Positions 1-64,000 of a stretch of 64,000 nucleotides of DNA are shown in pieces. Position numbers and translations under genes: made by a program. This DNA comes from Thermotoga profunda AZM34c06 (GTDB taxonomy: Bacteria > Thermotogota > Thermotogae > Thermotogales > DSM-5069). The DNA lies in contig NZ_AP014510.1 in the NCBI RefSeq assembly GCF_000828675.1, positions 186,001 to 250,000 on the forward strand, read 5' to 3'. Every line of letters starts with the position of its first letter. Position 1 is the first letter of the stretch. The notes under the pieces were generated by a model, which worked only from the letters and a program-made list of their open reading frames with translations, did no database searches and was not told where the DNA came from.

Positions 1-1
1 C

Positions 2-2584
2 CTTGGAACTCGGTATTTACCAGAACAAATCGAGAAAAAGTGGTATCAAAAGTGGGTACAAAAGGGATATTTCACTCCTAAGGGAAGTGGAGAACCGTTC
101 GTGGTCGTTATACCACCTCCAAATATAACAGGACGTATTCACATGGGACATGCACTCAACATAACTCTGCAAGATATCTTGGTGCGATACAAAAGAATGC
201 GTGGCTTTGACACTTTGTGGGTACCTGGTGAAGATCATGCCGGTATCGCGACGCAAAATGCCGTCGAAAGGTATATAGAAACTCAGGGTAAGAGGCGTGA
301 AGAGCTTGGAAGAGATAAATTTCTTGAGATAGTTTGGCAGTGGGCTCAAAAATACAGGTTTGAGATACGACAACAAATAGAAACCTTAGGTGCATCAGTT
401 GACTGGACAAGAGAAAGATTTACCTTAGATGAAGGACTCTCTAACGCAGTTAGAAAAGTGTTCGTTGAACTATACAGACAGGGATTTATCTACAAGGGCA
501 AATACATGGTGAATTGGTGCCCAAGGTGTAAGACGGTTTTGTCAGATGAAGAGGTTGAGCACGAAGAAAAAAAATCCAAACTTTACTATGTGAAATATCC
601 ATTTGTAGATGGTGATGGTTATATCGCGGTGGCAACTACAAGACCAGAAACAATGCTCGGAGATACGGCCGTCGCCGTCAATCCAAAGGACGATCGATAC
701 AGGAACATCGTTGGTAAGAAAGTAATCTTACCTTTGGTTAACAGGGAGATACCAATAATAGTCGACGAGTATGTTGATACGCAATTTGGTACCGGTGCTG
801 TCAAAATAACCCCATCCCACGATCCAAACGATTTCGAAGTTGCAAAAAGACACAATCTCCCATTTATCGATATATTTGATGACGAGGCAAGAGTAAATGA
901 AAACGGTGGAAAGTATAAAGGACTCGATCGCTACAAGGCAAGAGAAATCATTGTGAAAGATCTCGAAAATGAAGGCTATTTGATCAAAGTTGAAGATATA
1001 GACCATGCCGTTGGTCATTGCTATAGATGCGACAGAGAAATCGAACCAAGGGTTATGGATCAGTGGTTTGTGAGCATGAAGCCCTTGGCTCAAAAGGCAA
1101 TAGAAGCAGTCGAAACAGGACAAGTTCGATTTGTACCAGATAGATGGAAAAAGGTCTATTTACACTGGATGTACAATGTGCGAGATTGGTGTATAAGTAG
1201 ACAGCTCTGGTGGGGTCATAGAATACCGGTTTGGTATTGTGACGATTGTAACGAGATCATCGTTTCAGAAACCGATGTTGAAGAATGTCCAAAATGCCAT
1301 TCAAAGTCTATAAGACAAGATGAAGATGTCCTTGATACATGGTTTTCCTCGGCATTGTGGCCCTTCTCAACTCTCGGTTGGCCTGAAAAAACAAAAGATC
1401 TCGATAAGTACTACCCAACATCGGTTCTTGTAACAGGTTTTGATATCATCTTCTTCTGGGTTGCGAGAATGATCGTCATGGGATACCAATTTATGAACGA
1501 AAAACCATTCACGGATGTTTATATCCATCAATTAATAAGAGACAAGTACGGAAGAAAAATGAGTAAATCCCTTGGAAATGGTATAGATCCAATAGATATG
1601 TCCACAAAGTACGGTACCGATCCAGTGAGGTTCACATTGGCAATCCTTGCAGCTCAAGGTAGTGATATAAAACTCGACGAGAGATACTTTGACACATACA
1701 GAAAGTTCGCCAACAAGATCTGGAATGCAACCAGGTTTGCTCTTATCAACCTCGATGGTTATGAAAAAAAGCCGCTTGATAAACTTTCACTCTCAGATAA
1801 ATGGATCCTTTCAAGACTTCAAAGAACCATCTTGGCTGTTACGCAAGCCCTTGAAAATTACGAATTCAACATAGCCGCAAAATCTATTTATGAGTTTTTC
1901 TGGAATGAATTTTGTGATTGGTATATAGAATCGGCAAAACCAAGGTTAAACAACGAAGATAGAATCACAACTCAAAATGTCTTGGTGAAGGTACTCGACT
2001 CAAGTTTGAAATTGTTACATCCATTCATGCCGTTTTTAGCAGAAGAATTGTGGCAAAATCTTCCCATCGCAACAGAATCTATAACGATTGCACCATGGCC
2101 ACAAGTAGAAAATGCCCTTGTGAATGATCTTGCAGAGAAGAAATTCGAAATGATCATGCAAATCGTCAGGGGTATAAGAAATGTACGTGCAGAACTCGAT
2201 TTGGCATTAAAACAAAATACGTTGCTCTATGTACGTGGAAAGAATTTGTCTAAGGAAGAGGAATTCTTGATAAGTCATCTTGCAAATATTCAAAAAATTG
2301 AATATGTTGAAAAGAAACCAACTAACAGTGCAACGGCTTTTGTCAACGAGGAACTTCATGTATATTTAGATACAACCGGCGTTGATGTTCAAAAAGAGAT
2401 CAACAGGCTTGAAAAGAATATTGAAAAACTCTTCAACGAAAGAGAATGGTATATGAAAAAACTTTCAGACGAGAAATTTATGTCACATGCACTCGAAAGT
2501 GTAATAGAAGAAACACGTCAAAAACTTTCTCAAACCGAATCACGATTGAAGATCCTTCAACAAATATTGGGTGATCTGAAATGA
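2..2584 (+). CDS. valS: Valine--tRNA ligase (5' end cut by window)
   Basis: Class I aminoacyl-tRNA synthetase that charges tRNA-Val in the cytoplasm. The open frame runs in from the left edge and opens with residues typical of the ValRS N-terminus (LPEQIEKKWYQKW), so only the first few codons are missing. The HIGH motif reads HMGH (about 140-151), just after PPPNITG. The KMSKS motif is intact (about 1557-1571). Cys pairs (CPRC, CYRC, CDDC/CPKC) suggest zinc knuckles. The editing domain with TTRPETMLGDTAVAV lies between the two halves of the catalytic domain. The last roughly 70 residues form the ValRS C-terminal coiled coil. The stop overlaps the folC start (ATGA), so the two are translationally coupled. 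Confidence 0.97.
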   Translation, partial: LGTRYLPEQIEKKWYQKWVQKGYFTPKGSGEPFVVVIPPPNITGRIHMGHALNITLQDILVRYKRMRGFDTLWVPGEDHAGIATQNAVERYIETQGKRREELGRDKFLEIVWQWAQKYRFEIRQQIETLGASVDWTRERFTLDEGLSNAVRKVFVELYRQGFIYKGKYMVNWCPRCKTVLSDEEVEHEEKKSKLYYVKYPFVDGDGYIAVATTRPETMLGDTAVAVNPKDDRYRNIVGKKVILPLVNREIPIIVDEYVDTQFGTGAVKITPSHDPNDFEVAKRHNLPFIDIFDDEARVNENGGKYKGLDRYKAREIIVKDLENEGYLIKVEDIDHAVGHCYRCDREIEPRVMDQWFVSMKPLAQKAIEAVETGQVRFVPDRWKKVYLHWMYNVRDWCISRQLWWGHRIPVWYCDDCNEIIVSETDVEECPKCHSKSIRQDEDVLDTWFSSALWPFSTLGWPEKTKDLDKYYPTSVLVTGFDIIFFWVARMIVMGYQFMNEKPFTDVYIHQLIRDKYGRKMSKSLGNGIDPIDMSTKYGTDPVRFTLAILAAQGSDIKLDERYFDTYRKFANKIWNATRFALINLDGYEKKPLDKLSLSDKWILSRLQRTILAVTQALENYEFNIAAKSIYEFFWNEFCDWYIESAKPRLNNEDRITTQNVLVKVLDSSLKLLHPFMPFLAEELWQNLPIATESITIAPWPQVENALVNDLAEKKFEMIMQIVRGIRNVRAELDLALKQNTLLYVRGKNLSKEEEFLISHLANIQKIEYVEKKPTNSATAFVNEELHVYLDTTGVDVQKEINRLEKNIEKLFNEREWYMKKLSDEKFMSHALESVIEETRQKLSQTESRLKILQQILGDLK

Positions 2585-3903
2585 CCTATCTTCAAATGCT
2601 CGAATATCTTTATAACCAGAGACCATCGGGAAAGATAACATTGGGTCTGGATCGAATCAAACAATTGTGCAAAATGCTTCAAAATCCACAAGATAGCTTT
2701 CACAGTGCCCATATAACTGGTACAAATGGAAAAGGTTCTGTAACGCGTTTCTTGAGCTGGTTATTCATAGAGCATGGTTTGAAAACCGGGAGTTATTATT
2801 CTCCACATCTTTCAACTTTTAAAGAGAGAATATTGGTAGACGAGGAATTTGTTCCAGAACAGATGATCCTAAATGTATTCAACGATGTCCAAAAAATGGC
2901 TGTGCAGATGGATCAAATGGGAGAACAATTCAAGCCGAGTTTCTTTGAATTCACAACTGCAATGGCTTTTTTGATCTATAAAGAGATGAAAACTCAAGCC
3001 ACATCAATTGAAGTTGGACTTGGAGGAAGATTCGATGCGACGAATGTCCTAAGGCCAGAAGTGAGTGTTATAGTAACTGTAGACTATGATCACATGCACA
3101 TACTTGGTGATACACTCGAAAAGATCGCCTTCGAAAAGGCTGGAATAATAAAACAAGGAATACCCGTTGTTTGTGGTGAAAGTAAAAAGGAACCACTTGA
3201 TGTCATTGAGAAGACATGCGAGATGAACAAAAGCGATTTGTATTTGATTGGAAGAGATTTCTTTTACGATAACACAAAGCTTTCTCTGAATGACAATCAT
3301 TTTGACTTTCACGGAAAAAGAGAATTCAAAAACCTTAAAATCTCACTGAATGGAGAACATCAATTTTTGAATGCGTCCGTTGCGCTTCAAGCATTTCTTG
3401 TTTTTGCCGAAAGAATGAACTTGAAAGTAGAAGAAGCAGCGATCAGAAGGGCATTGGAAAAGGCAAAAATGCCCGGTAGATTTGAAGTCTTTGGCAAAAA
3501 TCCAACGGTGATCTTCGACGGTGCGCATAATCTACCGGCTGCAAGAGTATTGAGAAAAACGATTAGTGATTATCTTTCAAATGAAAAACTCGCCGCAATA
3601 ATTGGTATCGTTGATGATAAAGATAAAAGAGGTGTTTTGTCACAAATTGCACCACTTTTTGATAAAATAATTGTGACAAGACCATTCTCGCATAGAGCTC
3701 AGAATCCTCAGGAGACCTTCGAGATAGCAAAACAATTCAATGAGAATGTCGATTTTGAGATTGATCCTATAATGGCTTATGAAAAATTAAAACAAGAGGG
3801 ATATGAGACGATAATCATAACAGGATCACTGTATTTAGTTGGGTATCTGAGAGATTACATAACCGATGGGTCCCTTGAGCCTGAATGGTCTATTGTGAGA
3901 TGA
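2581..3903 (+). CDS. folC: Bifunctional folylpolyglutamate/dihydrofolate synthase
   Basis: Mur-ligase-type ATP-dependent enzyme that adds glutamate to folates. At 440 residues it has the usual family length. The P-loop is HITGTNGKGSVTRFLS near residue 44, the FolC/Mur signature. A later stretch EVGLGGRFDATNVL is the second FolC signature, and FDGAHN begins the C-terminal domain. The ATG overlaps the valS stop by 4 bases and the gene ends inside the ruvA start region. Whether it also makes dihydrofolate cannot be told from the sequence. Confidence 0.95.
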   Translation: MTYLQMLEYLYNQRPSGKITLGLDRIKQLCKMLQNPQDSFHSAHITGTNGKGSVTRFLSWLFIEHGLKTGSYYSPHLSTFKERILVDEEFVPEQMILNVFNDVQKMAVQMDQMGEQFKPSFFEFTTAMAFLIYKEMKTQATSIEVGLGGRFDATNVLRPEVSVIVTVDYDHMHILGDTLEKIAFEKAGIIKQGIPVVCGESKKEPLDVIEKTCEMNKSDLYLIGRDFFYDNTKLSLNDNHFDFHGKREFKNLKISLNGEHQFLNASVALQAFLVFAERMNLKVEEAAIRRALEKAKMPGRFEVFGKNPTVIFDGAHNLPAARVLRKTISDYLSNEKLAAIIGIVDDKDKRGVLSQIAPLFDKIIVTRPFSHRAQNPQETFEIAKQFNENVDFEIDPIMAYEKLKQEGYETIIITGSLYLVGYLRDYITDGSLEPEWSIVR

Positions 3904-4475
3904 TGAATTTGCTTGCGGCTGTAAAGGGACGAGTTTATGATAAAGAACCTGGCGGTTTGTTGTTAAAAGTTGGGGATTTCATTTTAAGAATTCTTTGTGA
4001 TAGTTCAACTATCGAAAAAACATTTCCAGGAGATGAGATTGAGCTTCATACGCACCTTGAGTTCAACCAGAATGAATTTATTTTGTATGGTTTTTCAACA
4101 AAAGAAAAGCTTTATGTCTTTGAGAAGATCCTAAAGGTGTCCAAAATAGGTCCCAAGACTGCGTTGAGAATCGTAGGATCATTAGAACCAGAGGAATTTG
4201 TGCATTTAGTGACCAGTCAAAATGTCGATAAATTATCCCAGATCCAAGGGGTTGGAAAGAAAACTGCAGAAAGATTGGTAGCAGAACTAAAGGATGAGAG
4301 TTTTGATATCCAAGCTAAATACTCGGCAGAGTTGTTTGATGCAATTGAAGCACTTGTAGCGCTTGGTTTCTCGAGGGCCGAATCGATTGATGTTGCAAGG
4401 GCTGTCTACTCGGGCAAGATGAGCACCGAGCAGATTGTAAAGGAGGCATTAAAGAGGCTCTCAAAGAAGGGATAG
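3903..4475 (+). CDS. ruvA: Holliday junction helicase subunit RuvA
   Basis: DNA-binding subunit that holds the Holliday junction for the RuvB motor. It has an N-terminal OB-fold (LLAAVKGRVYDKEPGG), two helix-hairpin-helix motifs (VSKIGPKTALRIVGSL and LSQIQGVGKKTAERLVAEL) and a C-terminal three-helix RuvB-contact domain (IEALVALGFSRAESI). An upstream ATG at 3885 is in frame. The adjacent ATGs at 3900/3903, which overlap the folC stop, give a protein of about 190 residues with the normal RuvA N-terminus, so I prefer those. No ruvB is in the window. Confidence 0.95.
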   Translation: MNLLAAVKGRVYDKEPGGLLLKVGDFILRILCDSSTIEKTFPGDEIELHTHLEFNQNEFILYGFSTKEKLYVFEKILKVSKIGPKTALRIVGSLEPEEFVHLVTSQNVDKLSQIQGVGKKTAERLVAELKDESFDIQAKYSAELFDAIEALVALGFSRAESIDVARAVYSGKMSTEQIVKEALKRLSKKG

Positions 4476-4479
4476 CCAT

Positions 4480-4959
4480 ATGGCAATTGAAGGTGTGCTG
4501 AACCCGACTTTGGGATATAAACTCGATCCAGGTGAACCTGGTTTACCATATTCGGCTCCAGCAAGCCGAAGTATTATTCGTGTACTCTCTCAAGAAATAA
4601 GTAATTGGCTTGCCTTTAAAAGAGAAGCTGAGAGAAATGGCGGAGTGATTATCCAGGGCGGAATAACGCTCGATCTGAGAAAACGTGGTTCTTTCATTGC
4701 CGCAATAGCCGGTAAGACTACGGCTTGGATATATTATCCCTCGCAGGAAAAACAACAAGTTTCCCAGGATAGTTACAAAGATCAAATACAAAACCAAATT
4801 CAAAAACTTGAATTCAGACTGAATTCAACGACAAACGAAGAAGAGAGGCAAAAACTCGAACAACAACTTGCTTTGTTGAAGATGATGTTGAACATGCCAG
4901 CTCAATTGCTCAGAGATCTTTTGATGCCACTTGGGATGTTCTTAGACGCTCTCGTCTGA
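4480..4959 (+). CDS. Conserved hypothetical protein
   Basis: A 159-residue protein I cannot assign. The N-terminal half has proline/glycine-rich stretches (NPTLGYKLDPGEPGLPY), then a region with likely beta strands (GGVIIQGGITLDLRKRGSFIAAIAG). The second half is a charged Q/E/K-rich coiled coil (about 95-130) ending in a hydrophobic helix. There is no signal peptide or clear membrane segment. It starts 4 bases after ruvA, so it belongs to the same operon. Its last 18 bases overlap the end of the convergent HD-GYP gene. Confidence 0.75.
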   Translation: MAIEGVLNPTLGYKLDPGEPGLPYSAPASRSIIRVLSQEISNWLAFKREAERNGGVIIQGGITLDLRKRGSFIAAIAGKTTAWIYYPSQEKQQVSQDSYKDQIQNQIQKLEFRLNSTTNEEERQKLEQQLALLKMMLNMPAQLLRDLLMPLGMFLDALV

Positions 4960-5808
4960 TGTTACTATCTCTACGAACAACTCTACCAATTTTGGGTCGA
5001 ACATCTTTCCACTTTGATCTTGAATCATTTTCAAAGCCTCGTCTTTTTTCTTAGGACCAATACCCCACTCAGAAGTCACAAAATGGGTGAGTTCATCGTA
5101 ATAATCGCATATGGCTATTATCCTGGCAAAGAGTGGTATTTCCTCGCCTTTCAATCCATCAGGGTAACCTTTGCCATCCCACCTTTCGTGGTGTGATCTC
5201 ACTATAGGCACAAGGTCCCACAAAAATTCGATCGTTGATAGATATATAGAACCCATAACCGTATGGTCCCTTGGCATGTCTTCAAGGAATCTTATTCTCG
5301 TTGGAGTGAACATCATCAATTGTTCGATACCTATTTTTCCAACATCATGCAACATACTCGCTTCAACCAAAAATGCCCGTTCTTTCTCAGAAAAGCCAAG
5401 TCCCTGTCCTATTTTATTTGCGAGTTTTGTAACCCGTTGTGAATGACTGAAGCCACCTTTATCTTCGACTTCCATGAGTACCACCATGGCTTGTAAAATC
5501 CCACTCACGACTCGCCGTGCCCATTTTGTACTGGTTAAACCTGATTTCGCACCATCTCTGTCGATATATGCCTTTGTAAAAGCCCAGACAGCCTGGTAAT
5601 TTTCATTTACTTTTTCAAATCTGCTGATCAAGCTATTTTGGCTATAAAACTCCGCGACATTTTCTTTGAACACTATCTGAAATGGCTCGGATTGTTTAAA
5701 AGAATCTGTCAAGATAAGTTGAGGAGAATCGCTCTCCTCAACTTGTTCCATCTTTTTGAAAAATTCTACTATCTTATCATCGACTTTACCAACAATTTCG
5801 ACTGTCAA
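4942..5808 (-). CDS. HD-GYP domain protein, probable cyclic-di-GMP phosphodiesterase
   Basis: The C-terminal two-thirds is an HD-GYP domain: HD in MLHDVGKIGI, a further His in the DHTVMGSIYL region, and the HHERWDGKGYPDGLKGEEIP signature. The family hydrolyses cyclic-di-GMP or related dinucleotides. The roughly 90-residue N-terminal part is unassigned and could be a sensory or partner domain. There is no membrane segment, so it should be cytoplasmic. The TTG start at 5808 follows GGAGGAG and lies 3 bases from the thrS stop, so it is coupled to thrS. Which dinucleotide it cuts is unknown. Confidence 0.88.
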   Translation of the reverse strand: MTVEIVGKVDDKIVEFFKKMEQVEESDSPQLILTDSFKQSEPFQIVFKENVAEFYSQNSLISRFEKVNENYQAVWAFTKAYIDRDGAKSGLTSTKWARRVVSGILQAMVVLMEVEDKGGFSHSQRVTKLANKIGQGLGFSEKERAFLVEASMLHDVGKIGIEQLMMFTPTRIRFLEDMPRDHTVMGSIYLSTIEFLWDLVPIVRSHHERWDGKGYPDGLKGEEIPLFARIIAICDYYDELTHFVTSEWGIGPKKKDEALKMIQDQSGKMFDPKLVELFVEIVTSDESV

Positions 5809-5810
5809 TT

Positions 5811-7736
5811 CTACTCCTCCATTAAGTTTTTCAACGAACGTGTCTTTATTTCCTTAAGAATTATATCAAGAACAGATTCCAAAGATTTTCCTGAAAATTC
5901 ACTTCCCTTTCTAATTCTGACAGAAACGGTCCCTGCTGTTTGTTCTTTGTCACCAACGATAAACATATAAGGAATTTTCATAGATTGAGCGTCCCTTATT
6001 TTGTAGCCAAGTGTCTCGCGTCTGAGGTCAACTTCTGCCCTGATGCCGTTTTGGACTAAAACACTTTTAACACTCTGAGCATATGAATGATGTCTGTCAG
6101 CGATCGGTATTATCATCACTTGAACAGGTGCAAGCCAGGTTGGAAATGCACCAGCATAATGCTCAATCAATATACCCAAAAACCTCTCGAGACTTCCATA
6201 GATCGCTCTATGTATCATAACCGGCTGACAGTAATTTCCATCGATATCTGTATAAACGAGTTCAAATCTTTGAGGCATTAGAAAATCAAGTTGAATAGTT
6301 GCACACTGCCATGTACGACCTATCGAATCTCTGATATGAAAGTCTATTTTTGGACCATAAAACGCGCCTTCACCTTCTTTAACAACGTATTTCAGTCCGA
6401 CAGAGTCCATGGCACATCTCAAAGCCTCGGTAGCTTTTTGCCAGGTCTGGACATCTCCCATGTGATTTTCCGGCATTGTACTCAATTCCGCTGAGTACTC
6501 AAAACCAAACGGCGAATAAATTCTGTGGACAAAATTTATCACACCGGCTATTTCTTGTTCAATTTGATCGGCTCGGCAGAATATATGGGCATCGTCCTGG
6601 GTAAAGCTCCTGACTCTGAACAGTCCGTGTAATACACCACTTCTTTCATATCTATGTACTCTACCAAATTCAAAAAATCTCAGTGGCAGGTCCTTATAAG
6701 AGACAGTTCTGTTTTTGTAGATGAGAATATGTCCCGGGCAATTCATTGGCTTGATCGCGAATTGTTGTTCTTCTTTACTTGTGAAATACATATTTTCTTT
6801 GTAATGATCCCAGTGGCCTGACATTCTCCAGAGTTTTTCACTCATCACAAGCGGAGTCATGACCTCTTCGTAACCAAATTCCCTGTGAAGTTGTCTCGAA
6901 AATTCCATCAATTCCCGTAGAATTGTAGTTCCATTTGGTGTAAAGATTGGCATTCCAGGAGCAACATCAAAATCGATGAAAAAGATACCAAGTGCGGGAC
7001 CGAGTTTTCTATGATCTCTTTTTTTCGCTTCTTCCAGAAAATTCAAGTATTTTTCAAGTTGTTCTCTATTGGCAAATGCTGTACCATAGATTCTTTGAAG
7101 CATTGGTCTTTTCTCATCGCCTCTCCAATAAGCCCCCGAAATCGATAGTAATTTGAAATGCTTCACCATGCCAGTAGATGGCAAATGTGGACCTCTGCAT
7201 AGATCTACAAAATCACCTTGTTTGAAGAGAGTAACTGTCTTTTCTTGAAGATCTTGTAAGAGTTCAACCTTGTATATCTGCCCTCTTTGTTTCATCAGAG
7301 AGATTGCTTCATCTTTACTCATTTCAATCCTTTCGATTTTGATGTCCTGATCTATTATCTTTCTCATTTCTTCTTCTATCTTGGGCAAATCTTCTTCAGC
7401 TATTTTTCCATTTAGAATCTCAAAGTCATAGTAAAATCCATTCTCAATAGTCGGTCCAATCCCAAGCCTGATGTTGTCTTTACCGTATATATTCATGACG
7501 GCTTGTGCCATAATATGGGACATGGTATGTCTGTAGACTTGCGGGGCAAGTTCATGATCGATCGTGATGAATTCAAATTCACCGTCTTCACAAATCGTCG
7601 ACCTCAAATCGACCAGTTGATCGTTGAAAAGACCGGCAATGATTTTCTCAGATGAATCCCTTGAAAGTTCATAAACACGAATTGGTTCATTAAAAACAAA
7701 CTCCCCATCATTCTTTATCTTTACCTTAAAAGACAC
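5811..7736 (-). CDS. thrS: Threonine--tRNA ligase
   Basis: Class II synthetase of 641 residues, full length. Order: N-terminal TGS domain, editing domain ([10 protein letters not shown] and a later Cys-His pair in [10 protein letters not shown]), catalytic core with motif 2 ([15 protein letters not shown]), zinc-ligand Cys in PMNCPGH, and a C-terminal anticodon-binding domain ([18 protein letters not shown]). The start is GTG at 7736 behind GGAGGTGA. The 91-base gap to the divergent SLBB gene is too short for a T-box leader, and none is visible. Confidence 0.97.
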
Positions 7737-7827
7737 AAAATCACCTCCGCAGTGCTTTTTTAAATATTACCATATTTTCGCGCTGAGTGTTATTATAAAA
7801 AGAGAAAACAAAGAATGAGGTGATCAG

Positions 7828-10641
7828 ATGAAAAAGATTATCTTGCTGATGGTCTTACTTTCATTGATGAGTTTAGTTTTTGCTGATTACACATTGAGAG
7901 TTGGTGACACAATCAGAATTGAAGTCTTTGGATATGATGAAATGACACGAGATTGTGTAGTGGATAGTGACGGATTTATTTCTTATGTAGGTGTTGGGAG
8001 AGTAAAAGTAGATGGAATGACTCTGGGTGAACTTGAAAAAATCGCCAGTGAAAGAATTGGAAAACTGATACCTAATCCTATTGTGAGTATCTCTTTGGTA
8101 TCTTATGCACCAAGATACATTTACATACAAGGTATTGTGAGTACAAGAATAGATATAGGTATAAAACCAACGACGCTCAGCCAAGTGATATCCATGGTGG
8201 GAGAGCAAAATGAAGGTTTTAGTGCTGAATTAATGGATCTGGAGAATATTAGGATAACACGTGGAAGGGAAAGTTTTTTGGTCAACCTCTCTTCTTTCTA
8301 TGAAGGTAAGTTGGATGCCGACATCCCAATACAGGAAAATGACATAATCTACATACCACAAAAAAGCCTCCTTGGATATGTAAAGGTACTTGGAGCTGTT
8401 AAAAATCCATCGGCATTTTCTTATACTAAAGGCCTTACGTTGACGGCTGCCATCTCTTTGGCGGGTGGTATCGTCACAGATGTCGGCGATCCTCAAAATA
8501 TCTATTTGACCAGAAATGGAGTAGTTCAAAGAGTGGACTTGGAAGAAATTCTGACCGGGAAAGCCGTAGATATCGAACTGAAACCCGGTGACCAAATCTA
8601 CATACCAAAACTCGATCTTAGGTATGCCTACATCGTGGGATTTGTGAATAACCCGGGTATATATGATTTTTTGAAGGATGAGCCGATCACTCTAAAAAGA
8701 TTAATTGCAAAAGCGGGTGGCATTGCAAACGATGTCAAGTATGTTGATAAAATTCTCGTCACTCAAAATGGTACTCAGAAAGAATATTCACCAACACTCT
8801 TGAGTGGTAACGATGACGTTTTATTAACGATTGGGAGTTATGTGAATGTCTTGAAAAAACCAGAGAGATTTGTCTACGTCATAGGTCAAGTAAGAAACCC
8901 AGGCAGGGTTGACTTTCAGCCTGAAGAAGAGATGAAGATGAATGTGGTGCTACCAAAAGTGGGTGGATATGATTCCGATCGAGTTGAAAAAGGTGGATTG
9001 ATCAAGATATACCGAGGTTCACAAATATTTGAGATCTCACCTAAGGAACTCAAAAACAAGGACTTTGATCTGATGGCAGGAGATCTCATCAGGGTTGAAT
9101 ATGAGGATTTCTATGTATATGTCATTGGAAATCTTTCGATCACTGGAAGGATGAGTCTTGAACCTGAAGAACCCAGAAAACTTTCAACGGTTATCAAGAA
9201 GATCGGACAGGTGGACGATAGAACCTTCGAGTCAGTTCAGCTGATTCAGAAAGAGAAGGTCACTAAATATGAAATCAAAGATATCATAAATTCAACTGTC
9301 GATGCCGATATCGATAATCAAAGTACAGTCATTTTTAATCCAAAACAAGGTAGGTACATCTATTTTGTTGGTGATCTGTCACAATTTGTGACCTTTGGTT
9401 CAGATGAAGAATTCACCCTCAAAAGGGCTTTGGCAAAAGTGAATCTCCAGACTTCATATATCCAAAGTATTGCAAAACTTGAAAACGATCAGGAAAGGAC
9501 CATCAATTTTGACCAAGACATCTCTCTGAATTCAGGTGAAATATACAAGATAATTCTCAAAAAGCCGATCAAAGTAACCGTATTTGGTAAGATAAGAACA
9601 CCAGGTCAAGTTGTGTTCGATGTAAATGAGGATGCAACACTCAAGAAAGCAATAGCAAAGTGTGGAGGTCTGATCACCGGCGCTGATCAATCCTATGTAT
9701 CTGATCAGGTGATCGTGTACTCATCAGGTGAAAGACATTCCTTCAGTGCAAAGGAAATCGAATCACAAGATATCCAATTCACTCTCAAAGATGGAGATTT
9801 CATATATGTAACCGAAAAGACCCCACATTATATCTTTGCTTTTGGCGATGCTGTGGTTAACAGGAAAATAGAACTTTCCCAGGGTGAGATATTCAAATTG
9901 TCGAACATACTCGGAAAGGTAAGTATAACCGCCGAAGTGCAAGCTGTTCAAGTGATTTTTCCAACGGGTGATGCAACATCTATACTAATAAAAGACGTTC
10001 AGCTTGGTAAGAAAGACCTTGAACTTGTCGATGGTGCCTCCTTGATATTTGAAAAAGATGTTAGAAATTATGTCTATGTTCTGGGTATGGTGAATAAACC
10101 AGGTGGTTATTATGTTGGAGACAGAGAATTGACATTACTTGAAGTCGTATCACTCGCTGGTGGAGTCAATGGCTGGGGTTCATACAACCAAATTGTATTG
10201 AAGAGGGGGAATGATAGTAAATCGATCGATATGTCAAATCCATTGATGTTGAATAACATAGTAGTCAAGGCGGGCGATGTAATCTATGTACCACCGATTG
10301 AGGCAAATATCGTCTATGTGCTTGGTCAAGTCTCAAGACCAGGTGTTGTGAAGATAGATCAGTATTCCACTGTTCTTGATGTGATAATGAAATGTGGCGG
10401 GTTCACCACAAGAGCCATAACATCAAAGGTATATGTATTCAAAGGTGGTCCGACGGGAGAGCCGATAGTCTGTGATCTGTCTGGTACCTTGAAAGGACGA
10501 CCAACTACAGGTAATCCGAACGTCTCACCAGGTGATGTTATCTTTGTACCAGATAACCCGCTGATGAGTATCGTAGACATGATACCGATTATCACAAGTA
10601 TTGTTGAATTAATAAGCGATGTTCAGGGGTTGATTCAATGA
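7828..10641 (+). CDS. Polysaccharide export protein with about ten SLBB repeats
   Basis: A 937-residue exported protein. A signal peptide (MKKIILLMVLLSLMSLVFA) without a lipobox Cys is followed by a Poly_export (Wza N-terminal) domain starting YTLRVGDTIRIEVFGYDE. Behind it, about ten SLBB-like units recur, each opening with a strand such as YVKVLGAVKNP, YVIGQVRNPG, VTVFGKIRTPG, YVLGMVNKPG and YVLGQVSRPG. Wza-type proteins form the outer-membrane channel for capsule or exopolysaccharide and usually have far fewer SLBB units. Here the extra units could span the wide periplasm under a toga, which is inference. No glycosyltransferase or Wzc kinase is adjacent. The start follows GAGGTGATC. The stop overlaps nagA. 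Confidence 0.85.
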   Translation: MKKIILLMVLLSLMSLVFADYTLRVGDTIRIEVFGYDEMTRDCVVDSDGFISYVGVGRVKVDGMTLGELEKIASERIGKLIPNPIVSISLVSYAPRYIYIQGIVSTRIDIGIKPTTLSQVISMVGEQNEGFSAELMDLENIRITRGRESFLVNLSSFYEGKLDADIPIQENDIIYIPQKSLLGYVKVLGAVKNPSAFSYTKGLTLTAAISLAGGIVTDVGDPQNIYLTRNGVVQRVDLEEILTGKAVDIELKPGDQIYIPKLDLRYAYIVGFVNNPGIYDFLKDEPITLKRLIAKAGGIANDVKYVDKILVTQNGTQKEYSPTLLSGNDDVLLTIGSYVNVLKKPERFVYVIGQVRNPGRVDFQPEEEMKMNVVLPKVGGYDSDRVEKGGLIKIYRGSQIFEISPKELKNKDFDLMAGDLIRVEYEDFYVYVIGNLSITGRMSLEPEEPRKLSTVIKKIGQVDDRTFESVQLIQKEKVTKYEIKDIINSTVDADIDNQSTVIFNPKQGRYIYFVGDLSQFVTFGSDEEFTLKRALAKVNLQTSYIQSIAKLENDQERTINFDQDISLNSGEIYKIILKKPIKVTVFGKIRTPGQVVFDVNEDATLKKAIAKCGGLITGADQSYVSDQVIVYSSGERHSFSAKEIESQDIQFTLKDGDFIYVTEKTPHYIFAFGDAVVNRKIELSQGEIFKLSNILGKVSITAEVQAVQVIFPTGDATSILIKDVQLGKKDLELVDGASLIFEKDVRNYVYVLGMVNKPGGYYVGDRELTLLEVVSLAGGVNGWGSYNQIVLKRGNDSKSIDMSNPLMLNNIVVKAGDVIYVPPIEANIVYVLGQVSRPGVVKIDQYSTVLDVIMKCGGFTTRAITSKVYVFKGGPTGEPIVCDLSGTLKGRPTTGNPNVSPGDVIFVPDNPLMSIVDMIPIITSIVELISDVQGLIQ

Positions 10642-11762
10642 GAATAGGATTCGAAAAACTCTTCACACCGAGAAAGATCTATCAAGACATGTCTTTGATA
10701 ATAGAAAATGGAATCATCGAGAAGATTGAAAAATCAAAAATCCATTGTAATCTATATCTTCCTCTGATTGCTCCTGGTTTCATCGACAGCCATACACATG
10801 GTGCAATTGGTATAGATGTTATGAACGCGACGGTCGATGATTTTCAAAAGTTGTCACTTTTCTATGCAAAACATGGTGTAACAACTTTTCTACCTACAAC
10901 TGTATCTGATACCTTTCAAAAGATATCACAAGTGGCTAAAACACTGAAAGAATTTATGAAATTACAACCACAAGGCGCAAAGATAGCAGGACTATACATC
11001 GAAGGTCCATACTTAAACCCGAGTAAAAAAGGTGCTCACAAGGAAGATCTTTTGGAAAATCCAAATCTTGATGAGTTATCGAGTTTTGTCGAGAAATTTG
11101 GAGACATCGTAAAGATCTTTGCTATCGCACCAGAATTAAAAGATTCTGAAAGAGCAATAAATTTTCTTAAAAAGAAAAAGATTATCACAACAATTGCGCA
11201 TACAGATGCAACATATGATCAAGCTCTGTTTGCAATAGAAAATGGTTGTACGAGAGCAACGCATGTTTTCAATGCCATGAGACCTTTTTCACACAGAGAT
11301 CCCGGTGTAATTGGGGCTGTTCTCACCGACAAAAGGGTTTTTTGTGAAATCATATGTGATATGATTCATCTTCACCCTATTACAGTGAAGTTGGTTATAA
11401 ATGCCAAAGGTCCAAGAAGGTGTGTTTTGGTCACAGACTCGATGGCAGCTACCGGTCTTGAAGATGGGGAGTATTCACTGGGTGAACTCCAAGTTGTTGT
11501 GAAAAACAAAATCGCAAGGACTAAAGAAGATCAAAGTCTTGCTGGGAGTACCTTAACATTAGATGAAGCAATTAGAAATGTCGTCAGGCTGGATATTCCT
11601 TTAAAAGATGCCATATTGATGGCTACGCTCTCAGCTGCGATGTCGAGTAATATTGATTCTGGCAGAATAGAGCCGGGAAGAGTAGCAGATCTTGTTGCAT
11701 TGGATGAAAACCTGAATGTCATTGCGACCTTTGTCTCTGGAGAGATGGTTTACTCACTGTGA
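10638..11762 (+). CDS. nagA: N-acetylglucosamine-6-phosphate deacetylase
   Basis: Amidohydrolase that converts GlcNAc-6-phosphate to glucosamine-6-phosphate in amino-sugar and cell-wall recycling. At 374 residues it is normal size. Motifs: HTHGAIGIDVMNAT (metal site), the metal-ligand Glu in GLYIEGPYLN, His in TIAHTDATYDQA, THVFNAMRPFSHRDPG, and the catalytic Asp in LVTDSMAATG. The ATG overlaps the SLBB stop (ATGA). No nagB or PTS gene is nearby, so its context is the gene run rather than a nag operon. Confidence 0.93.
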   Translation: MRIGFEKLFTPRKIYQDMSLIIENGIIEKIEKSKIHCNLYLPLIAPGFIDSHTHGAIGIDVMNATVDDFQKLSLFYAKHGVTTFLPTTVSDTFQKISQVAKTLKEFMKLQPQGAKIAGLYIEGPYLNPSKKGAHKEDLLENPNLDELSSFVEKFGDIVKIFAIAPELKDSERAINFLKKKKIITTIAHTDATYDQALFAIENGCTRATHVFNAMRPFSHRDPGVIGAVLTDKRVFCEIICDMIHLHPITVKLVINAKGPRRCVLVTDSMAATGLEDGEYSLGELQVVVKNKIARTKEDQSLAGSTLTLDEAIRNVVRLDIPLKDAILMATLSAAMSSNIDSGRIEPGRVADLVALDENLNVIATFVSGEMVYSL

Positions 11763-11779
11763 AAAATGGGGGGGCGGGT

Positions 11780-14700
11780 ATGAAACTTGTGAGCATGACT
11801 CTGCATGGTTTTAAGTCCTTTGCCAGACCAACGAGATTACACTTTGCAGACAGAGTCACTGCTATTGTTGGACCAAATGGTGGGGGAAAATCGAATATAG
11901 TCGATGCCATAAGGTGGGTTTTTGGTGAACAATCGATGAAACAATTAAGAGCCGACGAAAAATACGATGTCATCTTTGCAGGGTCAGGTACCGTACCTGC
12001 TGCTTCGAGCGCTTACGTTGAGATCGTCTTTGAAAATGAAAATGACAGAATCGTTGTCTCTCGAATGCTTACAAACGATGGTAAAAATCTATACATGCTC
12101 AACGGTGAAACGGTCAGATTAAAGGACATACATGAGAGATTCATCGGAACAGGTGTAGGAAAGGAATTTTATTCAATAGCCGGTCAAGGGCAAATTGAAA
12201 GAATTGTAAATGCGTCAGCTGAAGAGTTGAGATTGTTGCTCGAAGAAGCTGCTGAAACGGCTTTATACCGGGAGAAGAAGAAGGAATCTTTGGCAAGGCT
12301 TGAAGTTGTAAACGCCAATTTAGCACGTGTCCAGGACTTGCTATATGAATTAGATAGGCAGAGAAAGTCACTGTATCTGAAAGCCAAGAGAGCCGAACGT
12401 TATCAAGAATATTCGTCAAGACTTGAACAGATCAAGAAACTGTACTATGGTAATGTACTCAAAAAAGAAATGAAAAGATTGAGACATCTTCAAAGCCAAC
12501 ACAGTGAAACTTCAGAAAAGATAAAAGATCTTCAAAAACAGCTTCTGAATATAGAGACAAATTGGTCAACTCTGAAACGGGAATTTGCAGATGTCGATAA
12601 GGAGATTGAGAACTTCACAAATCTTTTAGAGGATTACAAAAAGCGCCAGACAACCCTGATGGAGCTCAGAGAAATGTACACAAGGAGATTGAACGAAAGA
12701 GAAACCAAATTTGTCGAAACAACCACTCGTCTTGATTCAGCCAAGGAACAAATCGCGATGATCGACAGGCGAAGTGATGAACTCAATCTAATTTTTAGGG
12801 CACTGATAGATGAGATTGGACTAAAAGAGAACGAGTTAGCAAAAGTTGAAGAAAACAGAAACGAGCTCATCTCAAGATACTCTGAGAAAGAAAAGCAATT
12901 GCTCGCCTTAAAAGAAAAAAGTGATCTTGCAAACAAAGATAAACTCTCTCTTGAAAGTGAATTGTCAAGGATCGAAGAGGGACTTGAAGATCTATCAAAA
13001 CGTACAGCTATGATAGATTCGCAACTTGATCTCAAAATGAAAAGACTGTCTGGTCTTCAGGAGGAACTCTCAACTTTACTGGAGAAATTGAAGACAGCCG
13101 GTGACAAAGAAGCTTCACTTGCCAAAGAATTGCAATCTGTTAGAGAAAGACTTTTGGAACTTTCAAATGAAAAAAGAGCAACTTTTGAACAATTGGATAA
13201 CATCAAGCGCATTCTTAGAAATCTCGATGAAGAAGAATCAAAAATAAAATACAGAATACAAACCTACGAGGGGTACACAAGATCTGTCAGGTCCATTTTC
13301 GCAAAAAAAGCTCAAGGAGAATTCGATGGAGTTTACGATGTGGTAGGCAATCTAATCAGTTTCCCTTCTGAGTACGCTAAAGCCATAGAGGTTCTATTGG
13401 GTGGTGCTGTCCAGCACGTAGTGGTTGATAGTGCTAACACTGCAAAGAAGGTCATTGAGTGGTTGAATGATCAGAAAGTGGGACGTGTTACTTTCTTACC
13501 ACTCGACTTGATAGAGTCTCATTTCAGTGGAATGAGAGAAATCGAACGTCACCAGGGTTTCGTCGGGTATGCAGCGCAGATTGTTCGAGTCAATCAGCAG
13601 TTCATGGCTCTTCCAGGATATTTATTCGGTAACGATATCATAGTAAAGACACTCGAAGACGCCGTCGATATAAAAAAACGTTACAAAGTCAGATGCCGTA
13701 TCGCCACCTTGAACGGTGAGATAATAGGTCAACACGGATCAATAACGGGTGGAGAAATTGAAGTCGAAAGAACCGATTCACTTGTCAAGCGAAAACTCAG
13801 GCTCAGTGAAATAGCAAACCAGAGACTGGAATTATCCTCCGTTGAAAAACTACACCAGCAAAAACTTTCTCAGATTGATCAAGAAGCTCAGACTCTAACC
13901 AATCAAGAAAGATTGGTTGAGAGAGAACTCACCGATGCAATTGCCGAAGGTAGCTCGACAAAGAGAATGATCGAAGAACTGAGCAAAACAGTTGAAGAAC
14001 TCAGTAAAGAGATAAATTCATTAGAACAGTTGAAGAAAAATTACACGGTAAAATCTGAAGGAATGCAAATAAGACGTGAAAAGATTCTTTCTGAACTCGA
14101 GCAACTTTCTCAGAAGATCTCATCCTACGAATCTGAACTCAAAAATTTTGATGAACAACTATCCTCTGAGAAACAGGTACTCGAGGAAATATCCACACAC
14201 TATTCGCAATTGAAAGCCGAGGTCACTAATTTACTCGAGAGAAAGTTACATTACGAGTCTGAATTAACTCGACTCAGAGAGCAAAAACAAAAATTAGATG
14301 ACGAATCATCTCAACTTGTAATTCAATCAGAGGAAATTGAGAAGGAGATCGACCGTCTAAAAAATATACTACTTGAAAATCAGCGAGAGTTAGAGACAGT
14401 CAAGAAAGAAACCGAAAACCTATTTGAAACAATGAGAATGCAAAGAAGTGATAAAGATCAAAAATTGTCTCAATTGGACGATTTGGAAAAGAAAATGCAA
14501 CACATAAAGGATGAACGCGAGAAATCAAGAGAGTATTTGCACCACCTTGAATTATCCATTCAAGAAGTTCAGAACAAAATACAGCAACTCCTTGGTGAAA
14601 TAGATGAACAAACGGCTCTTCAGACAGAAGAACTCGAAGCGGAAAAATTAGAATCACTGAAAAACGAACTGGAAGACTTACAAAATAAGATAAAATATCT

Positions 14701-15307
14701 TGGACCCGTTGATTTACTCGCGATAGATGAGTACAACCAAGTTGAGAGTAAGTACAACGACCTTGCGATTCAAAAAAAGGACTTGGAAGACGCAAGAGAA
14801 AAGATAAACGATCTCATCAAGCGAACAGATGAAGAAGCAAGAAATAAATTGCTCGATGTGTATGAGCACGTAAACACGAAATTCAATTATTTCATTTCTC
14901 TACTCTTTGCTGGTGGCGAAGGTGAAATAAAAATCGAACCTGGTAAAGATATACTCGAAGCGGGCGTGGAGATTTCCGTGAAAAAACCTGGCAGGAGAAA
15001 TCAGAAACTTCAATTGCTCTCCGGAGGAGAAAAGGCGCTCGTTGGTATTGCTCTACTTTTTGCACTACTTGAAGTCAAACCCAGCCCATTCTACGTGCTT
15101 GATGAAATTGATGCCCCACTCGACGAATTCAATGCAGAAAGATTCAAAAGATTGCTGGAAGATGGTTCAACAAAAGCGCAATTTGTGGTAATTACACACA
15201 ACAAAGTCGTTATGGAATGTGCTGATCTATTGCACGGAGTCACTATGATCGATGGCGTTTCAAATATAGTACCCGTTGAAATAGAAAACATAACTGTCAA
15301 GGAGTGA
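11780..15307 (+). CDS. smc: Chromosome segregation protein SMC
   Basis: Condensin ATPase of about 1175 residues. N-terminal Walker A is VGPNGGGKSN. Two long coiled-coil arms flank a hinge (about residues 500-650, with GVYDVVGNLI and LLGGAVQHVVV). The C-terminal head has the signature LLSGGEKALVGIA and Walker B FYVLDEIDAPLD. A GTG at 11759 overlapping the nagA stop is in frame, but the ATG at 11780, after a G7 run and giving MKLVSMTLHGFKSF, matches the family N-terminus. scpA and scpB are not in the window. Confidence 0.96.
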   Translation: MKLVSMTLHGFKSFARPTRLHFADRVTAIVGPNGGGKSNIVDAIRWVFGEQSMKQLRADEKYDVIFAGSGTVPAASSAYVEIVFENENDRIVVSRMLTNDGKNLYMLNGETVRLKDIHERFIGTGVGKEFYSIAGQGQIERIVNASAEELRLLLEEAAETALYREKKKESLARLEVVNANLARVQDLLYELDRQRKSLYLKAKRAERYQEYSSRLEQIKKLYYGNVLKKEMKRLRHLQSQHSETSEKIKDLQKQLLNIETNWSTLKREFADVDKEIENFTNLLEDYKKRQTTLMELREMYTRRLNERETKFVETTTRLDSAKEQIAMIDRRSDELNLIFRALIDEIGLKENELAKVEENRNELISRYSEKEKQLLALKEKSDLANKDKLSLESELSRIEEGLEDLSKRTAMIDSQLDLKMKRLSGLQEELSTLLEKLKTAGDKEASLAKELQSVRERLLELSNEKRATFEQLDNIKRILRNLDEEESKIKYRIQTYEGYTRSVRSIFAKKAQGEFDGVYDVVGNLISFPSEYAKAIEVLLGGAVQHVVVDSANTAKKVIEWLNDQKVGRVTFLPLDLIESHFSGMREIERHQGFVGYAAQIVRVNQQFMALPGYLFGNDIIVKTLEDAVDIKKRYKVRCRIATLNGEIIGQHGSITGGEIEVERTDSLVKRKLRLSEIANQRLELSSVEKLHQQKLSQIDQEAQTLTNQERLVERELTDAIAEGSSTKRMIEELSKTVEELSKEINSLEQLKKNYTVKSEGMQIRREKILSELEQLSQKISSYESELKNFDEQLSSEKQVLEEISTHYSQLKAEVTNLLERKLHYESELTRLREQKQKLDDESSQLVIQSEEIEKEIDRLKNILLENQRELETVKKETENLFETMRMQRSDKDQKLSQLDDLEKKMQHIKDEREKSREYLHHLELSIQEVQNKIQQLLGEIDEQTALQTEELEAEKLESLKNELEDLQNKIKYLGPVDLLAIDEYNQVESKYNDLAIQKKDLEDAREKINDLIKRTDEEARNKLLDVYEHVNTKFNYFISLLFAGGEGEIKIEPGKDILEAGVEISVKKPGRRNQKLQLLSGGEKALVGIALLFALLEVKPSPFYVLDEIDAPLDEFNAERFKRLLEDGSTKAQFVVITHNKVVMECADLLHGVTMIDGVSNIVPVEIENITVKE

Positions 15308-15312
15308 GAACT

Positions 15313-15843
15313 TTGTCCGAAAAGGTATTAGAGAGTCAACAAATTTTCAAAGGTAGGATTTTAACGGTCAAGGTTGATCAGGTTCTTTTACAAAATGGGT
15401 GTAAATCGACACGAGAAGTAGTTTTTCATCCGGGTGCCGTCGCAGTCTTACCCATTCTGGCAGATCGAAGTATCGTTTTGGTAAAACAATTTAGATATCC
15501 TGTTGGTACAGAGCTTCTTGAGGTACCTGCTGGCAAACTCGATGAAAATGAATCGCCAGAGGAATGTGCCTTGAGAGAGCTTGAGGAAGAGACGGGATAC
15601 AAAGCCCAGAAAATCGAATACATAGGATACATTTTCACGACACCTGGTTTTTCCAACGAAAAGATTTATTTGTACGTGGCAGAAAATCTAATAAAAACCG
15701 AACAAAATCTTGATCAAGACGAACTATTGAAGGTAGAAATATTACAACCACAGGACGTTTTAAACAAGTGCTTGAACGGAGAAATTGTCGATGCGAAGAC
15801 CCTATCTTTGGTCTTTCTGGCAAGAGAAAAGGGAGTGATTTAA
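15313..15843 (+). CDS. NUDIX hydrolase, probable ADP-ribose pyrophosphatase
   Basis: A 176-residue NUDIX protein with a complete box, GKLDENESPEECALRELEEETG, in the form expected for metal-dependent pyrophosphate hydrolysis. The surrounding layout (VVFHPGAVAVLPI, KQFRYPVGTELLEVPAG before the box, TTPGFSNEKIYLY after it) is that of ADP-ribose pyrophosphatases. I choose the TTG at 15313 because AAGGAG sits 8 bases upstream, within the last codons of smc. A GTG at 15304 is the alternative. The exact substrate is family-based inference. Confidence 0.88.
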   Translation: MSEKVLESQQIFKGRILTVKVDQVLLQNGCKSTREVVFHPGAVAVLPILADRSIVLVKQFRYPVGTELLEVPAGKLDENESPEECALRELEEETGYKAQKIEYIGYIFTTPGFSNEKIYLYVAENLIKTEQNLDQDELLKVEILQPQDVLNKCLNGEIVDAKTLSLVFLAREKGVI

Positions 15844-15844
15844 A

Positions 15845-16426
15845 ATGATTACAGTGATACTAAATGGAAAGAGAATGAGTTTTCAAGCAAAGGACTTTAT
15901 AACCTTTGGTAAATTATACGACCAGATATGTCCAAAAGATAAAGTACTCAAATCTTTGACAATCAATAAAATCCAAGTTCCAACACAAAAGGTCTCTGAG
16001 TTGAGAGACTCTCTACTCGAAGAGAATGCAGAAATTATCATGGAATTCACTACACCCATTGAATACTTGAGTGAAATCCTACCAGGTATCATTGACTATA
16101 TAAAAACTGCAATAGGGTTATTGCCAAGTGTTGCAGAATCATTGAGAACTGGTCAGGCAAAATCTTTCAAAGACATAGAAAGTCTTTCAGAAAGTATATC
16201 AGCCCTTGACAGTTTAAGGCAGAATATTTACAGGATAATAGAACTACCCCATATAGAGACATCGAGCATAATCGTCAGACTTAGGAAATTCCTTAGCACT
16301 TTAGAGGGTCAAGATATTTCAGAGATAGCGAATTCTGTTGAAAACGATCTTCCAATTGTTCTGAAATCTTACCAAGATTTCTTTGAACTTGCACTCTCAA
16401 AAATCAGGGAGGTGCATTCACAATGA
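15845..16426 (+). CDS. Hypothetical protein upstream of fliS
   Basis: A 193-residue protein that I do not recognise. The first 70 residues alternate strands and one helix in a way that recalls a small beta-grasp (ubiquitin/ThiS-like) fold: VILNGKRMSF, a helix, LTINKIQVPT, then AEIIMEF. The remainder is predicted to be all helix, with no membrane span or signal peptide. It lies directly between the NUDIX gene and fliS, and its stop overlaps the fliS start, so a link to flagellar export or a filament chaperone is a guess from context only. Confidence 0.7.
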   Translation: MITVILNGKRMSFQAKDFITFGKLYDQICPKDKVLKSLTINKIQVPTQKVSELRDSLLEENAEIIMEFTTPIEYLSEILPGIIDYIKTAIGLLPSVAESLRTGQAKSFKDIESLSESISALDSLRQNIYRIIELPHIETSSIIVRLRKFLSTLEGQDISEIANSVENDLPIVLKSYQDFFELALSKIREVHSQ

Positions 16427-16833
16427 TGAAAGATTACTACATAGAAAATGCAGTAAAAACCGCCAGCCCCGCAAAACTGATCGAAATGATGTATGAAAAG
16501 GCCATAGAACTTCTCAAGGATGCTAAGGAAGCTTTGAACAAAAACGATTTTATCACTACAAATGAAAAGATCAAAAGAGTTCAAGACATAGTAACTGAAT
16601 TGAACATCTCACTTGACATCGAAAAAGGGGGAGAGATTGCCAAGGGATTGAGATCACTGTATAGTTATATGTACAGAACTTTGATAGAAGCCACAGTGAA
16701 AAAAGATATGAAAAAAATAGATGAAGTTCTGGGCTATTTTGAAGAATTGTTAGATGCTTGGAGAACGGCAATGAAATCTGCTGGGAGTGTTCCAAAACAG
16801 GATAAAGATAACCATCTGAATATCTCTATTTGA
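16423..16833 (+). CDS. fliS: Flagellar export chaperone FliS
   Basis: A small all-helical chaperone (about 135 residues) that binds the C-terminus of flagellin in the cytoplasm and stops early polymerisation. Family features: a YYIENAVKTASPAKLIEMMYEKAIELL start, a central NISLDIEKGGEIAKGLRSLYSYM helix pair, and LLDAWRTAM at the end. GGGAGGTG precedes the start. It implies a motile organism, although no other flagellar gene is in the window. Confidence 0.92.
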   Translation: MMKDYYIENAVKTASPAKLIEMMYEKAIELLKDAKEALNKNDFITTNEKIKRVQDIVTELNISLDIEKGGEIAKGLRSLYSYMYRTLIEATVKKDMKKIDEVLGYFEELLDAWRTAMKSAGSVPKQDKDNHLNISI

Positions 16834-16848
16834 TAAGGTGGTGATCAA

Positions 16849-17694
16849 ATGGAGTCCGTCAAATTGTTGGCGGAGTTTCCTGTTGTACGATTTCTCGATC
16901 TTGTGAATGAAGTCTTCAGCGACTATCCAGTACCTGTTGATTGGGATACATTGAGTTTCAACCTTGATGCTCGGGAGAACTCTATCTCCTTCTCTGATTC
17001 TTTCGTGTTTCTCAAAAATGACAGGCCCGTGGGATTTATAGTATGTTGTCTGAGAAAAAACAGAGGAAGGATTGATTCAATGGGGGTTATAAAAGAAGAG
17101 AGGGGAACCGGCCTTGCGTATAGAATACTGGAACATGCCCTTGAAGCACTCAGATGGAAAAAGGCTGAAACTGTCGTACTCGAGGTTCTTGAAAGTGAAG
17201 CAAGGGCAATTCGATTTTATGAAAAAAACGGTTTTAGGATCACCAGAAAACTCTTCTCCTTGGTGAAAGAAAACCCCACACCAGTCAAGAAAATCACTTT
17301 TTTCAAAGCTGATCCAAGATGGGTCCATCAATCTTCTGTAGAAGCGATGATCAACCTTTCAAGACATCCAAATTGGCAACGTGAGCCAGCAACTCTTTTA
17401 CTGGCAAGCAGTAGGTACAAGATGGCAAGGACCAATTTGTTAAAGGATCAGGGTTATGTCGTCTGGGGTTCGACTCAGAAAAATGCATTCATTGTTGATT
17501 GTTCACCTACGAAGAATAAAGAATCATACACCCCACTTCTCAATGAAGCTGTCAATTATGTGTGTGATGTTGAGAACAAAAATGTATGCACAATTGCAAA
17601 TGTCCCCGAGGACGATCCATTGTATAATGCTGCTATGGAAATTGGATTTGAAAAAATCTTGACACAACTTGAGATGGTCTTACATCTTTATTGA
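16849..17694 (+). CDS. GNAT-family N-acetyltransferase, two-part
   Basis: A 281-residue protein. Residues 1-150 form a GNAT acetyltransferase domain with an acetyl-CoA-binding stretch around GVIKEERGTGLAYRILEHAL and the strand/helix LEVLESEARAIRFYEKNGF. Residues 150-281 resemble a second, degenerate GNAT half, ending in CTIANVPEDDPLYNAAMEIGFEK. The acceptor cannot be read from sequence. GGTGGTGATC precedes the ATG and the gene closely follows fliS. Confidence 0.82.
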   Translation: MESVKLLAEFPVVRFLDLVNEVFSDYPVPVDWDTLSFNLDARENSISFSDSFVFLKNDRPVGFIVCCLRKNRGRIDSMGVIKEERGTGLAYRILEHALEALRWKKAETVVLEVLESEARAIRFYEKNGFRITRKLFSLVKENPTPVKKITFFKADPRWVHQSSVEAMINLSRHPNWQREPATLLLASSRYKMARTNLLKDQGYVVWGSTQKNAFIVDCSPTKNKESYTPLLNEAVNYVCDVENKNVCTIANVPEDDPLYNAAMEIGFEKILTQLEMVLHLY

Positions 17695-17701
17695 GGAGTT
17701 G

Positions 17702-18679
17702 GTGAAATTGTTGGTGCTATTTTTGAACAAAACTAACGATAAATGGCTATCTAAAATAGAAGAATTGAGAAATCGTTATCACACAGTTCGTTTTGAAGGT
17801 TATTTTTCAAATCCTTCACCCCGTATGCTCATAAAAGATGCCGATGTTGTCATCACAGCAAGACTCTCCAAAGAAGAAATAGAATCTTCAAATCTCAAAT
17901 TGATAATCGTGCCAATGGCCGGAGTGAATGCACTCGATTGGGAATCGATAAGAAAAAAGAAGATAATGGTCAGCAACTGCCATGCCAATGCTCCTATTGT
18001 TGCCGAGAGAGCGCTTGCCTTGGCATTAGCGCTTCTTGGAAGAGTTGTCGAATTTGATCAAGACCTACGATATGGCCTTTGGCATGGATATTCAGTTGGA
18101 TCTCCCGAAGAAGATCATTGGCATTCATTGAGAAACAGAACAGTATGCATAGTGGGAATGGGACATATTGGTGAGGAACTTTCTAAATTATTGCAACCTT
18201 TTGGCTGCCAAATCATAGGTGTTAAAAAATCTGCTCCAAAAGAACATTCAAAGATAACTTCGGACTTGGACTGGGCGATTCAAATGAGCGATGTGATCTT
18301 CATAACCCTTCCTCTAACCAAAGAAACCAAGAATTTGTTTGATGCCAAGAGACTTCACATGATGAAAGGGAAATATCTGATAAATGTATCCAGAGGAGAT
18401 ATAATAGATGAAAAAGCACTCTTTGAATCTCTCAAAAATAAAATCATCGCAGGTGCGGCTATAGACACGTGGTATCTGTATCCGAAGAACAACGATGAAG
18501 CCTTGTTACCCAGCCGATATCCCTTTAACACCCTTAGAAATGTTGTCCTCTCGCCTCATGTTGGAGGTTATACAGAGCAGGGAAGCGATGGCCTTATGAA
18601 TGAAACATTCATTATATTGGAGACGTTCTTAAGAACTGGTGAAATAATCAACCTTGTCGATCCTGAGCAAGAATACTGA
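17702..18679 (+). CDS. D-isomer specific 2-hydroxyacid dehydrogenase family protein
   Basis: NAD-dependent oxidoreductase of about 325 residues. It has an N-terminal flavodoxin-like substrate domain and a Rossmann domain with GMGHIGEELS (GxGxxG). The active-site Arg lies in NVSRGDIIDEKAL and the catalytic His in LSPHVGGYTEQG. The family includes D-lactate, glycerate, phosphoglycerate and formate dehydrogenases, and the substrate is not clear. The start is uncertain: GTG at 17702 (MKLLVLFLNKT) fits, with GAGGAG only 3 bases away. TTG at 17708 or 17711 is better spaced. Confidence 0.85.
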   Translation: MKLLVLFLNKTNDKWLSKIEELRNRYHTVRFEGYFSNPSPRMLIKDADVVITARLSKEEIESSNLKLIIVPMAGVNALDWESIRKKKIMVSNCHANAPIVAERALALALALLGRVVEFDQDLRYGLWHGYSVGSPEEDHWHSLRNRTVCIVGMGHIGEELSKLLQPFGCQIIGVKKSAPKEHSKITSDLDWAIQMSDVIFITLPLTKETKNLFDAKRLHMMKGKYLINVSRGDIIDEKALFESLKNKIIAGAAIDTWYLYPKNNDEALLPSRYPFNTLRNVVLSPHVGGYTEQGSDGLMNETFIILETFLRTGEIINLVDPEQEY

Positions 18680-18705
18680 AATATAATTTTAAGCAGGTGA
18701 ATTAA

Positions 18706-19110
18706 GTGAGCAATGTCATTTGGAAAAAACTTGAAATATATATTTTTGGAATTGTAGTTTTGGCTCTTGATGGTGCATACTTTGATTTGTTTACTCTACT
18801 CATACCTTATCTTGCCATTGAATATCTCAAATTCTCGGGAATCACAAGTGTCCTGAGAGTTATGGTTATTTTGACAATTCACTCGGCTTTGTGCTTCCAC
18901 AGTATTAGTTTTTTGCATTTGCTGATTTTTGCAGCCTATATCATTTTTGTCATGGTAAGAGAATATTTTCTAAGACCTTTCTTTCCTTTTTTACTCTATA
19001 ATGTAACCGTCTCTGTGCTTCTAATCGTTGAAGGTTCTTTCTGGATTATGTCCTTAATTTTGATGACTCTGTCTCTTTTAATTTGGAGGATCAAACTTGA
19101 AAAGGCTTAA
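18706..19110 (+). CDS. MreD-like rod-shape membrane protein
   Basis: A 134-residue, highly hydrophobic protein with four to five membrane segments and almost no soluble part. Sequence alone does not prove MreD. Size, topology and position directly upstream of a PBP2 gene match mreD-mrdA order in many rod-shaped bacteria. The start is GTG at 18706 behind AGGTGA. Its 3' end overlaps the PBP2 start by 14 bases. mreB and mreC are not in the window. Confidence 0.6.
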   Translation: MSNVIWKKLEIYIFGIVVLALDGAYFDLFTLLIPYLAIEYLKFSGITSVLRVMVILTIHSALCFHSISFLHLLIFAAYIIFVMVREYFLRPFFPFLLYNVTVSVLLIVEGSFWIMSLILMTLSLLIWRIKLEKA

Positions 19111-20755
19111 ACTGACAATTTATCTCATGCTGACTATTCCTTTCTGTATTCTGTTAATCAGGGCATTTGTACTTCAAGTTATTCAACACAAGTCTCACCT
19201 TGAATATATAGAATCATTAAAAGTGTATGTGAGAAAGATCGATGCTCCGCGGGGTAGAATACTAACACGAGATGGTACAGTACTCGCGTGGGATGAAGAA
19301 ATTCTCATGGCAAAATCCACTGGTTCTATGGATGTCCAAAAAGTTGGTGAAATACTGGGACAGGAAAAGAAATTAAAGTTGCTACTTGGTGAAGATGTAC
19401 AAGTCACCGAGGCTGAAGCAGTAAAGCTTGAAAGAACAGGTGTGCTTGTTTTTAGAAAATACATTAGACGTTATAATGGTTTAGCACCACATGTCGTAGG
19501 TTATATTGGTGTTGACAGATATGGGATTTCAGGTATAGAAAAACAGTACGATTCATACTTGAAGGGTCAGGATGGTTATGAATTGGTAAGTATGTCTGTA
19601 TCAGGCGGAATTATTGGACGATTCTTGCAAGCAATACCAATTGCTGGAAATGATATTGTACTGACAATAGACTCAAAAATTCAAGAGTATGCTCAAAAAC
19701 TTTTGAGTAATTCAAATCATGCCGGTACCATCATTGTTCAATCGGCAAAAGATGGTTCAATTCTTGCGATGGCCTCTTACCCGAGTTTCGACCCGAATAT
19801 GTTTCTCAATATTGACCAAAAACAGTGGGCGGAGATCTCAAATGATCCCAAGAGCCCCCTTTTAAACAGAGCTATCAGCGCAACTTATCCCCCAGGATCT
19901 ATTTTAAAGCCACTCTACGCTATTGCTTATCTTGAAAATGATCCAGATCTCAAGAGAACCATTGACTGTAAGGGATACTACGAGTACATTGGAAGTTCCG
20001 GACGATCTTTGGGGTTGTATCGAGATTGGTATGTACCTGGTCATGGCGTGACCGATTTAAAAAAAGCCATTAAGGTTTCGTGCAACGTGTTTTTCTATAA
20101 TCTGTCCTTAGAGCTTGGTATTGAGAAGATGAAGCAATATGCAAATTTTTTCATGATCGATCAATTGACTGGCATAGATTTACCAGGTGAACGTAAGGGA
20201 CTGTATCCTGATCCAAATTGGAAATACAATATCTATAAAGAACCATGGTATCCAGGTGATACTATACTATGTGGAATAGGACAGAGTTTTATCAATCTCA
20301 CCCCGATCGAAGTTCTGAGCTTCTTCAACGCCATAGCAAATGATGCCACTTGTTACCGCCCTCATCTTTTAGACCATATCAAGAATCAACAAGGTAAGAG
20401 GGTTCTCGAATATGAGAAAAATATTCTCTATAAAATCTCACTGAAACAAAGTACACTCAGTTTTCTAAAAGATTCTTTGAGAGAAGTGGTGAAATCAAAT
20501 GGCAATCCAGCCGATGAAGGAACTGCTTATCAGGCTTTTAAAGGTTTTCGTATTGATGTTGCGGGTAAAACCGGTACCGCCGAAACAGGCAAGAAAAGTG
20601 AAAGATCACATTCTTGGTTTGCTGCATTCTCACCAGTCAATTCTCCACAGTTTATCGTCTTAGTTATGCTCGAAAATGCAGGTGGTGGAGGAGAGGCTGC
20701 CGCTCCTATGGCAAGGAAGATTTTTGAATATCTCTTAGAGGAGACACGAAAATGA
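19097..20755 (+). CDS. mrdA: Penicillin-binding protein 2 (class B transpeptidase)
   Basis: Monofunctional transpeptidase of the elongasome, with one N-terminal membrane anchor (LTIYLMLTIPFCILLIRAFV) and the rest periplasmic. A dimerisation/pedestal region comes first (APRGRILTRDGTVLA). The penicillin-binding domain has all three motifs: SILK in YPPGSILKPLY (catalytic Ser), SCN in VSCNVFFYN, and KTGT in VAGKTGTAETG. The TTG start at 19097 has GGAGG 7 bases upstream. At 552 residues it is slightly short for PBP2. The stop overlaps the next gene (ATGA). Confidence 0.93.
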   Translation: MKRLKLTIYLMLTIPFCILLIRAFVLQVIQHKSHLEYIESLKVYVRKIDAPRGRILTRDGTVLAWDEEILMAKSTGSMDVQKVGEILGQEKKLKLLLGEDVQVTEAEAVKLERTGVLVFRKYIRRYNGLAPHVVGYIGVDRYGISGIEKQYDSYLKGQDGYELVSMSVSGGIIGRFLQAIPIAGNDIVLTIDSKIQEYAQKLLSNSNHAGTIIVQSAKDGSILAMASYPSFDPNMFLNIDQKQWAEISNDPKSPLLNRAISATYPPGSILKPLYAIAYLENDPDLKRTIDCKGYYEYIGSSGRSLGLYRDWYVPGHGVTDLKKAIKVSCNVFFYNLSLELGIEKMKQYANFFMIDQLTGIDLPGERKGLYPDPNWKYNIYKEPWYPGDTILCGIGQSFINLTPIEVLSFFNAIANDATCYRPHLLDHIKNQQGKRVLEYEKNILYKISLKQSTLSFLKDSLREVVKSNGNPADEGTAYQAFKGFRIDVAGKTGTAETGKKSERSHSWFAAFSPVNSPQFIVLVMLENAGGGGEAAAPMARKIFEYLLEETRK

Positions 20756-22545
20756 TTTTGCGTTTTTTGAGTGAAAACCTCGATAAAGTGGAAAAACCTT
20801 CAAGGTACATTGGTGGAGAATTCAATCAAATAATAAAAGATCCATCAAAAGTAAGACTCAGAGTGGGATTAGTCTTCCCAGATCTTTACGAAGTTGGAAT
20901 GTCAAATCTCGGTTTAATGATCATCTACCATGTACTGAATAATTTACCACAAGTATGGGCTGAGAGGGTTTTTTTACCTTGGAAAGACATGATAGAATTG
21001 ATGAAGAAAAGAGATATCGAGCTCTTCACCTTAGAGTCAAAAACTCCCTTAAGAGACCTTGATTTGGTAGGTATCTCTCTTCAATATGAGCTTTCCTATA
21101 CAAATGCACTGTGTGTACTTGACCTTGCCGGATTACCAATCCATTCCGACCAACGCACAGATAAGGATCCAATAGTCATTGCTGGAGGACCTTGTACGAC
21201 AAATCCCGAAGTTTTGGCAAAAGTCTTCGATGCGTTTGTAATAGGAGACGGTGAAGAAGTAGTTTTAGATATAGCACATAGTTTGATGCAAACAAAAGGA
21301 ATGAAAAGAGAACAAAGGCTCAAAGCACTTTCTCAAATAGAAGGAGTTTACGTACCAATGTTTTATCAACCAACTGTGCCACCTAAACCCATTTTTGATT
21401 GGTTACCTGCGAAAATAAATCGAAGAATATCAAGGGATATAAACAGCGTGAGATTACCCGACTTGAGAGTAATTCCAAACAGCCAGCTCATTCACGACAG
21501 AGTTGTAGTAGAAGTGATGCGTGGCTGCACCAGAGGATGTAGGTTTTGTCAGGCTGGAATTATATACAGACCCGTTCGGGAGAAATACAGTGAGAATATA
21601 ATCAACGAATCGATATCATCTCTTCTGTGTACTGGATATGAAGAACTTGCACTTTTGTCTTTGTCTACTGTCGATCACAGCGCGATAAATAGTATTTTGA
21701 AGGACCTTGGAGAAAAAATCGAAAATCTTGCTGTGTCACTCTCCATACCTTCGACGCGCCTTGACAAGTTTGGCTTGTCCATTGCTGAAGCTGTGAGTAC
21801 AATAAGAAGGACGGGGTTGACATTCGCACCCGAGGCAGGTACTCAAAGACTCAGAAATGTAATAAACAAAAACATCTCCGAAGAAGATTATGTCAATACT
21901 CTTGAAGCAGCGAAAAAAGCTGGGTGGAACAGAATAAAACTCTATTTCATGATCGGTTTACCTACAGAAACCGATGAAGACCTTCTTGGAATTGTACGGA
22001 TGGCAAAGATCGCCCGCAAAATCGGATTCAAGAAGATCACACTCTCTGTGGCAAACTTTATACCAAAGCCACACACTCCATTTCAATTTGCCGAACAAAA
22101 ATCAATTGATTATCTGAATCATGCACAAAAGATTATCTTACAAGCTAAAGACGTTGCAAATATCAATTTTCACAATCCGCACATGAGTTTAATAGAAGGC
22201 CTACTCTCCAGAGGCGATCGAGATATCTTCGAGGTTGTTCTGAGAGCCTTCAACAATGGCTCATTGTTTGATGATTGGGAGAATATCTTCGACTTCAATT
22301 TATGGAAGAATGCCATCGAAAAATCACAAATCGATTTGAATTCTTATCTCAAGGAAAGAGATGTAGATGAAAGTCTTCCTTGGGATCATATCGATGTCGG
22401 AGTGAATAAGAATTTTTTGGTGAATGAATATCAAAAGGCTTTGCAGGCTATCACAACTTTAGATTGTCGGTGGGATAAATGTCACAGTTGTGGTGTGTGT
22501 AATTCAATTTTGAGGAATCTGCTGGAAAATAGTTCAAAAAAATAG
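20752..22545 (+). CDS. Radical SAM protein with B12-binding-like N-terminus (TIGR03960 type)
   Basis: A 597-residue radical SAM enzyme. The 4Fe-4S cluster motif is CTRGCRFCQAG (CxxxCxxC). The N-terminal region (LRVGLVFPDLYEVGMSNLGL) has the layout of a cobalamin-binding-type domain. SLSIPSTRLD and TFAPEAGTQRLRNVINK are typical of the TIGR03960/YgiQ-like group. The C-terminus carries a Cys cluster (CRWDKCHSCGVC), which may bind metal. In many bacteria a TIGR02936 partner is fused or adjacent. It is not seen here. The reaction is unknown. Confidence 0.85.
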   Translation: MILRFLSENLDKVEKPSRYIGGEFNQIIKDPSKVRLRVGLVFPDLYEVGMSNLGLMIIYHVLNNLPQVWAERVFLPWKDMIELMKKRDIELFTLESKTPLRDLDLVGISLQYELSYTNALCVLDLAGLPIHSDQRTDKDPIVIAGGPCTTNPEVLAKVFDAFVIGDGEEVVLDIAHSLMQTKGMKREQRLKALSQIEGVYVPMFYQPTVPPKPIFDWLPAKINRRISRDINSVRLPDLRVIPNSQLIHDRVVVEVMRGCTRGCRFCQAGIIYRPVREKYSENIINESISSLLCTGYEELALLSLSTVDHSAINSILKDLGEKIENLAVSLSIPSTRLDKFGLSIAEAVSTIRRTGLTFAPEAGTQRLRNVINKNISEEDYVNTLEAAKKAGWNRIKLYFMIGLPTETDEDLLGIVRMAKIARKIGFKKITLSVANFIPKPHTPFQFAEQKSIDYLNHAQKIILQAKDVANINFHNPHMSLIEGLLSRGDRDIFEVVLRAFNNGSLFDDWENIFDFNLWKNAIEKSQIDLNSYLKERDVDESLPWDHIDVGVNKNFLVNEYQKALQAITTLDCRWDKCHSCGVCNSILRNLLENSSKK

Positions 22546-22556
22546 GAGGCTGAACT

Positions 22557-23168
22557 TTGGCATTTTTTCTCATCTCACTGGTTTTGCTTGGAATGGTAAT
22601 GTTGCAGAATTTCTCTAAAGTGATCAAAAAGAATAGAATACCATTTATTGCTCTTTGCCAGGTTTTATATTCAATTGTCCTTTTCATATTTTTAAAAATA
22701 CCTTATACGTTCGAGGTTCAGTTCAAGGGATTTCTATCTTTTCTCGTAATTTTTGGGATAATGATCTTCTTAGGTGGTTTTCTTGGGGCAGAACAGATCA
22801 AATTTTACAAAAAGATATCACCTTTTGACATCGTTTTTATCGGAATCTTGCTTCCGATTTCAGAAGAGATTATCTTCAGAGGTGCAATACTGTATCTACT
22901 ACCAAGTGCTTTTCTAAATGCACTGATTTTTTCTTCTATTCACTTAGCAAACGTACTCAACAGAATGGAAAAATTCTCGATCTTCAATTTTATTTATAGA
23001 TTTGCCGTTGGTTACATATTTGCTCATTCTGTTTTAAGTACACAGAGCCTCTTTTGTGCCACGCTCTGTCATGTTATAAACAACTCAGTGAGTCTTCTTG
23101 TGTTAACGAGATCTGAACATATAACCAAGAAAGGCGCAGATACTACTGAGCACAAAGATGGTGAGTAG
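22557..23168 (+). CDS. CPBP family intramembrane metalloprotease
   Basis: A 203-residue polytopic membrane protein with the CPBP (Abi/Rce1-like) motifs: EEIIFRG (motif 1, catalytic Glu pair and Arg), HLAN in IFSSIHLANVL (motif 2), and CHVINNS (motif 3). The family includes CAAX-type proteases and bacteriocin self-immunity proteins. The substrate is unknown. The start is TTG at 22557 after AGGAGG. Its final 66 bases overlap the end of the convergent 23103-23462 gene, so no terminator separates them. Confidence 0.85.
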   Translation: MAFFLISLVLLGMVMLQNFSKVIKKNRIPFIALCQVLYSIVLFIFLKIPYTFEVQFKGFLSFLVIFGIMIFLGGFLGAEQIKFYKKISPFDIVFIGILLPISEEIIFRGAILYLLPSAFLNALIFSSIHLANVLNRMEKFSIFNFIYRFAVGYIFAHSVLSTQSLFCATLCHVINNSVSLLVLTRSEHITKKGADTTEHKDGE

Positions 23169-23462
23169 AGAAACCGATATCATTTTTAAAGTAATCATCT
23201 GAACCAAACTAACCACACTTTCTCGAATGTAATAACTCATGAGAAAATAACTGATAACCCCACCTATGATGAAAGAACCTATTATGATAAACAAAATCTT
23301 GGAGAAAGATTCCACGGATGCACCAACGATCCAAGAAATTACAGCAACAATTATCCAGAGTAAGTATGATGGTAATGGTGAGAACTTCCCAAGAATTAGT
23401 TCGAAAACAACGGCATGGTAGATGAAACTCATCAAGACGATGAACAAAAAGATCTTTCTCAT
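23103..23462 (-). CDS. Small hypothetical membrane protein
   Basis: About 119 residues with four hydrophobic segments and no recognised family. The frame is open further upstream to 23549. The ATG at 23462 has GAGGTGAG just before it and a start like a membrane protein (MRKIFLFIVLMSF), so I take it. The ATG overlaps the stop of the next upstream gene by 4 bases. It is the last gene of the ABC-transporter run, where its role is unknown. Confidence 0.65.
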   Translation of the reverse strand: MRKIFLFIVLMSFIYHAVVFELILGKFSPLPSYLLWIIVAVISWIVGASVESFSKILFIIIGSFIIGGVISYFLMSYYIRESVVSLVQMITLKMISVSLLTIFVLSSICAFLGYMFRSR

Positions 23463-23890
23463 TTGAGTCTCACCTCTATTGGTAACGCCAGACTCATCGA
23501 AAGCCATAGCCATTTGATTTTCACGTTTGAATATCCCACCACATGCCATTGCATGGATAAAAGTTTTTCCCTCGCCGCTACATCAAAAGTTTTACGAAGT
23601 TGTCCATTCAAAGAGTCTGCAATGAGCTGTAATGTATTACCCCTTTCATCGTAAAAATAAATCTGATAATCCACAGGATAAATGGTCAAATCCTCGGGAG
23701 GTCTTATATTTACTTCTCCTAAAAGAGAATTATTCTCCAAGAGAATCTGACAGGTTACCGATGTACTTGAGAGTTTTTGAATGTAATTGCGGTAAACAAC
23801 CACCCCGGCAGTGTAATTCAACACTGCCAGGATTATACACAAAGACAACACCAGATTTATCTTTCTATTTTGCTTCGCCACTGACAACAT
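23459..23890 (-). CDS. Hypothetical membrane-anchored protein
   Basis: A 143-residue protein with one N-terminal membrane segment (INLVLSLCIILAVLNYTAGVVV) and then a mostly extracytoplasmic part of about 110 residues with probable beta strands (VTCQILLENNSLLGEVNI, YQIYFYDERGNTLQLI). I recognise no family. AAGGTGG lies 6 bases before the ATG. The gene begins within the last 26 bases of the ATPase gene and is coupled to the following small membrane protein, so the three should be co-expressed. Confidence 0.65.
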   Translation of the reverse strand: MLSVAKQNRKINLVLSLCIILAVLNYTAGVVVYRNYIQKLSSTSVTCQILLENNSLLGEVNIRPPEDLTIYPVDYQIYFYDERGNTLQLIADSLNGQLRKTFDVAAREKLLSMQWHVVGYSNVKIKWLWLSMSLALPIEVRLK

Positions 23891-25034
23891 AGCAGGCCAC
23901 CTTATGGCCTTGCAAAACCTCTACCAGATTGGGATGATCGTTTTTCTCACAATACTCAACAGCGTAAGGGCATCTGTCGAAAAATCTGCAGCGCTTTGGC
24001 GGATTTATTGGCTTTGGAACACTGCCTTTTATGTTTGGTTCTCCTCTTTTTTGCTCTGGATCAGGAATGGGTACCGCCGTCAGTAAAGCTTTAGTGTAGG
24101 GATGAAGTGGATTGTGCAATACCTCTTCAGTTGGACCGGTTTCAACTATTTTTCCCAAGTACATAACTGCTATGTTATTGCTCATATACCTTGCAACAGC
24201 AAGATCGTGTGTTATATACAGATAGCTCATTTGGTGTTCATCTGCAAGTCTCATCATCAATTTCATCACACCAGTCCTTATTGACACATCAAGCATTGAT
24301 GTAGGTTCATCTGCCACCACAAAAGATGGATTGAGAATCAACGCCCTTGCTATTGCCACTCTTTGTCTTTGCCCACCCGACAATTCATGTGGAAATCTGA
24401 ACATGAAAGTTTCAGGTGGTGTTAAACCAACATCTGAAAGCATCTGTGCAACTCTATCTTCGCGCTCTTTCAAGTTGCCTATTTCATGAATGTTCAAAGG
24501 TTCAGAGACTATGTCAAAGATAGTCATTCTTGGATTGAGTGATTCGTATGGATCTTGGAAAATCATCTGGACACGTTTACGAAGTTGCCAGACTCTCACT
24601 CTGCGATCTTCAAGGAATTCTGATACGAATTTTGTCTCATCTTTTGAGAGTTTAAGAAATCTCTCGGCGTATATACCATCTACACCACTTAGCTGTTTTA
24701 GTTGTTCATCGCTCATCTTTGAAAATCTTTCAACATAATTTTTTTCCACATAATGTCTTGCTGAAGACTCGTTTTCGTATAGCAATGGCGTCACATCTTC
24801 TTGCTCAACGATTATTCTTCCATCCGTTGGCTCTTCGAGCCCTACAAGAACCTTACCCGTTGTTGTCTTTCCACAGCCAGATTCTCCAACCAAAGCGAGT
24901 GACTCTTTCCTTTTTATTTCAATTGATATGTCATCCACGGCATGGACAAAGTACTTGGTTTTTCCGAAAATACGTCTTTCAGCTGGGAAAAGTTTTCTGA
25001 GATTTTCTATCTTTAATACGGTATCATTGTTCAT
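23865..25034 (-). CDS. Oligopeptide/oligosaccharide ABC transporter ATP-binding protein (OppF/DppF type) with insertion
   Basis: The second ATPase of the import complex, about 389 residues. Walker A is GESGCGKTT, the signature LSGGQRQRVAIARA, Walker B FVVADEPTSMLD, and the C-terminal oligopeptide-transport tail has the Cys motif (CRFFDRCPYAVEYCEK). Between Walker A and the Q-loop (MIFQDPYESLNPR) lies an extra segment of about 80 residues (LKQLSGVDGIYAERFLKLSKDE), longer than usual and partly helix-hairpin-helix-like. The ATG at 25034 behind GAGGTGG is preferred to in-frame ATGs up to 25121 that lie inside the upstream gene. Confidence 0.9.
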   Translation of the reverse strand: MNNDTVLKIENLRKLFPAERRIFGKTKYFVHAVDDISIEIKRKESLALVGESGCGKTTTGKVLVGLEEPTDGRIIVEQEDVTPLLYENESSARHYVEKNYVERFSKMSDEQLKQLSGVDGIYAERFLKLSKDETKFVSEFLEDRRVRVWQLRKRVQMIFQDPYESLNPRMTIFDIVSEPLNIHEIGNLKEREDRVAQMLSDVGLTPPETFMFRFPHELSGGQRQRVAIARALILNPSFVVADEPTSMLDVSIRTGVMKLMMRLADEHQMSYLYITHDLAVARYMSNNIAVMYLGKIVETGPTEEVLHNPLHPYTKALLTAVPIPDPEQKRGEPNIKGSVPKPINPPKRCRFFDRCPYAVEYCEKNDHPNLVEVLQGHKVACYVVSGEAK

Positions 25035-26022
25035 AAAAATGCACCACCTCTTTTGGTTTGACAGGATGATGACACGCCACAAAATGTCCTTTTTCGATTT
25101 CATGGTATTCTGGTTCTTCATTCAAACATAATTCATCTGCTTTGGGACACCTTGGAGCAAATCGACAACCCTTTGGAGGATTGAGTAAATTTGGGGGCTC
25201 TCCCGGAATTGTAACGAGTTCTGTTTTTTCTCCAACGGTGCTCGGGAAGGCATGCATCAAACCATAAGTATAAGGATGCATAGGCCTTTTGAAGATCGTT
25301 ACTGAATCTGCGAGTTCTGCGAATTTTCCCGCATACATGACTGCTATCTTATCACTGACTTCTGCTATTACTGCTATATCATGAGAGATATATATCATTG
25401 CCATATTCAATTTCTTTTGAATCTTTCTTATTTCTTTTAATATTCTGTCCTGAACAATGACATCGAGTGCTGTTGTCGGTTCGTCGGCGATGATAACCTT
25501 TGGGTCACACGCCAAGGCCATCGCAATAACTGCTCTTTGTTTCATACCACCACTGTATTGATGTGGATACTGATCCATTCTTGATGGATCAAGTCCAACT
25601 AATTCAAAAAGTTCAGCAACTTTTTCACGAGCTTTATCCACAGGAACTTCAGGATAATGATTTTGTATTGCCTCAATTATCTGATCTCCCACCTTGTAAA
25701 CCGGATTGAGTGAATTCATAGCAGCTTGAAAGATCATCGATATACCACGCCATCTATACTTTCTCATCTCTGATTCATCCAATTTGACAAGATCAACTGG
25801 GTTATTCCCCATGTCAAAAAGAACACTTCCAGTTTTAAATTCCGCGTTATCGGGCAAGAGTCTTAAAATCGTCATTGAGATAGAGGTTTTACCACATCCA
25901 GATTCACCGACTATTCCTAAACTCTCACCAGAATCAAGGTCGAAATTTATCCCATCAACGGCTTTCACATATCCCATTTTTGTCTTATAGTGCATTCTCA
26001 GGTCTTTGACAGAGAGTAGCAT
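25024..26022 (-). CDS. Oligopeptide/oligosaccharide ABC transporter ATP-binding protein (OppD/DppD type)
   Basis: A 332-residue ATPase partner of the downstream OppF-type protein. Walker A is GESGCGKTS, the Q-loop IFQAAMNSLNP, the signature YSGGMKQRAVIAMA, Walker B VIIADEPTTALD, and the C-terminal Cys motif CRFAPRCPKADELC. In this family the Cys-rich tail can hold an iron-sulphur cluster in some members. It lies 4 bases after the second permease and overlaps the next ATPase gene by 11 bases. Confidence 0.93.
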   Translation of the reverse strand: MLLSVKDLRMHYKTKMGYVKAVDGINFDLDSGESLGIVGESGCGKTSISMTILRLLPDNAEFKTGSVLFDMGNNPVDLVKLDESEMRKYRWRGISMIFQAAMNSLNPVYKVGDQIIEAIQNHYPEVPVDKAREKVAELFELVGLDPSRMDQYPHQYSGGMKQRAVIAMALACDPKVIIADEPTTALDVIVQDRILKEIRKIQKKLNMAMIYISHDIAVIAEVSDKIAVMYAGKFAELADSVTIFKRPMHPYTYGLMHAFPSTVGEKTELVTIPGEPPNLLNPPKGCRFAPRCPKADELCLNEEPEYHEIEKGHFVACHHPVKPKEVVHFYEQ

Positions 26023-26026
26023 TTCA

Positions 26027-27016
26027 TCACCTCTTTCTTAGCCTTGGGTTCACGATCTCTTCGAGTCCTCTGCCGAGAAAATAAAAAGCAGAACACAACA
26101 GGGTTATGCAAGCTCCTGCTGGAAGCCACAACCACCAATAGGTTCCTATACTTGCTCCCATCAAATAACCCGATGATTCAGCCATTTGAATGATTACGCC
26201 CCAACTCATTCTTATATTTGCAAGTCCAAGGAACGAAAGCGTGGCCTCGGTGAAGATTGCGCCTGTCACATTGAGCATCATATATAAAAACGATAGTGGA
26301 AGTATATTCGGAATGATGTGTCTGAAAATTATATAAGCATCGCTTGCACCTGCGGATTTTGCAGCTTCGATGAATGGCCTAACTTTTATGGTCAAAGCTT
26401 GAGCCTTTAATACCAGTGTGATCGAACCAAATCCAGAGAGCATACCTATGATGAGTGCAAGCCTAAAAAGCGTTAAATCTATGAAAGCACTCAGAACCAT
26501 CAACAATGCCAGACTTGGAAAAAGCATAACTATGTCGGCGAGTCTCATGAAAAATGTATCTATCACTCCACCGTAATAAGCGCAACTTGCACCGATGATT
26601 GTACCTATGATTACTGTTATCAAGGCAGCAGTAATACCGAGAATAAACTCTCGAGGTGTACTGTACATAATCATGGAAAGAATATCCCTTCCAAGAGGGT
26701 CTGTACCAAGCGGATGTCTCAAAGATGGTGGCGATGGATGACTGATTATATCGGGATCAAAACCCACTATCGGATCGTATGGCGCGAATGTCTGATATCC
26801 AAATGGGTCGTCTTTCCAAAAGACGGCTTTCATTATAGTTGGATAAAGAGGGTATATCAGACCAAAGATTGCGAAAAATATTATGACACTGAGTCCAAAA
26901 ACAGCTAACCTTCTCTCTCTGAACAATTCCCATCCTGTTTTAAAGGACCTCAACCAGAGTTTGAGTCTAATTTTCCACAACGGTTCTTTTATAACTGCTT
27001 CAACCATTTTGCTCAC
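26027..27016 (-). CDS. Oligopeptide/oligosaccharide ABC transporter permease (OppC/DppC type)
   Basis: A 329-residue membrane permease with an N-terminal helix (AVFGLSVIIFFAIFGLIYPLY), a periplasmic loop containing HPLGTDPLGRDILS typical of OppC/DppC, five further helices, and the EAA coupling loop EAAKSAGASDAYIIFRHIIPN facing the ATPases. It follows the first permease after one base. Confidence 0.93.
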   Translation of the reverse strand: MSKMVEAVIKEPLWKIRLKLWLRSFKTGWELFRERRLAVFGLSVIIFFAIFGLIYPLYPTIMKAVFWKDDPFGYQTFAPYDPIVGFDPDIISHPSPPSLRHPLGTDPLGRDILSMIMYSTPREFILGITAALITVIIGTIIGASCAYYGGVIDTFFMRLADIVMLFPSLALLMVLSAFIDLTLFRLALIIGMLSGFGSITLVLKAQALTIKVRPFIEAAKSAGASDAYIIFRHIIPNILPLSFLYMMLNVTGAIFTEATLSFLGLANIRMSWGVIIQMAESSGYLMGASIGTYWWLWLPAGACITLLCSAFYFLGRGLEEIVNPRLRKR

Positions 27017-27017
27017 C

Positions 27018-28169
27018 TCAATATCTTATTCTTGGATCCAAAAAGGCATAGAGTATATCGGCAATAAGGTGGGCTACCAGAACAAAGACACCCGTGAAAA
27101 CAAGAAGACCGATCAACAAAGGCGTGTCCTGCTGGCTGAGTGCTTCTAAATAAGCCCTACCAAGACCTGGCCATGAAAACATGGTTTCAGTTATTATACC
27201 CCCACTTATCGTGAAACCAAGACTTATCACAAAATTGGTCACAAGTGGTAATAAGGCATTTCTCGCAGCGTGTTTATCTCTCACCACTTTGTCTGGTAAG
27301 CCTTTTGCCTTCGCAGTGGTTATATAATCTTCCCTTATGACATCAAGCATTGTGTCGCGCATCACAAGCATGCTACCAGCAAAAGAGTAAAGTGTTAATG
27401 TGAAAACCGGCAGAACCATGTGTTTTATAATATCCCAGGCATAGACTCCTCTACCTGAGAGAATCCAAATCGAGATTGAGATAACGATCGTAGCAATCAA
27501 AGAAGTGTAAAATAAGGCTCTTTTGGCGGCTATTGTTTTGAGTTTTCGTGAAATGATCGTAGCTGTCAAAAAAACAACTAAGAGGATGAATGCGTTAAGC
27601 AGAAGCTTTAGAAAAAGATCTTGTGCTGAAAAGGAAACATTTCTCCAAAGATTTGGTTCTATGAACTGGTTCAGTGGAAGTATTCCCAGAATAACTCCAA
27701 ACAACCAGATGTTGAATATGGCAAGTAATGGTAAGAAAATCGTCCAAAATACTATACCGGTAAAAGTCGTCAATTGATCGACTACCTTGCCCCTTTTCCA
27801 TGCAGATCTTTTACCCAGAGTGTAGCCAAATGCATACGAAACTAAAGTAGATGTCACAAATAGAAAAACTGTTCTTGGGAGTCTCTCAAAGATTATTGAT
27901 GTAACTTTCCTCGGAAAATACGAAAATGAAACGCCGAGATCCAAGACCAAGAAATTTTTCATGTAGTACAAATATCTAGTGAAAACAGGTTTGTCAAAAC
28001 CGAATTGACGCTTCAAGTTTTCTCTTATTTCTGGGGTGATCTTTGGATTCATGAGGTATTTGTCAAGAAAACTTCCTGGAAGGGCTTCCATCAACCAAAA
28101 AACAATTGTCACGTAGATGAACAAAAGTATGACAATTTGAACAACTCTCTTGCTCAGAAATTTAAGCAC
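27018..28169 (-). CDS. Oligopeptide/oligosaccharide ABC transporter permease (OppB/DppB type), enlarged
   Basis: A 383-residue permease that starts FLSKRVVQIVILLFIYVTIV, as in OppB/DppB, and has the coupling loop EDYITTAKAKGLPDKVVRDKHAARNA with GGIITETMFSWPGLG behind it. It is about 50 residues longer than most OppB proteins. The extra part is two or three hydrophobic segments (about 170-245, ILLVVFLTATIISRK and ATIVISISIWILSG) before the conserved core. The gene follows the binding-protein gene after a hairpin. Confidence 0.9.
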   Translation of the reverse strand: MLKFLSKRVVQIVILLFIYVTIVFWLMEALPGSFLDKYLMNPKITPEIRENLKRQFGFDKPVFTRYLYYMKNFLVLDLGVSFSYFPRKVTSIIFERLPRTVFLFVTSTLVSYAFGYTLGKRSAWKRGKVVDQLTTFTGIVFWTIFLPLLAIFNIWLFGVILGILPLNQFIEPNLWRNVSFSAQDLFLKLLLNAFILLVVFLTATIISRKLKTIAAKRALFYTSLIATIVISISIWILSGRGVYAWDIIKHMVLPVFTLTLYSFAGSMLVMRDTMLDVIREDYITTAKAKGLPDKVVRDKHAARNALLPLVTNFVISLGFTISGGIITETMFSWPGLGRAYLEALSQQDTPLLIGLLVFTGVFVLVAHLIADILYAFLDPRIRY

Positions 28170-28200
28170 CTTTTACCTCCTCTCGGGTCACAAAATCCAA

Positions 28201-28218
28201 CCGCCCCAAATGGGGCGG
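28201..28218 (-). terminator. Hairpin between binding-protein and permease genes
   Basis: A perfect inverted repeat, CCGCCCCA/TGGGGCGG, sits in the 72-base gap between the binding-protein stop and the first permease. On the coding (reverse) strand it is followed by TTGGATTTTG, a weak U-rich tail. In ABC operons such a hairpin usually stabilises the upstream mRNA or causes partial termination, giving more binding protein than permease. That role is inferred. Confidence 0.65.
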
Positions 28219-28241
28219 TGGAATTGAAAATCTTCGTTATG

Positions 28242-30074
28242 CTATTTTGCTGCTTTAACAAGTGTCGGTGTTCCATTGACATACTGCAAACCAGACAGGG
28301 TTTTTTCGTACGGGAAGATGATTTGATCTGTTCTGTAGGCCTCAGTAGTTGGTGTGTCAAAGATGACTAAGTAAGGAAGATCTTGTGCAAGAATTTCTTG
28401 GAGTTTGAAGGACAGTTCTCTTGCTTTTTCAATATCAGATGCTGCGAGAAATTCATCGGCGAGTTTGTCAAACTCTGGATTGTTGTATCCGGCAGCATTG
28501 AAGTCACCAACACCGGCGCGTTTGCTGTGGAAGAAGTCTGCAACATGATCTGGATAATATCCAAGGCTCCAGCCGAGCATGTAAATATCAAAGTTGAATG
28601 GTTCGTCAAAGACTCTCTGAACGATCAAGTTGAAGTCGACCAAATTGGCCTTTATAGGTATACCAATTTCATTCGCCCATCTTTCAACATAAAGTGCTAT
28701 AGTTGCCCTCATAGGATCATAACCAGCACCTGGGGCAAGAAGTTCTATCTGTTCAATTCTTTGACCATTGGGACCGATCAAACCTCTACCTTGTCTGACT
28801 ACGTTGTTACCCTCGATCTTTGGTTCGACAACCCACTTGAAACCTGCCTTTTTCAAAAGATCGATGGCGAGTTTCCTTCTATCTCCCGAGCTCATGCCAT
28901 AGCCTGGTGAAAGTTTCTCAACATTGGGGTTATACCAAAAGACATTTCCGTTTGGAACCACACCATACTGTGGGAATGCCTGGCCACCGAGGACTCTTGA
29001 TGTGAGAAATTCGCGATCAACCAATGCAGCTATGGCTTGTCTGAATTCCTTGATATTCATTGGAAATCTTCTCATGTTAAAGCACATGTACCTGAAACCG
29101 TTCACAGAGTTAGTGATCAACTTGATATTCGCAACCTTTGCAAGCTGATCTGCCTCGCCTTTTTGTAAGCCAAGTGAGTTGAAGATAAAGCTGACATCAC
29201 CGTTGATCAAAGCTGTTATAGCTGCTGATCTGTTTAGATACATTCTGTAGATTATGCTATCAATATATGGACCTGTGACAAATTCATATTCTTTTTCGCC
29301 AGTTGGTTCTCCGTAACCAGACCAGGCAAAACCTGTTTTTGGATTCTTTATGGATACTGCACCATTTTTGTAGAGTGTCAGTACGCTGCCAGTATCGGAA
29401 TAATCCTTACGAGCGGTGACCTCTATGAAGGCTCCCTTTTCCCATTTTTTCAGCAAGAATGCACCAAGGATTGGTTCATCAGAAACATCATAGTTGTACA
29501 TCGTTTGCAATGGGTTTGCTGTTTTGAGTGCCTCTTCGGTTTTTGGTTCCCAGTATTTCTTTTGGAGAATTGGCATCATCATTGCACCAAAGTTTGCCTT
29601 TGCAAGACTTGCATGTGTGAAATAAAGTTTTACTGTGAAATCATCGACTTTTTCTGCCTTGATGAAATAGTCGGGATCAATATAACCAGCCCAGTTCCCA
29701 CCCAAACCATAGTCAACAATGAGTTTTCTGACAGTGTTCATGGTCCAAACTACGTCATCAGCGGAAAACTTCGTACCATCTGACCATGTGACATCTGTTC
29801 TGAGTTTAATAGTATAGACCCACTGGTCACCTTGTTGTTCGAGATTGGGAAGATCTGCGGCAAGATTTGGAATCCAGTCAAATCTCACATCTGAGTAAGT
29901 ATACAATCCAGCGATTCTTGGTCCCATCACATAGCCAGTCCATACAGTCGCATTTGGTCCAAGATAATCCCAGATGTTCAATGAAATAGGTTCCTGCAAG
30001 AAAGCCCAATTAACAGTCTGTGCGAAGACGAAAGCCGCAAGAACAAGCATTAACACTAAGAATACTTTTTTCAT
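28242..30074 (-). CDS. ABC transporter substrate-binding protein, family 5
   Basis: A 610-residue extracytoplasmic solute-binding protein. The signal peptide is MKKVFLVLMLVLAAFVFAQ with no lipobox Cys, then a family-5 (SBP_bac_5) fold with WSDGTKFSADDVVWTMNTV and the late FHSKRAGVGDFNAAGYNNPEFD region. In Thermotogae many family-5 binding proteins take oligosaccharides rather than peptides, so the ligand is open. The ATG at 30074 follows GGGAGGT. A near-consensus promoter lies about 40 bases upstream. It is the first gene of the transporter operon. Confidence 0.92.
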   Translation of the reverse strand: MKKVFLVLMLVLAAFVFAQTVNWAFLQEPISLNIWDYLGPNATVWTGYVMGPRIAGLYTYSDVRFDWIPNLAADLPNLEQQGDQWVYTIKLRTDVTWSDGTKFSADDVVWTMNTVRKLIVDYGLGGNWAGYIDPDYFIKAEKVDDFTVKLYFTHASLAKANFGAMMMPILQKKYWEPKTEEALKTANPLQTMYNYDVSDEPILGAFLLKKWEKGAFIEVTARKDYSDTGSVLTLYKNGAVSIKNPKTGFAWSGYGEPTGEKEYEFVTGPYIDSIIYRMYLNRSAAITALINGDVSFIFNSLGLQKGEADQLAKVANIKLITNSVNGFRYMCFNMRRFPMNIKEFRQAIAALVDREFLTSRVLGGQAFPQYGVVPNGNVFWYNPNVEKLSPGYGMSSGDRRKLAIDLLKKAGFKWVVEPKIEGNNVVRQGRGLIGPNGQRIEQIELLAPGAGYDPMRATIALYVERWANEIGIPIKANLVDFNLIVQRVFDEPFNFDIYMLGWSLGYYPDHVADFFHSKRAGVGDFNAAGYNNPEFDKLADEFLAASDIEKARELSFKLQEILAQDLPYLVIFDTPTTEAYRTDQIIFPYEKTLSGLQYVNGTPTLVKAAK

Positions 30075-30110
30075 TCCCTCTACCTCCCTTCGAAGGTTTA
30101 GTCTATGTTC

Positions 30111-30139
30111 ATTATACAATTTGTTACACAACGAGTCAA
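30111..30139 (-). promoter_or_regulatory. Promoter of the ABC transporter operon
   Basis: Read on the reverse strand, TTGACT (30139-30134), a 17-base spacer and TATAAT (30116-30111) form a near-perfect housekeeping promoter. Transcription should begin near 30104, giving a leader of about 30 bases with the GGGAGGT site before the ATG at 30074. No operator is obvious. Confidence 0.8.
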
Positions 30140-30152
30140 ACACATCGATCTA

Positions 30153-31394
30153 TCAAAACTTATCCCACCTTGTTCTTTTATAATTTTCGAGTATCTTCAA
30201 AACAAAATCGATGTCATAGTTTGTATGGTCTGCATTTATCTGGAATCTTATTGTTTCATCGCCCTTTGGAACAATAGGAAAATTCAAACCAGTAGCGAGA
30301 ACACCATTTTCTATCAGATACTTAACTATATCAGATGTTCTATTTGTGTCTCTAACGAGTAGTGGGACAATTGGATGTTCGCTAACAATTGTTTCATATC
30401 CAAGTCTCAATAATCCTTCTCTGAATTTTTTTGTCAATTGCCTCAAATATCTCAATTTTTCCCTACCTTCATCACTGTCGAGAATTTGTAAAACTTTAAG
30501 GGCACATGCAGCCTCGGCCGGTGTGATTGGGTTTGAATAGATATATGTGATAGCCTTTTCTCTTAAATACGTGATTACAATTTGATCTGAAACCACATAT
30601 CCACCATTTACACCAAATGCCTTTCCAAGTGTTCCAATCAGAAGATCAACCTGTGCGCCAACTACTTCTTCGGTTCCCCTACCTGTTTCCCCAAAAGCTC
30701 CCACACCATGAGAATCGTCAGCAATGGTGATTATGTTTTCTTCAAAATATTCATCGTATTTGTTTGCAATATCGACTATTTTACCAAGAGGGGCATAATC
30801 TCCTCGCATACTGAAAACACCATCGGTGATAACCAAAATTCTCTTTGCTTTTCCAATACTGTCTTTTATTTTTTGCTCAAGGTCATTCGTATCTAAGTGT
30901 TTATATACAAGCTTGTCTTTCGGTCTTGATAATCTCACGGCATTTATAATGCAGTTGTGATTTAATTCATCACTTATGATAACTGTTTCAGGAGTTGTAA
31001 GTGAAGAAATCACACCTATGACCGTAACATAAGCTGCGCTGTAGATCATTGCATCTTCTCTTGAATGAAATCGTGCAAGTTGTTTTTCAAGCTCTCTATG
31101 GGGTAGATAGGTACCACTTATGAATCTCACTGCACCGGGTCCTACACCATATTTCCTGGCTGCTTCTTCTTCAACTTTTATTATCTCTTCTCTCAACGAC
31201 ATTCCAAGATAAGAGTTGGAATTCATTCTTATGAATTCTTTGTTTCCATAGCCTTTCAAGAAAAATCTCGGTCCCTTCTCACCTTCTGGTTTCTTGACAT
31301 CTGTTACGATAAATTCCTTTCCTTTTGCGCGACCTTCATTTTTTAATTGTAGTAATTCTTCCTCGAGTGTTTTTATTGTTCTGTTCAAAGGCAT
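30153..31394 (-). CDS. kbl: Glycine C-acetyltransferase (2-amino-3-ketobutyrate CoA ligase)
   Basis: PLP enzyme of the alpha-oxoamine synthase family, 413 residues. It splits 2-amino-3-ketobutyrate with CoA to glycine and acetyl-CoA. The PLP Lys is in LIGTLGKAFGVNGGY, with DDSHGVGAFGETGRG upstream and EHPIVPLLV near the end. KAPA synthase (bioF) is a close relative. The divergent threonine dehydrogenase gene next door favours Kbl. The ATG follows GGGAGGTG. The divergent gap of about 130 bases holds both promoters, but I could not place them firmly. Confidence 0.88.
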   Translation of the reverse strand: MPLNRTIKTLEEELLQLKNEGRAKGKEFIVTDVKKPEGEKGPRFFLKGYGNKEFIRMNSNSYLGMSLREEIIKVEEEAARKYGVGPGAVRFISGTYLPHRELEKQLARFHSREDAMIYSAAYVTVIGVISSLTTPETVIISDELNHNCIINAVRLSRPKDKLVYKHLDTNDLEQKIKDSIGKAKRILVITDGVFSMRGDYAPLGKIVDIANKYDEYFEENIITIADDSHGVGAFGETGRGTEEVVGAQVDLLIGTLGKAFGVNGGYVVSDQIVITYLREKAITYIYSNPITPAEAACALKVLQILDSDEGREKLRYLRQLTKKFREGLLRLGYETIVSEHPIVPLLVRDTNRTSDIVKYLIENGVLATGLNFPIVPKGDETIRFQINADHTNYDIDFVLKILENYKRTRWDKF

Positions 31395-31522
31395 TTTTAC
31401 ACCTCCCTTTTCACTGCATTTGTATTTTACAACTTTTATCTGTGTAGAGAAAAATTGGAACGTGGATTTTGAATTTGATGGTCTTTGATGTAAGCTCTAT
31501 TTGGAAATGGGGAGGGATCAAG

Positions 31523-32560
31523 ATGAAAGCAATTTTAAAGACACACATGGCGGCGGGTTTGACAATGCAAGATGTACCAAAACCAACTAACCTCAAACCA
31601 ACAGAAGTACTGGTAAGAGTAAAGCGTGCTTCAATATGTGGTTCAGATGTTCACATTTACAAATGGGACGATTGGGCAAAGAGTCATATCAAACCACCCA
31701 TGATAATAGGTCATGAATTTGCAGGAATAGTCGAACAGATAGGTGAAGCCGTCGAAACAGTACAAGTGGGAGATTTTGTTGCCGCAGAGACACATATCCC
31801 ATGCCAGCAATGTTATCAATGTAAGACCAACAGAATGCACATATGCAGAGATATGAAGATACTGGGTGTCGACATCGATGGAGCCTTCGCTGAATATGTC
31901 AAAGTACCTCAAACGATTCTCTGGAAGGTATCATCAAAGATATCACCTGACTTTGCTTCAGTGATGGAACCATTCGGAAACGCAGTTCACACAGCCTTAG
32001 TGGAGAATCTAACAGGTAAAACTGTCTTGATAACAGGCATAGGACCAATTGGAGCAATGGCAATTCAAGTTGCAAAAGCAGCTGGTGCTTCATTGGTGAT
32101 AGCTTCAGAAATCAAACCATACAGAAAAAACCTTGCAAAAAATAATGGCGCCGATGTCATAATAGATCCAACCCAAGAAGATTTATACAAAAAGATAATG
32201 GATATCACCAATGGCGATGGTGTTGATATTTTCTTGGAAATGTCTGGTAATATGAATGCTCTTGAACAGGGTTTAAAATCACTCACGCGTGGTGGAACAG
32301 CTTCTATTTTGGGTGTTTTTGGAGAAAAAGTACAACTTGCAATAGATGAACTCATAACCTTCAAGGGAATTAAGATCTATGGAATAACAGGGCGAAAGAT
32401 TTTTGAGACTTGGAGAATAGCAGATCAATTGCTCAGTAGTGGAAAAGTCGATCTCTCCAAGGTGGTAACACACATCATTCATTTCGAAGATTGGCAAAAA
32501 GGTTTTGATTTAATGATGAAAGGTGAATGCGGAAAGGTTGTCATGGAACTTTCTGATTAG
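31523..32560 (+). CDS. tdh: L-threonine 3-dehydrogenase (zinc)
   Basis: Medium-chain zinc alcohol dehydrogenase of 345 residues. It oxidises L-threonine to 2-amino-3-ketobutyrate with NAD. The catalytic zinc site is CGSDVHIYKWDDWA plus GHEFAG. The structural zinc Cys set is CQQCYQCKTNRMHIC. The Rossmann stretch is ITGIGPIGAMAIQVAKAAG. The C-terminus (TGRKIFETW) fits Tdh over sorbitol dehydrogenases. The frame is open from 31469, but the ATG at 31523 has GGGAGGG in place and starts MKAILKT like the family. With kbl it forms a threonine degradation pair. Confidence 0.92.
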   Translation: MKAILKTHMAAGLTMQDVPKPTNLKPTEVLVRVKRASICGSDVHIYKWDDWAKSHIKPPMIIGHEFAGIVEQIGEAVETVQVGDFVAAETHIPCQQCYQCKTNRMHICRDMKILGVDIDGAFAEYVKVPQTILWKVSSKISPDFASVMEPFGNAVHTALVENLTGKTVLITGIGPIGAMAIQVAKAAGASLVIASEIKPYRKNLAKNNGADVIIDPTQEDLYKKIMDITNGDGVDIFLEMSGNMNALEQGLKSLTRGGTASILGVFGEKVQLAIDELITFKGIKIYGITGRKIFETWRIADQLLSSGKVDLSKVVTHIIHFEDWQKGFDLMMKGECGKVVMELSD

Positions 32561-32584
32561 AATAAGGGGCACTTGCCCCTTATT
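32561..32584. terminator. Shared hairpin between tdh and fakA ends
   Basis: A perfect 10-bp stem, AATAAGGGGC/GCCCCTTATT, with loop ACTT starts right after the tdh stop and includes the fakA stop on the other strand. It is symmetrical, so it could end transcription from both sides. Neither side has a strong U-run beyond the stem, so efficiency is uncertain. Confidence 0.75.
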
Positions 32585-34193
32585 CGATCATCAAAAGGTA
32601 AGGATAGTGTGGCTGACCGCCTTCGTGAATATCAATTTGTACCTGATCAACTGCCTTCTCCAGGGCTTCTTTAATCATGTCTATTTCAGTATCAATGGCA
32701 TCTTGGCCAGTAAAAATTGTTACTATTTCTCTTCCACGTAAATCGAGTGCCGTTAAGGCTCTGATCATTGCCTGTTTGAGAGATTGTCCATGTGATACGA
32801 GTTTTTTACCTCGCATCACCATGTATTCACCTTTCTTTATCTTAGTTCCATTGTGTTTTGCGTCTCTCACTGCACGTGTGATACACAGTGAGATAATATA
32901 ATTTGCTGCTTGGACAAACTTCTCTTGTAATTTATCTGGTTCTTCGTTTGGATCAAAACTCATCATAGCCGAAATACACTCTTGAACGGTTTGGGTTGGT
33001 ATTATTATCACTTGCTTGTCTTTCGTATTTTCTGCGGCTTGTTTCGCGGCGAGTATTATATTAGGATTATTGGGAAACAGAAAGATTATCTCGGCTTTTA
33101 CTCTGTCTATAGCGAATTTGAGATCGGCCGTACTTGGATTCATTGTCTGTCCACCACGAACTATCTGGTCTACTCCAAGATTTCTCAAAACCTCCGAGAT
33201 GCCATGACCAGGCGAGACAGCAACAAAACCATATCTTTTTGGTTGTTCAACTATCTGTTCGACCAGGTGTTCATGCTGTAATTTCATATTATCCACTTTC
33301 ACCTTTAGTATTTCTCCATATTTCAATATCTCCTCGATTACAATACCGGGGCTATTAGTATGAACGTGAGTCTTCAATACTGCACCATCGTGGACAACAA
33401 CCGCTGAATCTCCTATATTTTCAAGAAAGAGTCTGAGCTCTCCCACTTTTTCGGCGTGAAAATCATTCTCACCTTTTACCATCACTTCTGTGCAATATTG
33501 ATACTTGAGCTCCTCGATCGGAAGTTCTACAGAAACTTCGCCATTCACGCTGGTCACTACTTCGAGATTAACTTTCTCTTCACCCATAGCTACCGAGCGA
33601 AATCCCTGTAATATGTAGTACAAACCTTTTGCACCAGCATCGACTACTCCTGCTTCTTTCAGTACCGGCAGCAACTTTGGGGTTTCTTTCACGGTTTCCT
33701 CTGCTACTTTATTGATCCAGTCGAGAACCTCTAAAACAGTCCCGACTTGGTCGACTTCATCGAGTCTTTCATCTATTCTTCTTAAAATTGTCAACATCGT
33801 TCCTTCAACTGGTCTCATAACAGCTTTGTAGGCAATGTTCCTTGCTGTTGAAAACATTTTCAATATATCTTTTGGTTGGAGTGTCTTTTTCTTCTCGCAG
33901 TACATTGCAAAACCACGAAATATCTGAGATAGTATTACGCCGGAGTTCCCACGAGCACCCATGAGCGTTCCGTTCCTTATGGCTTCCATTACGGCTGATA
34001 GCTCATGCTTATCTTTGTCTAACTGATCAAGATACTTACATCCTTCTTTCATCGTTGCGAGCATATTTGAACCAGTATCGCCGTCAGGCACGGGGAAAAC
34101 ATTGAGTGCATTGAGTTCATCAACGTGAGTCGCAAGATACTCCGTTGCTTTCTGAAAAGCAAGCTTCATGAATTTTCCATTCACTTTTTCCAA
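32580..34193 (-). CDS. fakA: DAK2-domain kinase, FakA/YloV family
   Basis: About 537 residues. The N-terminal DhaL-type kinase domain has LNVFPVPDGDTGSNML and NGTLMGARGNSGVILSQIFRG, the ATP/Mg sites of fatty acid kinase FakA. The middle and C-terminal parts match the FakA family (QYCTEVMVKG, SPGHGISEVLRNLGVD, FPNNPNIILAAKQA). FakA phosphorylates fatty acids held by a FakB (DegV) protein. No degV is nearby. The TTG at 34193 has GGAGGTG 6 bases ahead, while GTG at 34202 would lie in the ribosome site. It follows the Asp23 gene, the usual order in Gram-positives. Confidence 0.88.
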   Translation of the reverse strand: MEKVNGKFMKLAFQKATEYLATHVDELNALNVFPVPDGDTGSNMLATMKEGCKYLDQLDKDKHELSAVMEAIRNGTLMGARGNSGVILSQIFRGFAMYCEKKKTLQPKDILKMFSTARNIAYKAVMRPVEGTMLTILRRIDERLDEVDQVGTVLEVLDWINKVAEETVKETPKLLPVLKEAGVVDAGAKGLYYILQGFRSVAMGEEKVNLEVVTSVNGEVSVELPIEELKYQYCTEVMVKGENDFHAEKVGELRLFLENIGDSAVVVHDGAVLKTHVHTNSPGIVIEEILKYGEILKVKVDNMKLQHEHLVEQIVEQPKRYGFVAVSPGHGISEVLRNLGVDQIVRGGQTMNPSTADLKFAIDRVKAEIIFLFPNNPNIILAAKQAAENTKDKQVIIIPTQTVQECISAMMSFDPNEEPDKLQEKFVQAANYIISLCITRAVRDAKHNGTKIKKGEYMVMRGKKLVSHGQSLKQAMIRALTALDLRGREIVTIFTGQDAIDTEIDMIKEALEKAVDQVQIDIHEGGQPHYPYLLMIE

Positions 34194-34206
34194 GATCCGC
34201 ACCTCC

Positions 34207-34539
34207 TCAGCGGATCCCTGTCACGTGCACATTTACTTCTACATCTTCGCAGGCGCCTATATTTTTCAAAACATGCACGACATTTTCTATGATATTCTTT
34301 GCAACTTCTGTAACCTTTACACCGTACTCAACCTCTATGTACAGGTCAACAACTACTTTACCGGTGTCGAGTTCCTCTACTTTTATTCTCTCTTCTTCTT
34401 TTTCACCAAAGAGTTTTCCAAAGAAACTCTCAGAAGCAATGTTCACAGGTCCATAGCTCTGAGCTGTTGCAATATAAGCAAGTTTCTTAAGTGTCTTCAA
34501 ACTTATTTGCAACTCTCCGTAATCCAATTTGATTACCAT
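34207..34539 (-). CDS. Asp23/Gls24 family protein
   Basis: A 110-residue protein with the Asp23 (YloU) pattern: YGELQISLKTLKKLAYIATAQ, a variable charged part, then VVVDLYIEVEYGVKVTEVAKNIIENV. It has no signal or membrane segment. Genes of this family commonly sit immediately upstream of fakA, as here (about 13 bases), and the two are probably functionally linked. The start lies inside the end of dxs by 7 bases. Confidence 0.85.
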   Translation of the reverse strand: MVIKLDYGELQISLKTLKKLAYIATAQSYGPVNIASESFFGKLFGEKEEERIKVEELDTGKVVVDLYIEVEYGVKVTEVAKNIIENVVHVLKNIGACEDVEVNVHVTGIR

Positions 34540-36389
34540 GCATAAACCTCCTTTTTTAAAAATGATACCACAGCTTCAAAAATCCCTTCTGGATCGAGCT
34601 TACATAGCTTCAGCAATTCCTCTCTGGATCCGTGTGGTATGAATTCTTCTGTTACACCAAGTGTGAGCACGGGTTTTTTGATATCACGTTTGTTCATGAA
34701 GGCAATCACACTTTCTCCAAAACCTCCGTTTAGAAAGCCTTCTTCAATCGTGACAAATAAATCATGATTTTCGATGATAAAATTCATTGTTGCTTCGTCT
34801 AATGGTTTGACGCATCTAATATAGACGATTGTGGGATCCAGTGACAACAATTTTTCAACTTGATTTACCATGCTTCCAACTGCCAAGATGGCTATTTTAC
34901 CATTTCCTTTTCTGATGATATCCCATTTGAATGGTTTTATTATCTTTGACTTGGTCCACAGTTCATCAAAATTTGCTCTCTGATAATCTTTTGTATATCT
35001 GATTGCTATTACCCCTTTTATATCTTTCTCGACAATAGTCCTCAATAAGCATACCAGATCGAATAAGTTCGATGGTGTAAAGATTATTGATTTTGGTATT
35101 GTTCTGAATAATGCTATGTCAGATAAACCATGATGTGTTGGACCATCTTCACCAACAAGCCCTGCTCTGTCAATTGCAAAGACAACGTCAAGATTCTGCA
35201 ACGCTACGTCATGGATTATCTGGTCGTATGCCCTTTGCAAAAAAGTTGAATATATCGCGACGAATGGTTTAAACCCCATAGTTGATAGTCCTGCAGCGAA
35301 TGTTACGCAAGATTGCTCGGTTATGCCAAGGTCTGCAAATCTATTAGGTAAGCTTTGTGAAAAACGTTTTAAACCAGTCCCGTCTGGCATTGCCGCAGTT
35401 ATTGCAAAGATTCTATCGTCTTTTTGAGCCAATCTCAACAAGGTCTCTCCAAAAACCTCACTGTAGGAAATGTACCCTTGTTTCCTAACTGGTTCTCCAG
35501 ACTCTGGATCGAATTTCGGGGCATTGTGAAAGGTTACACAGTCTTTTTCGGCCGGCTCATATCCTTTACCCTTTTTAGTAACAACGTGAACGACTACTGG
35601 ATAGTCATAATGTTTTATTCTCTTAAAAACAGCCGTCATTAACTCGAGATCGTGTCCATCTATGGGTCCTATGTGTTTTAATCCCAAAGACTCAAAAAAG
35701 TCAGGACCAGAGATGAAATGTTTCATACCCTCTCGAATTCTTTTCAATTCATCTTCAATATTCTTCCCCAACTCTGATCCTTCAAGTGCCTTCTTCACAA
35801 GTTGTTTGAATTTCACATAAGCAGGGATCGTTCGCAGTTTTGCAAAAGTTTCAGAAAGGGCTCCAACGTTTGGAGCGATCGACATACCATTGTCGTTCAA
35901 GATGATCTTCAGTTTAGAATCCATGGTCCTCAATTGATTCAGACTTTCTAATGCTTCACCATTTGTCAATGCACCATCACCTATTACTACCAGAATATTT
36001 TTTCGTTGATTTTTCAACCTTAGAGCCTTTTCTATACCAAGTGCCGCGGCGATAGAAGTCCCAGCGTGACCGGCGCCAAATCTATCCAATGTGGATTCCT
36101 TTAATGAGGTATAACCGCTGATTCCACCGAATTTTCTGAGTGTTGCAAATTCGTCCCATCTACCTGTCAGCAATTTATGTGTATAGCATTGGTGAGAAGT
36201 ATCCCAAATTATTATATCTTGCCTTGGATCAAAGACATTGTATAATGCGAGTGTCAAATCAACAGTACCTAAATTTGAAGAAAGGTGTCCTCCATTCATA
36301 GAAACTATTTGTATTATACGTTCTCTTACAAGCTGAGAAATCTGTTTGAGCTTTGAAATATCTGCTCCAACTACATCATCGAGATTCAA
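34533..36389 (-). CDS. dxs: 1-deoxy-D-xylulose-5-phosphate synthase
   Basis: Thiamine diphosphate enzyme of 618 residues that makes DXP from pyruvate and glyceraldehyde-3-phosphate, the first step of the MEP isoprenoid pathway. The TPP site is GDGALTNGEALESLNQL...NDNGMSIAPNVG. The pyrimidine domain has GITEQSCVTFAAGLSTMG and AGLVGEDGPTHHGLSD. The start is TTG at 36389 behind GGAGGGG, 14 bases inside the end of xseB. Confidence 0.95.
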   Translation of the reverse strand: MNLDDVVGADISKLKQISQLVRERIIQIVSMNGGHLSSNLGTVDLTLALYNVFDPRQDIIIWDTSHQCYTHKLLTGRWDEFATLRKFGGISGYTSLKESTLDRFGAGHAGTSIAAALGIEKALRLKNQRKNILVVIGDGALTNGEALESLNQLRTMDSKLKIILNDNGMSIAPNVGALSETFAKLRTIPAYVKFKQLVKKALEGSELGKNIEDELKRIREGMKHFISGPDFFESLGLKHIGPIDGHDLELMTAVFKRIKHYDYPVVVHVVTKKGKGYEPAEKDCVTFHNAPKFDPESGEPVRKQGYISYSEVFGETLLRLAQKDDRIFAITAAMPDGTGLKRFSQSLPNRFADLGITEQSCVTFAAGLSTMGFKPFVAIYSTFLQRAYDQIIHDVALQNLDVVFAIDRAGLVGEDGPTHHGLSDIALFRTIPKSIIFTPSNLFDLVCLLRTIVEKDIKGVIAIRYTKDYQRANFDELWTKSKIIKPFKWDIIRKGNGKIAILAVGSMVNQVEKLLSLDPTIVYIRCVKPLDEATMNFIIENHDLFVTIEEGFLNGGFGESVIAFMNKRDIKKPVLTLGVTEEFIPHGSREELLKLCKLDPEGIFEAVVSFLKKEVYAW

Positions 36390-36591
36390 GGTCTGTCCCC
36401 TCCATTAATTGTTGAGCTTGTGCATAGACATCTTGAATTTGTATCTTCGCTTCATTGAGCATTACAAGCAATTCCTTGTATATCTCGATGCCTTTGTTAT
36501 AAAGTTCTATCGCTTCGTCAAAGGACATATCTTCCTGTTCGAGCTTTTCTACAATCTTTTCCAACTCATTTATCATCTGGTCGATTTTCAC
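36376..36591 (-). CDS. xseB: Exodeoxyribonuclease VII small subunit
   Basis: About 71 residues, all helical, with the XseB pattern LEKIVEKLEQEDMSFDEAIELYNKGIEI. It partners XseA to degrade single-stranded DNA. The start overlaps the end of xseA by about 26 bases. GTG at 36591 (or TTG at 36594) follows AAGGTGA. A later ATG at 36576 would cut conserved N-terminal residues. Confidence 0.92.
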   Translation of the reverse strand: MKIDQMINELEKIVEKLEQEDMSFDEAIELYNKGIEIYKELLVMLNEAKIQIQDVYAQAQQLMEGTDLESR

Positions 36592-37756
36592 CAACTATCA
36601 CCTTCACAACTCCGTCTGAAAATCGGACGGTCAATTTATCATGTTTGTTCAACCGCAAAGAGCTTTTCACCCAACGTCCATCTTTTTCAACGATTGCATA
36701 GCCTCTTTGGAGTACGTTGATCGGATTGAGTGAAGACAGACGCATTTCCAAAAACTCTGATTTTTTCTCACAGATCAATATGTGTCTTTGCATAAAAGTG
36801 GTTAGGTTCTTTGACATAATTTGTAGAGAATTTGTTTTCTCTGAGATTTTATCAACCATAGACTTCAAAAGCCTTTTCCCAGTATTTTGAGCGAGAATCA
36901 GATTGGTTTTTATTTTCTGTTCCATGTGAATATTCATCTTTTGCATCAGAGTGATTGCATAACTCAACACTTGTGATTTTTCTGGTACCGCAGCCTGCGC
37001 AGCGGCTGTTGGTGTATGAGCTGAATAATCAGCCACAAGGTCTATTAAAACTGTATCTATCTGATGACCTATTCCAGAAATAACAGGGTGTCTCAATTTG
37101 TAAACAGCCCTGACAACTTCTTCATCGTTGAAGATCCACAAATCGTCTGCCGACCCGCCTCCTCTGGTGATCAGGACCACATCAAGATCTTCAGAGTTCG
37201 CATCCTTCAATGCCTTTATCAAGGAAATCTTCGCATCTTCTCCTTGAACTCCTGTGTGGTACAGCAAGATTTCTACAAATGGATATCTTTCAGATATAGT
37301 TCTCAAAACATCTTGATAAGCTGCCGAGCTTCTCGATGTTATGATTCCTATTCTTCTTGGATATTTGGGTAGAGAACGTTTTGGTTTTTCAAAGATTCCT
37401 TCTTTTTGAAGTTTTTCATAGACTTCTCTCATTTTCATGAAGAGTAAGCCACGCTGTGGCAAAATCTTCAATTGCTTACATTGAAATCTGTATACACCTC
37501 TTGGTGGATAGACTCTGACATCGCCATAAGCATGAACCGTCTGCCCATCTGTTAGATTAACACCTCTCAGAGCCGCTCCAAAAAAGACACATCCTATGGT
37601 TGTGAACTCATCTTTGAGTGAGAAAAACAAATGTCCATTTCTCTCTTTGCAATCGACCACTTCACCAACAATTTGTATGTCAGTGAGATATGGATCATCG
37701 TTTATCAGATTTTCTATATAGTAATTGACTTCACTTACTGTATAAATCTTTTCCAC
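36566..37756 (-). CDS. xseA: Exodeoxyribonuclease VII large subunit
   Basis: A 396-residue catalytic subunit. The N-terminal OB-fold (VSEVNYYIENLINDDPYLTDIQIVGEV, CVFFGAALRG) is followed by the nuclease domain with PRRIGIITSRSSAAYQDVL, VLITRGGGSADDLWIFNDEEVVRAVY and HTPTAAAQAAVPE. The C-terminus is a long helix region. Its start overlaps the MutS-like gene end by 26 bases, which suggests one DNA-metabolism transcript. Confidence 0.95.
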   Translation of the reverse strand: MEKIYTVSEVNYYIENLINDDPYLTDIQIVGEVVDCKERNGHLFFSLKDEFTTIGCVFFGAALRGVNLTDGQTVHAYGDVRVYPPRGVYRFQCKQLKILPQRGLLFMKMREVYEKLQKEGIFEKPKRSLPKYPRRIGIITSRSSAAYQDVLRTISERYPFVEILLYHTGVQGEDAKISLIKALKDANSEDLDVVLITRGGGSADDLWIFNDEEVVRAVYKLRHPVISGIGHQIDTVLIDLVADYSAHTPTAAAQAAVPEKSQVLSYAITLMQKMNIHMEQKIKTNLILAQNTGKRLLKSMVDKISEKTNSLQIMSKNLTTFMQRHILICEKKSEFLEMRLSSLNPINVLQRGYAIVEKDGRWVKSSLRLNKHDKLTVRFSDGVVKVIVGENRPDDK

Positions 37757-39293
37757 AAGAATCGCCCTTTTTCATGAAATCGTGAGCAATCCGTATAACT
37801 TCATCTGGTAAACCAAATCTTTTTGCCACAGTTATAGCGACATTTTGATCAAAATCCTTTCCTTTTCTCAAAGAGTAGTCTATCATCTTGTGCGGATCGA
37901 TGGCATCTGCATCCTTTATTTTTCCACACATATACACATTTGACGCGCTCTTGACAATCGCCGGATAGTGAGTTGTAAAAAAGGCAAAATCGTCAAACTC
38001 ATCAAGATACTTGGCTACAGCAAAAGCCAAAGCCTCACCTTCAATTGGATTAGTTGTTGAGCCAAATTCATCGATTAAGATTAATTTTTTCCCAAGGGTT
38101 TCAACAATACTCACAAACGAAGATATCTCTCTTGCGAAGGAACTAAGACCCAGCTCTTCACCTTTAGAAAGATATCTCACAGAATCAAAAATAGGTGAAG
38201 AAAATACTTCACACGGGACTGGAAAGCCAAGCTGCATGAGAACAACTAAACTTCCCACTGTTCTCAACAAAGACGTCTTACCACCCATATTTGGTCCATA
38301 CAACACCGTAACACCTTCAGTTGCATCGACACTCACGGGATAATACGTGTAATTGTTTTCCTCGCAGTGTTCAACGATCGGTGGAAATCTCCCTCCTTTA
38401 ATCATCAATTCATCAGAAATTTGAGGTTTACAACATTTCATGTCAAAGTAGAAATAATATCTGCAAAGATCAAGATCGATTTGCTGAACCAATCTTTCGC
38501 ATAATTTGAGAGTGTTCAAAAAACGATCTACAGCCTTTGAAAGCTCGTTCAAAATAGTTTCTTCCTCAATTTTCATTTGATCTTCTATCATCTTCAAATG
38601 ATCAGATAACTCTAAAATCTCTTGTGAATATCTGATTCTCAGGTGATATCTTTCATTCGATCTTCTAATTACTTCAACTAAATTTTCCTTGAGTAATCTT
38701 TCTCCAAGCTGCCTATCACACGTGAATTCTTCACCAGGTAATTTTACTGAGAATTTCTTTTCTATTTCATCTTTCAAAGATTTCAATTTTTCTTCAATCT
38801 TTTTGGAAGTATGAAGATATTTCTTTCGAAGATCAAGGAGTTTTTCAGACTGTAGATAAAAATTTAAAGATTCAGAGGTTAATTTTGCAAGAATCTTCCA
38901 CAAACCAGTCAAATCTGGAAGATCCCAGATGTCTTTCACCAAATCTGAGATTTTCATCACGTAATAGACAAATCTTTTTAGTTTTGCAAAATCACCTATG
39001 CTATCGAAACCATTTTCAATTTGCTGTCTGATACATCCTAAAAGAGTCAGATGATCTCTTGTTGTTTGAACGATTGATCTATCAAGTTCCAATACTTTTT
39101 GAAGCCTTTCCCAATGTTCACAAAATTCCCTTTTACTCTTTATGACAGGTCGAAGTTCCTTGAAAAAATCCTTACCATATTCCGTCACGGGTTGAAAGTT
39201 TGATAGAATCCTGTCGATCATCACGAAATTTCGTGTCGCATCATCCAAAAACAGAGAGGATTCCTCCCAAAGAATTATACCCGAAAATAACAA
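37731..39293 (-). CDS. MutS-family ATPase (MutS-like, no mismatch domain)
   Basis: About 500-520 residues. The C-terminal half is a MutS ATPase: Walker A LYGPNMGGKTSLLRTVG, Walker B LILIDEFGSTTNPIEGEAL and TTHYP. The N-terminal half is a helical core/clamp region (about 60-270). The N-terminal mismatch-binding domain of MutS1 is absent, and no MutS2 Smr nuclease domain follows. Some similar proteins are annotated as aminomutase reactivases (KamC), so DNA repair is not assured. The start is uncertain: TTG at 39293, TTG at 39248 or ATG at 39221. A TATAAT box at 39279-39274 would favour the shorter forms. Confidence 0.75.
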   Translation of the reverse strand: MLFSGIILWEESSLFLDDATRNFVMIDRILSNFQPVTEYGKDFFKELRPVIKSKREFCEHWERLQKVLELDRSIVQTTRDHLTLLGCIRQQIENGFDSIGDFAKLKRFVYYVMKISDLVKDIWDLPDLTGLWKILAKLTSESLNFYLQSEKLLDLRKKYLHTSKKIEEKLKSLKDEIEKKFSVKLPGEEFTCDRQLGERLLKENLVEVIRRSNERYHLRIRYSQEILELSDHLKMIEDQMKIEEETILNELSKAVDRFLNTLKLCERLVQQIDLDLCRYYFYFDMKCCKPQISDELMIKGGRFPPIVEHCEENNYTYYPVSVDATEGVTVLYGPNMGGKTSLLRTVGSLVVLMQLGFPVPCEVFSSPIFDSVRYLSKGEELGLSSFAREISSFVSIVETLGKKLILIDEFGSTTNPIEGEALAFAVAKYLDEFDDFAFFTTHYPAIVKSASNVYMCGKIKDADAIDPHKMIDYSLRKGKDFDQNVAITVAKRFGLPDEVIRIAHDFMKKGDSCGKDLYSK

Positions 39294-39314
39294 AAAGACT
39301 TATCACCACAAGTG

Positions 39315-39342
39315 AAAACAAAAATGGGGCACAAGCCCCATT
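39315..39342 (-). terminator. Rho-independent terminator after the pyrophosphatase gene
   Basis: On the reverse strand a stem AATGGGGC/GCCCCATT with loop TTGT is followed by TTTGTTTTC, a classic terminator. The stem includes the hppA stop codon. It separates hppA from the MutS-like/xse/dxs run. Confidence 0.85.
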
Positions 39343-41389
39343 AACTGATGACCAAAAGTATTAAAGGTGCAAAAACTTCTGCCACAAGTGACATAACAGT
39401 GATCATTGTGTTCAATGATGGTCCAGCAGTGTCTTTAAATGGATCACCAACGGTATCACCAACAACTGCTGCCTTGTGTGCCTCTGAGCCCTTTCCGCCA
39501 TGATGTCCTTCTTCTATGAATTTCTTTGCATTGTCCCATGCACCACCTGCATTTGCCATGAACAAAGCGAAGATAATTCCAGTTACAATGCTACCAGCAA
39601 GGAAACCAGCCAAGGCTTCTTTACCAAGAAAGATTAAGGTCAATGCCGGAGCTATTATTGATAAAACGCCAGGCAAGATTAACTCTTTTAAAGCACCAGC
39701 TGTCGCTATATCAACACATTTTGCATAATCTGGTTTACTTGTTCCTTCGATGAGTCCTGGGATTTCCCTGAACTGTCTTCTGATTTCCTCAACCATCCTT
39801 TCGGAATTCCTACCTACCGCCAAGATCAGCAACGCTGAAAGCAATGGAGGCATCATCGCACCAATGAAAATACCTGCGATAACTTGTGGAGAGATCAGTT
39901 CCAAAGATTTGATATCCACCAAATGGGTATAGGCTGCAAACAAGGCTAAAACTGTCAATGCAGCAGAGCCTATTGCAAAACCTTTTGTTATGGCCTTTGA
40001 TGTGTTTCCAGCTGCATCGAGCATATCTGTCACCGCTATGACATCTTCACCAAGTCCAGATTGTTCAGCTACACCTTTTGCGTTATCAGATATCGGACCA
40101 TATGCATCAGCCGAGATGATCATACCAACAATTGAAAGCATACCAAGTGCGGCATTCGCAATACCATAGAATGGGTCAATGCCGAAAGCCTTTGCAAGGT
40201 ACCAAGAAGCGATCGTCGCAATTGAAATACACAAGATCGGCGGTACAATACTGACAAGTCCGTATGAGAAACCCGTCAGAATATTTATAGCAGTACCAGT
40301 GACAGATGCCTCGGCAACCTGTTTGGTTGGTTTTTTCTCGATTGAGGTGAAATAATCTGAAGTCAGTCCTATGGCAACACCCGCACCAAGACCTGCCAGT
40401 GTTGGTAAAAACACCCCAAGCCACTTTGAACCTTCAAGTCCAGAGAATTTGGTCACAAAAAACAGAAGAACTACAAAAATGAAACAAGTCGAAAATGTTC
40501 CCATATTGAGTGCCCTACCAGGACTTTTCTTGATAGTCCTTGTTACAAAGACAAGCCCAAGCATTGAAGCAAAAAGCCCCATCGCAGCAATTAAAAGTGG
40601 CATTGTCGTTAGAATTGCTCCACCAAGTTCTGAACCGATTATCATCGCAGCGATCACACTCGCAATATATGAATCTGTCAAATCTGCGCCCATTCCTGCA
40701 ACATCTCCAACGTTATCTCCAACATTATCTGCAATCACCGCTGGGTTTCTGGGATCATCCTCAGGTATTCCAAGTTCAACTTTTCCAACAAGATCTGCGC
40801 TTATATCTGCAGTTTTTGTATAGATACCCCCACCGGCTTTTGCAAACAATGCAAGTGCGCTCGCTCCAAAGCTAAACCCCAAAACCACATTAGAAGCATC
40901 TGAATCACTCCAACCAAAACCGACCTTGAAAACAAAAAACAATATAGCGATTCCCAAAAGCGATATCCCAACCACAAACATTCCCATAACAGCTCCACCG
41001 TAAAAAGCAACTGGAAAAGCCGCTTTGAGTCCATTTCTTGCAGATGATGCGACTCTGACGTTGGTTTCAACGGCTGCTCTCATCCCCAGATAAGCGGCAA
41101 TGGTAGTACAAATAGACCCAAATACATAAGCAATGGCCATACTCAACCCTATGGAAGGGCTTTTGATAAAACCACTCACCAAACCGATGATCACAGCCAT
41201 TATTACTACGAAAACCGCTAAAGTCTTATTCTGCCTTCTCAAATAGGCAAGTGCTCCTTCTTTGATAGCTGAAGCTATTTGTTTCATCTTCTCTGTGCCA
41301 GAGTCTTTTTTCAATACATAGGCATACAGTCCAAGTGCAAGACAGATGGAACCAATTCCTGCAGACAGAGCCAGAACAAACCAGCTCAC
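39341..41389 (-). CDS. hppA: Membrane-bound ion-translocating pyrophosphatase, predicted K+-independent
   Basis: A 682-residue protein with about 16 membrane helices that pumps H+ or Na+ with energy from pyrophosphate. The substrate site is [17 protein letters not shown] (221-237), with [24 protein letters not shown] and the late [16 protein letters not shown]. At the position that decides potassium need it reads [10 protein letters not shown] (461-470), with Lys465 and Thr468. K+-dependent members, such as the characterised Thermotoga maritima enzyme, have Ala at the Lys position. The ion pumped is not decided here. The start is GTG behind GGGGGTGA. Confidence 0.95.
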
Positions 41390-41413
41390 AAGATCACCCC
41401 CATTTAATGTGTT

Positions 41414-42718
41414 TCAAAGAACGACTACATTCTCACCCTTTATACCAAAATTTTTTAATACATTCTTTGTGTCGAAAATTAACTCGCTATTTTCAACTAT
41501 CACACTGTAATCAATTCTCTTCTTGTGTGCAGTTGTTATTATTACTATATCAGCCCATCTGCAAAGTTCCTTAGTGAGCTTTTCTGTTTTTCTATCTCCT
41601 TCCTTGTAATAGAATTTCTCAACATATGGATCAACAACAACGACATCTGCCATATTTTTTTCAAGATGCTCGAGTACCTTTAATGCCGGTGACTCTCTGA
41701 CATCATCTATATCCCCTTTATATGCTATACCAACCAGCAATACTTTTGCACCATTCATACATTTTTTTCTTTGATTCAACAATTGCATAGCTCTATGAAC
41801 AACATATTCTGGCATATAATCGTTTATCTCTCCAGCCAATTCGATGAGTCTGGTATGGTAATCATATTCGCGCGCTTTGTAAGTTAAATAAAATGGATCG
41901 ATTGGTATACAATGTCCCCCAACACCAGGCCCTGGGTAAAACGGCATGAAACCAAATGGCTTAGTAGAAGCTGCCTCTATTACTTCCCAAATGTTTATTT
42001 TCATCTTTTCTGCGACAATAGCCATTTCATTTATAAGGGCTATGTTGACTATTCTAAAGGTATTTTCCAAGATCTTTGACATCTCTGCCTCTTTTGGTGA
42101 AGAAACGACGAAAACCGGAGCTTCAAGTACGCTCTCATAAAGTAATCTTGCAACTTCCGTTGATTTTTTCCCAACACCCCCGACGACCTTTGGAGTGTTC
42201 TTGGTTTTATAAATGAGATTTCCTGGATCTACTCTCTCCGGGCTGAAGGCAAGGTAGAAATCCTCTTCGCATTTTAAGCCTGTAGATTCGAGTATTGGTT
42301 TTACAACTTCTTCAGTCGTACCAGGATAAGTAGTAGACTCGAGTACCACGAGCATTTCTCTGTGAAGTCTTTTGGCGATGTCTTTCGCTGTATTGACAAT
42401 ATAGGTCAAATCTGGTTGCTTGAATTTATCCAACGGTGTCGGCACACATATAGTTGCCACATCACATTCTCTGAGTCTGTCAAAATCATTTGTCGCATGG
42501 AGTTTTTCTTCACTCACAAGTCTTTGCAAATCCTCTGTGACAACATCACCAATGTAATTCTGCCCACGATTGACCATGTCAACACGTCTTTTTTGGATGT
42601 CAAAACCTATCACCTTGAAACCTGCTTTTGCTTTCTCAACGGCAAGCGGTAATCCAACATATCCAAGCCCGATGACACCAACCACAGCAGATTTGTTGAG
42701 TATTTTTTCCTTCAGCAT
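41414..42718 (-). CDS. Nucleotide-sugar dehydrogenase (UDP-ManNAc/UDP-GlcNAc 6-dehydrogenase type)
   Basis: About 434 residues of the UDP-glucose/GDP-mannose dehydrogenase family. NAD-binding VGVIGLGYVGLPLAVEKAKAG opens the protein. The central domain has ESTTYPGTTEEVVKPILE and AFSPERVDPGN, and the active-site Cys is in GPGVGGHCIPIDPFYL. It makes a uronic-acid sugar nucleotide for surface polysaccharide. The length and the SPERVDPGN variant fit WecC/WbpA-type enzymes more than UDP-glucose ones. The ATG at 42718 with AAGGAGG is preferred to 42751. It overlaps the DegT gene by 7 bases. Confidence 0.9.
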   Translation of the reverse strand: MLKEKILNKSAVVGVIGLGYVGLPLAVEKAKAGFKVIGFDIQKRRVDMVNRGQNYIGDVVTEDLQRLVSEEKLHATNDFDRLRECDVATICVPTPLDKFKQPDLTYIVNTAKDIAKRLHREMLVVLESTTYPGTTEEVVKPILESTGLKCEEDFYLAFSPERVDPGNLIYKTKNTPKVVGGVGKKSTEVARLLYESVLEAPVFVVSSPKEAEMSKILENTFRIVNIALINEMAIVAEKMKINIWEVIEAASTKPFGFMPFYPGPGVGGHCIPIDPFYLTYKAREYDYHTRLIELAGEINDYMPEYVVHRAMQLLNQRKKCMNGAKVLLVGIAYKGDIDDVRESPALKVLEHLEKNMADVVVVDPYVEKFYYKEGDRKTEKLTKELCRWADIVIITTAHKKRIDYSVIVENSELIFDTKNVLKNFGIKGENVVVL

Positions 42719-43866
42719 TTTTTCGCCTCCTTGAAATATTCGTCCATACACTTTACGACATACTCTATCTCTGGTTCGGTGATTTCTGGAAAAATCGGTA
42801 AAGCAAGCACTTCCTCACATGCTTTTTCTGTATTTTGGAGTGACCCAAACTCGAAATGTGAGAAGCACTTTTGCTTGTGTAAACCCAGTGGGTAATAAAT
42901 TGCAGTTTCGACTCCTTTGCTGCTGAGATATTCTTTGAGAGATTCTCTGTGACCATCTTTCACTCTGACTACATATTGATGAAAGATACATCTGAAATCA
43001 TCATGTACTTGTGGGATCTCTAAAAGATCTAACTTAAGAGAGCTAAATAGTCCATTGTAAGTTCTTGCAATTTTTATTCTTTTCTCGTGGTATTGTTCAA
43101 GATATTTGAGTTTAACTCTTAAGATAGCCGCTTGTATTTCATCGAGTCTGCTGTTTATGCCCTCAATCTCATGAAAATATTTTTTCCTTGCACCATGAAC
43201 TCTGAAGATTTTACAGAAATCAGCTAAGTTATCATCGTTTGTCAATATCATTCCACCATCTCCGCAAGCCCCAAGATTCTTAGTTGGAAAGAAAGACAAT
43301 GTGGAGAGATCTCCTATAGAGCCACTCTTTTTAATCTCTCCATTCGAATAAATCCAGTAAGAACCAACAGACTGAGCACAATCTTCTATGATTTTTACAC
43401 CAAAATCATTCCTGATTTTTTCAAGTCTTTGTAAATCAACGGTTCTACCAAATAGATGAACGGGTATTATCGCTTTGATTTTGTCTTTTTTTGGATGGCT
43501 TTTCAGTACTTCCTCAACTTGATCAAGATCGATATTAAAGGTTTTTGGATCGATATCTACAAAGATAGGAGTAGCACCATTTCTTGTTATACAACTTGCA
43601 GTTGCAAAGAAACTGAAAGCTGTAGTTATCACATAATCTCCCTTGGATATACCAAGTGCTTTAACGGCGATATACAAAGCATCTGAACCATTTGCAACAC
43701 CTATTGCATGTTTAACTCCAAGATATGCCGACATTTCTTTTTCAAAAGCTTCGACATTTGGTCCCATGATGAATCTGCCTGAATTTAGAACATTATCAAT
43801 GGCTTGGAGCATTTCATCTCTGATTTCATGATATTGTCTTGTCACATCAAATAGCGGAACCTTCAT
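42712..43866 (-). CDS. DegT/DnrJ/EryC1 family aminotransferase
   Basis: A PLP-dependent sugar aminotransferase of about 384 residues. The PLP Lys is in LSFFPTKNLGACGDGGMI, with GVANGSDALYIAVKAL and IEDCAQSVGSYW around the cofactor pocket. The family aminates keto-sugar nucleotides for surface glycans. With the adjacent dehydrogenase it would make an amino-uronic sugar such as a 2,3-diamino uronate, by analogy with WbpE. The ATG at 43866 follows AAGGAG. The gene starts within the end of the regulator gene. Confidence 0.9.
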   Translation of the reverse strand: MKVPLFDVTRQYHEIRDEMLQAIDNVLNSGRFIMGPNVEAFEKEMSAYLGVKHAIGVANGSDALYIAVKALGISKGDYVITTAFSFFATASCITRNGATPIFVDIDPKTFNIDLDQVEEVLKSHPKKDKIKAIIPVHLFGRTVDLQRLEKIRNDFGVKIIEDCAQSVGSYWIYSNGEIKKSGSIGDLSTLSFFPTKNLGACGDGGMILTNDDNLADFCKIFRVHGARKKYFHEIEGINSRLDEIQAAILRVKLKYLEQYHEKRIKIARTYNGLFSSLKLDLLEIPQVHDDFRCIFHQYVVRVKDGHRESLKEYLSSKGVETAIYYPLGLHKQKCFSHFEFGSLQNTEKACEEVLALPIFPEITEPEIEYVVKCMDEYFKEAKKC

Positions 43867-44521
43867 AATTATCACTCCTTTTTTGTAGAAAGACTCGCCC
43901 ATCTGTTTGAATCTTGAGAACAAAAATATTCTTCATTTGCAATGATTTAGCCCTTTGTACTATCTTGTCAGCATGTCTGAACGAAGCCACAAGGACTGCA
44001 TCGTAAGAGATTTCTTTAACCTTACTTGGATTGATAACAATCACTCCATTGATGACGCTGCCTTGTTTGGAATTATCATCGTCAACAAAAGCGACGATAT
44101 TAACACTTTCACTTGCAAGAACATCAAGAAGAGTCTGTCCAACTATACCAGCGCCGTAAAGGATGACTTTTCTAAAACCTGAACTTGAAAGTTGGTCCAA
44201 AACTTCGGTAAATACCTGACGAGAATTTGAGTAAAGCCTTGCCGTTTGTCTGAGATAGCATACCGACAAATATTGCAATCTGAAGATGCCGTCTTGCGTC
44301 ATTAGATAGGACATTTTCTTCCTGTTTGGTCCTGTTTTTTTTATATATCCTTTTTGCTCAAAAGCAGAGAGATAGCGATTTACCATAGATGGGGCAATCT
44401 GAGCGACCTTTGAAAGTTGTTGCTGCGAAACAGAACCATTTGAGAGTATGGTTTTCAAAAGTATGTATTCTCTAAAAAGAGTCGAAGGTTCAAAGAAAAG
44501 ATTATCATCCATATCAATCAC
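43847..44521 (-). CDS. Winged-helix DNA-binding domain fused to a Rossmann-type domain
   Basis: A 224-residue protein in two parts. Residues 10-80 are a winged helix (REYILLKTILSNGSVSQQQLSKVAQIAPSMVNRYLSAFEQKGYIKK) like MarR-type regulators. Residues 115-205 are a nucleotide-binding Rossmann fold (KVILYGAGIVGQTLLDVL, NIVAFVDDDNSKQGSVINGV) related to the N-terminal domain of PglD-like sugar acetyltransferases and Rex-like CoA-binding domains. It starts the surface-sugar gene set and probably senses a nucleotide, coenzyme or sugar nucleotide to control it. An 11-base palindrome overlaps its promoter. Confidence 0.75.
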   Translation of the reverse strand: MIDMDDNLFFEPSTLFREYILLKTILSNGSVSQQQLSKVAQIAPSMVNRYLSAFEQKGYIKKTGPNRKKMSYLMTQDGIFRLQYLSVCYLRQTARLYSNSRQVFTEVLDQLSSSGFRKVILYGAGIVGQTLLDVLASESVNIVAFVDDDNSKQGSVINGVIVINPSKVKEISYDAVLVASFRHADKIVQRAKSLQMKNIFVLKIQTDGRVFLQKRSDNYEGSAI

Positions 44522-44538
44522 TCACTGAGTGAATTATA
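44522..44538 (-). promoter_or_regulatory. TATAAT box with adjoining palindrome
   Basis: On the reverse strand TATAAT (44538-44533) is followed at once by TCACTCAGTGA (44532-44522), a perfect odd-length palindrome ending one base before the start codon at 44521. The -35 region is not convincing. If the -10 is real the mRNA would be almost leaderless, and the palindrome would cover the transcription start, a good place for an autoregulatory operator. Confidence 0.45.
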
Positions 44539-44575
44539 CTACAACAACTAAACAAATTCCTAAAAATCAAAAAAA

Positions 44576-45811
44576 TCAGAAAACAAGAAAATAGAGCCAG
44601 TAAACCAATACATTTAAGACAGTAACAACAAATCCCACTTTAAAAAATTCCATAAATGTGAGATGTACATCTTCTTTCTCGGCATTCTGGACTATGATCA
44701 CATTACTTGCCGCACCGAGAATCGTGAGATTGCCAGCTATCGTACTACCAGCGGCAAGAGCACAGAGAATCAGATTGCTTGCGCCTTTGAAGAAAGTCAA
44801 AAACAGTGCAACAAAAGGAACATTAGAGATAAATTGACTAACACCAACACTCGCTAAAAGTATCTGTGGGATGCTGGAAAAGTTTATGAAAGAAACATAT
44901 TTCTGGAAAAATCCGCAGTTCCATACGGCTTGCATTGTAATAAACATCGAAACAAAAAAGACAATTGTTGCCCAATCTATTGACTTTAAAATCTTGAATC
45001 TTTTGTCACTGAACAAAACAACAGGCAGCGCGGCTATTATCGAAATATAACTGAGTTTTAAGATCTCCTGACCAAAAAAAGTGCCAATTATTCTCATAGC
45101 CACGAGTACCAGAAGCACAATTAAAGAAATCTTTGATACACGCGAGAGTTTCTTATCCATTGAAATATCAATCGAATGTTCTATTTCGTCATCACCAAAT
45201 GATTTTCTGTACAGTAATTTGATGACAAGATATGTCACAAACATATTCACAATTGTTGGGATGAATAGATATTCCGCAAAAACAACAAAAGGACCTTTCA
45301 TTTGGCTCCCGAGAGCTATCAAGAGATTTTGCGGGTTCCCAATTGGACTTGTAACACTACCAATGGTCACGCCAAAGGCAAGAGCGAGTAACAAAACCTT
45401 AGGATCCATCTTGTGTTTTCTTGCCAGATAAATCATCAACGGTGTTCCAACAACGGCAACTGTATCATTCATCAAAAGAGCTGAAAGAAACCCACTAACG
45501 AATATGACCAATAAGAGCAAGTTGGAAGAATTTTTTGCCTTTCTGAAGATCAGATAAGAAAGGTGATATAAATACCCACTTTCTCTCATTGCCTCTCCAA
45601 TGATGAACATACCAATCAAAAAGATAATCACGTCAAAATTTATTGAAAACAAAGCATCTTTGACGCTGATTTGCTTGGTTAATATCAAAAACAAAGCGGC
45701 GCCAGTCATAACCTGCCATATTTTAAAAGTTATTTTTCCGATTCTTCTAATTGCAATGAGAACAAAAACAACTAATATAACTATCAAAGGTAGACTCAAG
45801 TGCAACACCAA
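44576..45811 (-). CDS. SLC13/ArsB-type anion or sodium transporter
   Basis: A 411-residue membrane protein with about ten to eleven helices. GVTIGSVTSPIGNPQNLLI and MNDTVAVVGTPLMIYLARKH are the family hairpin signatures of the CitMHS/ArsB/NhaD ion-transporter superfamily, and AAGSTIAGNLTILGAASNVIIV is the second one. No arsenic genes are adjacent. The substrate is open. The TTG at 45811 has no good ribosome site. TTG/GTG codons just inside are alternatives, and a TAAAAT box about 10 bases upstream would make the message leaderless. Confidence 0.8.
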   Translation of the reverse strand: MVLHLSLPLIVILVVFVLIAIRRIGKITFKIWQVMTGAALFLILTKQISVKDALFSINFDVIIFLIGMFIIGEAMRESGYLYHLSYLIFRKAKNSSNLLLLVIFVSGFLSALLMNDTVAVVGTPLMIYLARKHKMDPKVLLLALAFGVTIGSVTSPIGNPQNLLIALGSQMKGPFVVFAEYLFIPTIVNMFVTYLVIKLLYRKSFGDDEIEHSIDISMDKKLSRVSKISLIVLLVLVAMRIIGTFFGQEILKLSYISIIAALPVVLFSDKRFKILKSIDWATIVFFVSMFITMQAVWNCGFFQKYVSFINFSSIPQILLASVGVSQFISNVPFVALFLTFFKGASNLILCALAAGSTIAGNLTILGAASNVIIVQNAEKEDVHLTFMEFFKVGFVVTVLNVLVYWLYFLVF

Positions 45812-45892
45812 CAGATATTTTATGGGTTAAAATCCCTATTTTGGATTAAATTGAAGTTTTAGAAAGGTAACTTTTCAAATAGGTACGAGAAA

Positions 45893-47689
45893 TTATTTTG
45901 GTGATACTGCCGTTTTCTCGATATAAGAATTGAGTATATGTTTGGAATTTTCTATCTGTTGAACGGCAATTTTGTAACCATCAAGGCATTCATAGTATGG
46001 TAAGATATGACCATCAATAGAATTAAAACCCAAACTGTTTTGAATAATCCCGTCATTTGACACCTCAAAATATCTTGTATCATCGATAAATGATCCATCT
46101 GGTAGATGATACCTCAAGGCTACAAAACCATTTTTTGAATTGACCAGATCCTTGCCAAGGGTTATTATTTTCTCATCTTGTATGCCCAAAATGTTGAGTA
46201 CAGTGGGTAAAAAATCGATCTGTCCTCCCACTGTTTTGATTTCTTCCTCTATTTTTGAACCAGGTATGTGAACAACCAACGGTATGTTCATGGCATCTTT
46301 GTATTTATAATCTATTTTGAAAAACTTCGAAACGTCATCTTTTGCCTCTTTATTGAAAGGATACAGTCCCGCGTGATCACCATAGAGTATTACGATAGAT
46401 TTCTCATACAACCCCGCTTGCTTTAATTTTTCAATGAATCTACCCAGAGCATAATCTGCATAATGTACAGCCTGAAGATAATTACCAAAAATACTTCCTT
46501 GATGCTCTGGTAAAAGCTCTAAACTTTTCAATTGATCTGGAATTATGAAAGGTGTATGACTCGAGATAGTTACCAAAAAAGATAAGAACGGCTGTGGGTA
46601 GTTCTTCAAGATATCGGTAGCTTGTTCAAAAAAAGAAAGATCGTTCAACCCCATACCAAACACCAAATCTTGATCGAGTTCCTCAAGGCTTATAAAGTCC
46701 TCGAAACCAAGGTGTGGGTAGATTTTCTCTCGATTCCAAAACCACCCTACATTACCATGCATGGCAAGTGTGTGAAAGCCTTTTTCTTTCAAGATTCTGG
46801 GAAGTGCGTAAAAATCTATATCATCATACTTCTCGTAAGCCACTTCTTCTCCTGGAATATGCAGAGACACCAGAGATACAAATTCAGCATCGGCTGTGTT
46901 TCCTGCCCCAGTTTGTTGATAATAATTACTAAAGTAAATAGAATCTCTGTGTACCAATTTGTTCAGATTTGGTGTGACTTCTTGTCCATTGTACTTCATG
47001 TCCACCAAGAAGTTCTGAAAAGATTCAAGCTGAATAACTATAACATTCCTATTAGCACCGATTGCCCAGTACTTTTTCTTTGAAACTTGTTGAGAGTCTA
47101 TCCGAACAGCTGAAGATGCCTCTTGTTTTGATTTGGCGAACAAGTTGGCGATATCATATGCATGATAAGCAATCAGACCATACCTATTAAAAACCTGACT
47201 CGATTTGAGTTTTTCAGCCACAAGGGGTGTAATGGCAAAGATTCCGCAGAGTAGTACAGTAGTGAAAACCCACCTTGGCGTTTCGTGAACTATCCCTCTG
47301 ATAGACAGATATCTTTTTCTGTCGAATATTCCAATTGGTATTAGATCTATCACGAATAATATAGAAAAAAAGTTGGTGAAATATTTTATATTTGTACCGA
47401 GTTTACCCACCTGTGGTAATAGGATGAGTTGTCTTACAGATGGCAGGGTTCCAAAGTTTTGAAAATAGAGAAAATCAGCGAATAACACTGCAGACAAGAT
47501 ACAGTACAGCCCAAAACCCCATTCTTTGATGATAAAGGTGAACAAAAAAAATAATAGAAAAACCCAACCTACAGTACCAAGTACTGTGGAAAGCTTGAAT
47601 ACACCAGGTATCGTGATATAGAAAATGCAAATCTTTAAAATACTGAGCATCGATAAAAACAGCATATAGTTTTGAGTGCTTTTGAGCAA
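45893..47689 (-). CDS. LTA synthase-like phosphoglycerol transferase (sulfatase fold)
   Basis: A 598-residue protein with about five N-terminal membrane helices (to about residue 170) and an extracytoplasmic sulfatase-type domain. It has the LtaS metal/catalytic residues: Glu in VIQLESFQNF, Thr in QTGAGNTADAEFVSL, and Asp-His in LYGDHAGLY. LtaS moves glycerol-phosphate from phosphatidylglycerol. Thermotogae are not known for lipoteichoic acid, so the acceptor may be a membrane sugar lipid or a glycan. The TTG at 47689 has GGAGGT 6 bases ahead. Confidence 0.85.
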   Translation of the reverse strand: MLKSTQNYMLFLSMLSILKICIFYITIPGVFKLSTVLGTVGWVFLLFFLFTFIIKEWGFGLYCILSAVLFADFLYFQNFGTLPSVRQLILLPQVGKLGTNIKYFTNFFSILFVIDLIPIGIFDRKRYLSIRGIVHETPRWVFTTVLLCGIFAITPLVAEKLKSSQVFNRYGLIAYHAYDIANLFAKSKQEASSAVRIDSQQVSKKKYWAIGANRNVIVIQLESFQNFLVDMKYNGQEVTPNLNKLVHRDSIYFSNYYQQTGAGNTADAEFVSLVSLHIPGEEVAYEKYDDIDFYALPRILKEKGFHTLAMHGNVGWFWNREKIYPHLGFEDFISLEELDQDLVFGMGLNDLSFFEQATDILKNYPQPFLSFLVTISSHTPFIIPDQLKSLELLPEHQGSIFGNYLQAVHYADYALGRFIEKLKQAGLYEKSIVILYGDHAGLYPFNKEAKDDVSKFFKIDYKYKDAMNIPLVVHIPGSKIEEEIKTVGGQIDFLPTVLNILGIQDEKIITLGKDLVNSKNGFVALRYHLPDGSFIDDTRYFEVSNDGIIQNSLGFNSIDGHILPYYECLDGYKIAVQQIENSKHILNSYIEKTAVSPK

Positions 47690-47804
47690 AACGATACCTC
47701 CATTAAGGATTATACAACCACTGAATTTGTCAATTTCAAAGATTCTTTACAGAAACAAGCCATAAAGCACATCGCATTTATGGGATAGTGAGAAGATTAT
47801 CAAT

Positions 47805-47834
47805 ATGACAACCTATAAGGCATAGCGGTATAAT
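47805..47834 (+). promoter_or_regulatory. Promoter-like sequence in the non-coding region
   Basis: ATGACA (47805-47810), an 18-base spacer and TATAAT (47829-47834) on the forward strand. No gene starts soon after it. A forward terminator lies at 48541. It could drive an untranslated RNA across the scar or be a relic. Confidence 0.35.
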
Positions 47835-48147
47835 GAGCTGTTAATAATCCCATTCCCTTTAGGGGATTTGGAAGTTTCAAGATGAACAATAATCAAGCTT
47901 GTTCCAAAAATAAAACTCTCTCATAACAAAAACCCAGCTTTAGTGAATAAGACAAAAGTAACTTGAAGTTATACTCAACAAAGTTCTGTTATAGCGATGA
48001 ATAGCAAAGTACATTGAGTTTTCTACACCAAAGTATCATCAGAAAGGCAAAAACAAGAAATTGTTACAAACAAAAAATCGTATACTATATAATGGAAGGC
48101 GCCAACCAGGATCCTGGGGAAATACCCCATCGTATATTGCCATAGGT

Positions 48148-48413
48148 CTAATCTTTTGGGTAAATCCTTATTTGTATTGAAAAATCAAATACTTCGATTT
48201 TATACATCAATGTCTTTGAATACTTCACCTTTCGACAGAGCCATCTACACTTTAGAGCAGCAGACAGGACAGGTCCACTAAAATGTCTATGCACCTCTGT
48301 CTTTAACCATCCTATTTTTGGTAGTTTTATAAGGTTCTTTCCAAAATCCATTTGAATTTAGGTTTTCCATGAATTTTATTCTTTAGCCAGTCCTCAAGAG
48401 TTTTTTCTTGATG
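48148..48413 (-). pseudogene. Fragment of an IS200/IS605-type TnpB (OrfB)
   Basis: The reverse strand encodes LIKLPKIGWLKTEVHRHFSG, which follows the TnpB pattern IKLPKxGWVKxRxHR. In another frame just upstream it encodes EDWLKNKIHGKPKFKW, matching the GxPKFK stretch that precedes it in TnpB. One frameshift joins the two. Only about 85 residues survive, with no catalytic RuvC residues or zinc finger. It is a dead relic of an IS605-group element, whose right end may be the hairpins at 48106-48129. Confidence 0.65.
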
Positions 48414-48540
48414 TTAGCAAGCAATGACTTCTACTCCAAAAATACTCTTTCTATACGTAGAAGCAGGAAGCTAAACCTTAAACTGAAATATTGTCGTTTA
48501 CAAAATTGGGAAAAGTCAATACAAAACCTTCTTTTTTTCT

Positions 48541-48566
48541 AAGGCAGGCAAAAGCCTGCCTTTTTT
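48541..48566 (+). terminator. Rho-independent terminator (forward)
   Basis: A perfect 9-bp stem AAGGCAGGC/GCCTGCCTT with loop AAAA, ending in a run of six or more T. No forward gene lies upstream for 25 kb of mostly reverse-strand genes, so what it ends is unclear. Confidence 0.75.
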
Positions 48567-48775
48567 CAATTTAACACATAACTGTGGATGAATTGCATTT
48601 GCAATCGTGATTCCTGACATTTTCTAAATAGATAAGCCTTGTGCGTTGATCTATTCCAAATTCTCTGAAGAGTATAGCATTGCGTAAAAGATATAACTTT
48701 GCCATTCATCACTATTCGATAAAGATAGTGTGCTTTCTGGCAAATATTTATGTAAAATTAAATTGAGGTGAAATT

Positions 48776-51133
48776 ATGGTTGAAAAATTAGTTGATTTTT
48801 GGAAAGCCTGTTGTTATATTTCAGCTGGTATGATTTACCTCAAAGACAATCCACTTTTGAAGGAACCTCTTAAACCCGAACATATAAAAAACAGATTACT
48901 CGGTCATTGGGGCGCTTCACCCGCTTTGAGCTTTGTATATACTCATGCCAATAGAGTGATAAAAAAGTACAATCTGAATGCCATTTTCATTGCCGGACCA
49001 GGTCACGGAGCACCTGGCGTGATAGCACCTGTATATCTTGAAGGAACATTGAGCGAATACTATCCAGAGTTCACACAAGATGAAGAAGGTATGAGAAAAC
49101 TTTTCAAATGCTTTTCTTTTCCAGGTGGTTTTGGCAGTCACTGCACACCTGAATTGCCTGGTTCGATACAGGAAGGTGGTGAGCTTGGTTATTCACTCTC
49201 TCATGCCTACGGTGCGATTTTTGATAATCCGAAGCTTGTAGCTATAACAGTTATTGGTGATGGTGAAGCGGAAACAGGACCTCTTGCGGCGTCGTGGCAT
49301 TCCAACAAATTTCTCAATCCAGCCAGAGACGGTGCCGTCTTACCGATATTGTCTTTGAACGGTTATAAAATAAACAACCCAACGATTCTCTCCCGAATAG
49401 AAGAGAGTGAATTGCTTAATTTATTCAAAGGTTATGGTTATGATCCTATCATTGTTGATGGGACCGATGATTATCTTGAATCACATCAAAAAATGATTGA
49501 AGCAATGGATAAAAGCATTGAAAGAATAATCGACATCTGGTCTGAGGCTAAAGAAAAAATTGAAAGGCCAATTTTACCTATGATAATCTTGAGGTCTCCA
49601 AAGGGTTGGACCGCTCCGAAGACTATAAAAACTCACTACATTGAAGGGTACTGGAGATCGCACCAGGTACCACTTGCTGATGTCAAAGAAAATTTGGATT
49701 CTCTGAAAATCTTAGAGCGCTGGCTAATGAGTTATGAACCTGATAAACTCTTTGATCAATCTGGAGGATTGAGAAAAGACTTACTTGAACTCATTCCACC
49801 AGACAATTTAAAGATGAGTAAAAATCCGAATGCAAACGGTGGACTTGTCAGAATTCCGCTGAAATTACCACAGTTTAAAGAATTTTCCGTTGATCCTGAG
49901 CAACAAAAATACTATGAGAATACCCGCCCATTAGGGGATTATCTTAAAAAAATTATGGATCTCAACCACAATAATTTTAGAGTCTTTGGACCAGATGAAA
50001 CAAAATCTAACAAACTCGATGCGACGTTTGTTCATGGCAAGACTTGGAATGCGAAAATTTTCCCCGTAGATAGTGATGAAGGCTATCTTTCGACCTTTGG
50101 AAGGGTTATGGAAATTCTCTCTGAACATACGATTGAGGGTTGGCTCGAAGGATATTTACTCACAGGTAGACATGGTTTTCTTAACACTTATGAAGGGTTT
50201 GCACCTATCATTTCCTCGATGGTCAATCAATTTGGAAAGTGGGTTGATATATCTTCAGACATTCCCTGGAGAATGCCCATTTCTTCTTTGAATTTGTTAC
50301 TGACTTCTGTCGTATGGCGGCAAGATCACAACGGTTTTACACACCAGGATCCAGGTTTCATAACCTCAATAGTTGATAAATGGCCTAATGTAGTTAGAGT
50401 TTATTTTCCACCGGACGCAAATACACTTTTGGCAACAGTATGGCATTGCTTACAAACGACGAACAGAATAAACATCATAGTAGCCGACAAGCAAAAACAT
50501 CCACAATATTTGAATATTGATGAAGCAACTAAAAATGTGGCAAAAGGTATTGGAATATGGGATTTTGCATCAAACCATCCTCAAGAAGAGCCAGATGTGA
50601 TTGTGGCAAGTTGTGGTGATATTCCGACCAAGGAGGCTGTTTCGGCAATAAAGATTTTGAAAGAGTTTTTCCCAGAACTTAGAATAAGATTTGTGAATGT
50701 GATAAACCTCTTCACCCTAACACCAAATGCCGAACATCCCGACGGATTAACCGACAGAGAGTTTGATTCTTATTTCACCACCGACAAACCTGTTATATTT
50801 AATTTTCATGGCTATCCTTGGCTCATACACAGACTTACTTACAGAAGAAAAAACCATGACAATATCCATGTTCGAGGCTATCGTGAAAACAGAAAATATG
50901 GAATAGATTCCACCGCGCTTTCGCCGTTTTTGAAAGGTAGGGGAGGCATAACTACACCAATGCAATTGGCAATTTTGAATCAAATTGACAGATTCAGCAT
51001 AGCGATAGATGTAATAGATAGAGTTGAACACATAAGTCAAAAAGCTGGTTATGCAAGAGATTTGATAAGAAATGCTCAAATTGAAGCCCTCCAATATGCT
51101 TATGAACATGGCATAGACAAACCTGATTTTTGA
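48776..51133 (+). CDS. Xylulose-5-phosphate/fructose-6-phosphate phosphoketolase
   Basis: Thiamine diphosphate enzyme of 785 residues, full length. It splits xylulose-5-P (and/or fructose-6-P) with phosphate into acetyl phosphate and a sugar phosphate. Signatures: GHWGASPALSFVYTHANRVI, EGGELGYSLSHAYGA (XFP signature 1) and GDGEAETGPLAASWHSNKFL. The middle domain has WRQDHNGFTHQDPGF. GAGGTG precedes the ATG. It stands alone, with no acetate kinase beside it, next to a mobile-element scar. Lateral acquisition is possible but not shown by visible codon use. Confidence 0.95.
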   Translation: MVEKLVDFWKACCYISAGMIYLKDNPLLKEPLKPEHIKNRLLGHWGASPALSFVYTHANRVIKKYNLNAIFIAGPGHGAPGVIAPVYLEGTLSEYYPEFTQDEEGMRKLFKCFSFPGGFGSHCTPELPGSIQEGGELGYSLSHAYGAIFDNPKLVAITVIGDGEAETGPLAASWHSNKFLNPARDGAVLPILSLNGYKINNPTILSRIEESELLNLFKGYGYDPIIVDGTDDYLESHQKMIEAMDKSIERIIDIWSEAKEKIERPILPMIILRSPKGWTAPKTIKTHYIEGYWRSHQVPLADVKENLDSLKILERWLMSYEPDKLFDQSGGLRKDLLELIPPDNLKMSKNPNANGGLVRIPLKLPQFKEFSVDPEQQKYYENTRPLGDYLKKIMDLNHNNFRVFGPDETKSNKLDATFVHGKTWNAKIFPVDSDEGYLSTFGRVMEILSEHTIEGWLEGYLLTGRHGFLNTYEGFAPIISSMVNQFGKWVDISSDIPWRMPISSLNLLLTSVVWRQDHNGFTHQDPGFITSIVDKWPNVVRVYFPPDANTLLATVWHCLQTTNRINIIVADKQKHPQYLNIDEATKNVAKGIGIWDFASNHPQEEPDVIVASCGDIPTKEAVSAIKILKEFFPELRIRFVNVINLFTLTPNAEHPDGLTDREFDSYFTTDKPVIFNFHGYPWLIHRLTYRRKNHDNIHVRGYRENRKYGIDSTALSPFLKGRGGITTPMQLAILNQIDRFSIAIDVIDRVEHISQKAGYARDLIRNAQIEALQYAYEHGIDKPDF

Positions 51134-51157
51134 ATTTGATTAAAGGGGGGATTGGTT

Positions 51158-52255
51158 TTGAAAATTAAAGCTGTGTACATCAGCGGTAAATTCACCGTTA
51201 TGATCCCTCTTTTAGAATTCCTTGTGATATGGATTGGTTTGCCGGTTCTTATCTTCAGTTTACTGAATTGGAAAATTTCTGCCTGGATCATTTTTCTTGG
51301 TTTTATTGGAAGTTTGATTCTATCTCTTTTTGTTTGCGTCATAACCTACAGATTTGTAATAAATCTGGCTCGAAAAAAGTATGGTGAAATCTTATTAGAA
51401 AATGATTGCCTTAGATATAAAATAGGTAGGCGCAGAGGCATGATCGATTTGAAAAAACCACATGATGTTAGAATTCGCGCCGGATCAAGTGGGTTAGGTC
51501 AGCCAGCTGCTCAGATTGATTTTCGACAGACTGGATTAATGATCCATCTTTATGGAGCAATTCGCGAAGAAGTATTGAATGCATTTCCAGAATCGTACTT
51601 CATCAGCGAGCTTTCTGTTTTACCAGAAGAAGGTTTATGGGGTTTTACACTTTATACAGATAATCCTGAACAAAAGAGATTTTTCTTTGCCCTGTTAGAA
51701 CTTCTTTGGAAAAATCGAGATAAAAACACATACTTTCAATCCTATGCACATTATCCTTGGCATCAAAAACCTAACCCAGCTTTCAAGTACATCAAGGTTA
51801 TAAAAACCGATTCCATGACATTTGAAGAAAAAGAATTTATAAATACAATTTTGACACAGTTTGTGGACAAACTCGAAAACTCCTATGTACGTGCAACTCC
51901 AGATTACCTTGTGGGATGGGCTTATAAATCTTTTAAAAGCACATGGACTGGCACTCCAGATTACTATTGTGTAATGCCCATTGGTTATATTCATGTTGAA
52001 GTTTCTCTGCCAAAACCGAATTGGAAACCGTTCATTATTGGACATGTTATCTTAGAAACTCTTTCTAATTTAATCGATTCTTCCAGACCATATGGTCCCA
52101 TCCTTCAGGATCATAGGTACTTATATGTGCGTGGATATAATGAAAATGGTGAAGTTTTGGAAATGGCTTTCGATTGGTATGATTTAACAGATTCACTATA
52201 TGAGGAATCTGAAATATTTGTTCGGTTTGTTTCCAGCCGTTTCCATTCCTCTTAG
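51158..52255 (+). CDS. Unknown membrane-anchored protein ending inside the CRISPR array
   Basis: About 365 residues. Two N-terminal membrane helices (VMIPLLEFLVIWIGLPVLIFSLL and AWIIFLGFIGSLILSLFVCVITYRF) are followed by about 300 soluble residues rich in Trp and Tyr (SYAHYPWHQKPNPAFKYIK, TWTGTPDYYCVMPIGYIHVE). I recognise no family. The TTG at 51158 sits 7 bases after a G6 ribosome site. TTG at 51152 is the alternative. The stop TAG (52253-52255) and the last residues (RFHSS) are read from the first CRISPR repeat, so the original C-terminus may have been replaced. Confidence 0.75.
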   Translation: MKIKAVYISGKFTVMIPLLEFLVIWIGLPVLIFSLLNWKISAWIIFLGFIGSLILSLFVCVITYRFVINLARKKYGEILLENDCLRYKIGRRRGMIDLKKPHDVRIRAGSSGLGQPAAQIDFRQTGLMIHLYGAIREEVLNAFPESYFISELSVLPEEGLWGFTLYTDNPEQKRFFFALLELLWKNRDKNTYFQSYAHYPWHQKPNPAFKYIKVIKTDSMTFEEKEFINTILTQFVDKLENSYVRATPDYLVGWAYKSFKSTWTGTPDYYCVMPIGYIHVEVSLPKPNWKPFIIGHVILETLSNLIDSSRPYGPILQDHRYLYVRGYNENGEVLEMAFDWYDLTDSLYEESEIFVRFVSSRFHSS

Positions 52256-55200
52256 ATTCGATTGAAACTCGAAGAATGGAGAAAAATGGGTTTTAATGTA
52301 ATCTGTTTCCATTCCTCTTAGATTCGATTGAAACTTTTTATGAATTCCTTGGGTACAGTAGTCATTCATTTGTTTCCATTCCTCTTAGATTCGATTGAAA
52401 CTATGTATAGTGCTTGCTCAGGATTCATTGTCTGTGTGGTTTCCATTCCTCTTAGATTCGATTGAAACAATGCTGGGTGTCCATGACAGCTGTGAGCCGT
52501 CCTTGTTTCCATTCCTCTTAGATTCGATTGAAACGTTTGACTTTTTCGATCAACTCAGAGGGTAGAATTGGTTTCCATTCCTCTTAGATTCGATTGAAAC
52601 GATTTTTGCAAAACGAAAACCATACCATGTGAAAGAGTTTCCATTCCTCTTAGATTCGATTGAAACATTATGGAGTACAACAGAGAAATGGGTATTACTT
52701 TATGTTTCCATTCCTCTTAGATTCGATTGAAACTTGGGTGCCCATGCACCCAAAAAGGAGGGAAATTTAGTTTCCATTCCTCTTAGATTCGATTGAAACT
52801 GGGTGCATGAGCACCCAAAAAAAGGAGGGAATTTTAGTTTCCATTCCTCTTAGATTCGATTGAAACCAGTTCTTCCACCATGATATGCATTTCTTTCTAA
52901 TTGTTTCCATTCCTCTTAGATTCGATTGAAACGGGGGTGAGATTAATAAGAACAGAGAAAGGAACACGTTTCCATTCCTCTTAGATTCGATTGAAACTTA
53001 CACGTTTGACTATTGACATGTAACAAATATCAAAGTTTCCATTCCTCTTAGATTCGATTGAAACTTACCACGAATCGACGGTGCTATTGAGTTGAATTCG
53101 TTTCCATTCCTCTTAGATTCGATTGAAACTCAGAGGTCTTTATAAGCACTTCAAAGTGCCAGTTGTGTTTCCATTCCTCTTAGATTCGATTGAAACAGAT
53201 TCTCCACGCTTTGCTCATACACAGCAAGCAACGTTTCCATTCCTCTTAGATTCGATTGAAACTTGAAGGTAATCACGAAGCGAGAACGAGGAAGCAGGTG
53301 TTTCCATTCCTCTTAGATTCGATTGAAACCCCGCTTTTACTGTTTCAGTACCACTTGCAATCAGTGTTTCCATTCCTCTTAGATTCGATTGAAACTTGCA
53401 TCCGAAGCAATGCAACCATTATTCGATGCGTGTTTCCATTCCTCTTAGATTCGATTGAAACGATGCCTCAACTAAAAAAGATGCACTTATAAAACTCAGT
53501 TTCCATTCCTCTTAGATTCGATTGAAACTTGAAGGGTATGGCATTCAGCCCAATCCTAACACATAGTTTCCATTCCTCTTAGATTCGATTGAAACCATTG
53601 ATCGAAAGAATTGCTGCTCTGGAAACGAAAGTGTTTCCATTCCTCTTAGATTCGATTGAAACCGTTTCTCGTACTATGCTTGAATTACCACGAATCGAGT
53701 TTCCATTCCTCTTAGATTCGATTGAAACCAGGCCTTTTTGCTTAGTGAGGTGAGAACAATGCCTTGTTTCCATTCCTCTTAGATTCGATTGAAACCCAAC
53801 TGCAGAATTTCAGGATCATCCGTTTCTACCAGTTTCCATTCCTCTTAGATTCGATTGAAACTTGCAAAACGCTCACCAAGATCGGCAATGGTCTTTAAGT
53901 TTCCATTCCTCTTAGATTCGATTGAAACTCTCGACTATCTTCATCATCTTGTGAAAGCTCATTAGTTTCCATTCCTCTTAGATTCGATTGAAACCGGTGA
54001 AGATCATGACGAATCAGGATTCAGGATTGTGTTTCCATTCCTCTTAGATTCGATTGAAACGAAAAAGAAAAGCCCGCATCAAAGCGGGCATATCTCGGTT
54101 TCCATTCCTCTTAGATTCGATTGAAACACAATTCAGCGTCAAGTACAGACTTAGCCTTACTACAGTTTCCATTCCTCTTAGATTCGATTGAAACCAAAAT
54201 TGTAGCCACTATTCCTGCAAACTCGGACTGGAGTTTCCATTCCTCTTAGATTCGATTGAAACAATTAGAAGCAGGAAAGAGACAACCATCGCTCCGATGT
54301 TTCCATTCCTCTTAGATTCGATTGAAACCTGCCAAAGAAGTCTGTTTATTTCTGTTATCTTATCGTTTCCATTCCTCTTAGATTCGATTGAAACAAAGTA
54401 CTCCTGCACCGAAAGTAAAAGTTTCGCCAGAGTTTCCATTCCTCTTAGATTCGATTGAAACCTGGCAAGGAACGCTGGGTATACAGTAATGTTTTGAGTT
54501 TCCATTCCTCTTAGATTCGATTGAAACGGTGGAGTGTATGTTAAAGGTTATTGGTGAGAGTTTGTTTCCATTCCTCTTAGATTCGATTGAAACGTTAGTG
54601 CATTAAGTGTTGCGTTTGTAGTGAACTGGAGTTTCCATTCCTCTTAGATTCGATTGAAACGGTTGAGAAAGACAGATCCTGAAGCCTGCAAAATCCTGTT
54701 TCCATTCCTCTTAGATTCGATTGAAACTTTGGTTGACGAAGCAAACATATGGTTTAGTTCTCGGTTTCCATTCCTCTTAGATTCGATTGAAACGGGGTTC
54801 GTATTATCCAGACGCTTTAGTTCGTGTATAGTTTCCATTCCTCTTAGATTCGATTGAAACCTATGTTGTGCCCACCAATTCAGCAAATCTTTGTCCCTGT
54901 TTCCATTCCTCTTAGATTCGATTGAAACAATGCATCAACAAGTTGTGCACCTTTTATAGTTATGGTTTCCATTCCTCTTAGATTCGATTGAAACATCTAT
55001 GCTTAAATGTGGCTTTAAAATTATTACACACGGTTTCCATTCCTCTTAGATTCGATTGAAACCAACACCACTCATGTCAACATTTACATTTAATGTATCG
55101 TTTCCATTCCTCTTAGATTCGATTGAAACAAGAAATTTACATGATTTTCTGATTATTTGTAATAGGTTTCCATTCCTCTTAGATTCGATTGAAACCACTT

Positions 55201-58124
55201 GATCTTGCACTTGTTGGGGTCAAGAAAATAATCGTTTCCATTCCTCTTAGATTCGATTGAAACTGTTCTTGCGAACGCGAAATAGTTATGAAAAGTGTGT
55301 AGTTTCCATTCCTCTTAGATTCGATTGAAACCGTGTGAAGGCTGGTTTATCATCAGCCCTGAGTCGATGTTTCCATTCCTCTTAGATTCGATTGAAACTG
55401 GCTTCCAGGGTGGAAGGAAGCAACAGAAAATTGGGTTTCCATTCCTCTTAGATTCGATTGAAACGTCTGTATCACAATAATATACATTTTGCCATCCTGT
55501 TTCGTTTCCATTCCTCTTAGATTCGATTGAAACTTATCGGATTTGGAAAGAGCAGATCGAGCTCGAACAGGTTTCCATTCCTCTTAGATTCGATTGAAAC
55601 TGTCTTTAGTCTCGGTAGATGTCGAATTGTTCACAAGTTTCCATTCCTCTTAGATTCGATTGAAACCTCCTTCGCAAAACTGCATTTTCTGGTATTAAAG
55701 TTGTTTCCATTCCTCTTAGATTCGATTGAAACACTAAAGAACGGCTCACAGTCATGGACACCCAGCATGTTTCCATTCCTCTTAGATTCGATTGAAACCA
55801 ATTCAATATCTGCTCTAAGAACGTTTGCATTGTAGTTTCCATTCCTCTTAGATTCGATTGAAACCTGAGCAACACGCTTGAAAAGATACCTTACGATGTT
55901 CGTTTCCATTCCTCTTAGATTCGATTGAAACTGTGACGGGAGCAGAACTATCATCAGGAGTGAGAACTGTTTCCATTCCTCTTAGATTCGATTGAAACTG
56001 AGTTGTTTGAGATGAAAAAGCAAGTCTTGATCCGGTTTCCATTCCTCTTAGATTCGATTGAAACTTGGTTGTGTTGGTGTTTTGCCTTTCAAGCGTGACT
56101 CGTTTCCATTCCTCTTAGATTCGATTGAAACTGCCAATCTTCGTGCACTCATGCCTGTTTGAACCGAGTTTCCATTCCTCTTAGATTCGATTGAAACGTG
56201 GTGATCGTTTCAAGATGCGATTTTTTGACTCATGTTTCCATTCCTCTTAGATTCGATTGAAACATGGTGAATGGAAAATTTCTTGCGCAGGACTTCTGGG
56301 TTTCCATTCCTCTTAGATTCGATTGAAACAAGTTTGTTTTTGAACAGCAAGCGGTATCGAATCTCTGTTTCCATTCCTCTTAGATTCGATTGAAACACGA
56401 TGTTGACAAAGCCCAAGCAAATGTAAATGTCAGTTTCCATTCCTCTTAGATTCGATTGAAACCCTGCGGCAGACAAAACACGTTCATACTCTTCAACCAG
56501 GTTTCCATTCCTCTTAGATTCGATTGAAACCCTGCGGCAGACAAAACACGTTCATACTCTTCAACCAGGTTTCCATTCCTCTTAGATTCGATTGAAACAT
56601 TTTCCATTCACCATCGACGTATTTTTTGTAAGGAGTTTCCATTCCTCTTAGATTCGATTGAAACTGTAAGGATAACGCTTGTTTTCAGAATCCAAGAAAG
56701 GTTTCCATTCCTCTTAGATTCGATTGAAACGTGATGGGGGGGTTTAACCTCCCCGTTTTGAAAGGAGGTTTCCATTCCTCTTAGATTCGATTGAAACTCA
56801 GCCACTCTATATCACCTTCAAAACCGTTGTAAGAGTTTCCATTCCTCTTAGATTCGATTGAAACGCCTGATAGTACTCTTACCTGTGATCTTGGCTCTCT
56901 GTTTCCATTCCTCTTAGATTCGATTGAAACCTCTCATCGCGTTGAATCGCTGTTTTTTCTGTATATATGTTTCCATTCCTCTTAGATTCGATTGAAACTT
57001 TTTTCTTCTGGAGAGTTGTTTATCAGCAACGAGAGTTTCCATTCCTCTTAGATTCGATTGAAACCCAAATGCGAGCGCTAAATTATCGGGAGTTGCATCG
57101 AGGTTTCCATTCCTCTTAGATTCGATTGAAACATGGTAGATGTGATATGCCAGATCATCTCGTTGCTGAGTTTCCATTCCTCTTAGATTCGATTGAAACT
57201 TGTTGGTATTTACAGAGTAATCACGTCTGAAAAGAGTTTCCATTCCTCTTAGATTCGATTGAAACGCAAGTTGTTCGCTTGCGGTTTAGGTTGCTCAGTT
57301 TGTTTCCATTCCTCTTAGATTCGATTGAAACCTCTTTCAGAACGTTGCTGATTCTTCATTTCATCAAGTTTCCATTCCTCTTAGATTCGATTGAAACGCG
57401 TTAGAAGATTATAAAAAGGAGATGTGGCAAAAGAGTTTCCATTCCTCTTAGATTCGATTGAAACGTTATAAGCGTCGTGAGGATAACCTTACGACGCTTT
57501 GTTTCCATTCCTCTTAGATTCGATTGAAACGTATGGTTTCTGATTTAACGGTAACTGGTTTCTTGTGTTTCCATTCCTCTTAGATTCGATTGAAACTAAG
57601 TAGTAAGAGTGAGATATACTTCTTCATCAACAGTTTCCATTCCTCTTAGATTCGATTGAAACCTTGAAGACAAAGACATTATGCATGTTGAGGTTACTTG
57701 TTTCCATTCCTCTTAGATTCGATTGAAACGCTTTCCACCAACAGTCTCTTCACGTGATTCAGGGAGTTTCCATTCCTCTTAGATTCGATTGAAACTGCAA
57801 TTGAATGTGTAAATCTTGTTGTTGAAGAAATGTTTCCATTCCTCTTAGATTCGATTGAAACTATTATAAATCTTTCAAAACTGCAGAGCGTAGAATGTTT
57901 CCATTCCTCTTAGATTCGATTGAAACGAGGTGCCTTTATGAACACATATTTGAAGTATTCGTGTTTCCATTCCTCTTAGATTCGATTGAAACTGATTATG
58001 AGTGTATTGTATTAAATAGATTGAAAGGGTTTCCATTCCTCTTAGATTCGATTGAAACTGAGAATCAATCTGTTTATAGTCAAATACTTCTCCTGTTTCC
58101 ATTCCTCTTAGATTCGATTGAAAC
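52239..58124 (-). CRISPR. CRISPR array, 89 repeats and 88 spacers, type I-B
   Basis: Eighty-nine 30-base repeats, on the forward strand starting GTTTCCATTCC and ending GATTGAAAC, which I counted one by one and saw no variant. Starts are 65-69 bases apart, so spacers are 35-39 bases, mostly 36-37. The cas operon and AT-rich leader lie on the right, so the array is read leftward. The crRNA 5' handle would be ATGGAAAC, and the reverse-strand repeat resembles the Thermotoga maritima one at both ends. Spacers 64 and 65 are identical. The leader-distal repeat (52239-52268) is intact and lies in a coding end. Open frames that run through the array are artefacts of the repeat period. Confidence 0.99.
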
Positions 58125-58565
58125 TCATATTATTCTTAATAGAATATTATCATAAGATTTTATATTTGTCAAAATTAGCTTTGCTACGGGGAATAGAATA
58201 AAACTAATACCTTAGTGAATTCAGGCAAAATGGTTTGTCACTTGTGGTTTTGAACCATTCGGAATTTTTTCATTATCTAAGGTTCACTCAGAAAATTGGC
58301 ATTTTCACGATTTTTATTAACAAAACCAAAAAACGATTGTGAATTTTCACAATGTGGTTTAAGTCATTATTATATCAAAAAATCTCTACTATGATATATA
58401 TACATAGTATATCGATTATCACAATATAGTTTTAATTTAACAATTGATATGTGATAATTCATTTTACGCAATTTCGAGTGAAAACATGTACGTTTGGATG
58501 ATTAATATTACTTCACTATTACATTATGTTTAACAAGGAAGTTTGTGAGTCCTAAAGCGCATTTA
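58125..58565 (-). other. CRISPR leader
   Basis: A 441-base AT-rich stretch with no gene between the leader-proximal repeat and the cas3 stop. It contains the pre-crRNA promoter (58144-58172) and two similar 14-base blocks, TCACAATGTGGTTT (58347-58360) and TCACAATATAGTTT (58419-58432), about 72 bases apart, that may bind a factor for adaptation or transcription. Confidence 0.85.
58144..58172 (-). promoter_or_regulatory. Promoter of pre-crRNA
   Basis: On the reverse strand TTGACA (58172-58167, perfect), a 17-base spacer and TAATAT (58149-58144), with TG one base before the -10 (extended -10). Transcription should start near 58137, about 12 bases before the first repeat. Confidence 0.8.
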
Positions 58566-60806
58566 TCAAAAAATCATTGTTGCTTCACTTCTTTCAAAGC
58601 CTGTCTGATCGTTATACCAGTATTTTAAATTGTCTTTTGTTATAATTAAGAAACCATTTTCTACCATCAAGGCTCCTGTTAGGTCTTCCTTCAATATGGG
58701 CACGTCAATCATATACATAGCCATTTGTCGAAGTAGTTTTTTGATTTGGGCTAATTTTTCGAATTTTTCAATAGATTGATTTTTCATGACTTGGTTTAAT
58801 TTTTCTCTTAAACTGACTGCGTAATCATCGTATTCGACAAAAATTGCTGCTACTTGATATTTTCTGTCTATTAGGTGAAACCTACTACCTATCTCTTCAA
58901 ATTGAAGAGGCGATATTAACTCAAGGAGATTATCTTGGTCAGTATTTCCTCTCTTCTTAATTTTTTCAAAATATTCCCTAATAAGGTGTGGAAATTCTTT
59001 TTCTTCGCATGACTGTTTTTCACGTGTTACTTCCCTTGTGATGTTCAACAAAAACGAATCATAAATATATGATGAAAAACTCCTCTTAATATTCTCTTTT
59101 TGTTCGAAAATTCTATAAATATGCACTTCGCCCAGATGGCTCTCAAATGCTCTATTACATCTTCCGCTAACCTGTATTATACTGTCCAATGGTCCTTCGT
59201 CTCTTATAACCTTATCAAACGATATGTCAACGCCTGCCTCGATTACCTGAGTACTTATACATATAACTGGCTGTCCTTTGATTTGTTTGAGTTTTCTTAT
59301 CCTCTCCATTCTTTGCTTGGGAATTACATTAGAGGATAGATAAAACAGGTTATCATCAGGAATTTTTTCGTACAAATATTTGAATAATTCTTTCGATTCA
59401 CGTATTGTGTTTAAAACAACCAACAATGTCTTTTTGTGCATGAGGGTTTCTTTTGCAATTTGTTCAACAACATTTAGAAATTCTGCGTACTCAACCTCTC
59501 CATGAAAATATACTTTGGTTCGATTGATTTTTTCACTATAGTTTCTTTTCACTATATTTTCTGTATTGTTCAAAATCATTGGTTGAGTCGCTGTAGATAA
59601 AATTATTGTGGTGCCAAATTGCGTTAATTCATTCAAGATCTGTGCTATTGGTTCCCAATATTTGTGAGGTATTGATTGTACTTCGTCCAGAATAATCACG
59701 GAATTCAGTAGTTTATAGAAAAAAGGGACCTTCCTGTTTGTCAAAAGTGACTCAAACAGAGAAACAAATGTTGTTACTATGACTTGTGCGTACCAATTTT
59801 CTACTAAAATGCGTTGTACCGAGTGCTGTTCATAATCTTTGTTTTTATATTCATAATCTGCAAGATGATGGTATGGTAGTATGGTTGTCGCATCATATTC
59901 GGTTTTTTCTAAAATCCTATGCAGAGTTTCGATGGTTTGATCTATTATATTTATGAATGGTAATGCATAAACTATAGTGGAATTTTCTGTGGCTTTTGAT
60001 AAAGCGACTTTTATGTTTGCCAAAGTTTTACCAATGCCTGTTGGTGCAGTCATAGACAAAATTCTGCTTTTAATTGTCTGCAATGAACGATCGACTTCTT
60101 CGTGAAATTGATTTCTTAATTCGTAAAGTTGGTTATCACGCGGAATCGATTTTTTATATTGCTCAACGAGTTCGATCGTGAGACTTGGAATTATATCAAT
60201 CTTGAGATCTTTTAGAGCGGCATCTTCATGATCAGAACTCACTAAAATAGATGTGAGAGTATGCAACAGGATATAGTCTTTTAGATTGAATTCTGTATTG
60301 AAAGTTAATTTTGAAATTTGTCTTTTGATGTTTTCATCTATGGTTTTTATGTCTGGTATGTGTGTATTTGTTTTTGCTTTAATCCAGTTCAAGAAAGATT
60401 CTGGTATGGTTTGAAATTGTTTTTCAAGTTGATAGATATTTTCTTCAATTAGTTCAAAATTTTTGAGATTTTCATGGTGGTTCCTGACAACGAAATAGCC
60501 AAAACAAGAAAGTTTGAGGTCAAATCCGTTGTTCTGTAAAGCACTAAAACTAATCAAAGAAGAAAGAGGAGCATGTGAGGTGCGTTTGCCACTCTTCGGG
60601 TCAGCCATGTAATCTTGAAAATCTTTGCTTGCTTTTGCAAAATCGTGGCATAATGCACAAAGTTCGACGAGTTTCAAAGCCTGTTCATTGCTTATTCCAA
60701 AAGGTTCCCAGTTTATTTTTTTGGCTTTCTCACATGCTCTCTGTGCCGTGCCCAAGAGATGATCAACCAAAAACCTATCTGGATGGGATTTCAATCGATC
60801 CAACAT
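58566..60806 (-). CDS. cas3: CRISPR-associated nuclease/helicase Cas3
   Basis: A 746-residue effector that unwinds and degrades DNA recognised by Cascade. The N-terminal HD nuclease has His16 in VDHLLGTAQ, HD at 54-55 in LCHDFAKAS, and His110/111 in RNHHENLK. The superfamily 2 helicase has Walker A APTGIGKT (254-261), the DEAD-box variant DEVQ (374-377), motif III STAT (404-407) and motif VI VSGRCNR. All catalytic sites look intact. The ATG overlaps the cas5 stop by 16 bases. Confidence 0.95.
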   Translation of the reverse strand: MLDRLKSHPDRFLVDHLLGTAQRACEKAKKINWEPFGISNEQALKLVELCALCHDFAKASKDFQDYMADPKSGKRTSHAPLSSLISFSALQNNGFDLKLSCFGYFVVRNHHENLKNFELIEENIYQLEKQFQTIPESFLNWIKAKTNTHIPDIKTIDENIKRQISKLTFNTEFNLKDYILLHTLTSILVSSDHEDAALKDLKIDIIPSLTIELVEQYKKSIPRDNQLYELRNQFHEEVDRSLQTIKSRILSMTAPTGIGKTLANIKVALSKATENSTIVYALPFINIIDQTIETLHRILEKTEYDATTILPYHHLADYEYKNKDYEQHSVQRILVENWYAQVIVTTFVSLFESLLTNRKVPFFYKLLNSVIILDEVQSIPHKYWEPIAQILNELTQFGTTIILSTATQPMILNNTENIVKRNYSEKINRTKVYFHGEVEYAEFLNVVEQIAKETLMHKKTLLVVLNTIRESKELFKYLYEKIPDDNLFYLSSNVIPKQRMERIRKLKQIKGQPVICISTQVIEAGVDISFDKVIRDEGPLDSIIQVSGRCNRAFESHLGEVHIYRIFEQKENIKRSFSSYIYDSFLLNITREVTREKQSCEEKEFPHLIREYFEKIKKRGNTDQDNLLELISPLQFEEIGSRFHLIDRKYQVAAIFVEYDDYAVSLREKLNQVMKNQSIEKFEKLAQIKKLLRQMAMYMIDVPILKEDLTGALMVENGFLIITKDNLKYWYNDQTGFERSEATMIF

Positions 60807-61486
60807 ATATTTTCACCTAATTCATTTATTGAATAGATAGGTTTTGAATATCGCAATATTTTTAATGGTTTTGCGTTTTTTTCAATCCAGTATGAAGCAA
60901 CCTCTGTTGGCCGCCTTTCATCATCCATGTTTAAAACCATCTGTTCTTTTATCAGTATTTGGTCCCTTTGTGGTTCTATAATGGTTCCGCCTGTGATTTT
61001 CATCACTGTATGTAGCTCAAGAGGTGGTTCTGCTTGTGTGATTTGAAAGCATCCAATATAACTGAAATCTGCGATCATTTGAGCTTGTCCAAGATATGGT
61101 GTGAAGATACTGATTTTGTTCTCAAGATGGTATTTTAGTTGTTCAAATTTCTCAAACTCTGAAATATACACCCTATATGCTGGAGATTTTATCAATTCCA
61201 ACAATATTTGCGTTCTTTGGTTATGACCTGATCTGGTGTCGATGTAGTTTGTACTTAGATTAACTTTTCTGACAGGCTTAAGTGATCTCACCGCAATGTG
61301 TGCTTGATCAAAGGTTCTCAAGTGCTTGCTGCTGTTGGTTGTTTCATTTTCTATACCTAAGATAGCTCCTAATAAACCACAGATAGCAGTTCTTGGAGGA
61401 AAGCAATACGATGTTGAACTGGTTGTCGTGTAGCTTCTTCTGAATATGGCATATTTTCCGAATACATCAAAAACCAGTACTTTCAT
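60791..61486 (-). CDS. cas5: Cascade subunit Cas5 (type I-B)
   Basis: A 231-residue RAMP protein that caps the crRNA 5' handle. The family N-terminus is VLVFDVFGKYAIFRRSYTTTSSTSYCFPPRTAICGLLGAILG, with the usual PPRTAxxGLLGAILG loop (about 31-45). Spacing to cas7 is a 4-base overlap. Subtype Cas5h/t is likely from context. Confidence 0.93.
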   Translation of the reverse strand: MKVLVFDVFGKYAIFRRSYTTTSSTSYCFPPRTAICGLLGAILGIENETTNSSKHLRTFDQAHIAVRSLKPVRKVNLSTNYIDTRSGHNQRTQILLELIKSPAYRVYISEFEKFEQLKYHLENKISIFTPYLGQAQMIADFSYIGCFQITQAEPPLELHTVMKITGGTIIEPQRDQILIKEQMVLNMDDERRPTEVASYWIEKNAKPLKILRYSKPIYSINELGENICWID

Positions 61487-62367
61487 GGTAGAATCACTGC
61501 CTGAATATTCATTTTTTTGAACTCTTCTGAGAGATCTGTTTCTTGATCTTTTTTGAAAAGCTTTAATTTGGAATCTTGCTTGTACTCGATTTTTTCTATT
61601 TTTTCTTTGTTAAGTTCAAGTTTTTCTAAAAGTGCTCCCATTTCAAGTGCTACTTCCGATATGTCCCTGATTGCTTTTTCATCGAGGTTGGTTTGAAGTT
61701 TTATGTATGAATCAAGTTCGCCTATGTGATAGTTGGTCTTCTCTTTGTAAACAATTCTGATAAGTAACCTTGGATTGTGCTCTATCTTGGAACGAGTGAT
61801 TAGATTTTTTGTACCGTACCACATGGCTTTGAGAAGTTTTTGAAGATCTTCTTCAGTTGCTTTCGTGATTTTTGCGCTGTTTTCATTTGCAACACCATAG
61901 AAGCATATCAAAGCATAGGGTAGGAGGTATTCTTCTCTAAAACTTCTCTGTTGCGCGCCCTCTTGGCTTGTGAATGCTGCCGTGCCTTGTTGGAAGACTA
62001 CCTTGACTGTATGCAGTGATGTGCCGGGTCTGAATTGTACTGGTCCAGTGTAAGAGGTGTCACCTTGTTTTGGAATTGGAATCACAGCTCCAAACAATCG
62101 AACATCGAGGCATTTTAAGGCGTCTTCTTTTTTTTCGATACCGAGTTCTTTACGACGTTGGTTTGGATCGACTGATTCACCAGATACCCATATTTCTTCT
62201 CCCCAAGATTGCCACTCATCCCTAATTGTTCTTTTTAATCTCACATCACTGACGATACATTTTTCTGTTTCTTCATCAATTCTTGGTTTGTTTTCGTCCA
62301 AAGGATCTCCGTTGGGATTTGCCCATTTTACATCGTACAGAAAGAGAATTTCAGACCTGTTATTCAT
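61483..62367 (-). CDS. cas7: Cascade backbone Cas7 (Csh2 family, type I-B)
   Basis: A 294-residue RAMP protein that forms the crRNA filament. The opening FLYDVKWANPNGDPLDENKPRI and VSDVRLKRTIRDEW are hallmarks of Csh2. A later PGTSLHTVKVVFQQGTAAF also fits. The start overlaps cas8b by 8 bases and the stop overlaps cas5. Confidence 0.95.
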   Translation of the reverse strand: MNNRSEILFLYDVKWANPNGDPLDENKPRIDEETEKCIVSDVRLKRTIRDEWQSWGEEIWVSGESVDPNQRRKELGIEKKEDALKCLDVRLFGAVIPIPKQGDTSYTGPVQFRPGTSLHTVKVVFQQGTAAFTSQEGAQQRSFREEYLLPYALICFYGVANENSAKITKATEEDLQKLLKAMWYGTKNLITRSKIEHNPRLLIRIVYKEKTNYHIGELDSYIKLQTNLDEKAIRDISEVALEMGALLEKLELNKEKIEKIEYKQDSKLKLFKKDQETDLSEEFKKMNIQAVILP

Positions 62368-64000
62368 TTTCCTCTACCTCCTCAATTTTGAAAGGTTCTT
62401 TGTTTGAATAAGCCAATCCAAGTGTGAAAACAAAATTCAGTTCATCGACAGTCGATTTCTGTTTGGCTGATTCAAGATAATATGCCGCAGCGGATTTCAT
62501 CAAAAGATCAATCCTTTGACCATAACTACCGTACTGTTGAAGTTTGTTTCGAATTTCCGCGAGAAGTCCTTGAATGTCTTGCATGTTCATCTTGAGCCCT
62601 TTGAGTTTTTTGAAAAATGGTGTTGCCTGTCTCTTTGCATATTGAATTGATAAGACCTTTCCTGCAAGAATTCCTGTGAGAAAGACGGCCTTTTTCCAGG
62701 ATTCATTGAAAAACTCTGGATATTTGTCAAAAAACGCGCTTAGCTCGTCACTGTTCACTTTATTCTCCCCCTTTTTAAGATTGAAAACTCCTATTTGGTT
62801 TAAATATAAAATACTGGCAAAACTCAGATATGTCAGTTTTCTCCATCCAAAGCTTTCTCTGTCATTGGAAACATATTCTTGTGCGGCTTTTCGTATTCTT
62901 CTCATGCAGTACCATAGAAACCTTTGTAAATTGTAAGGTTCAGCCTGGAAGATCGATCTTACTAAAGCAAGGTATTCTTTTCTTTCTTCAGACCTTGATG
63001 TTGGTTTTTCATACAAATACCACAATAAACCAAGAGTTGGTTCAGGAATATCTTCCATGTCCATTTTCTGTTTAACTTCCTGAGCAACTTCCACTAATTG
63101 CCTAAGTCTTGTTGGTGAGATTTCTGTTAGATGTAATTCTATTCTTTGCTGACTTTGATTCATTTCCATGAAAAGAAAATCGTAGTGTACCTGATCTTGA
63201 TCACAAAGTGCTTGTTCAATGGTTTTTTCTTTTTTCGCAAAGTCTTTTAATTCATTAGAAACCTGTTTGATCTTGTTTATTACATTTTTCAAAGCGTTTT
63301 CATCTTCCACTACCAGTGATGGTATCACCCAGAGTTTGTTTCCAAGAAAGTTGAATGACAGGTCTTTCCTCAAAACATTCGCTCCATTTTGAAGATTGGT
63401 TTTGCATTCTTCGCAGATCGGTAGAACTTTTATTGCATCCTCTTTTTTTAAGCTTGGACAAAAACCTGGTTTGTCGAACGTTGCAAAAGTAAAGACTTCA
63501 TTTACCGTTGCCGATACAGCTTTACTTTCACCACAAAAGTGACAAACACCATTTACGCTTGTTTCTGTGGCTTTGCTGAATGCTTTTTTCAGAAAGAGTT
63601 GTTTAAATGGTTCATATTCGGCGGGTCTGAGTTCTTGATTGTCTTGGATTATTATGATTGTCAGGTAAGTACTTTTTTCATTCATATTTTGGAGAATGTT
63701 CTCGATCTCTTGAATGATTTTTTCTGAATTTTCTTCAATGAGTGCCCCGATATTTTCAACTTCTCCTTCAAAAAAATTCCGCATCTTCTGAAGGGCTTTT
63801 TGGATGTCTTCTTTTAGTTTTTCTGCGCTTTTTTTGTTTTTGAGAGTCAGATTCACTGTGGGTGATTTTCCTGAAACCTGTCCTCTTTGGTCACAATACA
63901 AAAGCAAGTGGTTTTCATTTGGTGTTTCGATGATTCGAATCCCCCTGTATTCCATTGGTGCTAAATTAATGAACAAAGCTAATCCATTTTCAGTATTCAC
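62360..64000 (-). CDS. cas8b: Cascade large subunit Cas8b (Csh1 family), N-terminus cut by window
   Basis: At least 546 codons are in view and the frame is still open at the right edge. It has a zinc-finger-like pair, CHFCGESKAV and CEECKTNL, about 45 residues apart, and the helical C-terminal half of Csh1 proteins (VRSIFQAEPYNLQRFLWYCMRRI). It recognises the PAM in type I-B. An ATG near 64000 is not assumed to be the start, since Csh1 proteins usually run longer. cas6 and the adaptation genes should lie further right. Confidence 0.9.
   Translation of the reverse strand: MNTENGLALFINLAPMEYRGIRIIETPNENHLLLYCDQRGQVSGKSPTVNLTLKNKKSAEKLKEDIQKALQKMRNFFEGEVENIGALIEENSEKIIQEIENILQNMNEKSTYLTIIIIQDNQELRPAEYEPFKQLFLKKAFSKATETSVNGVCHFCGESKAVSATVNEVFTFATFDKPGFCPSLKKEDAIKVLPICEECKTNLQNGANVLRKDLSFNFLGNKLWVIPSLVVEDENALKNVINKIKQVSNELKDFAKKEKTIEQALCDQDQVHYDFLFMEMNQSQQRIELHLTEISPTRLRQLVEVAQEVKQKMDMEDIPEPTLGLLWYLYEKPTSRSEERKEYLALVRSIFQAEPYNLQRFLWYCMRRIRKAAQEYVSNDRESFGWRKLTYLSFASILYLNQIGVFNLKKGENKVNSDELSAFFDKYPEFFNESWKKAVFLTGILAGKVLSIQYAKRQATPFFKKLKGLKMNMQDIQGLLAEIRNKLQQYGSYGQRIDLLMKSAAAYYLESAKQKSTVDELNFVFTLGLAYSNKEPFKIEEVEENE

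Follow-up and report, generated by a model that had tools for sequence, protein, structure and literature searches.

The CRISPR array and its cas locus

Towards the right end of the window, the 64,000-nucleotide stretch of DNA analysed here, a CRISPR array adjoins a cas operon (Table 1). The array holds 89 perfect copies of the repeat GTTTCCATTCCTCTTAGATTCGATTGAAAC and spacers of 35-39 nt (n = 88), numbered from the left as in the preliminary description. No other array in the 2.19-Mb genome uses this repeat. Cas8b/Csh1, Cas7/Csh2, Cas5 (of the I-B kind) and Cas3 all gave NCBIfam matches above the curated cut-offs. Past the window, cas8b is followed by cas2, cas1b, cas4 and cas6, and then by cmr6, cmr5, cmr4, cmr3, cas10 and cmr1. 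Cas1b, Cas2, Cas4 and Cas6 are all encoded within the same operon as the I-B effector genes. By gene content, the system is type I-B (Cas8b1) and shares its cas cluster with a type III-B effector. The Cas8b was 57-65% identical to the Cas8b of relatives and 35% identical to that of genome G096, which we take, as a lead only, to be probably T. maritima (MSB8). PDB searches with Cas8b and Cas4 as queries returned no match, and the one locus found by a Cas3 search of genome contigs had no matching array.

Table 1. Features of the array and the cas operon, in window coordinates.
Feature	Position	Strand	Remarks
CRISPR array	52239..58124	-	89 identical 30-nt repeats, 88 spacers; predicted leftward transcription
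spacer 4	52469..52504	-	5' CTA from spacer 53; variant allele with 3-nt indel
spacer 13	53065..53099	-	exact L055 protospacer, TTA
spacer 15	53197..53232	-	exact protospacer in L052 and L055, TCG
spacer 20	53529..53565	-	exact L055 protospacer, CCA
spacer 22	53663..53698	-	CCG from spacer 13 overlap and from exact L055 protospacer
spacer 53	55733..55768	-	-1 base A alone visible, from spacer 4
spacer 61	56264..56299	-	diverged targets with CTG, CCG or CAG
spacer 66	56599..56634	-	TTA via spacer 67; diverged L052 target CTA
spacer 67	56665..56700	-	3' end overlaps 5' end of spacer 66
spacer 72	56999..57034	-	TCA via spacer 74, 12-nt overlap
spacer 74	57133..57169	-	TTA via spacer 72, 12-nt overlap
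leader	58125..58560	-	promoter-like TTGACA-17-TAATAT, 58172-58144, directed towards the array
cas3 (helicase-nuclease)	58566..60806	-	TIGR01587, TIGR01596
cas5 of type I-B	60791..61486	-	TIGR02592
cas7/csh2 of type I-B	61483..62367	-	TIGR02590
cas8b (TM1802 family)	62360..64000	-	runs past the window end

The preliminary description had assumed a leftward crRNA direction. The leader promoter, the order of the cas genes and the degenerate leader-distal repeats of the relatives G002, G004 and G010 support leftward transcription as the probable direction. The promoter is a candidate, a consensus match rather than a proven element, and a scan for the consensus gave 7 sites against 4.0 expected. 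The leader element TTGACAAAT is present also in the leaders of G010 and of both arrays of G008 (a relative that we take, as a lead only, to be Pseudothermotoga elfii), and this conservation adds weight to the putative promoter.

Several spacers stand out by their make-up. The repeat-spacer unit of spacers 64 and 65 (56463-56568) is exactly duplicated in tandem. Spacers 8 and 9 (52734-52836) are two versions of a single hairpin-plus-GGAGG sequence, captured with almost identical ends, and spacers 28 and 79 are hairpins too.

Spacer overlaps within the array

The preliminary description had deduced the PAM from the array alone, by reading the bases 5' of one spacer from another spacer that overlaps it. 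We recomputed all end-to-end spacer overlaps of at least 8 nt in the leftward crRNA sense. Spacers 13 and 22 overlap by 14 nt, spacers 72 and 74 by 12 nt, and spacers 67 and 66 by 8 nt; spacers 61 and 66 share 16 nt at their 3' ends, which reveals 3' flanks only. Spacers 4 and 53 are antisense to each other where they overlap, across a 3-nt indel (89% BLAST match), and were read directly. All five full triplets came out as described before (TTA for spacer 66, TTA for spacer 74, TCA for spacer 72, CTA for spacer 4 and CCG for spacer 22), as did the single visible base, A, of spacer 53. The CCG of spacer 22 was also found at its exact protospacer in virus contig L055, which bears out the deduction from the array. 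Overlaps within an array can yield the right PAM without phage sequence.

Random arrays of the same make-up contained 0.7 overlaps of at least 8 nt per array and, in 60 sets, none of at least 12 nt; the 12- and 14-nt overlaps are well outside what chance would give. Overlaps of at least 8 nt between adjacent spacers occurred 0.05 times per random array (~1 in 20), and the 8-nt overlap of spacers 66 and 67, taken alone, could be due to chance. It is supported by the stitched sequence of spacers 61, 66 and 67, which forms one open reading frame (FLDSENKRYPYKKYVDGEWKISCAGLL), and by a gene of virus contig L052 in which the homologous sites of the three spacers lie in identical geometry.

Protospacers in viral contigs carry a 5' YYR motif

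We pooled 472 spacers (452 distinct), drawn from this genome and from members of its family whose repeats are nearly identical, differing by 2-3 bases from the one here. IMG/VR viruses and prophages served as targets. A degenerate DNA pattern for the stitched peptide led to five IMG/VR contigs, and the terminase, tape-measure and capsid proteins of these five led to further virus contigs. Two of these further contigs are probably prophages of isolate genomes, as judged by their IMG numbers. The same proteins also led to prophages in two genomes from another, neighbouring family within the order. When only the best target of each distinct spacer was counted, 27 protospacers reached ≥94% identity. 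Shuffled spacers at the same thresholds gave essentially no matches (1 in seven contigs). Because 23 of the 27 near-exact targets came from relatives' arrays, the A:G ratio of this genome itself rests on few sites.

We observed YYR directly 5' of 26 of the 27 protospacers, against a background of 11.8% (P = 1.7e-23, binomial test). Random positions on the same contigs reached a maximum of 12/27 in 20,000 draws. The triplets were TCA (9), CCA (5), TTA (4), CTA (4), CCG, TTG, CTG and TCG (1 each) and CAA (1). By position, the bases were C12/T15 at -3, C16/T10/A1 at -2 and A23/G4 at -1 (0.93, 0.77 and 1.31 bits, respectively), with a pyrimidine at -3 in 27/27 and at -2 in 26/27. All other flank positions, on both sides, held at most 0.1 bit; the lack of signal in the 3' flank shows that the PAM was placed on the correct side and the crRNA read in the correct, leftward direction. 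All four exact protospacers of this genome's own spacers carried YYR (TTA for spacer 13, TCG for spacer 15, CCA for spacer 20 and CCG for spacer 22). The logo of virus-contig flanks therefore agrees with the YYR motif proposed from the array, in the pooled set and in the own exact targets alike. TCA had rightly been called a known type I-B PAM; it has been used for editing in Clostridium autoethanogenum (PMC10328091).

At 85-94% identity, 10 of 15 sites carried YYR, and the signal faded below 85%. This is expected, since the sequenced virus is then not the one that was sampled. The mismatch profile along the diverged protospacers showed no clear seed.

The lone near-exact exception, CAA, lies at L052:12172 and belongs to spacer G008b_88 (35/36), whose register is shifted inwards by one base from a TCA. 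A diverged spacer from the same genome, G008_61, has the unslipped TCA register. From these two positions, the CAA looks like a 1-nt acquisition slippage off TCA. Another CAA occurs at the terminase site of spacer G008b_78: its exact target (L053:1308) has CCA, and most diverged homologues (L052, L056, L062, L063, L064, L068, L069-type) have CAA, which could reflect loss of the PAM by related phages or simply drift.

The preliminary description had allowed for a YYR or a TNA logo. A at -1 in 23/27 sites would also fit TNA or NYA as the true motif, and TTN/TNA is listed for C. thermocellum in PMC13199841. This reading is very improbable, because -3 was C in 12/27 sites, and -2 was never G and was A only once, at the slipped-looking site. 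In addition, G is the last base at four near-exact sites, including two exact targets of this genome's own spacers. We rejected TNA at the present sample size, and NYA was ruled out by the lack of purines at -3 (0/27). The YYR alternative of the earlier expectation held and TNA did not, -2 being a true pyrimidine.

Acquisition, interference and the type III-B effector

The present analysis establishes the direction, by sequence signals, and the side and motif of the protospacers on record. We estimate a probability of about 0.93 that the array is leftward, that its spacers are taken by Cas4-Cas1-Cas2 from sites downstream of YYR, and that Cascade very probably reads the same motif. Transcription would run leftward from the leader promoter at the right end of the array. 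The Cas4-Cas1-Cas2 of the adjoining type I-B operon would select YYR, and spacers would be taken from the DNA directly downstream of it; at -1, A outnumbers G roughly sixfold. Before Cas3 is called in, the type I-B Cascade (Cas8b1-Cas7-Cas5) very probably reads YYR, and we infer that it needs this motif. YYR differs from the repeat end, AAC, at all three positions, so that the array itself would be spared. As a motif drawn from stored spacers, YYR is best regarded as an acquisition record filtered by selection, and would be an acquisition-level PAM rather than a measured interference PAM.

The cas cluster examined combines one array with repeat GTTTCCATTCCTCTTAGATTCGATTGAAAC, one acquisition module, and I-B and III-B effectors. 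The array is probably shared with the Cmr effector, a known arrangement; shared I-B/III arrays are common (PMC8482600). It is unlikely that the array mainly serves type III-B (Cmr) and shows a PAM only because its acquisition was borrowed from type I. This would account for the complete cmr operon in the same cas cluster, beside which no cas1 or cas2 was found except the I-B set, and for the single array with this repeat. It would also fit the orientation of the crRNAs at ≥94% identity, 20 of which are antisense and 7 sense to the reading frame. This strand bias is suggestive, but was not significant after control for YYR site density (P = 0.055; P = 0.16 at ≥85% identity). About one third of the spacers have the sequence of the mRNA strand, which makes them useless to Cmr, and a full I-B effector is present.

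Stored memory lacks YYT

G was found at -1 in 4 of 26 YY sites, compared to 49% expected (P = 4e-4), which indicates that A is favoured over G beyond composition. YYT was absent from all 26 YY sites (P = 2.6e-7 for YYD sites in even use). The spacers of G096, compared with the same viruses, had YYR at 5/5 sites at ≥94% identity and at 10/12 sites at ≥74%. None of these 12 sites had T at -1, and none was YYT. Under even use of YYD, the probability of finding no T is 0.06 for 5 G096 sites and 0.003 for 10, a small sample.

The YYD PAM of T. maritima was measured in 2026, and T. maritima Cascade binds and cuts YYD targets in vitro, YYT included (PMC13199841). Unlike this Cascade, the recorded protospacers had A23/G4/T0 at -1, and stored memory looks stricter at this position than T. 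maritima Cascade is in vitro. One explanation, to which we give slightly less than even odds, is that interference accepts a broader PAM (YYD, the T. maritima motif) and that YYR is a narrower acquisition motif set by Cas4-Cas1-Cas2. The cutting of YYT targets in vitro and the lack of YYT in both spacer sets are in line with it. However, the same pattern would arise if Cascade acts poorly on YYT in the cell and such spacers get lost, and the YYD comparison is with the Cascade of T. maritima, not with Pseudothermotoga's own. A split between acquisition and interference would not be unprecedented, since in C. difficile the acquisition motif CCN lies within the interference motif YCN (PMC8406132).

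For Thermotogales type I-B systems in general, we tentatively suggest, at odds just short of even, that acquisition may accept YYR only (mostly YYA) and that the Cascade of the same organisms may also cut YYT. If true, YYT sites would be a reserve usable by interference and never stored by memory. T. maritima Cascade uses YYT in vitro and stored memory lacks it, a discrepancy that opens the question of distinct motifs for acquisition and interference to a test.

Relation to known systems

The motif is YYR with A favoured, a Cas8b1 type I-B PAM related to the recently measured YYD of T. maritima. The system resembles T. maritima I-B1 in its TM1802-family Cas8b, a repeat ending in GGAAAC (AAC at its very end), pyrimidines at -3 and -2, and A as the best base at -1 (PMC13199841). 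It shares Cas8b1, the AAC repeat end, TTA and TCA with C. (Hungateiclostridium) thermocellum I-B1, for which TTN/TNA is listed in PMC13199841; the system here differs from it in making full use of C at -3 and no use of purines at -2. With one array, I-B and III-B effectors and a type I PAM, the locus is like category 3 (shared repeats and acquisition genes) of a survey whose main text does not name Thermotogota (PMC8482600). We found no paper on a PAM for the genus Pseudothermotoga in the literature searched. New here are the logo at family level, the lack of YYT and the set of candidate viruses. The PAM first guessed from the array is now well supported, which is of use to endogenous I-B genome editing in thermophiles.

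Candidate viruses and spacer neighbourhoods

Spacers compared with named phage records gave weak chance matches only. The own spacers, compared with 103 Thermotogota genomes in a search that scored few candidates per genome and was not exhaustive, matched this array and one G008 spacer only. A pattern for the spacer 4/spacer 53 site matched no virus, and one for the spacer 24/G008_107 site matched five contigs, none with a spacer match of at least 80%.

A by-product of the protospacer search is a set of candidate viruses of Thermotoga and Pseudothermotoga. The contigs L052-L056, L062-L069, L076, L078, L083, L084 and L102-L105 are tailed-phage contigs or prophages with head and terminase genes in common. 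Both the Pseudothermotoga-like arrays (G000, G008, G004) and the arrays of G096 target them. The set is a candidate for viruses of hosts without any matching named phage record.

Within array clusters of the window, and on the L064/L068 contigs, adjacent spacers often had a virus type in common. Spacers 13, 15, 19, 20, 22 and 25 match L055/L052, and spacers 57-74 match a diverged relative. Such neighbourhoods fit repeated or primed uptake from a single infection. In the second array of G008 (L051:5751-16566), a 10.8-kb stretch splits two repeat blocks.
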